Of a stretch of 64,000 nt of DNA, positions 1 to 64,000 are shown piece by piece (the first letter of the stretch is position 1; each line of letters starts with the position of its first letter). Origin of the DNA: Nereocystis luetkeana (Eukaryota > Sar > Phaeophyceae > Laminariales > Laminariaceae); contig JARUPZ010000017.1 in assembly GCA_031213475.1 (NCBI GenBank), positions 5,431,548-5,495,547 of the forward strand. The letters run 5' to 3'. Below the pieces are notes generated by a model. That model saw only the letters and a program-made list of their open reading frames with translations. It made no database searches and had not been told where the DNA came from. Position numbers and translations under genes: made by a program.

Positions 1-1669
1 AACGTTACCATTGATTTTGTTCGTCCTGTGATTTGTCGTCAGGTCGTGCACATTGTTGCTCTGCTTATATCTTGAGGTGCGCTCGTCGAAGAACCATTAC
101 TGCGCTGGGTACACATCGCATCACCCAAAAAACAAACAGGCAGCTGAAAATTGACATCGTCAGGTTCTACAACTCGCGAATGCCATCAAATTTGTTTTAT
201 GCCGTTCAGTCCCGACAGGCAAACATGAACCTGTTATGTACTCAGGAAACTGTGTTTTGTAATACAAAGTTGCACATTAGGTTGTTTATCCTGTGATCTG
301 ACGTAACATTGCACGAAATTGTTGCTCGCCCTATATCACGGTATACACTCATCGGCGAAAAGCTACTGCCCTGAGTACACATCGCACCACAACGAGCACA
401 CACCTAGAGCTGAAGATGGACATCGTCAGGTTTTGCCACTCGTGAATTTCCACACCGTTTCATGTTTCCGTCCAATTAGCACCAGGCCAACGCGCTCGTA
501 CGGGCCAATCCGTCCGTCCGAACCAGCCGTCAAGGTTCGCCCCGCCGTCGAAACCATCTCTCACAGTCCCGTCTCGCTATTGCCCTTCCATCTTCCCGCT
601 TTGACCCCTCGATCAAGAACACTTCTTCCCGCCTTTATAAGAATACTACTAAGTTACAGTAGTTACCGGCGTACTTCGATGTAACAGATGCGCAACTTCA
701 AACCCAACCTACAGACTTGCAATTATACTGTATCCGAGAGTGCGCAAGGGGCTTTGAAATAGTAAAACAACGATTGTATCAGGTATGGTATTTCGTAAAC
801 AACGTACTTTGAAATTCAGAGTTTCCGATTTTCAGATTTTCGAACCTACCCACTGCACCAAGCTGTAGCGCCCATTCTCTTCAGAATATACCATTCACCG
901 TCTAGCCCCGTCCCGTCCTGGAAAACAAACGAATATCGGTGATGTACAGTCGAGACCATTTGCACATACTGTCCCGTCGTGTTCCGTCCGGCCAACTCAA
1001 TTTATCAATAATTCACGTCCGGCCCTTTCTTCCGCGTGTCTCCCGTCAAATTCGTTGAATCACTCCCGTCCGATCCCGCCTTGACTATTCCTAACAGAGC
1101 ATGTTGACGAAATGTAACCCCAAAAACGTGCTATGCACTCGCAGTCAAGCCAACAAAAAAAATTGTGCCCCGTCGAGCTATATATATTTTCCGCGTACAG
1201 GAGCCTAGGTGCGGATTACAAGCGATGCACCACCACAAGATGAAAAACCCAAATCGGCGAACCGATGGTATCCTCGTTCGTGTCGCGAATGCTTGACATG
1301 AACAAACCTACCAGGTTTCTAGCCCCTCGACGCCCGAGTCGTTCGTAAACGAAACGCTCCTCTTCTCCAATACGTATGCTACAATGCTGCATGGGCAACT
1401 CTACGACGTGCTTTGGAGCGGCAGCCGCACGATGTCCTTCCATCTTGTGCCTGCGCGCTCAAACGCCGATACTAGGGTATTACCGTAGGTCTCTTTTCTC
1501 TTGCCTGTCGGGCCAACGATGGCTCACCCGAAGTGTTCGACTCTTTGTCTAGCACGCTTAACGAGAAGAGAAGCGACCTAGTCAAGACGTCGACCTGGTT
1601 GGTACACGAATCCGAAACACACGTTCCATGTAATCCTATACCTGATTATTTGACGATTGGGAGCACCAT
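1..1669. other. No gene recognised; holds a diverged tandem duplication
   Basis: Frames here are short and mostly lack ATG starts. Several CCCGTCC/TCCCGTC words lie between 530 and 1090; similar words recur in the hairpin near 39.1 kb. The 3' flank of the kinase gene falls here. Confidence 0.5.
24..455. repeat. Diverged tandem duplication, period about 264 bp
   Basis: About 24-190 and 288-455 align along their length: CCTGTGAT.TG near the start, ATTGTTGCTC, GTACACATCGCA, then GACATCGTCAGGTT and ACTCG(C/T)GAAT near the end. Identity looks like roughly 70 percent by eye. Confidence 0.7.
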
Positions 1670-1960
1670 CTATTGTATGATACTACCTTCTTCCTCACGA
1701 GCGTCAAGCCTTATCAATATCTCTCCGGAGGTAGGCCGTTGCCTAGGTGACCTAGCCCAGCACTCGCGCACGATGTCTGCGAGGTCGGCAGGGGCATCCG
1801 CAGGAATCGTGAGGCGCTCCCCTCTGAACACCACCCTTCTGTATATGTCGAAGGGAAGGGCCTCGTCCGCCCAGGGAACCTCCCTCGAAAGCACCTCCCA
1901 AGCCACGACGCCGAAGCTGTACACGTCGCTCGCATAAGAGCTTCCTTTTGAGTTGAGAAC
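1670..1960 (-). CDS. Exon: kinase C-lobe and stop codon
   Basis: 96 codons plus TAG, starting VLNSKGSSYASDVYSFGVVA. D of SDVYSFG (subdomain IX) and R of RQRPT (subdomain XI) are present, with the TKL-type WEVLSREVPW and ECWARSPRQRPT. The acceptor is CCTAG at 1965-1961. The protein ends about 20 residues after the kinase fold. No clear polyadenylation signal was identified. Confidence 0.9.
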   Translation of the reverse strand, partial: VLNSKGSSYASDVYSFGVVAWEVLSREVPWADEALPFDIYRRVVFRGERLTIPADAPADLADIVRECWARSPRQRPTSGEILIRLDAREEEGSIIQ

Positions 1961-4900
1961 CTAGGCAGGCCAATCCAGACGGAAAGAGGGCGAATACAAA
2001 ATTGAGGGGCTGTCGTTTCATCGACGGATGTCTGACGTAGGTTTGAAGCGAAGAACCACCAAGCACATGCAAAGTGCAGACAATTGAAGCAACTGGGTCT
2101 ACTGCGTGACAAAACGATGCCCCTGTTAACCTGCAGGTTCTGAGAGCATGTCAAGGCCTGCGGGAGATGTGTTCAGTGTATCGCACTGCTGGGCGAGGCA
2201 TTACGTCCACCGCCAACTAGTGAGATACCGACACCATCAAGCACATGCCATAGGTTCTATACACGAAAAGGTCCCGCCACCGCCACAACCTTTTATCCTG
2301 ACGGTATATGATGACGGTCGATCTACACTATAGACTCGGCAGCCACGACACGGTGGTTGACTGCTGCTTCAGACGATGTCAGGTTGGATAACTTGGTGGT
2401 TACGCGGAAGCCTGCATTGACGACCTCTTGAATATACGACTTCTTCAGCACCTTTACTTGAGAAGGCCCCTGTCGAACGGATCGCAGCAAACTGATCCCA
2501 TTTCTAACGCCGCTCGCACTCGTCACTACGTTTTCGGTGCTTTGTCGAATTCAAAATACCTCGGGAGCAGCCCATGCAAAGCTCATCATCTGCGTTGCGG
2601 TTCCTGAGTTAGACGTGTAACTGGCCAGACCCGTCGACTCACAGTGCTGCGCCCATCGCGAGGTACCAAAGTCCGCGATCTGGAATCAACGAAATGTGAA
2701 ACAACAAAAGACATTTCTCGGATGACGTGTGTTCTTGAGGCAGGAATGGATGCGATCGTGCGAAGGGGCGCGCGAGTAAAAACTACGACACGGACAGCCA
2801 ATATCTCACGGTTCAGCAAAGGTATGAACGTATATGTGCCACGCTTCGATCTCGTGCTGAAACCGACAAGGCGTAGACTGTTCTGGCTGTAGCAACCAAA
2901 CAATGTTTGTGGGACGCACGCCTTGTCTCACCTTTACCCTGCCATCTCCATCAAGGAGGATATTGGCGGACTTGAGGTCGCCGTGGACGGCGTTCTTGAT
3001 GTGCAAGAAGGTCATGCCAGTACAAACGTCTAGAATAATTTGCCTGGCGCGCGCTTCCGGAAGACGCCCTTCGGTGTGCCTCAGAAAGGAGCGAAGGTCA
3101 CCTCCAGTGAGTAGCTCCATGACAAGCACGAGTCGGTCCTCGCGAGAAGTGATCGCCCCATAGACGTTCACAGTGAAAGGGCTTCTCAGCCGGATCATCG
3201 CCTGCAACTCCAATAGAAGGGACGCGCGCTGGCGGTTCGCATCTTTTTTGTTGCCACCTGCTTTCGTTCTGTCGTCATCACAGCCGCCACCGCCGATGTC
3301 ACAACGGCCCATATCGACGTGCATCACCTGATCGTCCGCCGGTCGTGAGTCCCGGAGGCACCGGGGAGCGCAGACATGATAGATTATACCGTCAGACCGT
3401 GCCAATTCACGCGTTAAAGCAACCACATCAACAGTGGAAGACGTTCGCCCCTACCCACTCGTTGACGGCTCTACACACGCGCTGGGATAGGGCTAGCACC
3501 GCGTGAACAAAACGTTTCAGACTGAACAGCATCCCTGAATGAAGAAACGCCCGCAACATTACTTCAAAATTAATCTATTTTACTGGGTGTTTTCGGTGTA
3601 TATCTACAGTAGGTAGGACACGTCTCTGTTCACGGGGTTGCCCTTTGTTTTCCTCTAGGGGCAATGTTTGAGTAGTGGGTATAGAGAACCACGAGTGAGG
3701 AGCCTCAGCGGAAGGTAGGCGTACCGAAAGCATAGCGCGAATATTCTTCAAGAATATTCCTCTTCCCCTCAATCTTCTTTCTTACGAAAAAAAACCCTAC
3801 CCGTAACAACTGCACTCAGCTAGCCGTTCCTTCTATAAGCGGTGTTGGTTTCATGCAATGAGGTAGGAGCGGAGGGTTCTTGCGGTCGTGAACCGGACGG
3901 GTTCCGGATTACTTCCTGTCCTCCATCGTGGAGGTCGTAAGGCTTACTTTAGCGGCGGCGTTTCGTCCGTTGTAGTCGGCGATAAAGACAGAACCAAACC
4001 CCCCCTTCCCGAGGAGCTCGTCAGATATCGTCACGTGCTCTTCAGGGATTTCCACCCGGGTCAGGTTACGCTGGCGCCGAAGGCGACGAGCAGATGCCAT
4101 GGATTGCGCAGTCGACTGCCAATGTGATCGCGACACCACGGGGGGGAAACACGAGGAACCAGTGTGGTCAATTCAGACGAATGGGGGCCGACACACCAGT
4201 TCGCCCCCGAGGACACGAGAAGATGTCGTCCTAGATCGTAATGCCTTACACTTAACTCCCCTCCTCAAACAAATGAGCCCTACTACGTCGTGGTGCCGTC
4301 GTGATATGACCTGGACTACACATTCGTAGTTCGAAAACATCTACGTTACGACTAAGGTGATGAAAGCTTGCCGGGTCAAGATATTTCCCACGTGTACCTC
4401 CGCGGTCTGTGTCTGATGGGCCGGCTGCTCCGTCGCCCTCCCGTCAGCTTCGGTGGTATGGCTGTGCATGAACGCCCTGAGGTCGTGCCAATGCTTGCCC
4501 ACGGTTTGCCGATATTCCTCTTGGTTGACCACGGCGTGCACGTGTAAGCCGAGCTGCAAGATGTGGAGTAGGAACACCGACATTGTTCACATGTGAGCCA
4601 TACTAATACTGAACACGGTAAACGTCCCAGAGCAAACGGTACTGGTCGATTCCAGAATCACTTGAGGTTGCGGTTTCGGTTTGGCAGCTCTTGGTTTCCA
4701 CAGGCACCGCTCGTACAGTGTTTTGTCGGACCCTCGGGGAAGTATTTATGAGACTCTCTGTACAAAGCATAGTGCAAAGAGTCGGCTACGTTTTTGGATG
4801 TCAGCAGAAATATAGAATAGGCTGTCTGATGGCTCTCGGGTTTGTTTCCTTGCGATCACTCCCGCTCACGTGACTTGAACACGATATCATGCATACCCAA

Positions 4901-7900
4901 GTCATCAACAAATGTGTTTCTATCGCTAGCATGCAGCCGTAGAAAGAGCGAAGCGTACCACGCCAGACAGAATTGACGGGCACAAGGCACAGTCTACACG
5001 AATTCGAGTCTGGTCTACAGCCGTGAAATTGAAGTACGTCTAGTAAAAATAACGAATTTCCAACAGATCAGACCCTCAAGGCACTGGATAACAGGACGTC
5101 CATCAGCAGCTTCACCGGCTGCCCTAGAACGCGCGAACGAACTCACTTTAAGGTCAATAATTGCTCGGTCGATCACCGCTTCCGTCTCCGCCAGGCGCCT
5201 TTTGAACATCGTCGAGACAATGACTTGAGAAAGTCTATTCTTGCTCCTGTACGTTTTGATGAGTTCCACCATGTCCCCGACGGCCGTTTGCACGTCCTCG
5301 ATTAGCATTCGCTCCATGTCCCCATCGATGTCGTCGCCCTTCGTGTGACGCATTGCGGTATCCCACAGTGGGAAGAAGTGATGGAGATAAGTTAGTCCGT
5401 ACAATACATGGTCGTTGTTTGCGTTGTAAGACGTTACATTCCCGTTGTTGTCTACTCTGCCAGCGAATGGCCCTCGAAACATTTTTCCCCGGTTCGATAT
5501 TTCGGGCTGTTCAAGCATTTGGGTTTCAAAGACAGAAGCTATGCGTGTTGAGGTTGAGGCATTGGTTGCGACTCGGCGGATTGCAGAAGGCCGTTGACTA
5601 CACACAGCTTGAGACAAATCAATAGATATCTCGTTGGTACAGGTCGAACGTTGGATCTTGCCAGTTGGACACCAAGACAAATTGTTTTTAGGGGAAACCG
5701 GCGTTGCCCTTCGTTCTAAAGAACAACCCCCCGAGATGGGGCAGCAGGTGGCGAGATGCACGGCGACCGTCCTCTTCCCTACGTACTCGTAGGTAATATT
5801 TAGGTTATGGGATACAAAGCTGAGCAGACGCGTTCGTGACAATGTCGTTGTCGGCCAGGAAGCGTTGAGGAGAGGAAACCGCTCATGTGACGCTCCATTG
5901 TGAATGGTTCAGTTCCGGAAACGGTTCCGGCATCGTATAGATACTAGTCGGATGACAAACGAAGTTCCGACTTGACTACGAAGATATAGTTGTCTCCACT
6001 TGATATATGGCACGTTTCGTACCTAGCGGGTGTAAATGAGGGCAGTCGTGCAGGCCTACAGTTGGCATCTATATCGCGTGCATTGCCCTTCCTCTAGGAC
6101 GCGTTCCAGCGTGATGGTGGTTTCTAGATTTGGCGAGGCTGCTCGTACGATGATCCTCCCTTATGTGTTACCTCGCATAAAAAATATCGTTCGAGACAAT
6201 AAATTAATATGAACAATGTCACGGCCCAGGCGTTCAACGAGTCTACACAAGTGATTGACAATTCAACAATTTTTGGCGGTCCCTCAACTATAAAAGCCTG
6301 GCCTGAACGAGCAGATTTGGTTTTGGTTCAAACCGTGCAACTTCTGTGGTAGCAATGGTCTCTATTGCCCTTAGCCCTTAGACCCGATCTACAGTAGAGA
6401 CTGCACGCTCGAAGCCAACCTCGTCGTACTGACAGCACATCTTGACCGAGGCGCTACTTAACGTCGTTGAACCAGAAACGCTTTAGTCGAAACGAATGTG
6501 ACATATCCGAACCATCAGCGTGTGTTCTGGAACCAGTTCGTGCGATTTAACGTCGGCTGTTGGATAAACGTATCGACCTATTGGTGGGGGCCTCGAAATA
6601 CAAAACTGGTGGCCACTACCGTTCCACGCGTCTCTCCCTCTTACCACGTCAACCGCGGGCGAAACGTCCAGGGGAAACCTGACTGTTTCACTTATTCGTC
6701 AATCAATTCCCACCTCACTGCCTGGTCTTGTTCGGGACAAATATCGTCTCGACCTGTATGCTCTAGCTCGTCTTGCCGGGTAGGAACTCTTTATTCCGCA
6801 TGAGGTAGACCATATTTCATGGGTTTGGATATGTCCTATGCGGTCCAGCTCGACATGTGAGGGACGCCGTCCATGGTGTACATTTTTATTTCGTGACGTG
6901 TACCAGCGTGTGAGATGTCATATCGATACACTTACCTTTCCAAGCACCAGTGACGCTCGCTCTAGAACCATGATAACAAGACGGCACCGTTTTAGTCTTG
7001 ATTCCACTTCCGTGGCATTGCCTTGATCGTCCGAGACCATCTGCACCAAAATTGACACGAGCGTCGCCGCCTCGCAGACGCCAGGACAATGCGACTGCAT
7101 CGCTAACTTGCACGCTGCTTCCACTACCGCTTTTGCAACTTGAGATCCCTTGGGCGGGGACGAAGGATCGGCGCCTGCCGTTGTCCGGGTGGTTGATCCG
7201 ACGGCGATGGTTTCTATCCCCGTAGCGACCGGAAGGGCGTCTACGACTCCTTCTGCTTTGGTGTTAACCGCGGCGGCGGCTTGAGCACTAGATGTCGGCC
7301 GGTCCGTTTTTGGCGCAGATCGTTCAACCGCACGTGAAGCGTCAGTAATGACCACGGTGTTGGAGGAGTTGTTCAAATGGCTCTTAGCATTCCTCCGGTC
7401 AACCCTGGGCATGTGTCGTTCCGTCGCAGGTGAATCAACAGTAACGACCGCTGCGTGAACGGCATTGCGCAGAGAGGGCTGAAGTTCTTGCCGGTCGGTC
7501 CTCGGCGTACATCTTGTTCGCGAACCACCCGTAACGATCACGGTGTCCAGGGAGTTCCTGAGATGGGGTCTAGGCTTCGACTGTTCGACCTTCGACGTGG
7601 ATCGTCTCCCCTGGCGTGAAACAGTAGTAACTAGCGCCGGGGCAGACGATCTGCGCAAAGGGGCCATACTGGCCGTCGTCGACGAACCCTGTTCCGCCGC
7701 AAGCGACGCAGCAGTATCGACCGCCGTGTCGAAGGAGTTGTGCATGTGGGCCCTAGTCTCCCGCGTTTCGGTCCTCGGCGTAAACCGTTTTGACGAAAGT
7801 GACGCAGCTGTGATGATTGGTGTTCTGGAGGAGTTGTGTCGATGAACACTAGTATTTGACCGTTCAGCAATATGCGTGAATCGTTCTCTCGCAGGTGACG

Positions 7901-10900
7901 TATCAGAGCCGATCGCAGCGTCAGAAGAGTGGGCAAAATGGGCCCCAGTCTTTGACCGGTGGATCCTCGGTTTAGATCGCCCCGCCGGACGTGAACTATT
8001 TGTCATGGTCTCTGTGTCAGAGACTTTGCGCCGATGAGCCCTAGCCTTTGACGGGTGCGTCCTCTGCGTAGACCTTGCACGTGAAACAGCCGTAACGATA
8101 CCGGTGTCAGATAAGTTCCTCAAATGGACCCTAGTCTTCGACTGTTCGACCTTCGGCGTAGATCGTTTCGCCGGACGTGAAACAGTCGGAGCGAGCACCG
8201 TTTCAGAGAATCTGCTCAGATGGGTCATATTTGTCGTCCGCGGTGAACATTGTTCCGTCGAAAGTAACGCGGCAGTATCGATCTCTGTGTCGAGGGAGTG
8301 GCGCAGAGGGGTTCTAGTCTTCAGCCGAGGAGTCAGCGGCGCGACTCGTCCCCCCAAAATTGACGCCGTAGAGTCGATCGCTGTTTCAGACGAGTCACGC
8401 AGACGGGCCCCAGTGATTGGCCGGTGGGTCTTAGGGGTAGGTTGTTTCGTCGCACGTGACGTAGCGGTAACGACCTCTGTGCCAGAGACGTTGCGCAGAT
8501 GAGCCCCAGTCCCCGATCGGCTGGTTCTCGGCGTTGATCTTCCCACCGCGCGAGAAGCCGAAGGGACTGCTTCCGCGTTCGACGAGTTGGGCAATTTGGC
8601 CCTACCCCCATGTCCGTCTGTATTAGGTGAAGAACGTTCCGCTGGACCTGATGCAGCCCGGACGCCCGGTTTGTCCGAGGAATTGTGCGTATTCGTAGAA
8701 AGACCTGCGCGCTCTCGAGAAACTTCGCCAGTGACAGACGATGATGGTAGGCAGCATTCAACGTCTATCGAATCGTCGACTGTTGCCCGCTGAGAAAACG
8801 GAGCCACCTGGGCGTTGTTGTACTTTTTCTCGTTCCGCTTGTTACGCAGATGCACCGTTACCATACATACAGATACAGCCACTGTCCCTGACGCAAAAAT
8901 TGCTGCGATTATCGTCGAAGTATCGGACCCTCTGGTGTTTTCAGACCCAAGCGTAGTCACAGTGGGATCGAAAGTAGGGTTGGGAGAACTACTAGGCGTG
9001 TCGGGTTCTATTGGCGCTGCCGATGACACAGATGATGTAGTCGCCGGTGGTGGTGTTGGTGGTGGTGACGCCCGTGCGGGTGGGGTAGGTGGCGGCGATA
9101 TGGTTGACGGTGATGGTGGTAAGAGTTGAATTGGTGCGAGTGAGTTTGGCGCTGGAGGCGTTGGTGCAGGCAACATTGGGGCTAGTGGGCTTGATGCAGG
9201 TGATGTTGGTGCTGGCGACGTTGTTGCTGGTGTTGTTGGTGCGGGTGATATTGAGGCGCGTAACGTTGGTGCAGGTGATGTTGGTGCGGGTGTTGTTGGT
9301 GCCGGTGACGTTGGCGCGGGTGCGGTTGGTGCATGTGATGTTGATGCGGGTATTGTTGGGGCGGGTGATGTCGGTGCAGATGATGTTGGTGCGGGTGTTG
9401 TTGGTGCTAGTGACGTTGGTGGGGTTGGGGTTGGTGCAGGTGATGTTAGTGCAGGTGACGTCGGTGCGGGTGTTGTTGGTGCGGGTGAGGTTGGTGCAGG
9501 TGATGTTGGTGCAGGTGACGTCGGTGCGGGTGAAGTTGGTGCGGGTGAGGTTGGCGCAGGCGATGTTGGTGATGTTGGGGCGGGTGAAGTTGGTGCGGGT
9601 GAGGTTGGTGCGGGTGATGTTGGTGCAGGTGACGTCGGTGCGGGTGTTGTTGGTGCGGGTGAGGTTGGTGCGGGTGAGGTTGGTGCAGGTGATGTTGGTG
9701 CAGGTGACGTCGGTGCGGGTGAAGTTGGTGCGGGTGAGGTTGGCGCAGGCGATGTTGGTGATGTTGGGGCGGGTGAAGTTGGTGCGGGTGAGGTTGGTGC
9801 GGGTGATGTTGGTGCAGGTGACGTCGGTGCGGGTGTTGTTGGTGCGGGTGAGGTTGGTGCGGGTGAGGTTGGTGCAGGTGATGTTGGTGCAGGTGACGTC
9901 GGTGCGGGTGAAGTTGGTGCGGGTGAGGTTGGCGCAGGCGATGTTGGTGATGTTGGTGCGGGTGTTGTTGGTGCCGGTGAGGTTGGTGCGGATGAGGTAG
10001 GTGCAGGAGATGTTGGCGCGGGTGGGGATGGTGCGGGTGATGATGCAGGTGAGGTTGGTACCGATGCGGTTGGTGCCGGTGATATTGGTGCCGGTGATGT
10101 TGGTCCAGGTGAGTTTGGCGCCAACGACGTTGATGTCAACGATCTAGATGGGGATAATGGTGACACAGGCACCAGAGGTGTAGAGGAAGGCGTACGGGCG
10201 GGCGAGAGACTGGTAGTCCCGGGCGTTCCCGTAGAATTGGCAACGACACTTGGCTGTGCGGAGCTCGACGATGGGGAAGCTGTTGAAACTGGGGGCGACG
10301 ATGATGTCACAGACACCTGTCGAAAAACAGGCGCAAGCGTCTTAGGTACATCCGTAGGCTTTTGCGTTGTAGCCAGTATGACAAGCGTCTTTGTGTCGGA
10401 GGCTAGTACGGAAGTTAGAACATGCTTATCCAAAGTGCCCGGTGATGCTGTGGTCGGGGAAGTTGGTACCGGTGATCTGGTTGGCGCAGGAAGGGCGAGC
10501 GTACGCGTCGTGCGTAAACCCGTCGTTGTTGGTGCATGGCTAGCGTACGCGTTTGGACCAGACGGTAGCCCGATAATAGGTGAAGTCGTGAACGACGTAT
10601 TCACTGCTATCGTTACAGCGGCAAGGTCGTAGCTCGCGACCGTCGTTTCTCTCAAAGTGTTTGATGTCGTGCCGGCCAATATCATGCAACCGTTGTATCC
10701 TAGCGCAATGCCTTCAGGTGTACGATACGTAGTTGCGAAGCCCCCCCCCTGTTAGACCGGAATACAAATGGAGCGAGACGGGTGTGAGCGGCGTGCTCGG
10801 CGAAGTTAGCAAAGGCGGTGCTGGCGGTTGTGGTGTGTCTGGATTGGATATCACTCCCGTTGATCACCTGCCAACGCCAAAGCTCGATGCCAGTCTTGTC

Positions 10901-13900
10901 CAGCTTGACCGCAGTAACGCCATCGCTCCTGTATCTCGATTTTCCCCGTCGCCCTTTGGTCGTTCCAACAAGAAAAACGGATCCATGGTCTCCCACGGCT
11001 GCTGCCCGGAGAACGTCTGTACCCGTTGTGCCATTCTGCCAACAAAACCAGTTGTCACAACGGCGGGAACTTACTACGTAACATGGAGTAAACAATGCGC
11101 AAACACAGGCTTCTCACGCGCCCTGTATATACTACTCATGTCCTAATGCATTGCCCCTTCTTGGAAACATGAGGGTTCCTACATCATAAATGGCTATCTC
11201 AATCTGAGCAGATGTCTGTGACAAACGTAAGCCCCCCCCCGGTGGGGAAATACTACGCAGAGGGGGGAATAATATCGCCGTTTGCGACTGTTCGATTCAA
11301 TGGTGTATCCGACAATGCCGAAGTAAGAAAGCATCTTGCACAGGCCACACCACCCTAATCGAGAATCAGCTCTCTATTCTGGCACAACTCAGTAACGTAT
11401 TGATTCAGGTGTTCTTTGAGGGGAAACTCGCATTCATCACCTCGAAATATGAACGGTGGGCATGAGGAGGTGACAGATGTCCCGAACTGCCCAAGCCTCA
11501 AACTACATTATATTACTGCGCTGTTTTTCACTGCACATACACGAAGTATGTCTTGAGCCCGACGACCTATTCTTGAGTCAGCACTGCTTAGGCACAAAAA
11601 ATAAAAATATTTATATCCGGTTCTCCCCCGGAACAAGGCTAGGGCAGTGGCACAGGGACGAGCTGAGAACCATACCGCATGCAACACATACAATAGTACG
11701 ACGTGAGGAAATATATGCAATTTTTAGTACATACGGATATTATCCAGACCCTTTCTGAATTGCACCTGTCTTTTTGGAAAGAGAACTTGGGAATAGTGTG
11801 GAATCGATGGTATTGTGTAAATGTTATGTCATACCTCTGGGTTATCTTGACGCTTCCGCCAACATTGTAATATGTTGGTCAGCATGGTAATGCATACCAG
11901 GTACATTTTTTGTGATGCTCACGCCAATTAAGGTATCTCCCCCGTACTAACCCGAGCACTTCGGACAAACAAAAAAGGTGGAAAAAGCTCTCCACGAGGT
12001 ACATACGGCACAAACTGGACACAGACGCATGACACAAGGAACACAGCAGTGGGAAATGTACGCATGACACAAGGAACACAGCAGTGTGAGAAATGTTTAC
12101 TGAATTATTCACGATGCACCTGTGGCAGCAGCAGCAGCAGCAGCAGCAGCGTTGGGGTTGCATCTGTGGCCACATACGTATATCACACCACAGCAGAGCC
12201 TCCCAGCTCTACCTATCGCAGGGTAAGACATGAAAGCAACCCCAGAGTCAGAAGCAACAGCGCCGGAAGCCACAGCGCGAACAATTGCTGCACAAGCTTG
12301 AGTTTCTTGATGATTGGTTGGTGGGTGGTAGGCGCGTATACCTCTGTACTGATCATAGCACGCACCCTGCACTGCCCGTGTGCTGACGTTTGTGGGGTCT
12401 GGGTGGCGTGCGCATTACCAACGACCGTTGAAAGATAGCAGAAATTTACGGGTACGATCTCTGCCAGGATCGGACTCGCGTTTTCGTGTCCAAACCAGTG
12501 CATCGTCACCATTTGATCGTACCAAGAAAAATCCGAACTAGTTTTTTTTCTCGTGGAGCGCGACGCACTGGACGCACATGCACCGCACGGCATGAGAGGG
12601 AGGGCGATCGCAGCCTCCGAATGAACAACCAGCGATAACAGCAAACCGCACGCGCGTGGTGCCTCCGAACGCTGCTTGCCTGTGCTGTTGGGCGGTGGTT
12701 GTAACTTCGGGCTGTCTGATTTTTTTTTTTCATGTCAACCGCAGACGCCTGGTTCGTGCTCTGAGCAAGACACACGAAACATCGGAAACGACCGTTGGCG
12801 TATCAACCTTCAACACAAATGGTGCTTACGTTTCCGTCCAGGGTTAAGAGCGAGTCTGCCACACACACATAAATAAAAGTAGGAAATGCAGGCAGATGAT
12901 GGATTACGCATCGCAGGCTCCGATGAGCAACACTAGCCACAACAGCAAAGCGCAGAAAACACGTACACTGTTGTCTACTAGTGCATTTAGGCGAAAGCGT
13001 TGTAAAGCTGTTCTCAATATTGTATCTGCTGTGTGTCCGTCAGGAGACTGTGGGGGTAATGTTTCTCGTGTACTGCTGTCCTGCATATCAACATTGGTGT
13101 TACACAAATTGCATGCACTAATTTCCAAAACTGGGACATCGCCCTCATGTAGTAAGGACGTGCCGGCGTGAAGCGAGGCAGCGACCGTCCTACCGGTGAC
13201 CTGGGCGCGGTTCAGGAAACAAGCTGCGTAGGGTGGACCTTTGAACCCGTTACTACAGCCCGCTCGTGTCCAGGGTGGTTGTGCGTTCGTTTCGACCGGT
13301 GTAATTACGCTCGAACACGTTTTAAAAATATTAACGGAAGAAAGCACGTCATAGTTTACGAATAGGACCACCGAACACCGAACCGGGTTTTCTCCACTAA
13401 CCCGTGCGCTCGACGATTCAAGACATACATGCCAAGTCTTTACTACTTAAGGTGATTGATCCCTTGCCCGCACCTGCCACCTCCACACTTCTCTCCCTGT
13501 AGCATCCAGCTTGACTGCAGCGAAATCCCAACGCTCCCCGCCATTTGTTCCGTTCCACCCGCCAGACGTCATCCCCGCCAGCACTACGGACCCATCTGGT
13601 GCCATAGCCGCGGCCGTACAAGCATCGAACCCAACCATCTCACTCTATAAAAAAAAAAAAAAAATGTACGGTATCACGGGGTCGAGTACGCAATTGTTCA
13701 TTCCCCGAGCACGTCCAACAGCACTCGCAATCGTTGCTGTAGCGTTCATTCCTATGTCGAGATCATTCGATTCCGTCCCTCGGGTATCAAGCCGACTTGG
13801 GTATGCTACCACCAAAGGTGTAGGGGGACCGGTTGACGGACAGTACACGCATTAGCGGGGAAGGCCTTACCGTTGCTTCTGCAATTAATTGACTGTCTAA

Positions 13901-15690
13901 GCGGCTAATTGGTATTGATATCTTCGCGGCCAAGACACTACATTCAAGTTGTAATACCTGCCACCGCCAGAGCTCATTTCCATCGGCGTCAAGTCTGACG
14001 GCGGCGAAGTCGGCTCGTCCAACCGAAATTCCGCTCCAATTTCCGCACGAGTACCCAGCCAAAACGATGGAGTCGTCATTTCCCACAACCACAGCAGAAA
14101 TAGAGTCAAATGCTTCCGTTCCGTCCTGCCCGAAGAGAAAATAAAACAGGACCCGGGCGGACGATATCGTCAATGAATGGCTTATCTCATGCGTTAACAA
14201 GGCTGTACCTCGAAACGTCCAGCGCATGGTGGATATTCGTTCGATACACTCTATTCCGCACTTTATCTCAACCAATGTGGCCGCTACTCTTCACACGTTT
14301 ATATTTATTCCTCCCTTTGGTAGTTCCGACATTCGTTGTGGCCGTAGATTTCTACCTACTTAGTCAATTTTTCTAGGTATTGATTTTCCAGCATCACGAG
14401 TGTTTTCACGATCTCTTGGTGCCATCTCAGCCTTTATTTCCCTGTCACTGATCCTCGACAGACATATTTTCCAACTCCATAGATAGGCGCATTCCTTGCA
14501 GCGAAGTATGTATCGAAGCGGTGCTACTGCGCAAGCAATACGCGGTGAGCTGGGAAGAGCGTACTGATCACGCTATCCACGCTCTGCGTGGCGCCTCACC
14601 CAACTTCTGCTAACTGCAAGGTGTCGAACATGTTGACATGTGGTAGAATCAGTCGATGGAGACACCCTGTTTCCAGCTCAGTTCAAATGGTTGAAAAAGA
14701 GCTCACCTGCCACGTCCAGACCAAACCCCCATCGGCATCAAGTTTTATGGCGGCGAAGTCAGCCGAGCCCATACTTGCTTCGCCCCATACCCCGGTGGTC
14801 GACCCGGCCAGTATCACCGATCCATCCCCTGTCGTAGCCACGGAGTGAACTTTATCATCCGCGGCAGATCCACCCTGGGACAGGCAAGCCCCCCACGCAG
14901 AGTTGATTGTTAACGATGGAACTTGACGAAAATATTTGTTGGGTTCGAGGCGAGAATAATCATGACAGCGCGTGTTCGCGGGCAAGCCGGTAGGAGATAA
15001 AATCGACAAAAGGGCGACACAAACACGGTGATACCCCGGACGGGTACGCTCGTATACGTCATGACTTGTTCGTCACCTGCCATTCCCACAGCAAGATCCC
15101 GTCGGTGTCGAGCTTTACTGCTGAAAAATCGCTCGATTTTTCTTTTAAAGAACCTGCCAGGGCAACAGATCCATCCTCTCCTATCGCGGCGACAGCGCTC
15201 AGTATCGTGCCGCACGTCTCGCCCTGGCAACGCCAAGCAACAGGCAGGTCCAATGTGTCGTAAAGGACAACGAGGAAACACCAATCAACCTGCGAAGTTT
15301 ACCTGGAAGTCGTTAAAGCGCACCTAGATGTTTATTCACGCCTAGGAGTTCGTTCAGTCGAGTCAAGACTTGGCTGCACAATGTCAAATGGACCGCGTGC
15401 GGTGTGCGGTGTGATTGCAATGTGCGTCGATTTCCATGAGGTGACCGTTGCATGGACTCCTAAATATTTGTGTTGATGACGCATGGCCTTGGGCCCATAG
15501 TTCGGGCCGACATGTGCGGTACCTGCCAGCGCCACTGGAGAGAGCCATGCGCATCCAGTTTAGCTGCCATCCAGTGCCTTGAAGCGCTGCCCACGACGCT
15601 CGAGTTTATACCCGAGTAGCCTGCTAGAACGGATGAGCCGCTAAGCCCCACCGTCGTGCCCATCACGAAATCGCTTTCGAGTAACCCGCC
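1670..15690 (-). CDS. Beta-propeller / mucin-stalk receptor-like TKL protein kinase, 13-exon gene model, 5' end missing
   Basis: Proposed single gene, read on the minus strand, of at least about 2,041 codons. Exons: 15690-15523, 15223-15077, 14874-14707, 14125-13958, 13644-13474, 11035-10868, 10748-6936, 5338-5147, 4553-4398, 4115-3948, 3327-2932, 2679-2560, 1960-1670 (stop TAG at 1672-1670). All twelve introns have GT-AG ends and are phase 0. Predicted order: seven SBBP-like blades (residues about 1-377), Pro/Thr/Ser stalk (about 380-935), membrane span (about 941-964), cytoplasmic repeat tail (about 1010-1490), helical MLKL-like domain (about 1530-1700), protein kinase (about 1745-2035). 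The topology implies an extracellular sensor driving an intracellular Ser/Thr or dual-specificity kinase; no ligand can be read from the sequence. The signal peptide and start exon were not found. The alternative is two neighbouring genes split in the 1.6-kb intron at 6935-5339, but the helical domain continues across it. Confidence 0.72.
2560..2679 (-). CDS. Exon: kinase activation segment (DFG to APE)
   Basis: Exactly 40 codons, from IADFGTSRWAQ to FAWAAPE. It contains the magnesium-binding DFG and the APE that closes the activation loop, with many Ser and Thr residues between. Acceptor TTCCAG, donor GTATTT, phase 0. It does not stand out as a long open frame because it is a short internal exon. 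Confidence 0.88.
2932..3327 (-). CDS. Exon: kinase alpha-C to catalytic loop
   Basis: About 132 codons. It contains LLLELQAMIRLRSPFTVNVYG (alpha-C glutamate in LLLEL), the hinge LVLVMELLTGGDL, and the catalytic loop HGDLKSANILL with the catalytic Asp and the metal-binding Asn. HGD replaces HRD. The donor GTGAGA follows GDGRVK. I prefer the acceptor ATCAG at 3330-3328, which gives AAAK-VMHVDMG, a normal hydrophobic step after the lysine. A second phase-0 acceptor at 3453-3451 (GGTAG) would add 41 residues that do not resemble a kinase. Confidence 0.85.
3948..4115 (-). CDS. Exon: kinase glycine-rich loop and beta-3 lysine
   Basis: 56 codons. A basic juxtadomain segment (ARRLRRQRNL) leads to HVTISDELLGKGGFGSVFIA and then NGRNAAAK. 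GKGGFGSVF is the ATP-binding glycine loop and the last K of AAAK is the subdomain II lysine. Acceptor GGCAG, donor GTAAGC straight after the lysine codon, phase 0. Confidence 0.88.
4398..4553 (-). CDS. Exon: helical domain, C-terminal part and linker
   Basis: 52 codons starting LGLHVHAVVNQEEYRQT and running into a Ser/Thr/Gln-rich linker that ends TQTAE. Acceptor TTGCAG, donor GTACAC, phase 0. The first half completes the helix begun by ...AIIDLK in the previous exon; the second half leads to the kinase. Confidence 0.72.
5147..5338 (-). CDS. Exon: helical MLKL/HeLo-like domain, middle part
   Basis: 64 codons, GDDIDGDMERMLIEDVQTAV, then DMVELIKTYRSKNRLSQVIV and FKRRLAETEAVIDRAIIDLK. The pattern of a KTYRSKNRLSQ turn followed by KRRxxEAEAVIDRAI is one I associate with the four-helix N-terminal region of MLKL-like TKL kinases in stramenopiles; this is recall, not a database result. 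In MLKL-type proteins such a bundle regulates the adjacent kinase domain or mediates oligomerisation. Donor GTGAGT is strong. Confidence 0.72.
5339..6935 (-). other. 1.6-kb intron separating the two halves of the helical domain
   Basis: Donor GTAAGT at 6935-6930. The acceptor is AAG at 5341-5339, preceded by a CTAAC branch-point-like motif and a pyrimidine tract (5395-5365 on the minus strand). Reading across joins ...LVLGK to GDDIDGDMERM in phase 0. AAG is a weaker acceptor than CAG or TAG, so this is the least certain junction. No other coding exon was seen inside. The adjoining open frame above 5338 (to about 5842) is treated as intronic. Confidence 0.6.
6936..10748 (-). CDS. Giant exon: divergent blade 7, PT-rich stalk, membrane span, repeat tail, start of helical domain
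   Basis: 1,271 codons, phase 0 on both sides (acceptor TAACAG at a C-run, donor GTAAGT). The first 45 codons are a divergent seventh blade (NGCMILAGTTS, then SYDLAAVTI) that lacks the W-x-W-Q end. Next comes a Ser/Thr/Pro region with long (S/T)PAPT pentapeptide arrays, likely heavily O-glycosylated outside the cell. A hydrophobic segment, STIIAAIFASGTVAVSVCMV and on to TVHL (about 8918-8846), is followed by basic RNKRNEKK, so the stop-transfer charge places the C-terminal part in the cytoplasm. About sixteen basic, Ser/Thr-rich 32-residue repeats follow. The exon ends in a helical segment (VEAACKLAM..., VESRLKRCRLVIMVLERASL) that continues in the next exon. Confidence 0.82.
7280..8700 (-). 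repeat. Cytoplasmic tail of about sixteen 30-32 residue coding repeats
   Basis: Each unit follows the pattern SRAxxRSTPRT...RSKTxAHLRNSSDTxIxTAA. Sub-blocks look duplicated as groups, for example units with SxEQCSPRT and AEQGSSTTA followed in each case by a R..KRSTPKVEQSK or RRSTSKVEQSK unit. The tail is basic and rich in S-T-P and T-P sites, so it could be a phosphorylated scaffold between the membrane and the kinase; this role is inferred. Confidence 0.8.
9130..10110 (-). repeat. Coding minisatellite: 15-bp (S/T)PAPT units with a 189-bp higher-order repeat
   Basis: The stalk is built from 15-bp units coding SPAPT or TPAPT. On the plus strand the marker GATGTTGGTGATGTTGG recurs at about 9562, 9751 and 9940, exactly 189 bp (63 codons) apart, so blocks of about twelve units were duplicated as a whole. 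The repeat keeps all frames open, which creates long false reading frames on the plus strand. Copy number is probably variable between individuals. Confidence 0.9.
10868..11035 (-). CDS. Exon: propeller blade 6
   Basis: A 56-codon exon, NGTTGTDVLRAAAVGDHGSV at the start and TAVKLDKTGIELWRWQ at the end. Acceptor TTGGCAG, donor GTGATC, phase 0. The strand reads VFLVG instead of the usual VxLAG. A 119-bp intron separates it from the giant exon. Confidence 0.8.
12026..12095. repeat. 35-bp direct repeat, two copies
   Basis: The sequence beginning CGCATGACACAAGGAACACA occurs at 12026 and again at 12061, with small differences at the end of each copy. Confidence 0.85.
12126..12150. repeat. CAG trinucleotide microsatellite
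   Basis: About eight perfect CAG units inside the long intron of the receptor kinase gene. Other short CAG/CTG tracts occur near 18900, 46265, 58235 and 62760. Confidence 0.85.
13474..13644 (-). CDS. Exon: propeller blade 5
   Basis: A 57-codon exon with APDGSVVLAGMTSGGWNG and WDFAAVKLDATGREVWRWQ. The acceptor TATAG follows a run of fifteen or so T residues, an unusually strong polypyrimidine tract. Donor GTGCGG. It is followed by the longest intron of the gene, 2,438 bp. Confidence 0.8.
13958..14125 (-). CDS. Exon: propeller blade 4
   Basis: A 56-codon exon, DGTEAFDSISAVVVG at the start and ADFAAVRLDADGNELWRWQ at the end, with SIVLAGYSCGNWSG between. Acceptor GGGCAG, donor GTATTA, phase 0. 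The DGTEAFDS opening is typical of SBBP-type repeats in secreted propellers, as I recall the family. Confidence 0.8.
14707..14874 (-). CDS. Exon: propeller blade 3
   Basis: A 56-codon exon containing GDGSVILAGSTTGVW, then SADFAAIKLDADGGLVWTWQ, the clearest form of the repeat. Acceptor CCCAG, donor GTGAGC, phase 0 on both sides. The aspartates of the KLDADG turn and the terminal W-x-W-Q are intact. Confidence 0.8.
15077..15223 (-). CDS. Exon: propeller blade 2
   Basis: A 49-codon exon with the core SAVAAIGEDGSVALAGS and the end SAVKLDTDGILLWEWQ. It is bounded by acceptor GCCAG and donor GTGACG, phase 0 on both sides. It is seven codons shorter than its sisters, all lost from the loop between the LAG strand and the AVKLD strand. 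Confidence 0.75.
15523..15690 (-). CDS. Exon: propeller blade 1 (first exon recognised)
   Basis: A 56-codon exon with the SBBP-like pattern: glycine-rich start, SSVLAGYSG strand, WMAAKLDAHGSLQWRWQ end. The acceptor is AAAG at 15693-15691 and the donor GTACCG follows the CAG glutamine codon. The length matches the blade exons downstream. No ATG with a signal peptide could be joined upstream; the reading frame is closed by a TGA shortly above, so at least one 5' exon must exist if the model is right. Confidence 0.7.
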
Positions 15691-18600
15691 CTTTGGACGA
15701 AAACGAACCAAGCAAGTGCACTCAACGGAGAATCAAGGAGGCACGGGACCGGGATGGAACATGGAGCATGTGACCCTGGAGACCCAAATACAACCGTGGA
15801 ATCTATTGCCTCTGTGACAGGATCTGCCCATTACCTCAGAAGTGGAGGAATCTTGGATTCATTGGTGCTCCCATAGTACCATCATCTCTGATTTTGTCGA
15901 CTTCGCAAGCTGGGGAAGTATAGCAGCAAGCCGGGGAAGTATAAAAGAAGATCCCAACAGCACGAAACAGGATAATACTAGGCCCGTGACACCGGATAAA
16001 TCAAAACAATATTTGAAGGCACACGTATACGAAACGGACACTATCCATTGTCACCTACTGTCCCAGAAGGAAACCAAGAGTCAAAACGTCTGTTATGCGT
16101 AGAAATTCGTCGGGGATGGACCTATCAGAAGGACGGGTACGAGGGAGTGATGGCTCGAACTGCGTGGTGTATCTCACGGGTCTACTGATGAAAACTGGTA
16201 TGTTCGAAGTTATTTAGTTATCACCACTAGCTGTTTCACTGACTGTGACGATCATCGATGCGAGTGTCAAATATTGCGAGCTTCTCGCCTACCTGTAGAC
16301 TCCAGCTTTCAGTCATCATTTTCGCCTCCCACCCAGGCACCAGGGTGGCCTAGAGTTTCCAAAACGTCCCTGAAACAAATTGATAATCAACGGCAGGGTT
16401 CGTTCAATTCGCTAGGTATTGTCAATAGATACAAGACCACATCGACGGTTGTGAGAGGGTGGCCTCGCAGAAGCGATCGAGGTAGTGCCGAACACGCGTG
16501 TGAGTGAGGATAACGGTCAATCACACCCCCGAGGACACCACTAACGCAAAAAAGCAAGGGGCATCTTTCCTTCCAGCAGTAGGGGAGCTCCTGGACACCA
16601 TCCTGATACGCTAACACGAATGTCTTACCCCTGAACAACTCGAAGCGCGGTTGAAATCTTCTATGCACTATAATATATCAAGCCTGTCACTGAGTTGCCA
16701 GGAACATTGAACGTGACTTCAAACTCGCCACGCGTCCGCGAGTCCCCGTGACGGCCACCGCTTCGAGCAAAACCCGTGAAGTCTACACATAGGGTATTTT
16801 CTGAAACGTTTTGTCATCGTCGACCTTGTGACGAGGTTGTACGTACGTAGGGCCGCACGTCATCGTTGGGACGAAGAAAAACATGCTTTTTGTTTTTGTC
16901 GTGACTATCGGCCCCGTCAACATGGAACCCTCTTCCACTCACAGAACAAACATGTTAAAGCCCCATGCAAGCTGACATGGCTTGGTCAGTCTACACGACT
17001 GAATCTGTTGGGCCGATCAACAGGAACTCTTAGCTTCCCCGAGTGCGAGCACTTGGAGGGTAGCTCGGTCAAGAACGCCTTATCAACGAACACCGTCAGG
17101 ATAGAGGCTTCCGTACTGTGCGCAGTAGAGTCGTTTAGTGTGTTGCACACTTATAAAACACGGCAGGGACCCCGATTCCGCACGTATTTCGAAGCGTTTT
17201 ACTCATTCTTAATATGTACACGTCGTTGATTGTTTCGTTGTACTAACGTGATATACGCAAATACAAACACCCATACATATCAACCCCAATACCTGCCCTC
17301 GTGGAAACGTTGCCGCATACTGTAAATCGCGTTCAGGCGGCAAGGTGTAGCTCGTTAGCCTTGCTTCGCATTGGTGAAAAACGCAAGAAACACAGAATTA
17401 AAAAAGCATATATATCCCACGTTGGAAAGTACGTACATACCTGGCACGTGCAGTTGATGTGAATGCTGACGCCATCCATGGGATGCATATAATTTCAAAT
17501 CAAAACGGCCAGTCAGTGAAAAGTTTAGCGCTAAGATGTCAATTGTCTCGGTCTACCCAGTTTCGTCAACAGGATGGTCAGAGGTCGAGCTCTATCAATA
17601 GTTGTGGACTCCATACCTCGATTCATCAGACTTCCCGAAGAAAGATATCAAGATTTCTTCTTGTATATTTTCCATTCCCTGTCGAAGAGAACCGTGGACC
17701 GAAAATTGTGCTTTTCACCCCCCAGAAACGCCCACACCCTTGACGGCCAAACACACCGACAACCGTATTTTTCTTAGGGCTTGGACCAATCGATTGCCAT
17801 CTGAAAATCTGTGGCAACTCCGGGACTGCCGATGTACCAGACCTGGCAGATACAGAATGATGAATATTGCGAGTACCATTCATTGCCAAACATGGCAGAT
17901 ACAGCCTGTTGAGGCAGAAAAAAATATTTGGCGAATACAGTCGTTGTACTTGTTGTGATAGGTAGCACAACGGGCAGTTCTTCGAAAACATACGCGTGGT
18001 GGAACCGAGTTCGACTATACAGTCAGCAGGGAATTCCGCTGTTTTCGCAATCTGCTTGGATACGTATGTTTTAGCTTCTTTCACTACGTATTGCAAAAAA
18101 TCAGAGGGAATTCGGTCACAGACTGCCGAACGGCAAACACCAGAACGACAGCTTGAAGTAAGAACCCAGTTGCGTAATATATTACAGTGGTAGAGTATTT
18201 CGCTCATACTATATAAAAGCAGCATAATAAGCTGTCGGACTTGAGATCTACACGTAGTGCGTACATCATCTATCGTGTTCGAAGGTCTCAATGTCCAGCA
18301 TTTTTTTCCCCCCAGTGGTTTTGCTCATTGTTTAGTTTTTATGCAGAGTGTGGCATCGAAACATTCACCACCTAGGTGTCGATCGCTGCGTACCGTGTTT
18401 GTGCGCTCAATCGAGACCTTGCTCCTCGTCATTTTTTCCCCCTAGAAAAAAACCCCTACGAGTACGAGCACACACTCGGTGAGCTTCGAACCCCCAGCTA
18501 GACTTTCGGAGGGACGATATGGACCTACCACTCGATCGGAGATGCAATTGTATCTCTCCTCGTGGTGCGCCACTCTACCCCCTGCCTCGACGGCTGTGCC

Positions 18601-19397
18601 GAGGGCGGCCTCGGGCGTGCGTGACGTGCTGCTGCCGTCGCTACTGCCCCTACTCGCCGTACTATGTGGCACTAACGGCTCCGAGTTGAACGTCGGTACG
18701 CCCTCGGCCCAATACGCGTACGCACAGAGCCACAGGCAAGCATTATCCCGCCGCGGCGAAGCCCCGTGTGTAGACCCGTATACTACTCGCCTACTATTAA
18801 CAACCAATACAAATGAAAAACGAACCCGACCCCTAACTGTTGACCCCAACCAAATCGAACAAAAAATTACGAGAAAAACACCAACAACAACAACAACAGC
18901 AGCAGCACAAGCGGGGTGGCGGGGACGCGGGTCATCGAGGCGCGCATCCCCGATGGGAGCTCAGGCTAGGGCGGCCGTCGAGAAAGGACAAGAAAACAAA
19001 GAAGTAGGAGAAATCGGGATATATTTAACGCACGTGTTTTGATGTAAATGGAGCATCGGAGGCGGCGCGAGGCGCAGACAAGAAGCAAAGAAGGCACCAA
19101 CGGTCTAAGCGCCCGGTGTGAGCGGTCAGGTACGCGGCTCCGACGCGAGCCCCCGATCGTGGATCAATTCACCAGGCCGTGAGAGTCTTGAGGGGATCCA
19201 AAACAATAATTATTAAGACGAAAAGAAGGGGCGGAGAGGATAGCGGGTGTACGCGTGCCCCAAAAGGCAAAGGAACCTCATACTAAGGAGTCACGTGGCG
19301 TGCGACGCAGGGTGGCTTCAGCAACTGGGAACGAGTCTAATGTGTGAAGCGAAGCAGGAGGGAAGGAGGAATGGCTGGTCAAAATGGGTCGACGGAG
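15691..19397. other. No gene recognised; upstream side of the receptor kinase gene
   Basis: The missing 5' exon or exons should lie here or beyond. A minus-strand hydrophobic stretch at 16041-15859 (LVLSCFVLLGSSFILP) has no ATG in frame and was not used. A TATATAAAAG box at about 18209 (plus) has no convincing frame after it. Open frames at 17626-18291 (minus), 18442-18849 (minus) and 18479-19042 (plus) are unrecognised and lack clear starts. A short AAC/AGC microsatellite lies at about 18886-18908. Confidence 0.4.
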
Positions 19398-21621
<2,224 letters not shown>

Positions 21622-22599
21622 GTGTTGCGAGATAGGGGATCCCCCTAGCTAGAGGGATCCCTTTACTCTTATTAGGAGATCCCATCATATCTTAGGGGAT
21701 CCCCTCATATCTTAGGGGATCCCATCATACCTTATCATATCTTAGGGGATCCCCTCATACCTTATCATATCTTAGGGGATCCCATCATAGCTTATCATAT
21801 CTTAGGGGACCCCCTCATACCTTATCATATCTTAGGGGATCCCCTCGTATCTTGCGGGATCCCATCATACCTTAGCGGATCCCCCAAGGATCCTATCATA
21901 CATGAGGGGATCCCCTAAGGTATGAGAGGATCCCTTAAGATATGATAAGGTATGAGGGGATCCCCTAGAAGGTATGATGGGATCCCCTAAGATATGATGG
22001 GATCCCCTACGATATGAGGGGGTCCCCTACGATATGATAAGCTATGATGGGATCCCCTAAGATATGATAAGGTATGAGGGGATCCCCTATAAGGCATGAT
22101 GTGATCCCCTAAGATATGATGGGATCCCCTACGATATGAGGGGGTCCCCTAAGATATGATAAGGTATGATGGGATCCCCTAAGATATGATAAGGTATGAG
22201 GGGGTCCCCTAAGATATGATAAGGTATGAGGGGATCCCCTATAAGGTATGATGGGATCCCCTAAGATATGATGGGATCCCCTACGATATGAGGGGGTATA
22301 GAGTAGACAAGCTGAACGTTGGCACGGAAGGGAGGTAGACTCGGTGCATGGATGGGTTTCTTTTTGTTTCCAAGGTTTTCTTCTTGCGGGAAAGTTATGA
22401 GTGATCCATGTTGAAGATCATTCATGCTGCACATTGTCTGATGGCAAGAGGAATAATAACAATATGAGGGGGTCCCCTAAGATATGATAAGGTATGAGGG
22501 GATCCCCTAAGATATGAGGGGATCCCCTTAGATACGATGGGATCTCCTAATAAGGCAAAAGGGATCCCCTAACTAGGGGGATCCCCTATCTCGCAACAC
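21622..22599. mobile_element. Foldback element with internal GGGGATCCCC sub-repeats
   Basis: The ends are inverted repeats: GTGTTGCGAGATAGGGGATC at 21622 and its complement ending CTCGCAACAC at 22599. Left arm units (CTTAGGGGATCCC(A/C)TCATA(C/T)) appear in the opposite orientation in the right arm (GATATGA.GGGATCCCCTAAG). About 170 bp of unique sequence (about 22297-22463) sits within the right half. GAGG flanks both ends (21618-21621, 22600-22603), a possible 4-bp target duplication. No transposase was seen, so it would be non-autonomous. Confidence 0.8.
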
Positions 22600-22929
22600 G
22601 AGGGTTCTTCATAGTACCAGTATGTTTCTTAGCCTCCTTTAGAACAACACCCACACATTGTCGGGTGGCAAGCACACTAATAATATTGATATTTAGCATT
22701 ACGTTTGTCCATTTGCGTCTCGGTTACCATGTTTTGTGCTTCAACTTTCCAACTAATACGAGTCAAGCGCTACAACTTCTGCAGAACTACAAAAAAATTC
22801 ACTGGCATTAATAGCAAAAATACATCTACAGTCAGTAGTACTGCTGTACTTCTGTCTCTTTACACCATACTACGATTGGCTTGTTTCTCCATCTCATGGA
22901 CTTTCCTTGTTCGAACTTCTTCACCTTTT

Positions 22930-23415
22930 GATTGATGCCGTATTGAAGGAGTACGAACCTGCTTTGGTCGTTTCCTATTGTCTGACGCCAAAGGGATGTC
23001 CATAGTTAACGAAGGCAGGGCGGAGACGGCAGACTGGGTAGCAAGGTACCAGGCGGACTCGCAGGGAGAACCTGGCTATACCACACGTACGACAAACTGC
23101 TGCCGCTACCTGGAGGGTGTTTTGGGTATTGGTCTGCCTGTTTTTTCCCCTTTGTTATTTTTCCCCTGGTTATTTGTCTCACTCTGTTTACAAGTAGTAG
23201 TGGTGTTTTTGTTATTTGAGTTTTTTTCTTTTTTTGTTCCAGCTTGTACTTATATAAGCTTTGGCCACCTAGCCAGCGGGGCACGAGAAAAGGTTTCTTC
23301 TGTTTATTTTTTTCTTTTGATTTGTCTGCTTTGTTATTATTGTTTTCTTCTTCATCACCAGGTATTTCCTTTCGTTTCTTTATTTCATTGTTAGAATACG
23401 TATCTCGTGTGTGTC
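22930..23415 (+). mobile_element. 5'-truncated LINE copy (3' end of coding region and 3' UTR)
   Basis: Matches, in order, the 3' part of the LINE at 40.5-43 kb: TGTCTGACGCCAA, GGCGGAGACGGCAGACTGGGTAGC, CTGCCGC.ACCTGGA and GTTTACAAG. The frame TADWVARYQAD resembles the C-terminus ADRVARHQVD of that LINE. The end abuts a MITE. Confidence 0.7.
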
Positions 23416-23422
23416 GTATCTA

Positions 23423-23528
23423 TAACGGGGGACCATAGTTAATAGGACCTATGGTATACATATAAATATATATATTTAACTATTTTTTTCCAACAATATT
23501 TGGTCCTATTAACTATGGTCCCCCGTAA
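23423..23528. mobile_element. TA-inserting MITE, copy 1
   Basis: 106 bp with inverted ends TAACGGGGGACCATAGTTAA / complement ending CCCCCGTAA, flanked by TA on both sides. The interior is AT-rich. Confidence 0.85.
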
Positions 23529-23697
23529 TATTAATAACACGGAAATATCCCGTTTTATTTCCAACTATTAATATTTATTTATTAATAGTTTGTCCCAAAA
23601 GACGTTGATAAAAATGCTGACATATTTCACATTTACAACAGCAGCAGTAGGTCAGTACTCGTATTACACTACACTTATACCAGGTAGAGTACTACTA

Positions 23698-23802
23698 TTA
23701 CTGGGGACCATAGTTAATAGGACCAAATATTGTTGGTAAAAATGGTTAAATATGTAGGTTTTTATGTGAACCATAGGTCCTATTAACTATGGTCCCCCGT
23801 AA
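23698..23802. mobile_element. TA-inserting MITE, copy 2
   Basis: 105 bp, inverted ends (TTACTGGGGACCATAG and complement), flanked by TA. The interior is in the opposite orientation to copy 1 (ACCAAATATTGTTGG comes first). Confidence 0.85.
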
Positions 23803-24063
23803 TAACTGCTGTGCCAAGCTGCTGTGCTGTAGACTGACTGCAGACTACGTGCACAGCAGATAGATGATGTGTGGAGGATCCCCGATGCATCATATTACTG
23901 ACTGTAGCGAGATACATAACACAAGCCCCTGGCGTAGAGTCAACCGACTCGAAGGCTTTTCCCCTCGATCGCCTGCTAAACTAAAACCATCACACAGCAG
24001 TAGCACAGCACCGCAGCACAGCAGCTGCAGCAGCACATCTAACTATTTATACCCCGTTTTAAT

Positions 24064-24103
24064 AGTAACAATATTTGGTCCTATTAACTATGGTCCCCCG
24101 TAT
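24064..24103. mobile_element. MITE half copy (one end only)
   Basis: AACAATATTTGGTCCTATTA followed by ACTATGGTCCCCCG: only one terminal half of the family is present. Positions 23803-24063 between this and copy 2 hold no gene. Confidence 0.7.
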
Positions 24104-24104
24104 T

Positions 24105-24735
24105 AGTATGATGACATGGCACTGCATCGCCAACCTTGGTCTTCTGTTTTTGTTTTGTTGTTTTCTTTCTTGCGCTGACTCTCCGTGATTTTCATTCTAT
24201 TTTTTTTCTCTTCCTTTTCTGATTGATAAGCCGTATTGAAGGAGCCGTGTGGCGTGGTTGGATGACGAACCTCCTGCTCGTTTCGAATTTGTCTGACGCC
24301 AAGGGACTGGCCATAGTTGACGAACGCAGGGCGGAGACGGCAGTCTGGGTAGCAAGAAACCAGGCGGATTAGCAGGGAGAACCTGGCCATGCTACTCGTA
24401 CCACAAACTGCTGCCGCCACCTGGAAGGTGCCTTGGGCTTTGGTCTGCCTGTTATTTCCCCTTGTAATTTTTTTTTTTCCTTGGTTCTTTGTCTTACTCT
24501 GTTTACAAGCAGTGGTGTTTTTTTTTTTTCTTCTTTTTTCCAGGTCGTTCTTCTTCAAGTGTTGGCCACCTCGCCTGCGCGGGGGGGGGCACGACAGTTT
24601 GTTTCTCCCAGTTTTTGCTTTCATTTTTTTTCTTTTTCTCTTTCGATTTGTTTGCTTTGTTTTTGTTTTCTTTTCGGTTGTTTATTTTCGTTTCACTATT
24701 TCATAGATTGTGTATGTCGTGCCCGTCGTATCTAT
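24105..24735 (+). mobile_element. 5'-truncated LINE copy, 3' UTR
   Basis: Collinear with the 3' UTR of the reference LINE: CTTGCGCTGACTCTCCGTGA, GATTGATAAGCCGTATTGAA, GCATAGTTGACGAACGC-like words, GTTTACAAGCAGTGG, GTGTTGGCCACCTCGCC and TTTCACTATTTCATAGATTG. Long T-rich runs give false frames. Confidence 0.8.
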
Positions 24736-24736
24736 T

Positions 24737-25113
24737 GTTGTTGTTGTTGTTGTTCTCACATTACCTCTCTGACGAAGGAGTCCGTGGTCACACAGGTGCT
24801 GGAGCCCTAGGAAGATCCGAAAAAAACGAAAAAAAAACGAAAATTCGGCTGCCTCAAAATACACGAGACGAAGAAAGCGCACACGAGCTAAAACCAATGT
24901 GCAAACTGCACTAACATGGCCGCGGGTATATCCTCTCCACTATAACATAGAGTACCCCCGTTCCCACCTCTAACCAACTCGTGGCTGCTGACTACAGCGG
25001 ATGCTGTCTGAAGTGCTGCCTGCACCGTACGAAACGCACGGTAGTCGTGAAAACGAAAGAGGAACACACCTGCCTGCTATCTGGAGTGCTGTCAGAGTGA
25101 AGACTCGCGGATA
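24737..25113. repeat. Dispersed repeat, about 380 bp, second copy at 61.3 kb
   Basis: Starts after a TTG microsatellite in both copies and includes CTCTCTGACGAAGGAGT, GGTGCTGGAGCCCTAGGAAG and CAGCGGATGCTGTCTGAAG. Very similar to 61327-61726. Function unknown. Confidence 0.85.
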
Positions 25114-25179
25114 TGCAGTATCTATTATGATGACATGGCTTTGCATTGGCCACTGCAGTGCAAAAAAGAAAAAGAAAAA

Positions 25180-25415
25180 AAAAGGGATTCAATTGTTGAG
25201 AGCGCCTTGCAGCGTGGGTAGGCACAATTCGATGCGAGTCGACGAGGGAAGAAAATGCTGAAATCTTCTCGCGATAAAAAATGAAGGCACGTACCGTAGC
25301 GGGAAGGGGGGAGAAGAACCTGCTATGTGACCCCGGATCTGAGTTACGAGTTGGAAGGAGAGATAGTAAAAGATGTGCGAATATAATGAATGGGATGAAA
25401 AAAAATAAAATAAAT
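25180..25415 (+). repeat. SINE-like body, copy 1
   Basis: The stretch with GATGCGAGTCGACGAGGGAA, CTTCTCGCGATAAAAAATGA and CCCCGGATCTGAGTTACGAG also occurs at 39285-39470 (plus) and 45075-44858 (minus). Only the last has a tRNA-like segment in front. Confidence 0.8.
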
Positions 25416-25429
25416 AAAATAAAAAAATA

Positions 25430-25997
25430 CTGCACACGTGGCAACGTAGTATCTCTGTGGCGTAGCTTTGTGACCACAGAACTTGTATCTCTTCTAGGAT
25501 TGGAGAATCGGCACGGACACTGGTTGTGCTGGATGTCGACGGGTAGAAAGAACGGTTTAATGTGAAGAACAAACACATTGCCCACTGCAGTGCTTACTGC
25601 ATACGTGGCAACGTAGTATCTCTGTGGCGTAGCTTTGTGACAACATAACTTGTATCTCTTCTAGTATTGAGGAATCGGCATGGACACTGGTTGTGCTGGA
25701 TGTCGACGAGTAGAAATAACGTTTTAATGTGAAGAACACACACACATTGCCCACTGCAGTGCTTACTGCATACGTGGCAACGTAGTATCTCTTTGGCGTA
25801 ACTTTGTGACCACATAACTTGTATCTCTTCTAGGATTGATTGAAGAATCGGCACGGACACTGGTTGTGCTGGATGTCGACGGGTAGAAAGAACGTTTTAA
25901 TGTTAAGAACACAAACACACTGCTGGGCTTACTGCATACGTGGCAACGTAGTATCTCCGTGGCGTAGTTTTTGACCACATAACTCGTACCTCTTCTA
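25430..25997 (+). repeat. Tandem array of about 167-bp LINE tail units
   Basis: GCAACGTAGT recurs at 25441, 25608, 25777 and 25943 (spacings 167, 169, 166). Each unit contains GTATCTC, TGTGGCGTAGC, GAATCGGCACGGACACTGG and GGATGTCGACGGGTAGAAA, then an AC-rich end. The same unit forms the 3' end of the LINE copies. The fourth unit is interrupted by a MITE. Confidence 0.85.
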
Positions 25998-26103
25998 TTC
26001 CGGGGGGCCTTAGGTTATTTGGACCAAATGTTGTTGGTACAAATGGTTCAACATATAGGTTTTAATGTTTACCATAGGTCCTGTTCACTATGGTCCCCCG
26101 TAA
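25998..26103. mobile_element. TA-inserting MITE, copy 3, inside a LINE tail unit
   Basis: 106 bp, start TTCCGGGGGGCC and end GGTCCCCCGTAA, flanked by TA. The host unit reads CTTCTA before and TAGGATTG after; other units read CTTCTAGGATTG, so the site before insertion was one TA. Confidence 0.9.
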
Positions 26104-26484
26104 TAGGATTGAAATATCGATACGGACACTGGTTGTGCTGGACGTCGACGGGAAAAATAACGAACACACACCCATATTTTCAACACGTTAACAATAGTAC
26201 CTTAGCTCCGGGGCCCCGTATCATCCCTCCTCCCCACTTCCGTTCGTGCCTTGCATTTTATCGTTAGAACACCGCAGCAGCCCTTTCTCCCATCGATCGT
26301 AGACTTGCGTCAGATTCCGCCCACCAAAGCTACGAAGTCCAAATTTGTTCCGTTCTACTGTCTACTCAAGTAAGAACGAACACAAAAATCTCACTCTCGC
26401 GGAATGGGCGCCTGAGCACCAACTCAACGGTTTTGTCGCAGCATTCGAGGCGAACCACTAATTCACTGGGGCCACCGGCTGGCT

Positions 26485-27285
26485 TTTTTTTTTTTTTTCT
26501 TTCTTGCGCTGACTCTCCGTGATTTTCATTTCATTTTTTCTCTTCCTCTTCCTTTTCTGATTGATAAGCCGTACTCAAGGAGCCGTGTGGCGTGGTTGGA
26601 AGACGAACCTGCTCTGCTCGGCTCGTATTGTCTGACGCCAAGGGGCTGGGCATAGTTGACGAACGCAGGGCGGAGACGGCAGTCTGGGTAGCAAGGTACC
26701 AGGCGGATTAGCAGGGAGAACCTGGCTATACTACTCGTACCACAAGCTGCTGCCGCCACCTAGAAGGTGCTTTGGGCTTTGGTCTGCCTGTTATTTCCCC
26801 TTTGTTATTTTTCCTTGTTACTTTCTCCTTGGTTCTTTGTCTTACTCTGTTCACAAGCAGTGGTGTCTTTTGTTATTTCTTCTTTTTTCCAGCTCGTTCT
26901 TTTTCAAGTGTAGGCCACCTCGCCTGCGGGGGGGGGGGCACGACAGATTGTTTCTCTTAGATTTTGCTTTCATTTTTCTTCTTTTTCTTTTTCGACTTGT
27001 CTACCTTGTTTTTGTTTTCTCTTTGATTGTTTCTTTTCGTTTCACTATTTCATAGATTGCGTATGTCGTGCCTGTCGTATCTAGTATGATGACATGGCTT
27101 TGCATTGCCCACTGCAGTTCACACTGCACACGTGGCAACGTAGTATCTCTGTGGCGTAGCTTTGTGACCACAGAACTTGTATCTCTTCTAGGATGGAAGA
27201 ATCGGCACGGACACTGGTTGTGCTGGATGTCGACGGGTAGAAAGAACGGTTTAATGTGAAGAACACACACACACACACAAGGCAA
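26485..27285 (+). mobile_element. 5'-truncated LINE copy with complete 3' tail
   Basis: Collinear with 24105-24735 but continuing through CATGGCTTTGCATTGCCCAC into a full tail unit, ending GTGAAGAACACACACACACA. This defines the family 3' end as an AC-rich tail rather than poly(A). Positions 26104-26484 hold the rest of the interrupted tail unit and nothing else recognised. Confidence 0.85.
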
Positions 27286-27289
27286 GTTC

Positions 27290-28149
27290 TCGTCGTAGGG
27301 AAAATTCCCACCAAAGCTTCAACCATCTTCTGATTCTGAAGTACGGTTTTTACAGCAGTCCTCGGCATTTATTTCCAAGGAGTACGAGTTTAGATGGAAT
27401 ATTCCTAGTGTTCAAGCTGAACGGGGCGTTCGAGCGAAAAGAACACGAACGAGCGAGCTTGGCAGGCTGCTCACCTTGCCCTGTGTTCCGGCGCGAACCG
27501 AATGCCTCCAAACGGGGTGTACATAAAAGAACCGTAGGGTATAGGTGTATCTCTTCCGTCTGAGCCAAAATCAGGCACATCCTGACTTCAGGTCAAAAGT
27601 ACACATGCCACGAGCGGTTTTTGTAGCCACCATCTAAAATCAATCTGTTTTTTTGTTTGCCCCCGGCAGCGGTGACAGTGCGTCCTCAGTACCCCCATAT
27701 TATACTTCGTTCGGGTACGGGCACCACAGGCCCCCCTCGGACCTGCGAGTGCGCCACGAGCACATCTTCGGCCTTTCCCTACGTTGACAGCTATGAGGCC
27801 ACGACTATGCTCAAGGAATCGTTTGCTTGGATCGATTATAATTTGCCGTATTATTAATATTATCATTCATATAACTTGGGCCCACTTCGACGCGGTGTGG
27901 GCCAGACGAACTACCGTTCAGGTACGTGGTACTGCATCCCTACTGCCGCGTGCATACATACAAGACTGCGAATAAAAACACACATGCTAATCTTTAGCCT
28001 GGTCTGCGTCCGTTTTGGTTCGACGGATCTCTCCCGCCTATGACGATCGTTTCGCGCGGTTTCGTCACCGGGGCGTACTACCTCCACACCCATACCGCCC
28101 AACATCGCAGGCTCCGTCAGTTCAGTGCCGTAGTGCCTATGTGAAGCGT
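27290..28149. other. No gene recognised
   Basis: Short frames only. No repeat family of this window was identified here. Confidence 0.5.
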
Positions 28150-30690
28150 TGACGTCGAGATTCACTGAAGAACTCTGACGTACGACGATGCTTGAAAAGT
28201 TCCGCAATTTCCACGAAGGCATGCTGGCTCACGTGCGTACGGATGACGACGAGCACTAAAAAAGCTTCATGTCACGCAGGGGCTGCGACAAGACTGCGTG
28301 TTATCACCAATGTGGTCTCCGCTGCTGCGTAACACCCGGTATTGAAATACTTAAGCAAGAACGCGGCCATAGTGAGGAATTAAGTTCAACTGAATGATGC
28401 TGGACCAGTCGGAACTGAAGAGCAGGACCTGGTGTCATGCGTGCGAAATGCTGTATGGGGTATGTTTAGGGTTCTACACTAATTGAATTTCGCGCGGCAT
28501 GGCCGTGGCAACACCCGTGGCATCCCCACGGCATCCTATGGTGTGGCATAGGATATCATGGTACGCCTCGGGGTGTGCCGTGGCATGCCATGGGTGGTGT
28601 CATGGCAACCCCGTGGTAACCGCCACGGCACTCCGTGGTAACCCCACCGAATGTCATGGCAACCCCCACGGCACCCCAACGTTCACGGCACCTAGGTTGG
28701 GGTTAGGGTTAGGGCCTAGGTTTGGGTTCCATGGCATGACGTGGAGGCCCGTAGAGGGTTCTGTGGTATAGCGCGGGAGATGCCGTGGATGGTTTAGCCG
28801 CAGGTGGTGCCGCGGCATGTCGAGAAAAAAGACAAGAATGTAAATCCATCAGGGTTCTACACTATATATCTTGTACGTTGATGGGGAAGGAATTGCTAGA
28901 TTGCCTCGCCGTCGGGTGAAGGGCTCGTTCAAACCACCACAGCGATTGTTACTGCCATCAAAGCAGCAAGCCCCACGGTATCGCAACAGAAAACAGCGGC
29001 AGCGCTTCAACGAACATCTGGCCAGACAACCATCGTTTACAGTTCGATCGAAGCAGCAGGTCGGAGGTAACAAAACAGACGGCCTATGACTTAAACCTAG
29101 GCGGCGTTCTCCACGAAAACGCCAATGTTTCCCTTGAAATCCACCAACTGAACCGTCTCATTCGGGCGTGGCTCGAGCAGTTCGGCCCGTAGTTGTATGA
29201 TAGGACGACTGTCCCGCTTATTATGCTGAGCGTCCGATGGCTAGAACGGCGAGATTAGTACTCTGCTGTAGGATTGTGTGACGTGGACTCTGAGAGCGGA
29301 GTTGATATGCCAAGCTTCGAAGGTCTCACTACCACGTCCGCTCGTGAGTCGTGGTTTTTATCGCCGACTTTATGGTGTCCACGTAACCCTCGCGTACGCG
29401 AAACACTTCAAAATAGCACGCGGGGAGAGCCCCGAAACGACCACCCCCAAACGGCGTCTCATTGTTGCGAGGGCAGTGCCAAAGTAAAGAAAAGAGCGAT
29501 TACGCTGTCGGCCAAGTGCTGGAGGTTGGTCGGCGAGGTGAACCCCGAGATCTGACTGACAGTTTACGGCTTGGCATGGATTCATAGTCGACGACCTCAC
29601 GAAGTTCCGAGCCCGTGAAAACTTAACGCAACACTTCTCCTGGATGTTCGGAGTTCGGACCGCCCTGTGGTCCACAGCATCATACAATAAGGGGAAGTGG
29701 TACCGGAGCGTCCTTGGATCAGCCAAGCAGCTTATGGTCAAGTGGAGCGAGAACGATGAACTCCTCAGTAGGCAGCGCCGATCACCCACCGTGGGTGGTG
29801 CCCAAGGAAATGGGGGGAGGGGGGGGCTACAAGAGGAGGTGAAGAACCCGTCCTACAGTAAGGAATGGGGGTAGAGGGGGCAACAGGACGAGTGGAAGGC
29901 AGCCCTGCCTAGGAAATGCAGGAAGAGGGTGCAGCAGGAGCAGCAAAGGGAAATCAGCGGTGGACGAACGGCGGAAGGAGACGGGAGACAGGGTATCAAC
30001 GCAAGAAGGGGACGTCTTTAGGATGTGAAACAACTCTATGCTACTCATGCCGCCAACTGCCACAGCTGGTTCGAGCTTGTTATTTTGTAGGGATTTTATC
30101 TTCATTTTTAGGTCGATCCTTTATGACTTTCCTCCTGTTACTGATTATATTTCATCCTTCTGATCCTTGTGACAGATGCCTCGTAACGGGGGTGTATTCC
30201 GATCTTACTTTGCTTGTTGCATATTTCTTGAAGCATCCTCTCCGGGCGTGAGCAACACGTGACGAAGAAAAGAGGCAGCGGGCAGACAGGGTACGTAGAA
30301 ATAAATGCAAAACTGCAAGACCGCTTAACACACCCTGTTGGGTCTTCTATCTGGAGAGTGTATATTGCATACGAGATCCGATTCGTTTTGCTTCGGTTTG
30401 CCTGTTGGCCACGGTGGTTAGCACTCTGTTTATATGTAGAGTTGTTGTTCCTTCACTTGAATATTTTTCAGAGTCTGCCACATCACCCCCGGGTGGGGCA
30501 CGACACTTTCGTTTGTATTTTTGTTTTTTTACAAGGATAAATAATAAAAGTTGTTTTTTTGTGTTCGCCATAAGATAAAACGAGCTTGTCATGCATGTTA
30601 TATCCCACGTAATGACATTGTGCTTAAACCATTATTTCCACCGGTCGACATCCAGCACAACCATTAATTATAGTGTCCGTGCGTATTCTT
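28150..30690 (+). pseudogene. Degenerate LINE reverse transcriptase copy, interrupted by a later insertion
   Basis: Translated pieces in several frames match the minus-strand LINE at 41-43 kb in order: KFRNFHEGM.AHVRTDD with a QGLRQ-like stretch (about 28195-28290), CVRNAVWGM just before 28468, then after the insertion QTTTAIVTAIKAASPTVS (about 28930), LGGVLHENANVSLEIHQLNR (about 29095), a CDVDSES/WTLRAE-like stretch (29275) and FGVRTALWSTASYNKGKWYR (29645). The 3' UTR follows to about 30690. Many frameshifts and stops; not functional. Confidence 0.8.
28468..28868 (+). mobile_element. GCCATGG-rich element, single copy, inserted in a LINE
   Basis: About 400 bp of CCATGGCA/TGCCGTGG-like words with a TTAGGG-like core (28697-28714). 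Begins and ends with AGGGTTCTACACTA in direct orientation. LINE sequence coding WGM ends just before it and the equivalent of YADD begins just after, so it inserted after the LINE. Homologous to each arm of the dimer at 50.5-51.3 kb. Confidence 0.8.
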
Positions 30691-33600
30691 GACTCATGAA
30701 AAGGTTCATGTCCTGTCGTCAGAGGACAACGCCGCAGAAATACTCCATGGTTGTTCGGGGGCATTTCTCACGACCCATGTTAGGCATTTGGTTTGCCGAA
30801 ATAGCAAGTTTACTCTGGAAATAAATGTTGACCTGCTCAAAATAGCTAAAAACTTGCCGAAGTGTTTTTTGGATATTTGCGTTCTGCTCCCTAGTCATGT
30901 CTATGGAGAATTATATTCGATAATTTACTCCGGATTCAAGTCCAATAACGCCAAGGCTAGGATATGACGCTCCACTCTAGACTCGTGACTTGTAAAATTG
31001 AGAGATATACGACGAAGACCCGGTGACATTGGTCACAGCGATGATATGGCTGGCGACACTGGCCGTGAGCCCTGGGTGGATGGATGGGGCATGGGAGTCG
31101 TTTTGTGCAGGGACCACAACATAATCATAAACAGCAGCCGTCCCAGCCTTCCCCAGGTATTTTCGCCGGGCTGGAAGGACCGTCGACGCCTTAAATACGT
31201 GGGCTGCGCCTGGAGTCCTTCGTGCTGCAGCATTTACTCCATAGAGCGCGTCGGCGTCGCGTCAGCTACTTGCTGCTGCTGTAACGGGTTCTAAAATTAT
31301 CTGAGGGCGCTAGGATACGAACATTTTTTAAAAATATTGCCACATCATAATATGAAGTGTTTCACGATATATATAAGGTTTTTCAAACTATACGGAGATT
31401 ATGGCTTTCCAGAACAGCAAGTGTTTGCTCCTTCATTCGGTCGTTAGAAACGCCACTCAGCAAGCGGAATAGACACCACCATTTAACGCCATCATGCTGG
31501 ATACGGCAAACACAACTTATGCCATACTATATGAAAGAGAAAACCAACGAAAGTGAGAAATCAAACTATTAATAAGAAAAAGTTCGAAAACGAAAAAAGG
31601 AAGGATAAATATTGATTTTCCAAGATGCACCCCTGCAGGGCGATGCGGCAGAACGAGCTGAAAAACAGTATCACTGCATATAATAAGCAGACATGACATT
31701 GAATTGTCTACTCTGCTTACGTGCTCGATCGTAGTGCGGACTGAATAACAATGTAATATCTCCGTGGCGTGTTGTTGTGCGAAAGGGTGGCGATGAATAC
31801 AGAGTATGTGCGTTAAGCGCTGCTGTTCGCCAGACCAAACAAAAGCAGTGAGAGTTGGCTCCGACGCTTGTCTCCTACGCGCAGTGCAGCGCATTGGCCC
31901 CTGGGGTGCAGACGAAAAACATTATCTACGAGTACTACTAGTATTGTATCCGTCTCGAATGACAAAAATGTTTAATTTTCATGTTTGGGATGATACCGTA
32001 GGACGCCGCCGGCAAGCGTTTGCCCCCTAGAGCATGCATCCACCTCATCACATCGAGCCCGTCATTTGAATTAGTTGATCTTGTCCACCACCGAGCGTGT
32101 TGGCCGTGGGCTTAGTCTCTGGCGAGATCGAGCATCTATCGTCTTCGTATTTCCATTGGCATACTACAGCGGGTCTAGTACAACAAAAGGAGTGGGTTAC
32201 TATTTGTGTCACAGCGCTCGAATGCATTTCATCGAGGGCAACACCAATTAAAAATATATATTGGGAGTTGTTGTAAAGGGGGCGAGTGAAAGGTGGCGTT
32301 GTGGCCGAATTCTGCCCCCGAGACTGAAAGACGGCCCTCCATCCCCGAATAAAGAACACAAACAAAGAAAACGGGTTTTTGAACACTCAAAATAGGCATT
32401 TATTTCCATGAAAAGAAGGCAAAGGCTTGGTCTAGTACACCCATGAACTTTTATTTATTTATTTATTTTTGGCGGGCAGGCCGTAAAAAAAACATCGTAT
32501 TATAGGGAAAATCGAATCACCACGTCGTGGAGTGGTGTTTTTCTGTTTTTTGGTGATCGTACGCGTACAATTACCAACTATAGCTATTGATGATCGTGCT
32601 TGTGTCTTCAAATTAACTCGTTGCATCGACGTTTCTATCCAGCTTCATCAGTACACCCAGTGTCCGTCCTGATCCTCTATCCTGGGGAGATACTGATTAT
32701 GTCGTCACAGACTATAAGTAGTCTTGTGAGACCAAGGAAGATTCTGAAACAAAATTATCGCGCACTCAAGTTTTAAGAAAGTGAGATGGCAGCGTACCGG
32801 ATACGAGAACACAACAACAACCAACAACTCAATTAATCACGACCACATATATATTAAAAAATGAAAGCAAAGGACTATAAAAAGAAGAAGAGAGGAGCAG
32901 GGAATTGCACGCGTCACGTTGAGTCATCTCGAGATGGACACACTCCAGCTGAACAGAACCCACGGCATACGCATATATATATATTTATACGTATTTCGTG
33001 ATACTTTCTGCCCAGAACCGACGACTGCTATGGAGTACAAACGCGTTCGAAGGCTCATTTCGGATAACTTAGTTTTGTTGTTTCGGGGTATATTGGGACA
33101 GGATTCGGGTTCCTCTTGATCGACCGGTTTAACCTTTTAGGACTGCAGTCAGTCCGGTTTTATGGGCAAAGTACTTATATTATGAGTAGTGGTTTGCCCC
33201 CAAAACGGGACTGGAGTTCTCTAAAAGGCAGTGCTCGTAGAGCGAAAAATTCATCTAACGGACAAGAGGCGCAAGGCCGTCCTGTGTAATATCAACAGTA
33301 TTAGGGTACAAACTGCGGCTATCATAGGAACTCACGCAAAACGAGTATCGAAGCTGTCGTTAGCCGGATATTGTTGTCGGGACGATACACACACTCTTTC
33401 AGGCGTCGACGGCATCTTGATTGAACTTGTCGTAGGGACCTCCCCTCCACGGTTATCTCCACGCCGCCCGCCACTATTGAAATGGCCGAACCTTCTCGAG
33501 TAGGCGAGCGGATAACCCTTCCGGTTATGAGCGACGGCGTACATTTGTTAGTATGGTTCCCTTCACACCCAACAACTCACCTCCACTCCATTCGCAGAAC

Positions 33601-35260
33601 GTGGCCGTACACAAATTGTTTGTAGTCCATGAACAGTGCGTCCGAAACATACTTGCAGACGCCCTGATTGTACGAGTAGAGGTTGTCGACCCCTCGCCGG
33701 GGTTCTAAAACATTGTTCAATGTCTCTATGACTAATTTTTCAAGCCCACGTTGTTCCCGGGTGCGGAGTCCTGGTTATCACATCTGTTCCGCCGTCCGGT
33801 GGTATGGCAATCAGCTGCCCCACCTACGGCGCTTGTATGCCTCGACAATCAAGGTCACGCAGTGACCCGCACCAGGCGGGATTTTGCCACGTTGGCAGTC
33901 AGTCGGTGACGCGATCAACGATGCGCTTCTCTCGACTGAAACGGGGAGATAAATAGGCCCGACAGGAGCGCGCCACTCGTTTTGGCCGCTATTCTCGACC
34001 GCCAAGCCATTGCATTAGTGCACGCTCAATTCACCTCGAGCTGTCCACATCTCCCTGTCTTAGGCCACGACAGTCGGACTGGACTCGTTCCGCGTTGACA
34101 AGCGCTTCTGTTGTTTGTGGTTTCAGTGTAGGGCGGTCTTTGTTGGATTCGGGTGTGTTTTTTTCGTGTTAGATAGAACAATATGCAGCCGCTCGCCCTG
34201 GGGTCTTTCGTTATTTCAGATATTATATCAATCGGTAGCCGGATGTGTAAACCCCTTCAGTAAGCTTGGGAACAGTGAAAGGGGTTCCGATACTGCCTGT
34301 ATTACCTTGTACGGAGTACACTCTAACTTTGATACGGAGGAAACAAGTACTCTATATATGTAGTGTCAAAACAGGTAAAAGTAAACACTAGGTGTCGAGG
34401 TCCGGGGTCTGGCCGCCCATGAAAACACTCCCAACTGTCCGTGTGCTCTTCGGTACTACAGCAGGAAGTACGTGATGGGTTGGGATTACTCATCTCGAAC
34501 GAAATCCCTGGTATTAATTTCATTTAACCCTGTCTTCCTGTCTCGTATTCAGAGTCCCTGTCGACATGTGTTTGCTGGTATTTTCGATGAGTGCTACAAC
34601 TTATCAATAGTATTACTATTTGCACCACAATCACTCAATATGGAACACTACAGCAGAACAGGATTATGGGCCTTCACCAGTGGTACATCCGTAGATCACT
34701 GGCAAAATCAGCAAGAATGGGTACTTTATTCCCGACGTAGCGTCCCGAACCAGGGCGTGGTGACTAAACAACAAATACGGGGGTTTACGATTTCGGAGGT
34801 AATACACAGGTCAGTTAATGTAGAAATTGAAACAAAACCCAAGTCAGTCCGGGTATGCCAGGACCAGCAGCTCCAAAAACCGAGTGTGTGAGTCATTCGC
34901 TAGCGTGGGTTGTACAGCTTCTCAGTCCCAACTTGTGGCACAAACATTCAGGCAGCATATGCACAGCAGTTTATTCCCTTGTGCTCCATTTTGGATCTCA
35001 CCGAAAGTGTTGTAAGCGTGGAAATGCGTTCCTCGTCTCTAGCAACAAAATCGATGAGAGCGTGCTCCAGTGTTTTCGTCGCTGGCGGCGAAGTTGGGGG
35101 TGGTCGACGTCGTTCAAAGCTGACTGTGATGGTGACTCAAGTTTGATAGTTCGTATTCAGCACGTGGACGCTGTGTTAGTGCTGCGTGTACATCGTACAT
35201 GACCTTGTGCAGTAAAAACACTATTACGGGAAAAATTTGAAGGGATCTCAGATGGCTTTT
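30691..35260. other. No gene recognised
   Basis: About 4.6 kb with short frames only. About 31680-31790 contains a faint match to the LINE tail (TAATATCTCCGTGGCGT). A short ATTT microsatellite lies at 32451-32468. A frame at 30689-30967 (plus) starts with TTG and was not recognised. Confidence 0.4.
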
Positions 35261-35264
35261 TTTG

Positions 35265-35590
35265 CCGAAAATCAGCGATTTACTCGACTGGACTGTCAAA
35301 AACATCGGTAGACTCCTCAGGATGCTCCCTTTAGTTTTTCCGAGAGCTTTCTCGAGCACTTTCTCATAAAAAATCCTCCAAGATCCATTATTTCTGGCCC
35401 CAGTTCTGACCAACAGCCTGATTTCTGAGCCTCCAGAGAAAACTGATTGGCTGCTCCAAGAAATAAACTAGGACTCCGGAGAAACGGAAAATTCTTCTTG
35501 AAAGCTGGCAAAAAACTACGGGGAGCATTTTGAGGAGTCTATCGGTGTTTTGGGCTTTCCCGCCGAATAAAACGCGTATATTCGGCCTGA
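35265..35590. repeat. Imperfect inverted repeat (possible foldback MITE)
   Basis: CATCGGTAGACTCCTCAGGA at 35303 is complementary to TTTTGAGGAGTCTATCGGTG near 35528, with further matches GATGCTCCC / GGGAGCAT and GCCGAA-type words outside. The loop is about 180 bp. No target duplication was identified. Confidence 0.65.
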
Positions 35591-36839
35591 AAACTCAGTT
35601 TTAGAAGCTCAGAAATAATTTAATAGTTGGTCTACACAGCAGCAGTCGGCGAATAAAAACATACCATACAAAAATACGTCAGGTAGTATACGTGGCATTT
35701 CATCTACTACTGTTGTTCGACCAACAAATCCATTACTATTAATAGTCGTCGTGACCATGATGACCTCCTGACCGAAGGATTAGATGTATGCTTCCCCGTG
35801 AAGACAATGCCCCGAACGTCCTGCTCGTACATAGTATAATATGGAAGAGGTTGCGCGACTACACGTTTTAGGTAGAACACACTACTTCTTCTGTTGTACC
35901 ATGTACCAGTTATATGGGGACATCCTGGAACACTCACGGTCTTCCAATGTGTTTTTAATTAGCTGAAGGTACCTCCAAGTGCAGTGTCGAACGTGTGTGA
36001 CCGCTACCCGCCTACGGTAGATATTCGCATTGAATCGATGGAGAATCGGCACAGGGTTCTAGGCAGCGGACATATGCGTCTGTGTCATTTTCACACTAAG
36101 CCGATTTTTTCACCCGCCGGTCCTTGACACACCTCATGTCCGGGAAGGTAGATTTGACGGTTTGAAGTGTGAATATCACAACACATAGCATACATACATA
36201 CATATCCTGCTGTCTGTGAGTAACAAAATACATCAGTAGAACTAACACGCTTTCTGGCATACGTCGCGACCGGGGTGTGATGGTCGACTATGGTAACTGT
36301 CGTACCAGGTAGCTCACAACCAAATTGCTGACTTCTGTGCATTTTTATCACGCCGAGGAAATAACGAGGAGGCCCTCTCAACTCTCAACAACTAACTGAG
36401 GAGTTGACGTCTTCGGGAAAAATCGTATCGCGTTTTTTATATTAACAGTTTAACTGATATTATAACAACTTTAACTGCACTTCCAAAAACAGAATGTATA
36501 TTTTAAAATAGAACCATCTTGGCCAGGAAATTCTCAGCTTTCCGCTTCTTGCTTCGAGTTCTTTGCCCAATATTATGCAGAAATGAAGTAAGTCAGTTTT
36601 TTTTTCGGATGCCGGTCAACTCGACAAAAAAGTCCACAGCTTTCCGTTACTTAACTCGAGTTTCCGTCTGCCTAAATGACATAAGTCAGGTACGTATTTT
36701 TCGGAGCCCGACCAACTATCAATTGTGGGTAACGATGGTATTATCGTTGGACACAAACGCGTCCCTATTGTAGGCGGTAGTAGTAGAAGCCTCGGCGGTC
36801 GTCAAGAATGGCCATCGATTTGCATCATTCCCTCGTATA
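35591..36839. other. No gene recognised; tandem duplication at about 36526-36716
   Basis: Two diverged copies about 100 bp long share CAGCTTTCCG, CT(T/C)GAGTT, AAATGA, AAGTCAG, TTTTTCGGA and CGACCAACT or CGGTCAACT in the same order. Nothing else was recognised. Confidence 0.6.
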
Positions 36840-38660
36840 CAATAGATTTAGGCACATATATATATATATAAACGTCTATTGCGAAATCACGCCCAACAAT
36901 CTATAGTGGTGGACGATGGCTATTGATGGATACGATTGCGTGCATACTGTTAGCGGCAATAACCATATGGGCAAACGTTTTGGTCTATAGTTCAAACAAC
37001 ATCTATCCCGGTTTCTTTCCCAACATATATATTTTGTTCAGGACAATGGCCATCTATGAACAACCTTGTGACTCCATTGGTAAGGCAAATTCATATTGTG
37101 TACATTTCTGAAAGGATATTGTTCCCCGACAGTATATATATATCGATAGACAACGTTGACAGTCTAATGTCGTTTACAATATCGATCAATAGACCGCGTT
37201 GCCCGCCCATTGTGGTTAATAGTGTCTATCAATAAACAGTGCTGCCAGTATATTGTGGTTCACAATCATTATAATGTCTATCGTGAACCAGCGTTGCCAG
37301 TCTGTTGTCGTTAACAATATCCATTGATACACGCTTTTTCGGGGCTACTGTAGCGGCAATGTTCTATTTCCTTTCTATTGTCCAGGGTAACTGCACATTA
37401 CTACCTCATCTACCCCCAGGAATCACTATCAGTAGCATAGCACCGAGTACCAACCACAACAACACAGCCGCCAAAGCAACACACTCAACCCCCATGATCC
37501 CCACAGCCTTGTTGAGACACACAACGTTGCAGCCCTCCTTCACGCTATGCCATGCACCCATATTGCTGCTCGTCACCGTACACCTGATTGGTGTATGGTG
37601 ATCACAAGATGAACATATTACCTGGTACATTGCTGCGGCACAGAATATTGCTGTGCTTTTTAAATCAGACTACATAGATAGGTGTGGAAATAGGCGGGTG
37701 ATAATGGTGTCCATCGGTAGACATTGTCCGCCACAATAAGTTATCCTCGGTGTCTATCGATAGCAATTGCCGGTCACAACATATATAGGAGTATATATAT
37801 CGATAGCCGTTGCTGGTCACAATAGATTCAGAAACATGTTGATCGAAAGCATTGCCGTCAAAATAAATGAAGAACTGCATCTATCGATTGCCATTGTCGG
37901 CCAAAATAAATCAAGAAATGTTTTCATCGATACCCAGTGTCGACCGCGATAGATTCTTCAAGTAATCCGCCGATCGCCATTGTCGAAGACAATAGCTTTC
38001 AACCCAGGCTCTTTAGCACACTCAGAAACAACATATTATATATTCGCCTGATGATTGAGAGCGTAGTATCTGATTGAGAGCGAGATTGCGCGAAGAGCCG
38101 TAGCCGGGCTACCGCGGAGATGTGGAGCTTGCTGTGTAGCTTGAATTGATGGGCTAGCCCGTAGCTTCAAGCCGCTACCCTGGTCATCGTGTGGGAGTCT
38201 CTCGTTGTGGAGCTATAGCCGGGAGCAGAAGCTACAGTAGAGCCCACCGCCCGAGGCGAAACAGTTTGAGGCAGGAATATTCAATCTGGGGAAATCTAGC
38301 AACTTGTCTAGCTCCTAGCTGCAGCATCCGATGACGATGACACGCATATGCTCGCGACGCTGCTGACGCGACCTTCAATTTGCGCCGCTTCTTGGAATAG
38401 CCCGTCCCCTACTTACCAAGAAATGGCAAGAGGCGTCTGGACCCGAAATTTCAATTTATTTGGCTCTCGCTCTCAATCAGATACTTCGCTCTCAATCAGG
38501 CGAATATGTTTCTCCTGCCTGAACAATATGTTGAGGACGTAACCTATGGATAGACATTATCGACGGCAACGTATCGCGGAACGTGCCAATCGATAGACTG
38601 CACCGACACTAATATACCTGTCCATTGCGCCAAAATATATTTCTATTGCAGGGGTTATTG
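36840..38660. repeat. Degenerate satellite with TCTATCGATAGCCATTGTCG-like units of about 42-55 bp
   Basis: Units recur at 37137-37330 (forms with ..TTGCCAG.CT.TTGTGGTTAAC), 37735-37985 (ATCGATAGCCGTTGCTGGTC, ATCGATTGCCATTGTCGGCC and others) and 38540-38625. Divergence between units is high. Interrupted at about 37335-37735 by unrelated sequence and at 38040-38507 by a TIR element. Confidence 0.7.
38040..38507. mobile_element. TIR element inserted in the satellite
   Basis: About 45-bp inverted termini: ATATTCGCCTGATGATTGAG at 38040 and the complement ending CAATCAGGCGAATAT at 38507. Each end itself contains GATTGAGAGCG twice. The interior has many (G)TAGC/GCTA words (CCGTAGCCGGGCTACC). No coding frame for a transposase, so it is a MITE-like non-autonomous element. 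Confidence 0.85.
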
Positions 38661-39284
38661 TCTATTGTCCAGGGTGTGTGGGCATCGAGAAGTACGAGGG
38701 GAGAAGTTGAGAGCACCTGTACCCAGGAATGGACGGGTAGCTAAACCACTACATTGTCAACTGAACTAGATGACTGAGCTGCCGAAATGTGAAACGCGGC
38801 GAAGTGGAAGACTCCACATACCGGAATACGCGAAAGGTCGCAGATGAACATCGCTGGCTTGATCAAGGCTCTACAGATAGACGATACGATTATGACCGGT
38901 ACCAGCGGGCGGGATGGTTTTCTTCTACCTTTGTCATAGTCTGCTGTCTGCTGTGCATGCTGGTACATCTGACAGTCTGTATTTATTTTCAAGGGCATAT
39001 CAAAGCAGTGACTGAGAATCCTGACGGGACGGGAAGGGAGAGATTCTGCTTGTTTGGCGGGGCAACTAAATGGTAACAGAACGGGACGGGACTGTAAGAT
39101 GGGGGCATAAGACGTTGGCGGCACGAGACAGCGGGTGGATACCTTCTCGAGTCCCGTCCCGTCCCATGGTTACCGGCGTTACCGTTCCGCCGAATTAAAG
39201 TGAAAAGGGTTGAGTTTTTCTACTCCAGTGTATGCACTGTTTCCATCACCACTGTTAGGGAGTTTGTTCCGAGAGTCATTAAGG
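38661..39284. other. No gene recognised; CCCGTCCC hairpin at about 39057-39194
   Basis: 39057-39093 (GGCGGGGCAACTAAATGGTAAC then ACGGGACGGGACT) is roughly complementary to 39153-39194 (AGTCCCGTCCCGTCCC... GTTACCG..CCGCC). Further GGGACGGGAAGGG words lie at 39025-39040. Confidence 0.6.
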
Positions 39285-39470
39285 AGTAGGCACAATTCGA
39301 TGCGAGTCGACGAGGGAAGAAAAGGCTGAAATCTTCTCGCGATAAAAATGAAGGCACGTACCGTAGCGGGAAGGGGGGAGAAGAGCCTGCTATGTGACCC
39401 CGGATCTGAGTTACGAGTTGGAAGGAGAGAGAGAAGAAGATGTGCGAAGACAATGAATGGGATGGGAAAA
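39285..39470 (+). repeat. SINE-like body, copy 2
   Basis: Nearly identical to 25200-25400: GGCACAATTCGATGCGAGTC, GGGGGGAGAAGAGCCTGC, then GGAAGGAGAGAGAGAAGAAG, followed by an A-run at 39468-39484. Confidence 0.8.
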
Positions 39471-39539
39471 AAAAAAAAAAAAAACGGAACACTGCTCCCC
39501 GGTATTTGGATTTGAGAGTTGAGACCCCGCTCTCGTTCA

Positions 39540-40425
39540 CGTCAGCAAAAACAGAAAGGGATTAGGTACAGAGGGGTATATATGAAACATCCCAAGGCTT
39601 CATGGTGATGTGGCACGACGATGAGGCAGCGCCGGGCACACGCCGTGGCTTGCCCAATGGCAAGGGGGGAGAGTGGGCAACAGGAACAATAGAAGGGAAT
39701 CCACTGTGAAAAAAAGTAGGACTCAGACGGCAAACATGTTAGCGAGGCACCAAGCTGACTAAAGCAGCAGTAGATGTAAGCAGACCCGTAAATATAATAC
39801 TACTCGTGCCACCGAATGCAGCTGTGGTTCGAACGTGGTCTTCCTTTACTTTGTGTATTCCTTTCATTTTTGTGCTTGATCATCCGAGTTGTTCGCATAA
39901 TATGAAGGAATCTTTATTTCTAACTTCTGGTCCTCAATACCTTTTACAGTTTTTTTTAAATGAGGAGTCTTGTGACGTGGGTGTATGACTAGCCTGCCTT
40001 TCGTTTTTCGTAGTGCCTGGTGCATCCTCTCCGGGGAAGCCCGAGGGTAGGGTATATTTGACGAACGCAAGACGGAGACGGCACACAGGGTATAGTAAGG
40101 TTCCAGACCGATTATTTGGGAAGACGGGAGAACTTGGGTATGCTGCTCGTACCGCAAACTGCTGCGCCTATGTGGAGGGTGCTTTGTGCATCGGTTTGCG
40201 TGTTGTGACCAACCCTGTTCAGATGTTACATGTATTGATGATTCTGATGCTGTTTTTTCTTGTTGGATCTGCCACATCCCCCTGCGGCGGGGGTGCGACA
40301 GTTTTTTTTTTGTTTGTTTCTCTTTTTGTTTGTGATATCTGTTTCATAGAGTGTGTACGTCGTGCCTGTCGTGCCTGTCGTGCCTGTCGTGTCCAATACT
40401 ATGGCATGGTCTTGCACTATCACAT
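39540..40425 (+). pseudogene. 5'-truncated LINE copy (coding end plus 3' UTR)
   Basis: CTTCATGGTGATGTGGCACG (39599) codes FMVMWHD, matching FMVRWHEVEAEM of the reference LINE. A degraded C-terminus (AKHVSEAPS-like region near 39735) and the collinear 3' UTR (GACGAACGCAAGACGGAGAC, CGTACCGCAAACTGCTGC, GGATCTGCCACATCCCCCTG) follow. Strongly diverged. Confidence 0.7.
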
Positions 40426-40439
40426 ACTAAACATAAATA

Positions 40440-40525
40440 GGACTAAAAATTGTCAGCAAAGGTGTACAAAATATAAAGGTTGTTGTATCTAACCATAGGT
40501 CTTTTTATATATGGCCCCCCTAAAA
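40440..40525. mobile_element. Degenerate MITE-like remnant
   Basis: AGGACTAAAAATTGTCAGCA followed by ACCATAGGTC and ATGGCCCCCC resembles the TA-inserting MITE family, but the ends are not intact. Confidence 0.45.
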
Positions 40526-40534
40526 AGCCAACTG

Positions 40535-43060
40535 CATGTGTGTGTTCTTCACATTTAACCGTTCTTTCGACCCGTCGACATCCAGCACAACCAGTGTCCG
40601 TGCCGATTCTCCAATCCTAGAAGAGGTACAAGGTATGTGGTCACAAAGCTACGCCAGAGAGATACTACGTTGCCACGTGTGCAAGTATGCACTGCAGTGG
40701 GCAATGCAAAGCCATGTCATCATACCTTATAGGACAGGCACGACATACGCAATCTATGAAATAGTGAAACGAAAAGAAACAATCAAAGAGAAAACAAAAA
40801 CAAAGTAGACAAATCAATAGAGAAAAAGAAAAAAAAATGAAAGCAAAAACTAGGAGAAACAATCTCTCGTGCCCCCCACCCGCAGGCGAGGTGGCCAACA
40901 CTTGAAAAAAACGACCTGGAAAAAAAAACAAATAAACACCACTGCTTGTAAACAGAGTAAGACAAAGAACCAAGAGAAAAAAAAAAATAACAAAGTTTTA
41001 AGGGGGAATAACAGGCAGACCAAAGCCCAAAGCACCTTCCAGGTGGCGGCAGCAGTTTGTGGTACGAGTAGTATAGCCAGGTTCTCCCTGCTAATCCACC
41101 TGGTACCTTGCTACCCAGACTGCCGTCTCCGCCCTGCGTTCGTCAACTATGCCCAGCCCCTTGGCATCAGACAATACGAAACGAGCAGAGCAGGTTCGTG
41201 ATCCAACCACGCCACACGGCTCCTTCAGTGCGGCTTATCAATCAGAAAAGGAAGAGAAAAATAATAAAATGAAAATCATGGAGAGTCAGCGCAAGGAAGA
41301 AAAAAACAAAACAAAAAGAGAAGACAAGGCAATACCACGTTCGAACGGGCTGCACCAGTTGGTAGCACTAGTAGTATGGTCATGTTCTACTTCCTAGTCG
41401 ACTTGGTGCCTTGCTACCCTGTCTGCCATCTCCTTCCTACTTTCGTCTACCGCCGTTTCCCTTCTACCCCTCCTATTCCCCTCCCTCTCCGCATTCCCTT
41501 GGTCGGGCTTTCTGCCACTTCTCCTGTTGCCCCCTCCACCCCCGTTCCCTTGGACACCATCCACGGCGGATGCGCGGCGCTGCCTACTCATCTCAGCCTC
41601 AACCTCGTGCCACCTCACCATGAACCGTTCGGCTGCTTCAAGGATCGCCCGGTACCACTTCCCCGCCTTTTTGGCTTCAGTAGACCACAACGCGGTCTCA
41701 ACTCCAAACATCAAGTGGGCAACTTCCGTTGACCCTTCGGTGGCTCGGAACTCCCTAAGGTCTTCGACCATGCACCTATGCCAAGTCTTGCACTGTCCGC
41801 CTGGTCTCGGGTTCTCCCCACCAGCTATCGTCCCGAATATCATCCGACTGGGTAATCGCTCCTTGCTTTGCCGTGCCACGCGCCCCGCAAAGAAGAGCCG
41901 CCGTTTACGAATGGTCGTCTCGATGCTCTCGCAACGTGTCATCTTGAGGGCCTTCGCGTACGAGAGGGTGGCATGGTCAGTACGAAGTCGGCGCTGGAAG
42001 CCAATGACTCGTAACAGGACTTGGTGGTGAGCCGTTTGAAGCTTGGCAAAGTGTTCCGCTCTTAGGGTCCACGTCACACACCCGTACAGCAGGGTCCCAA
42101 TCACCTCGGCCTTCAGCATTTGGGCTTTAAGGCCAAGGGGGGCGGTCGTCCTATCATACAACTCCGGGCCAAACCGTTTGAGGCATGCTCGCATGAGGCG
42201 GATCCGTCGGTCGATTTCGAGCGAGAGCGTAGCGTTTTCGTGGATAACGCCGCCTAGGTATAAGAACTGGGTGGTCTGCTTATACCTCTGGCCTCACGCT
42301 TCGATGACGAGCGGTGGTGCGAGGGGTGTCCGGTCTGGTGTTTGTAGGACCATTGTCTCAGTCTTCTTTTCCGACACCGTGAGGCCTGCTGCTTCGAAGA
42401 CAGTCACGATGACGGTCATCATTTTTGCGAGCCCTTCAGCCGACTTCGAGACAATTCCTGCATCATCGGCGTACAACATGCCCCATACAGACCTTCGCAC
42501 GCACGCCATTGGCCCCTCCTTCCCTGTTCGAACTACTCCAGCTTCCCTGAGTTAGACCAAATCCCTTACAATGGCTTCGCCTTGGCTGAAGCGTACCAGT
42601 ACGACGTGTAACACAGCAGCGAGGAATACGTTAAACAGTAACGGTGATAGTACACATCCTTGCCGCAGCCCCTGCGTGACATCAAACCATTCCGAGAGCT
42701 CGAAGTCATCAGTACGCACGCGAGCCCGCATGCCATCGTGTTAATTACTGATAATTCTCAGCATTTTGGTTGGTACGCCAAAGCGTGTGAGTACCTTCCA
42801 TAACAGCTCTCGGTCGACAGAGTCGTACGCTTTCTGCAGATCAATGAAGCACACGTATAAGGGGATTTTCCTCTGTCGTCCGAGCTCTTGCAGCCGGCGC
42901 ACGACGGGCAAGATATTAATCGTTGATCGTGCGGGGCGGAAGCCGCACTGTTCCTCAGGGAGTAGTTCTTCGGTCTCGCAGTAGTTGCTGAGGCGGGACG
43001 CGACGATTTTCAACAACACTTTGCCTGCGTGGGCAATACCTGGTACCAGGTACCAGGTAG
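40535..43060 (-). mobile_element. Non-LTR retrotransposon (LINE), 5'-truncated, with 3' UTR and tail
   Basis: The best copy of the main repeat family. The coding part (43060-41394) encodes a reverse transcriptase lacking its N-terminus. The 3' UTR runs from 41393 to about 40705, and a tail unit (about 40690-40535) ends GTGAAGAACACACACATGC. The 5' break lies at three overlapping TACC(A/T)GGTA words (43037-43059), after which an unrelated LINE tail unit begins in the other orientation. This copy anchors the order of motifs used to recognise the other fragments. Confidence 0.88.
41394..43060 (-). pseudogene. LINE reverse transcriptase, one frame with three stop codons
   Basis: Motifs in order: LLPEEQCGFRPARST (fingers), CFIDLQKAYDSVDRELLW (first catalytic Asp region), [35 protein letters not shown] (the YADD active site), PLVIEA, LGGVIHENATLSLEIDRRIR, and the C-terminal LLYGCVTWTLRAEHFAKLQT block common to non-LTR elements, then a Gly/Arg-rich end and ADRVARHQVD. 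The frame is uninterrupted except for stops at 42743-42741 (TAA), 42554-42552 (TAA) and 42296-42294 (TGA). No endonuclease domain is present because the 5' part is missing. Confidence 0.88.
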
Positions 43061-43679
43061 CGACGAAGCATATCTGTGGGGGAGTATTGTGACCACACCA
43101 CACTTGTATGTATCTTTCTAGGATTTACAAATCAGTATGAACACTGGCTGTGCTGGATGTCGACGGGTCGGAAGAACAAACACATGCGTGATTTTTCTTT
43201 GTGTCCTTCACAATTCGTCGGTGTTGTCTGTCCCATCTCCTACAGGAAAGTACAACACATTTTTTCATATATTTGTGTATTTTGCTATTTCCCTTCGTTT
43301 CTTTCGTTTTTATCATTTTTCCAACTTATCTCCATCGCTAAGTATGTGGTATGATGGGCATGTGTGTGCTGTGTCTGCCGTATCCGGCGCGATAAATACG
43401 GAACTCCATTTTCAACTTTGCTTATATCGCGTTACTATGTGGAGAGTTGTCTCTGTTCGGCGTTTTACTTCAGGTGAGAAGCTGTGGGTGTTCATGACAT
43501 CACACCGCTCGTTTCACCGTCGGCATCCAGCCCACCGAGTGCTCGTCGTGATTCTTCAATCCTTCATATATTCCAGCTCTTGTGACGACAAAACGATGAC
43601 ACAGAGACACTACTTTGCCATGCAGGAAGCAGCTTGAGGCAATGCAATGACATGCCATGGTACTGCGGAGTACAAAAAG
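43061..43679. other. LINE tail fragments in both orientations
   Basis: About 43088-43190 (plus) is a tail unit (AACACTGGCTGTGCTGGATG, TCGACGGGTCGGAAGAAC). About 43500-43640 is a diverged tail unit on the minus strand (GGCATCCAGCCCACCGAGTG and CACAGAGACACTACTTTGCC). Between them nothing was recognised. Confidence 0.6.
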
Positions 43680-44710
43680 AGAAACGGGCTGTGGACAAAA
43701 CTGGCAAAAAGACGGCAGACAGTGTAGCGAAGATACCAGCCTGACTACACTGAGTGGGAGGTATAACTGACGCGTTCTACGATAAAGATAGCACATTTAT
43801 TTCCGCTTTTTTGTTTCTAAATGACGGACCTCAAAATCGTCGGTACGTCAATCTTGTTTCGAAAAATACGTTTTGTATACTTGGGTCATGGGAGTATTCA
43901 TCGAGAAGCGATTTGATTTTTGCTGAGGTCATTTTTTGGATTAGGTAAGGAGCTCCTCAAGTCAGGAGCCTCGGAAAACTCAGGGTGAACCTCTACCGAA
44001 GAACGCGTAAACTTGTCTATACCCGAACCGCCATCTGCTGCGGCTAGTTCGAACGTGACAACCCCTTGTTTCATTCTTTGCTGCCCTTTGACCCTCCACT
44101 ACTACTCTGATTTTTCTTACTTTTTCACTTTACATGTCTTCTCCTTGCCCTTGTCTTTATGATACCAGCATGCATAATGTGTTTCGTATAGTCTGACCCA
44201 TATCCCCCCAGGTGATTGTTTCTTTTCGTTTCACTATTTCATAGATTGTGTATGTCGTGCTTGTCGTGTCTAGTATGGTGACATGGCTTTGCATTACCCA
44301 CTCCAGTGCATACTGCACACGTGGCAACGTAGTATCTCCGAGTCGTAGCTTTGAGACCACAGAACTTGTATCTCTTCTAGGATTGGAGAATCGGCACGGA
44401 CACTGGTTGTGCAGGATGTCGACGGGTCGAAACAACGGTTTAATGTGAAGAACACACAGGTGGACTGAACCAGTAGTAGGGAGGCGGTAAACAGGGCAGC
44501 AAGCTACCAGGACAACTACTGCTGTAGTGGGCAGAATCTGCCTACGGTACTGTTTCACCACAAACTACTGGCAACGTATTATCTCTGTGGCGTAGCTTTG
44601 TGGCCACATAACTTGTATATCTTCAAGAATTGGAGAATCGGCACGGACACTGGTTGTGCTGAATGTCGACGGGTAGAAAGAACGGTTTAATAATGTGAAG
44701 AACATACACT
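43680..44710 (+). pseudogene. Degenerate LINE 3' end followed by two tail units
   Basis: 43708-43745 (AAAAAGACGGCAGACAGTGT) matches the coding end of the LINE. Tail units follow at about 44300-44460 and 44572-44705, each with GAATCGGCACGGACACTGG and GATGTCGACGGGT, ending GTGAAGAACA. The second is a separate partial unit. Confidence 0.7.
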
Positions 44711-44857
44711 GCGGCTACCTGGAGGGTGTTTTGTGGTGTTTTTCTTGTTTTTGTTGTTGTTGTCCTTTTTTAGGCATTTTTTCGTCTGTTCGATACCTTG
44801 GTTTTCGGTGTTCATATGTTGTTGTTGTTGTTGTTGTTGTTTTTTTTTTTTGTTTTT

Positions 44858-45075
44858 TTTCCCATCCCATTCATTATCTTCGCACATCTTCTTCTCTCTC
44901 TCCTTCCAACTCGTAACTCAGATCCGGGGTCACATAGCAGGCTCTTCTCCCCCCTTCCCGCTACGGTACGTGCCTTCATTTTCTATCGCGAGAAGATTTC
45001 AGCCTTTTCTTCCCTCGTCGACTCGCATCGAATTGTGCCTACCCACGCTGCAAGGCGCTCTCAACAATTGAATCC
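44858..45075 (-). repeat. SINE-like body, copy 3
   Basis: Minus-strand copy of the stretch at 25180-25415 and 39285-39470. On the minus strand it lies directly downstream of the tRNA-like segment at 45190-45105, suggesting a tRNA-headed SINE. Confidence 0.75.
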
Positions 45076-45104
45076 CTTTTTTTATTTTTGCAAATAAAGT
45101 CAAA

Positions 45105-45190
45105 GTCCGACCCTCCTGGGGCTCGAACCCAGGACTCAAACAAGTAGAATTCGAGGTTAACCACTTGAACCACCGGGGCGACCGGCTGGT
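45105..45190 (-). tRNA. tRNA-like sequence, probably a SINE head or tRNA pseudogene
   Basis: On the minus strand: an A-box-like TGGTTCAAGTGGTTA, a D-stem GGTT/AACC, and a T-arm CTGGG-TTCGAGC-CCCAG with a perfect five-pair stem around a B box. The anticodon arm is abnormal (six-pair stem, nine-base loop TTCTACTTG) and the acceptor stem does not pair (GGTCGCCC against GAGGGTC). I therefore do not assign an amino acid and doubt it is a working tRNA. Confidence 0.5.
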
Positions 45191-46093
45191 TGGGGGTATT
45201 TCATGTTATCGTTTACGTGTCTGTCACACCGTGCCTGAAAAAATACATAACCTACTGTTGTTTCTGAAACAGGCGTGCCTCAACTACTGTTTCCGTGCAT
45301 ATCTTGCCTATATTTCTCCGGGCACACTTCAGGCACGCTATCTATCAGGCATTTAAGGCATAAAAAAATATGGACGTTAGTCTGGAACTCTCAAAATCAG
45401 GGAAAGGGGATTATGTGATACGAGTGGAGTATTCATGGGCTATATAGGCTATAGATAATAGATAATGATATCGTCTTCAGTTTCGTAGCCTGAGGAATAC
45501 GAGAATATTCCAAAGAATGAATTTACCCGGCGGATAATCTGGTAGTTGAGAGTAACGTCCTTTCAGGAATGTTCTCTAGGGCGGATAGGCTGTTAGACAA
45601 GCGAGTAATGGTTCCTAAACGCAGATAGAACCATAAAGTGAGAGGTTCTGATACTAGTAATTGATGGTAATGAGGCGCGACCTCGGTAATACCTGCGGTA
45701 GTCATATCTATCTGCGGTGCATCATGCTGGGCGCATACGGATTATTTTTGTACCAGGTATTGTTGTGCTGAACGAACGAACTCGAAGGAATATCTATAAT
45801 ACCACGGACGTACTACTACTTTGTACTACTGTACGCCGTCGTGGGGGCATCCCAATAATTTTCATAAATGTTCTTGGCCTCTCCTGGCTCTTGATATATA
45901 TGAAAAAGTACTGGATTTGGTCGCGTGTATCTTGGTTTCCACCTCGAAATCCGGCATAATATTTTTTTATGCGAAATCTGCACTGCTGTGACCACAGAAC
46001 TTGTAACTCTCAGGGATTGAGGAATCGGCACGGACACTGCTGTGGCGCTGGATGTCGACGGGTAGAAATAGTCCAAAACACACAACACTTGAC
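45191..46093. other. No gene recognised; one LINE tail unit at about 45985-46085
   Basis: The stretch 45265-45360, with AGGCACGC and GGCATTTAAGGCAT, resembles the complement of 49120-49200. The tail unit (GACCACAGAACTTGTAACTC, then GAATCGGCACGGACACTGC) ends near 46085. Confidence 0.5.
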
Positions 46094-46860
46094 ATGTTTT
46101 GTCCAGCAGAGTGTTTTCTGGTTGAAATTCAGCACAATAAAAATCTGCATCTCACATGTTTTGTCCAACAGAAAGAGCTTCTTTTTCGTAACAGGTGCCA
46201 CCACAACTATACTTGGACTGATGTACGACATCTACAGCAGCAGTGCGCCTCCCGCACCATAACAGCAGCAGCAGTAGCAGTAGGACACACGAGACCAGGG
46301 TCAGCGTCGCCGTACGCTCGGCTTGTCGGTCTAACCCTTGCACCCTTTGTACGCGTACATATTCACGTACGTACTGTAGTCCGTACCCTGCACTCGTTTT
46401 CTATATGTTTCCTGCTTCCCACCTCGAAAGTCGGCATTCTATTTTCGAGACAACAACACGAACATGGCATGCCCAACAAGAGCTTCTCGTAGCAGGTGCC
46501 ACAACTACTGCTGCTTTGCAGCATCTACATCAGAGCTTCTCCAGCAGCAAAACAGCAGCAGCAGTGGCAGTAGGATCTACGAGGCCAGGGTCAGCGTCGC
46601 AGTACGCTCGGCTTGTGTCGGTTTAACCCTTGAGCCCTTTGTACATCGTATTCGATTGTGTCTGTGGTTCCTGATTCCACCCCATAATTTGAAGACGGAA
46701 TTCTACTACCTGATACTGGTACCTGATATGACATACATCTATCCAACAGAGGTTCTCGTAGCAGGTGCCACCACTACTACTGATTGCTGCACAACATCTA
46801 CAGCAGGTCTTCTCCTGTTTATCCACCCCCTCGTCAGTAGGAGGGTAGGCCTGACAATAT
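46094..46860. repeat. Diverged tandem triplication, unit about 270-305 bp
   Basis: A block with AACAGGTGCC or AGCAGGTGCC followed by a (C)AGCAGCAG stretch, GACCAGGGTCAGCGTCGC or GCCAGGGTCAGCGTCGC, GTACGCTCGGCTTGT and CCCTTTGTAC is repeated at about 46190, 46490 and, partly, 46757. Confidence 0.75.
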
Positions 46861-46989
46861 CACCTGCAGCACATGGCCCGAACGTTGCTGTGGACAGACA
46901 GGCGAAGTCTGCTTATTTATGACTACTCGTAGTTGGGTTTCGTTAGTTGTTACCTGGTACGTGGGTAGAAGAAAAGCTATAAAAAACAA

Positions 46990-47088
46990 AGCCGTCTGCC
47001 TGCTGTGGACAGGCCAAGTCTGCCTGCTGTGGGCGTGCCCAGGCTGCCTGCTGTGGACAGGCACAGTCTGCCTGCTGTTGGCACAAGC
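46990..47088. repeat. Minisatellite with TCTGCCTGCTGTGGACAGGC units
   Basis: Four units of about 24-25 bp in tandem, with small differences at the end of each unit. Confidence 0.85.
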
Positions 47089-48687
47089 ACAAAAAAAACG
47101 TTACCATGGTATGATTTTGTATTTTGAACACGTCCCAGCATGTTGTGCCTACATCCTCGGAGTAAACCACACTTTAATGACGGTCACGGACAGGCCCGAC
47201 CAAGGTGGAAGAAAGGAACCGGGTTCGAACAGGTACACGAAAACTTGAGAAATAAGAGTGGACAGGGGTTCCTCTCGCTCTCCGGGGCAGAAAAAAATTG
47301 AAAAAAACACGTCCCAGCACAGGCATGTGCCTACACACGTTGCCGCACCTAGCTCGACGAACTGTGAACGATTTTCCACCCCACCAGGACGAGAAGGTGT
47401 CTTGCGTGTGTGCGCGTCCACAGAGCCCGCGGGGACTGGATTTGGTGGCGTGTGCGTCGAGCACGGTGGTGAAAGGTGCCCCAAAAAAATGTTGAATCAC
47501 ACACACCAACTCACACACACATACAGAAAAACTCAAAAAAAGGCACCCTACCCTCGTACCCGAGCCGTTATGAAGATGCCTTTTTTTCCTTGGTTAAAAA
47601 CCAAGTAAAAAAAGGCTCGCTTTGCTCGCTCGCCTCAATATTAGCAGAAGAACGATCGGTAACCATAGGAAAGTTATTTAGGAGTACGTTGGAAAAGAGT
47701 AATTTAGGAGAGCTTGTAGCGTGGGGTGGGACGAGTATATCTGAGCGTCGAGTCCCACCCCCCCGACCTCTCAATTCTCTACCAGAGCACCTCCTCAGCT
47801 GTATCTTGTCATCAATAAAAAGTATCTATATCAGAAGAAGCGAAGCACAGCTTCCCAGCTGCCAGATACACCTGCGTTCCTTACCCTTACCCTTACCTCG
47901 GCCATATCTTCACAGATAGGTGTAGTCCCCACAGCCCGTAGCCTTTTTTTTGTAGCCATCACACAGCGCCCGTTCGCAAAGATGCCAGGATCCACATCAT
48001 CAAGCGTAGGGTCGAGTGGTTCCAGCTAAAACCTACCAGGGGTACGATAGTTGAGTGTCAGGCATGTCTTGCCAAGACTAAAGTGGCTGTCTGTCTCCTA
48101 AGGGTTAGGGTTAGGGTTATGGTTAGGAAACCCTAGGAGGTGTGAAAATGATGTCTCCAGACATCTTTGCTCGTTCGTGCTCACAGCCCCCCCTTGAGCA
48201 AAGCAGTTTTCTTCATGGCGTCAGCTGTACAGACAAATCGGAAAAATGGCATCGAAACAAAAAATGAGAACGGAAGTTTTTTTTTAGAAAGCAAACCAAT
48301 TGTGTACAACTCCAAGAAAAAAAGTTGACAGTCCTGTGGGGCTGTACATCAGCCTTCGAATGAGCTGTCGCTCAGGCTGGAAGTCCTCGGCATCGCCGCG
48401 GTAGCCAGCAAATAGAGAAATCACAATAGAGCCAGCGTATATCGCTTTTTGCGCCCACCCGAAGGCACGAGATGGAGCATGACCGTTCTGACGAGCTCCT
48501 CTCACAGGGCTGGCCAAGGGGTTTCGCAGGATTATTTTGGTTATCTGATACCTGGTACACCACATGGTTCTTCTGGAGATACGGCTTGGTTCTCATTTTA
48601 TTCTTCGTTCCCATTTTTCCGATTTGTGTGGTTCTTAATAAATTACTGTACTGGTATGCTGCAAGTTGTACCTTCGTAACATGCCTC
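47089..48687. other. No gene recognised; short telomere-like tract at 48099-48127
   Basis: ACACGTCCCAGCA..TGTGCCTAC occurs at 47107 and 47308. A TTAGGG-type tract (AGGGTTAGGGTTAGGGTTA) lies at 48101, and CTTACCCTTACCCTTACC at about 47881. Only short frames otherwise. Confidence 0.5.
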
Positions 48688-48804
48688 TTACGGGGGGCCA
48701 TAGTTAATAGGACCTATGGTATACAAAAAAAACTACCTGGTATATATTTGCCATTTTAACTATTAATAACAATATTTGGTACTATTAACTATGGTCCCCC
48801 GTAA
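48688..48804. mobile_element. TA-inserting MITE, copy 4, with an internal TACCTGGTA
   Basis: 117 bp, start TTACGGGGGGCCATAGTTAA and end GGTCCCCCGTAA. TA on the right flank; the left flank is TC. About 12 bp longer than the other copies, with TACCTGGTA inside. Confidence 0.85.
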
Positions 48805-50511
48805 TAGTGTAACGGCGTACCGACTCATTATGTCATCTAGGTTAGGACCAACCAGCCAAGTACCCTCGTACGTACGGTAAGAAACATTGTTTCTGGCATT
48901 TACCTCGTGAAATCAAACTACTCGATTTGGGCATGGAATTTCTCCTTACATTACGGTGATGAATACTGGTAGGTTTTATGCATTTTTCACTTCTTTAACC
49001 ACTTGAAACCAAACTACTTGAAATTAGTGTGAGATTTGCGTCGAGGCGCTGAAGAAGTTGCCCATTCATTCATGCAAAACTACTTCAAATTAGTGAAGGG
49101 TTTTTCTCGAGGCACCGAAAAGTTATCAGGCACGACTCAGGCATTTTGAAAGGCAAATTAAATGCCTCTAATAGATAGGCACGTTCAAGGCAAATTGAGG
49201 CTCGACTTGCAATAAGAGTCAAGAATTTTGCCTCAAACATCCGTCTTTCGTGGTTGTAGAATGGTTGGCGCAACATTTGTGAGAATCCTGACTTTTTTTG
49301 CCCACTTGTGGACTTTTTTTGGGTGCAATAACTTACTACCAATCATGGGAACGTAGTTTTGCGACGGGCATCACCTTTGACGACGACTGCCTATAAGAGG
49401 GAAACTATGCGTCTGGAAAAAAGCAGCAGTGGAGGCGATTTCTCCATCGGTGGTGTAGCCGTTGTGCTATGCTCTCTGTCTGGCGTAATATTATACATTA
49501 ACACTTTTTTGCGAGCTTTTCCTGGTACTCGCTTCCAACTTGGATTAAATACACCAAAACACCTCGTGAATCGTTTATCGCAGCCTACGACCGACCGCCG
49601 TCTGACGCACCCGACGCACTCACAGACCCCATCATGTGCATCCCCCAGCTTCGCGTGCAGTAGTTTCCTTTGACGAGTTGAATCCGTCTGCAAGTAAGTG
49701 GGGTATTCTACCCGTCCAGTTGGGGTCTGGTTTTTATCTCTCTTGGTGCACCCAAAAATTTCGACCATTTGCGACCACTGGATAACCTCTTTTTGGTCGA
49801 GTGCATAACATGCGGGAGGCATTCTACAATATTATAGAGGTTCGCCCTTAATTTTCTGGGGCTCCTCACTTGAGGAGCGCTCTACCTCACGCGAAAACCG
49901 ACTTTTAACAAAATCAAATTGCATCCCGATGGATAATCCCATGGCCCAAGTATGCAAAAACGTCATTTTTCGAAACACCATTCATTGGCGTTCCGACGGT
50001 TTTGGGATAAGGAACACCGTCATTCAGAAAACGGTGTAGTAGAAATATGCTACATCTATCGTAGAACGCGTCGTGGAGCGTCAATTACGAGGGAAATACA
50101 AGCTGCAGCGAATGATCTTTAACAAGTCACCGTCGCTCTCCAAGTAGAACGTACCAGCCGAAGTTCCAAACGCGCCGTGTTGAGATATAGGTGTGATTTT
50201 CTGATCAGATATATAATATTGAGATCAGAGTGACCGGAAACCCTGAAACCAGGGGGCTCTTGGGTGCCAGCGTCTTTTATGAAGCGGTAATAATATTTAT
50301 GACACAATTATCGTAAGTTCGTATTATTTGCGACATGTTGTCGTATAAGTAAGCCGCATATTTGCGACGACGCGGCACGTTCGCGGCACAAGCCTCAGAT
50401 TGGCTCCGGACCAGCTGGGATTGTGTTTGCATGGTGGCAGGCTATCGTGAGAGCTATCACATTGTAAAAATAAATGGCGGGGCCAGCACTCCAGGAGAAT
50501 ATCTGACCGGG
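48805..50511. other. No gene recognised
   Basis: About 49005-49115 holds a diverged direct repeat (AAACTACTT(G/C)AAATTAGTG with TCGAGGC(G/A)C after each). The rest is unremarkable. Confidence 0.4.
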
Positions 50512-50512
50512 T

Positions 50513-51325
50513 TCTACACTATTGTACTCTTTGAATTTAGCGCGGAATGGCCATGGTAACACCCATGGCATACGATGGCTATCCCATCCCATGGCGTGGC
50601 AAAGGATTCCATGGCACGCCGTAGGGGGTGCCGTGGCGTCCCACGAGTGGTACCTGAGCAACTTCCGCGGCAAGCGCCACGCCACTCCGTGGAATGCCAC
50701 GGCAAGCCCCATCACCCCAACAATGTTGACGGCACCTAGGTCGGGGATAGGGTTAGGTTTCCATGGTATGCCGTGGAGGTCCGTCGATGGTTCGGTTGTA
50801 TGCCGTGGAAAATGCCGTGGAAGGTGTAGCCGCAGGTGGTGCCACGGCATGCCACGGCATGTCCTGAAAAAGGACAATAATGTACATCTCCATATATATC
50901 TGACATCCTGGTTGGGGTTAGAGTTAGGCGGGGATCTACATTTTTGTCCTTTTTTGACATCCCGTAGCCCAGTCTGCGGCAAAACCCTCAACAACAGCAT
51001 ATTTTGCCGCATACCATCGAACCCTAACCCTAACCCTAACCCCAATCTAGGTGACGTCAATAATGGGGTGCCGTGCATATTGGGATGCCGTGGGCATTGG
51101 GGTTTTCGTGGACTTTGGGGTGCCGTGGGGGTATGACATTCCGTGGGGTTGCCATGGAGTGCCTAGGCGGTTGCCGCGGGAGGTACCACGCATGGCATGC
51201 CACATCACCCCTCACGGCGTGCGATGAAATCCTATGCCACGCCATGAGATGCCGTGGGGATATTATAGTAAGCCATGGGTGGTACAACCCCCATCCCACG
51301 AATAAACCAAAGAGTGTGGAACCCT
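50513..51325. mobile_element. Inverted dimer of the GCCATGG-rich element with telomere-like motifs
   Basis: Starts GGGTTCTACACT and ends AGTGTGGAACCC, which are near-complements. The left arm (to about 50890) matches the single element at 28.47-28.87 kb; the right arm is its inverted copy (for example GCACGCCGTAGGGG on the left against the complement of CCCCTCACGGCGTGC on the right). The arms meet around GTCCTGAAAAAGGACA and TGTCCTTTTTTGACAT (50868-50965). TTAGGG-type tracts occur at about 50740, 50912 and 51020-51043. Confidence 0.8.
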
Positions 51326-52329
51326 GGGAAAACCTCTTGGCGATCGTAAGAACCTCAGATCGCATAGAAACGACCCCTGTGGGAAAACTGGCAATACTGA
51401 TGGACGTCTCGGAAGTTCATGGCGGGCGGCTCGCATCGGATCGGGATCGCGGAAAAAGAGGAGGACCTCTAAATTGGAGGAGACTGATGTGTAGCATGTG
51501 ATTTATTTGTTTCATATGTACACCACCTACGAATCTGGACGCTGATGAGTTTGGGATTTGGCCATACCGTGCCTGGCGAGAAAACACGTCTAACAAAACA
51601 ATCGATGCGGTACGCTAGGTGCTTGAGGGGGGTATACCTGTCCAATACAGGAGAACCTCGGCTTGAAAATGAACTACGCCGAAGACGAAATCAAGGTGAC
51701 TTCAGTGGGTGGCGTCTTCCGTCTTAATCGACTCGAGCAGCCCTCTGGGGGTTTCCATTGTATGTTTCACCAACGTCGTTGAAGAGAAACATCGGGAATC
51801 TCTTTATAAACTCAGTGCCTCACGTCTGCCCTACGTTCAACTGGTATATGGCAATACTACTGTCTGTGCGGATGCTGTGGACTGCTGTGGGTGCAACAAC
51901 AAGCTGGATGATGTGTCGGAAAAAACGCGTACCACGAACACATGCATAATATATATGTAAGAATATATGCCGTGAATAGCCGACCTCCAGTGCCTGTACT
52001 GTAGGAGGTACTCGTTGCCTTAACCGATATTCTGACTTAACTGTGCACAACGTTTCGAATATTTTTGCAGTCCTGTGCGCAAGAACGATAGGCGTTGATA
52101 AACACTCGGGCGATAAGAACTTTTGCACGGCTGTTCATGGGCAAATTAAACGAACAGTAATAATGGTGGTGGGTGATGACTGCACCGAACGAAGGCAAAT
52201 TTTACTGCTGAATGTAAAATGATTGAATAGATAACATATATCACCTATTCACCTCTAGCATCCACATACTACTGACATACGCCCACATATTTGTCTAGTG
52301 TCCACATACTGGTACACGAAAATGTGTAC
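51326..52329. other. No gene recognised
   Basis: Short frames only. Confidence 0.4.
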
Positions 52330-54960
52330 ACAGCGCTTGAAGCACAAAATTGCATCACCTCGGGGCCCCAATGGGACCTGACCCTCGCACTTGAGCAGCT
52401 GTGGGCTTTGAACTGTTGACCCGTCTGCAAGGGACAAGGAGGGAACCCAGCCCTCAGAGAAACGACCCCACCTAGACTAAATGCGTCCCTCACAGCCTAA
52501 CCCTGCTGGCGGGGGAGGAAGGAACCCAGCACTAGGAAACGAACACACCGAAGCTAGCTGCGTCTCGCCCAATGTCGGCACGGCCGACGCTCACTGGAGG
52601 GGGAACCTAGCCCTGGGGAACCTAGCCTTCGCACTGAAGCCGCTACAAGGTGTGAACTGTGGTCCCTTCTGAAAGGGAAAAGGAGGAAACCGAGCCACTG
52701 TAAAATGAACCCGGCCAGGCTACATGAGTCTCTCCCGGCATATCCCTGGGTGGCCGAGCCCTCGCACCAAAAGGCCCGTCGACTGAAAACTGTTGTCCCG
52801 TCAACACGGGGGGGGAGGGGAGGGGGGGGGGGTTACCCAGCACCGGGACACGAACTCAAAAAGAAAAACAACCCGAGCTGCGTGAGCCTCGCGCGATATC
52901 GGCCCGGCCGACGTTCGCGTGAGGAGGAACCTAGGCCTTCGGAACCTGGCCCTCGCACTCAAGCCGCTACGGTTGGTGAATTCGTTGTCCCGTATGGAAG
53001 CGAAAACAGAACGGGGCCCGGCTCCGAGAAACAAACACCTCAATAACTGAATGGCCCCCCGGCGATCTCGGCACTACCGACACTCGCGGAAGGGGATATC
53101 GCCCCCTAGGGGGCATGACCCTCGAACTCGAGCAGCTGCGGTCTGTGAACTGTTGAATCATCTGCAAGGAAAAGAGGGAACCCAACCCTCGCACAGGACA
53201 CACCGAAGCTGACGGGGCTTCGTGCGACGTGGGCGCGGCCGAAGCCAACCGTAGGGGGAGCCTACCCCTGGGGAACCTGGCCTCCGCACTCAAGACGTTA
53301 CAAGGAGTGAACTCTGGCCCCGTCAGTAGGAATTGGGGGGAACCCGGATCCCAGGAACACGAACCTACCCGTGGTAAATTTCGTCTCTCACAGCCTAGGG
53401 AGGGGGGGGGGGGTTGGGGGGGGGGGGGGGGGGGGGGTGTAGAAAACAAAAAAAAACACCCGAGCTACCGAAGCCTCGCGAGAGATCCGAACCACCGACT
53501 CTCGCGGGGAGGGGGAACATAGCCCTGGGGATCCTAGCCCCCTCACTCAAGCAGCTACGAAATATCAACCGTTGTCTTGTTTGAAAAAGGAAGAGGAGGG
53601 AGCCCGTCCTTAGGAAACAAACCCACCAAGGCCTAAGTGCGTCTCTGACAGCCTAGCGATGAGGTGCCCAGCCCTTGCACTGAAAGACCTGTTGACTGTA
53701 AACTGTTGTCCCGCTAAAACAGGGGGGGGGGGGGGGGGGGGGGGGGACCAGCACCCGGAACCGAAGTCAAAAAGGAAAACAACCCGAGCAGCATGAGCCT
53801 CGCGCGATGTCGGCCCGACCGACGCTCGTGGGAGGGGAATCCTAGCCCCGCGGAACCTGGCCCGCGCACGTAAGCAGCTACGGGCGGTGAACGGATTGTC
53901 CCTTATGAAAGGGAAAAAACTAACGGGGCCCGGCCCGCGGAAACAAACACCTAAACCACTGAGTGAGTCCCCCACGATGTCGGCACTGCCGACACTAGGG
54001 GGAGGGGATATCGCCCCCGAGGGGACCAGACCCCCGTACTCGAGCCGCTGCAGCATGTCAACTGTTGACCCATCTGCAAGGGAAAGAGGGAACGCAGCCC
54101 TCGCACCGAACACACCGAAGTTGATGCCGCCTCGCGCGATGTCGGCCCGGCCGACGCTCACAGGGGGGGGAACGCAGCCCTGAAGAATCTAGCCCCCGCA
54201 CTCAAGAAGTTACGAGGTGTGAACTCTGGTCCCGTCTAAGAGAAGTGGAGGGAAGCCGGCCTCAGGAACACGAACCCACCCATGCTAAATGCGTCTCTCA
54301 CAGCCCCGGGGAGGGGGGGGGGAAGAACCCAGCCCTGGGAAACGAAAAAAACAAAACGAACACCCGAGCTGCTTGAGCCTCGCGGGAGGTCTGGACCACC
54401 GACCCTCGCAGAAGGGGGGAACGAAGCCCAGGGGAACCAAGCCCTCGCACTCGAGCAGCCGCAGGATGTGAAACCGTGTTTTTGTTACAATGCGGGGAAC
54501 CTAGCCCCGGGGAAACCTAACGCCTGTACGCTGGCGAGGGTTTTATGAAACGTTCGCGGCTCGGTACGGTCGACATGCGTGGGACGGAGAACGAAGCCCG
54601 TGGGAGGCTCCGCCCTCGTACGCCCACAGCTGTGGGCAGTGGGACGGTTGTCTTGTCTGACGGGGGAAACCTCGCAGCCTGGTCCATCGACAGGGAGAAA
54701 ACGTCAGCACGGACGAGGCTCTAGGGGTGGGGACACTGCCGACCCCAGAACCAAGCTCATGGAAACCACGCCCTCGCACACGAGCGCCGCCAGGTAATTA
54801 ACTCCCTCCTGTCGCCAGCAAATCAACGGGGCTCTGAGGCCCGGTAGGACCTAGCACCGTAAAAGAACGGCGGTCGACTATACCTTCCGTCGATCGGGAA
54901 CGGCGACCGGCTTAAGCAGGAAACCAAGACCTGCAGCTGTATGTGAAGCACGGTTGGCAT
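52330..54960. repeat. GC-rich satellite, 150-180 bp units, higher-order period about 908 bp
   Basis: About fourteen units share TGTCGGCCCGGCCGACGCTC, GGGGAACC(T)AGCCC, (C)TCGCACTC.AGC.GCTAC, GTGAACTGTTG.CCCGTCT and GGGAAA.GAGGGAACCCAGCC. Marked variants repeat about 905-911 bp apart: a C-G-run block at 52808 and 53720, an AACAACCCGAGC block at 52869 and 53780, and a GGATATCGCCCCC block at 53092 and 54007. Long G runs (52808, 53400-53438, 53720-53746, 54307) could form quadruplexes and are likely assembly-error sites. Confidence 0.88.
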
Positions 54961-57107
54961 GCCTAAGAGAAAAGAGGGAACCTGGCCCTCGCGGTTGTCT
55001 GTCGCGTGTACACTCGTGTCCATCCTGCTATGACCTGCCGGCTCTACGGTCTTGCGTTCTTACCCCGGACTCGTTTGTGGTATGCTACCACTCTCTGCGC
55101 TGCCTACCCCGTGCTCACCCGCACTGCATTGTATCACAACGTGATCGTAGCTCGTGGCCTGCGCTGTCGTACGCCGACTGGAGACTGGATGCATGCGTCG
55201 CACGCTTGGACGTCGGCCTAATGCAAACTAGTCCGTTTTTTGAGTTCCCCGCGCCTAACACACTCCAGTTTTATACGGATGCCTATATTTCCAAACGAAT
55301 TGACCCTTGCATATTTCACTTCTCGAAGACGAGTACGGCGGGACTGTCAACGCGTACCAATAAAAACACCTGTCAACATACATGCTGCAAGAATACGAAC
55401 AGTGTATTGAACATCTGACACCTGACACCTGATATCGATCGGCAAAACAGCCAACCACAAGGTACTGCTAAAAACATGGGCATTATTCGTGGCAACAGCA
55501 ACAAAAAAAAAACACGGTGTCTCCTCGCCCCATCAAAGACTCCTTGAGTTCCGCGTGATCGGTGGCACCCGCGAGCCCCGAGGGATCAAACTCGACGGAA
55601 CAAAGCTAAGTTCGAGCCTGTCACAAGTAGCTCTTTGCGGAGCAACCACAACGAAACAAATCTCCAGGTCAGGACCGAAGCAGAATGAACCTCCGTGTCT
55701 GCTCGCCCCAGCCGATATCCTTCGAGCACGGGGTCGCCGAGCTCGTTGGCGGCGCGAGACGCAAAGACGCGCGCAGGAAGGAGAGAACACCCATCGAAGC
55801 CCGGCGAGAACGATCCTTACTATGGAAACCGGCAGAGAAAGCACGCACGAAGCCAGGAAAGCGAAGGGGTCTGGAATCACAACCCCAAATCCAAGACGGA
55901 ATCGGAAGCAAATGCTCCCCTCTCAACCGTCGCGAAGGATTGTATGTTGTGCATAGCTATTTCGTGAATAATACCAGATAGTATATATATATATTTTTTA
56001 TATTTTCCTGAAACATTATTTCTACCCTTCGACATCTAGCACAACCCGTGTCCGTGCCGATTCTCCTATCGACGAAAGCTACAAGCTCGGTGGACACAAT
56101 GCTCAAACACAGAGATAAAGAGGTACTGCATTGTTGTGCGGTGAGCAGAGTAGACAATCGAGTGGCGTGACATCGTACTGGCACGACATCCACATTCTAT
56201 GAACGAGAGAAAACGAAAAAATATATTCGAAAGAAGGTGTCGTGCCTCCTAGAAGTCGCAGTTCCTGCATGCGAACCACTCACGATAGTAGCTACCGCCC
56301 CGGGGTCCTTTTGGCACCATTCAACAAACGCCTGTTTTGACCATGGGTTGTATTGTTTCCCAGGGTTCTAGCCCGCTCTATGTTGGACGTACATGTCACG
56401 CTCACGCTCTGCCCAAGTTCATGCACAGACTGACCGTTGTACCCCGCAGCTTGCGGTCCTTGTTGGTGAGCCATCGCAAGCGCTGTCCTAACCGGTGCAC
56501 GTTTGGAGAAGCATAGAGACGAGGGGAATAGACAAGTCTACGCAGCGAGCTACGGGAGATCGTGGGCTGCCTCGGGCGCACATGCATTCGTGCGGGCACA
56601 CGTTCATCTCCGGGTTTGGTCATATCACCCCCTTCGGTTATTACGCCCATCCACTTCTCTGAGAATCCTTGGATCCCTGGAAAAACGGCTGTAACACCCA
56701 CAGCCTACCTATATTTGTTGCCGCTGTGTGTGACAGACCGACGCACTGGGCGGATATGTAAGGACAGTTTACGTTGATTACGATGCACTATAACTGCGCT
56801 TATAATTCCGACGTTTTGTCTTTCTTGGCCGAGGCATACCCAAATATTCTATAGACGTCGAACAACATGCAATAAAAAAAAACACGTCACAACCCCGCCT
56901 ATAGCAGCGCGAGAAGCAGCGGGGAATACCACGCGAGTGTCGCTGATCCGTGATGTATGTGCTGTTACTACAGCTATTCGTTTTATCCGACGCTACGGCC
57001 CGTTAATATGTCATCGCCACCTATCTTTCTTCTGCTCTGCGGCTGTGCATGTGTGCGCGGTGTGTCGTGCGGAAAATAAGACCGGGTGCGCCTCGCGAAA
57101 AATTATA
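54961..57107. other. No gene recognised; LINE tail fragment on the minus strand at about 56010-56220
   Basis: TTCGACATCTAGCACAACCC and GTGTCCGTGCCGATTCTCCT (56030-56075) are the complement of a tail unit, and TCTATGAACGAGAGAAAACG continues into the UTR. A frame at 55489-55956 (plus) begins with GTG and was not recognised. Confidence 0.5.
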
Positions 57108-57206
57108 TCACGGAGGACCATAGTTAACAGGACCTATAGTTACATAGAAATCAATATATTTATCCATTTTTACCAACAAGTTTTGGTCAACTATGATCCC
57201 CCGTAA
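57108..57206. mobile_element. TA-inserting MITE, copy 5
   Basis: 99 bp, start TCACGGAGGACCATAGTTAA, end GATCCCCCGTAA, flanked by TA on both sides. Confidence 0.85.
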
Positions 57207-60200
57207 TAGCAGGGTCCAACAAGGTATGTATACATATATTTGTGAAGTTTAAGAATACTAACCACGGGCGGTACCGATTTATCACTTTGAGGCGCGAGTT
57301 CGATCCCCGCTGTTTACTTCTTCACCTCTTTTCATTTGTGTTTGTGTATAATACGCGCGTGCCCCCGGCCAGCAGAGCAGCAAGCAACATCACGGGTGTG
57401 CTGTAGTTTGTCCGTGCCGTATATAATATAGCTGTGGCGTCCTGAGAATACGAGCCTGCCCAGCCGAAGTGCTGAAGTTTTGGTCGACCGTCGATACCCC
57501 GCTCAATATTGCATATTCGGATGTGATTTTTTTGCACTGTGTTGATAAGCACAAACCAAAATACCGAAAACTTGCTTTATACTTTATTTTAGATTTGATC
57601 GGGGGATTTGGCCGGTGAAACAATCCGAAAAATTACGAAAATGGCCATAATTTGTCTTGAGAAAAAAAAAACATGTTCTCTGTTGTTACCTGGTATTGGT
57701 TTGTGCATTCGCTTCAAATTTGAATATATTTTTTTCGATCGAAACTCGCAACATTTAGCGGGGCAACGCCGAAAAAAACCCATTTATTTATCGTAATTAC
57801 TTGTTTGATGTCTTAAAAGAGTGTTTTCGCGACATCTCTAGATGAGTGACGAATTGGGCAGTGGAAGTCATATCGATGTTCTCCTACGTACGGTCATCAG
57901 CTGCGCCACCGGGAACGACGATTTTATTGCGAAATTTGTGTCGAAAGATTGGCGTTTTTCAGTTCCCGACGATAAGTATAAATAGTCGACTTTGAGTCGG
58001 AATATAAAAATGTCATAATTATAACCTACATATATATGTCATGGTCACTGCCTCCATATTTCAAGTCCAAACTCGCAGTGGTTCGCGAGATATGACCTTC
58101 GGATGGTTTGTCCATTTTTCGTCTGGCCCAGCTCGTACGTGCGAGTAGTTGTTTTTCATCGGACCCTGCGATCTGGAAAGCTGGGGGTCTGCCGTTGTGT
58201 GATTTGCATATATATACTACCACAGCTACGACAACGCTGCTGCTGTTGTTGTTGCTGCTGCTACGCGACTCTCGTTGGCAGTTGAGCGTGGTGATAAGTT
58301 GGAGCCCCTTACTCCGTTAATAAGTTGTGTATTCGCTCAATATTATCCCACTACTCCTGTACCTCGTACTACTCCGGTGTGCTGTGTGCCACGCGTGTTT
58401 GTGCCGTTTGCCTCGCATGCAGTGCTTTCGAAGCTTTTTTTGTCGGCCGTCCTTGGTTTTGTGCGGGAGAGCCTCACTTCGCCGCGAGCGTCTCAACAAA
58501 GGCATGACTTATCATACTGCTGGGATAAATATGGCACTGGTACAACGTTTGGCACACATAAAAAGCGATTCAGTCAACAACAACAGTTGCACACTATTTC
58601 CTTGTGGGTACTTTTTGCCCCCAAAAACGCAGAAGTATGTACGCAGGCGTATTGATAGTGTAAAATGGTGCCTTCTGCAGTAAGTAAGTAGACGTCTGTC
58701 TCGAGGTAAATCAGTAATATTATGCAGGGTTTTCATAACTTCGTGATGCTTGTATAGTATATTCGTATGATACAATATATCGCATGCACGCTATTTTGAT
58801 TTCAATTCGGTATTGCGCCACTTCCCGCTATTAAATAGGCTTTTCCTCGACAACCTCAAACCTGGTATGTACGTACGTACGTACGGTAGAGATGACATGT
58901 CAGAAATTCGACAGTTACGCAAATGAGAAAATCGAAACGGCACAAACATGATTTTCGCCGTTTTTTGGCTGCGAGGTGCTAGGCATCGTTCTTGTCGGGT
59001 ATCCAACCAGGTCGCGATCTAAAGTCGCCACTACTTGCACCCCGTCGGCAACAGCTGTCATCTGTGTTCGTGCTCGGCAGGAGGTGTGCACGAAGTACAC
59101 ATACGCGACCAGGCAAATAACTTCGGCGTCGAATCCTACAGTACCAAATTGTTGAGGTGAGGACGCGATTATGTGCATACATACATGTGCACTGCAGTCT
59201 AGACTTCTTTCTAATCGTACAGGTATCGTTTTTTTGGGGGGGAGTGTACTGCTGTAGGCGTATTATGCATGTTGTATGTATGTTCCGGTGGTGTGTGTTT
59301 GTTGAGTCGACGTCACGTCATTAAAACAATGCTAAAACGCACCATCTCGCCGTGTGCGTTCGAATTAACGATTTTATGCACTGTCGTGCTCTCGCAACAC
59401 CACTGCTGCAAGGGTTTGGATGGTGTCCAACCGCACGGCACTCTCACAACTTCGCTTGGCAACCCCGCAGCGCTATAATATGTTCCACTCATGGTTGGTA
59501 TCTATTTTCTCGGCCCCTAGAGCGTTCTCGAGGTATTGCTATACTGAAGCGTGCACCGCTGAGCTACAAGGTTATGTAGGCAAGGCGTGCATGTCTCGGC
59601 TAGTGGTGTGGGAATATTTCCTGGACGCGGTATTCGACCACATAGCGCAGGGAACACGCACAACGACGAACCCCCCACAACCTGCGCCCTCGATATCGCC
59701 ACCGCCTCCAGCAATCGCGATGAAATCCTCCCGGAGACCAACAAGGAGAAAACAACATTTAGCTGCCTATATACTACTACGTATGTCCGTATATAATCGG
59801 GCCGCTTATAGGTACACTCGAACGGCAACCGACAAGGGCGGCCAGGTGTTGCTGCCGCGCTGTCGGCCGCCGTCTTACGCCATGCCAGATACAGGCTTGA
59901 ATCTACAGTGTGTATACCCTACAACGGCAGTAGAAGTTGAAACTTCGGGATGATCCCGGGCACATCGGAACGCGAAAAAGGGGTCACAGGTAGCACACAT
60001 AATATATATAGTGTTGATTGTGCTCAAGAACACGACCCGTAAGATCCATCGTAGATTGAGGAGTTCCATGCTGAACAGGGATTCTGGTAGTAGGGTATTG
60101 GAACGTCGGAAGGCGACGAAGAGGTCACAGGTAGCACACATATAGCCGTTCTGGGCGGAAATCTGAGCCATGGGTCGGCGTATTACTGGAAGGAAGGAGT

Positions 60201-60920
60201 AACCGTAGTCAGCAGGAACCGAGTACAACTATTTCTGTGGTAGTTCCTAGATTGCATGCACACGGTAACATGGGTTGACTACTTTACTGTTACTGTACAC
60301 CACTTCAACTACTACTCAGGTGTAATACAGGTAGAAGGGGCATGCACTCTTCAAAATAATACCTGGTACTACTGTAGTACCTGGTACCTGGTACACTGCT
60401 ACAACAGTACTTACTACAAGTACTGCCTACAGCTACAATACCAAGTACTACTTCTAGAGCATGACCAATCGCTCATACAATAATAGAGACAACTTCGTGG
60501 TAAACGGAGAGGTCAACCAACCACGTGGTACCATGGGTTGGAGAATAACTATTATACACTGTTGCGCGATACACCACTGCCAGTAATACGTAGATGTAGC
60601 ACAGTTAGAAGCAGCACACGAGTTAAAAGTACACCATCGTAGTACCTACTACTGCTAATGACATCAGTACGACTCCTACAGTACTTGTTTCCTTCTTTTC
60701 GTACGTTTGAATTGATGGCTGCCAAAGCCAGCACCCTATTATGCTTATTATGGCAACAGCAGTGGACTCGTGGCAACGGGTGCACAGTACTACCTACTAC
60801 CAAGGACACTGCTCCTACTACTACTACTGCTATTATTGATACCACTTCCGCTGCTACTACGAAGACTACTACTGACACTATTACTACTACTACTGCTGCT
60901 ACGAACTGGTTCAACGACTA
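57207..60920. other. No gene recognised
   Basis: About 3.7 kb. It holds a CTG/TTG microsatellite at 58226-58262, GTAC repeats at 58868-58884, and a 30-bp word with GGTCACAGGTAGCACACATA at 59979 and 60124. An ATG-initiated frame at 59420-59953 (177 codons, plus) contains a Pro/Ser-rich middle and was not recognised; I cannot support it as a gene. From 60260 the sequence becomes rich in TAC/GTA words. Confidence 0.4.
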
Positions 60921-61034
60921 ATACGGGGGGCCTCAGTTAATAGAACCAAATATTGTTAGTAAAAATGGTCAAATAGGTTTTATGTATACCCTACCTGGTA
61001 CCTGGTAGGTCCTATTAAATGCGATCCCCCGTAA
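60921..61034. mobile_element. TA-inserting MITE, copy 6, with internal TACCTGGTACCTGGTA
   Basis: 114 bp, start ATACGGGGGGCCTCAGTTAA, end GATCCCCCGTAA, flanked by TA. About 9 bp longer than the usual copy, the difference lying at the TACCTGGTACCTGGTA insertion. Confidence 0.85.
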
Positions 61035-61326
61035 TACTACTACTCTACAATTCCTACTACTACTACTATCACTACTAACACTACTACTAGTACCATCAAA
61101 TACACTTCCTGTTACTCTTCTACAACCACCACTACTACTACTACTACTACTATGCCAGATGCACACAGATATAGAGGGGGTAGAGGGAGACCAACGGTAG
61201 AATGAGCCTGGTTTTGTGGATCTTGCCCGGGCTGTGGCTCTTGCCCAGTTCATTTGCCTGCTGCTGAGAGCGTGCGATTGGACAGCTCGTTATGTATGAT
61301 ACCATAGTACTCACATATACAGTAGG
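61035..61326. repeat. CTA/ACT trinucleotide-rich stretch and a short duplicated block
   Basis: Interrupted CTA/ACT repeats run from about 60600 through 61160. About 61228-61290 (CTGTGGCTCTTGCCC..., CTGCTGAGAGCGTG) is repeated, diverged, at about 62978-63036. Confidence 0.75.
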
Positions 61327-61726
61327 CTGTTGTTGTTGTTGTTGTTGCTGTTGTTGTTCTCACATTAACTCTCTGACGAAGGAGTTCGTGGTCACGCAAA
61401 GGTGCTGGAGCCCTAGGAAGATCCGAAAAACCAGTGAAAAAATATAAATTCGGCTGCCTAAAATTACACACGAGACGAAGAAAGCGCACACGAGCTAAAA
61501 CCAATGTGCAAATTGAACTAACATCGCCGCGAGTATATCCTCTCAACTATAACATAGAGTATCCCCGTTACCACCACTAACCAACTCGTGGCTGCTGACT
61601 ACAGCGGATGCTGTCTGAAGAGCTGCCTGCACCGTACAAAACGCACGGTAGTCGTGAACCCGAAAGAAGAACACACCTACCTGCCTGCTATCTGGAGTGC
61701 TGTCAGAGTAAGACTCGCGGATATGC
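61327..61726. repeat. Dispersed repeat, about 380 bp, second copy of 24737-25113
   Basis: Preceded by a TTG microsatellite like the first copy and nearly identical throughout (GGTGCTGGAGCCCTAGGAAG, CCAACTCGTGGCTGCTGACT, ACTACAGCGGATGCTGTCTG). Confidence 0.85.
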
Positions 61727-64000
61727 AGTGAAAAAGCAGCAATCGAACTTTGCTACCACACGAGTATCAACGATCGCCATCCCTTCCCGGACTGTCTGAC
61801 ACAAAAAGGCGCAGCACAGTTATGATACCACGTCCCTGGTAATTGCGTAGGTTACTCCCCATGAAGGGTATACAGATCGTTAAACTCCAAAGACCAGTGA
61901 CGACGTTAATAACAAGTAACGGAAAAAAAATACTATTGTGCCTCGCGAAAAACAATAATAACAGGAAAAAACAAACTATGACTGCTCCTCTCGTGATGAT
62001 AGTGTGCGCGCAGGTCATGGGTCTCCGTGCACCGTCTTCCTGCCGCTCTTCGTGGCCGCCTCGTCGCCTTGGCCCAATCCGCCCGCTCCTTTGCACGTGC
62101 TCTCGTTGCCATTCCTTTCCAGTCGATTCCCTTTCTCCGCCATCCTGAAAAACAAAATATTCCTCGCACTTACTTGCGTTTCTCATCTGAAAAATTTAAT
62201 TTACCGCGCAGGGGGAGGTCAATCCGTCTCTCGCCCGCACGTCGATGCTCGGTCTCCCTCCTCCCTCGTCGTCGAATCCAGCCTCCTACCGGCGCAATAG
62301 ACTGTGCCGTCGTGTGGGTTGTGGTGGCCCTGCCTCCGCGCACGGACAGCCCGATTGAGCATTGCTGCTCTGCCGCAGGTGCCTAAAAAAGACGCGCGAA
62401 TCGTGGGTCTCCGTGCCTGACGCACCACGTACGACCCAACTCTACAGCCGCCTTAGGCTCGCGGCCACAGGCAGCAACAGCAAGGTATACCTCCTTGAGG
62501 GTGAGTCCGGCCTTACACCCGCCAGAAAGACCTACCCCATTCGGTAAAAGCCAGATAGGGCATGCCTCGCAGCATTCCTTGCCGAGGCAGCGAGGGGAAC
62601 GGAATAATACCTGCCACCAATTGCGCCCAGGCAGAGGGATCGAGGGAACCAGTTTTGTCGTCACGTACGTGCTCGGTGTGAGGTGTGCGGTGTACGTGAA
62701 AGGGTTTATTGAAACATACATGACGTTCGACAGACGTTTACTGCTGCTGCTATATATACTGCCGCTGCTGTTGCTGCTGCTGAGGTGGAGAAAATCTTAA
62801 ACTAGAAAAGCGGGCCATTTCAAAAGTGTTGATATTCTCCACTCAGACGAAATTCAGCGGAGACATGTTTTTGTTGTTGAAAGTGCTCTTCATATCAAAC
62901 GGACATTTCAATACAAATCGAATACACAGCCGGGCATTGTGGGCCATTCCCGGTGCCGCACACCAAGGCGGAGGACTTGACTCTGTGGCTCTTGCCCGTT
63001 GCGATTGCCGGCTGCTGAGAGCGTGGGACTGGGCAACTGATTGGGTATGACACAAATATCTAGTACCAAAACTTATCCCAGGTAAACAGACCGTTGTGGT
63101 CACGCACATTGTCAACCGTCAAACGGCTTGGTGCAACGAGTACGACACCCGACAGATGTGTACAATGTTGCAACTGTAAACATTTGTCTTCTGTTGCTGC
63201 CGCTGCTGCTGAGGCTGCTACGGCTGATTCTTCTGCCGAGGTCGAAAACATATATACAGCAGGGGGAGTGTTCGAGGGTGGCGGGCTATTCCTGCTATTA
63301 TTATATTAATAACGAAAACAAAAACAGGAATGGGATTCTCCATGTTTGCTACTCGGCTCGGCGAGGCGGAAAAGGCAATCCCTGTTTTTTAGAGCCAACT
63401 CAGCGACATTCGATGCACCGAGCACCGCCACCGTGCTCGGCCGGGATGTAGACGTGCGTCGTCATGTACCCACGGACCCCTAGCATGTCTCGGGGCCGAA
63501 AGTGCGAGAAAGAAGCCTTAGCCGCCGGAGAGTAGCATGCTTAAAAAAAGAAGAATGCATAAAATACCTATACCTGGTACATATACCGACCATCTGCTCC
63601 CCTCGCTGCCACGGCAGGGAACGCTGCCGGGCATACTTCATCGCTTAGGGTAGACTGATATGGTACTGCTGCACCCTGTGGACGCGGGGCTTACCCGTGA
63701 CAGTGGTTTTGGATAGAACGCGGTAGATCAGACTCGGGCACCTACGATTCGCGAGTCTCCATTCTAGAGCAGTGGGAGAGCAGCAATGCTCACTAGGGAT
63801 TTCCGTGCGCGAGGCAGGTGCCACCACGAGCCGATCTACGGCACAGTATCACTGCGCCGGCAGCAGACTGGATCCGACGACTAAGGAGGAGGGAGACCGG
63901 GCGTCGAGGAGCGGGGGTTATACGTATTGAACTCACCCTCCACGATACGTTTTATCTCCAGATAGATCCGAATCGCAATTGCGAGGACCATATGATTTTG
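61727..64000. other. No confirmed gene; diverged inverted duplication 62220-62620 / 63580-63920
   Basis: The complement of 62240-62310 (CGGCACAGTCTATTGCGCCG, then GGAGGGAGACCGAGCATCGA) matches 63838-63915, the complement of 62320-62380 (GCAGAGCAGCAATGCTCA) matches 63770-63830, and 62562-62610 (GGCAGCGAGGGGAACGG) matches the complement of 63580-63650. The minus-strand frame at 62721-62383 has Cys-rich SPRCLGKECCEACPIW; the plus-strand copy reads SRCHGRERCRAYF with stops. It could be an old coding exon duplicated in inverted orientation; no family was recognised. Confidence 0.5.

Follow-up and report, generated by a model that had tools for sequence, protein, structure and literature searches.

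The minus strand of the window (the whole stretch of 64,000 nucleotides of Nereocystis luetkeana DNA analysed here) very probably carries a single protein-coding gene for a single-pass receptor kinase. In the predicted product a propeller, a Pro/Thr stalk, a membrane span, a juxtamembrane tail, a helical domain and a kinase follow one another. We favour a single gene because the annotated relatives of the protein are single chains and because other loci of the same genome hold the corresponding exons in order. With such chain relatives in other brown algae and such paralogous loci, chance is excluded as the origin of the architecture.

Structure of the gene

The gene model runs from 16319 to 1670 on the minus strand and comprises 14 coding exons that encode 2052 residues and end in one terminal stop. 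All 13 introns are GT-AG and in phase 0, and the exon frames are open throughout. The exons are, in order: a 9-residue start exon; six single-blade exons (147-171 bases); an exon of 3813 bases; H2 and H3; and four kinase exons (Table 1). The 3813-base exon has blade 7 at its head and continues with the stalk, the membrane span, the repeat tail and half of the helical domain. A preliminary description of this DNA had named blades, a PT stalk, a span, a repeat tail, a helical block and a kinase on one strand with phase-0 joins; all of them are present on the minus strand, with GT-AG introns. Its gene span of 1670..15690 was wrong at the 5′ end, where a conserved start exon is located at 16319-16293.

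It should be noted that the splice sites were picked by reading frame and by comparison with relatives, and that single boundaries may be off. Scored with crude generic splice matrices, only 7 donors and 3 acceptors, out of 13 each, reach the thresholds, and several sites rest on frame and relatives because their generic matrix scores are weak. Least certain are the H3 donor and the H2 and K1 acceptors.

Table 1. Features of the predicted receptor kinase gene (window positions)
Feature	Position	Strand	Basis
Start exon MMTESWSLQ, inferred translation start and first propeller strand	16293..16319	-	conserved start in 6/8 own-genome loci with upstream letters and in P0001, P0002, P0008, P0009; in-frame TAG upstream
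Blade 1 exon, 56 aa	15523..15690	-	gene model
Blade 2 exon, 49 aa	15077..15223	-	gene model
Blade 3 exon, 56 aa	14707..14874	-	gene model
Blade 4 exon, 56 aa	13958..14125	-	gene model
Blade 5 exon, 57 aa	13474..13644	-	gene model
Blade 6 exon, 56 aa	10868..11035	-	gene model
Large exon: blade 7, Pro/Thr stalk, span, repeat tail, first helical half	6936..10748	-	gene model
15-nt tandem repeat, 62.9 copies, coding for most of the Pro/Thr stalk	9191..10112	.	tandem-repeat array
Stretch with membrane span TIIAAIFASGTVAVSVCMV, then basic flank	8769..8948	-	hydrophobicity and charge
Helical domain, first half (H1)	6936..7190	-	locus reading and helical query
Helical domain, second half (H2)	5147..5338	-	locus reading and helical query
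Linker exon H3, LGLHVH...	4392..4553	-	donor choice uncertain
Kinase exon 1 (K1): glycine loop GKGGFGSV, AAAK lysine	3948..4115	-	motif reading
Kinase exon 2: helix-C Glu, HGDLKSAN catalytic loop (non-RD)	2932..3327	-	motif reading and Pfam
Kinase exon 3: DFG, APE	2560..2679	-	motif reading
Kinase exon 4 and stop codon	1670..1960	-	motif reading and Pfam

Elsewhere in the window, a long GA/CT dinucleotide tract lies upstream of the receptor gene at about 19370-19565. A 299-residue open frame at 41394-42293 on the minus strand is, by its motif, a putative remnant of a non-LTR retrotransposon reverse transcriptase. Rfam returned nothing over the whole window.

Single-chain relatives in other brown algae

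A search with the blades, in which the 7994 candidates sharing most words were scored, gave 44 matches, ten of which are brown algal by their names ('Undpi1' being taken as Undaria pinnatifida). Seven of these ten (P0003-P0008 and P0010) have kinase Pfam domains in the same chain as the propeller and combine propeller, span, helical domain and kinase; their blade-query E-values range from 2.8e-54 to 2.3e-79, and their blades are 39-45% identical. P0009 ends inside its kinase, and the remaining 36 of the 44 matches list no kinase domain. As annotated, the kinase of P0005 is cut short, and P0006, P0007 and P0010 are without the first part of the ring. Like the window protein, P0010 and the relatives from Undaria, Scytosiphon, Ascophyllum and Pylaiella have a propeller, a Pro/Thr/Ser-rich stalk, a single span, a helical domain and an HGD kinase. 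By its gene model, which puts the ring, the span, the helical domain and a TKL-type kinase into a single chain, the window gene belongs with the brown algal propeller receptor kinases (P0003-P0010). The helical motif starts at residue 582-751 in the relatives versus about 1560 in the window chain, because the stalk and tail of the latter are far longer. In P0001 and P0002, both from Ectocarpus, an XK-related domain (PF09815, E 8e-11 in P0001) takes the place of the kinase behind the same propeller and stalk.

The seven annotated brown algal chains, together with ordered exons in 7 of 9 own-genome loci, uphold the preliminary description in its reading of one gene for a receptor-type kinase with a propeller ectodomain. 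Its suggestion of an undescribed receptor class has to be given up, as annotated relatives already exist in five genera (Undaria, Scytosiphon, Ascophyllum, Pylaiella and Ectocarpus) and one of them, P0010, is named 'Transmembrane receptor kinase [Ectocarpus siliculosus]' in GenBank. Judged from sequence, the propeller-kinase design is real and is not a new class. Denoeud et al. reportedly described, in 2024, brown algal receptor kinases with a beta-propeller ectodomain. The open-licence literature that was searched gave no description of the signal-less start, the one-blade-per-exon layout or the XK-related fusion.

Sister loci in the same genome

In the Nereocystis genome (465 Mb) the blade query matches 74 places and the helical query 56. 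By grouping, there are roughly fifteen blade-bearing loci, six of which lie in about 360 kb of contig C17, all on the same strand. Nine further loci were read, and in seven of them (g3-g9) blades, H2 and K1-K4 follow one another in order. In another, L050, the stretch read covers blades, H1, H2 and a portion of K1. Seven blade exons were found in 6 of the 7 complete loci, g8 showing five; the H1 of g9 was found by the helical query, and H3 was found only in g3.

The closest paralogue, g2 (L032, G000:C17:5506000-5515999), encodes seven blades and a Pro/Thr stalk; the frame of the stalk closes with no evident span in it, and no helical or kinase exon was detected in about 28 kb downstream. A further copy in the cluster, g6 (L040/L041), looks broken: one of its blades contains a stop, and its kinase exon 2 is split in two. 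A helical-domain gene at G000:C16:148387-155567 and nine small contigs give ten equal-score matches, and no blade match is listed there.

A propeller of bacterial kind

The ring of the window gene consists of seven blades, six of them on exons of their own. In a structure model of the relative P0003, in which the kinase part has low confidence and the N-terminal 36 residues are unmodelled, 27 strands extend over residues 39-420; 31 of the 38 ten-residue blocks have a pLDDT of 72-91 and the other seven 59-67. The best PDB match of the propeller, at 25% identity, is CylK, both by fold (E 1.9e-24) and by profile (E 6e-50). These comparisons show, at the level of a predicted fold, a propeller of the bacterial CylK/delta-60 kind. 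CylK and the bacterial delta-60/SBBP proteins have the propeller fold in common with the window protein; CylK, however, is an enzyme, and none of the bacterial matches of the blade search is a chain with span and kinase.

The blades had been called SBBP-type. As a Pfam family this was rejected, since no match to PF06739 passes the curated cut-off: none was found in the genome, the ten window frames or the eight relatives scanned. DUF5122 gives weak, sub-threshold matches (E 0.067 in window frames; E 0.0023 at best in relatives). As a statement of relationship the label holds, through the fold match to CylK and through the bacterial homologues found by the blade query, which carry SBBP or DUF5122.

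Membrane topology

The window protein contains a single strong hydrophobic span, TIIAAIFASGTVAVSVCMV, flanked by charges of +1/-2 on its N-terminal and +5/-1 on its C-terminal side. Each of the eight kinase-type relatives of alignment A1, like the window protein, has one span that scores above 2, and across these nine there are 4-7 basic residues in the 15 positions after the span and 0-1 before it. P0005, P0009 and P0010 have additional, weaker hydrophobic segments (scores 1.64-1.81).

N-glycosylation sequons are in excess in the blades, both in the own genome (35 vs. 13.3 in shuffles, z 6.5, 53 blades) and in six other algal kinase types (40 vs. 15.1, z 7.2, 42 blades), these z values overstating independence as the blades are related to each other. 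The seven blades of the window alone have 4 sequons (z 2.1). No such excess is seen in the XK-type blades of P0001 (z -0.3), in the cytosolic part of six relatives (z 0.6) or in four whole bacterial homologues (z -1.6 to 0.1). Together, the sequons in the blades and the charge bias at the span support a predicted topology with the propeller outside the cell and the kinase inside. Of the 'secreted-type' sensor in the preliminary description, the outside location thus stands, by sequons, stalk and charge bias, but no signal peptide was found.

The repeat tail after the span is 553 residues long and has a 32-residue period (autocorrelation 0.236 vs. a mean of 0.084). Of the phosphosite motifs, [ST]P[KR] is enriched in the tail (7 vs. 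1.4), and [ST]P.[KR], [ST]P and R..[ST] show no enrichment there.

Translation start and signal peptide

Translation appears to begin in the propeller's own first strand, with MATEVWRWQ or a variant of it. A first coding exon of this form occurs in six of the eight loci with upstream letters, namely: the window, g2, g3, g4, g5 and g6; it was not found in g7 and g9. The window start, MMTESWSLQ, fits the pattern MxTExWx[WL]Q, which is found in these six loci and in two of the eight annotated kinase types (P0008 and P0009). Across the annotated starts of the ten algal relatives the motif is present in P0001, P0002, P0008 and P0009, and a longer version in P0004; P0003 and P0005 begin with other sequence, and P0006, P0007 and P0010 are cut at the N-terminus as annotated. 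No signal peptide was found near the MATE-type start. Type I receptors normally carry a signal peptide, and its absence is odd for such a receptor.

It is a serious possibility, if short of an even one, that an upstream exon encoding a cleavable signal peptide has been missed and that the MATE... exon is not the first. P0045, the LRR receptor kinase described below, starts with a clear hydrophobic signal of the sort that is normal in type I receptors. A missed exon would also fit g7 and g9, the other starts of P0003 and P0005, and the frame ahead of the Met in g3-g6, which is open over the stretch shown. Upstream hydrophobic Met-starts do exist: the window has three, at 3.2 and 2.2 kb from blade 1, of which two form a nested pair in a single microsatellite, and g2 has one, at 2.6 kb; but none was found in the other six of the eight loci (2.8-4 kb scanned), and the strongest window candidate for a signal peptide, at 18947, was rejected as a CTG/TTG microsatellite. 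Conservation, moreover, starts at the Met in the six own loci, with the four annotated relatives beginning there as well, and the residues before it are unconserved except among close copies. Also against an upstream exon are the in-frame TAG between the common TTTCAG and the start Met in the window and g2, and the pN/pS of 1.46 for the pre-Met stretch of g4 vs. g5 (21 codons; 2 synonymous and 7 nonsynonymous changes).

Tentatively, and as a possible rather than a probable reading, we propose that this receptor kinase family exports a large folded ectodomain without a cleavable signal peptide. The N-terminal Met-strand would close the seven-bladed ring, and the single span would act as a reverse signal anchor that brings some 950 residues of the window protein through the membrane. 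Were such signal-less export true, the propeller would be competent for export and transferable as a sensor, since it also occurs fused to an XK-related membrane protein.

Integrity of the window gene

Comparison of g4 with g5 gives pN/pS values of 0.07-0.65 in the eight exons compared, indicating purifying selection. Between the window and g2 the values are 0.37-0.61 for blades 1-5 and 0.96 for blade 6. The last value, the very long stalk repeat of the window copy and the broken look of its neighbours g2 (no kinase found) and g6 (blade stop, split kinase exon 2) would suit a decaying copy in a tandem cluster from which no working receptor is made; we nevertheless regard decay as improbable, given 14 open exons with one terminal stop, intact catalytic motifs and the pN/pS of blades 1-5. 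That the window holds two genes, one for a propeller-stalk protein, secreted or anchored, and another downstream for the kinase, is highly improbable, for although g2 does have blades and stalk with no kinase exon detected after them, the seven annotated relatives are single chains, the exon series is in order at 7 of the 9 other own-genome loci and all 13 inferred introns are in phase 0.

Helical domain and kinase

The helical region is contiguous across the H1/H2 exon boundary in the eight A1 relatives and in P0045, and the structure model of the domain is all-helical with modest confidence. These results agree with the earlier proposal that the two helical halves form one stretch. Sequence comparison of the domain with the PDB gave no credible match (best E 0.019, to a ribosomal protein), and Foldseek with the helical model gave none at E up to 0.001, the CC-R domain of NRG1.1 ranking 7 at E 0.67. 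The resemblance to MLKL, which had been put forward for this domain, is weak both by Pfam (MLKL_N) and by fold, and the likeness is suggestive only. MLKL, a pseudokinase without a membrane span, has a helical bundle ahead of a TKL-type kinase, as the window protein is predicted to have; the latter differs in its intact catalytic motifs and in its span.

All kinase motifs are present by reading, namely: GKGGFGSV, AAAK (the VAIK Lys), LLLELQ (helix-C Glu), HGDLKSAN, DFG and APE. Pfam PK_Tyr_Ser-Thr matches in the kinase exons at E 6e-22 and 3e-15, and the best kinase match by profile is plant CTR1 (6e-48). We thus predict a complete and active TKL-type kinase. In the catalytic loop, HGDLKSAN, the Arg before the Asp is replaced, making the kinase of the non-RD type, and HGD was found in every kinase of the family whose catalytic exon was read. 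Plant non-RD kinases are often immune receptors. By analogy, a ligand-sensing role, perhaps in immunity or at the cell wall, is favoured for the window protein.

An apparently stable ring and a proposed exchange of sensors

Blades 1-6 are each encoded on one phase-0 exon, most often of 56 residues. Repeat units on separate exons of the same phase are also a property of the exon-shuffled ROCO and NB-TPR receptors of brown algae; according to PMC11378527, the LRR exons of the ROCO genes have a comparable layout and are in phase 2. Blade exon shuffling, suggested by this likeness, was tried as the main process and found no support, since the blades cluster by slot, though some of it may have occurred. 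In a tree of 102 blades there are 31 label changes vs. 69.8 in shuffles (0 of 200 as low), the minimum being 6. This tree is poorly resolved, with few columns and many open forks; it leaves out g6, L050, P0002, P0009 and P0010, g8_1 and g8_2 were not recovered, and g3_2 was only partly recovered. Mixed-position pairs occur, one of them starred (P0001_7/P0004_6) and two not (P0004_1/P0008_5 and P0007_1/P0007_4). On this sequence evidence the ring seems to be an old, stable unit and not one whose blades have been freely shuffled.

The helical and kinase module of the propeller receptors recurs in P0045, an LRR receptor kinase that has an evident signal peptide; there the helical region is 41% identical over 91% of the query region. 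P0045 was, apart from the query itself, all that the helical homologue search returned, and since that search missed known relatives, counts from it are low. P0045 and the Ectocarpus LRR receptor kinases (PMC3268121) resemble the window protein in having a single span and a kinase; their ectodomain is made of LRRs, not a propeller, and P0045 has its signal peptide in addition. With the helical-kinase module common to both types, the sensor looks like a swapped part, and one cytosolic module seems to have received different sensors.

Proposed mechanism and significance

In the mechanism that we envisage, the propeller would stand outside the cell on a glycosylated stalk and bind a cell-wall or microbial ligand. 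Ligand binding would bring receptor chains together, the helical domain might transmit or restrain the signal, and the kinase would phosphorylate partners. As the least certain step, export of the propeller may need no cleavable signal peptide, with the single span serving as reverse signal anchor.

Brown algae are said to have evolved receptor kinases independently (PMC8307928). In the window gene and some fifteen sister loci, the sensor would be a bacterial-type propeller, coupled to a cytosolic module that an LRR receptor uses as well. If the signal peptide is truly absent, the question arises how so large a folded ring reaches the cell surface.
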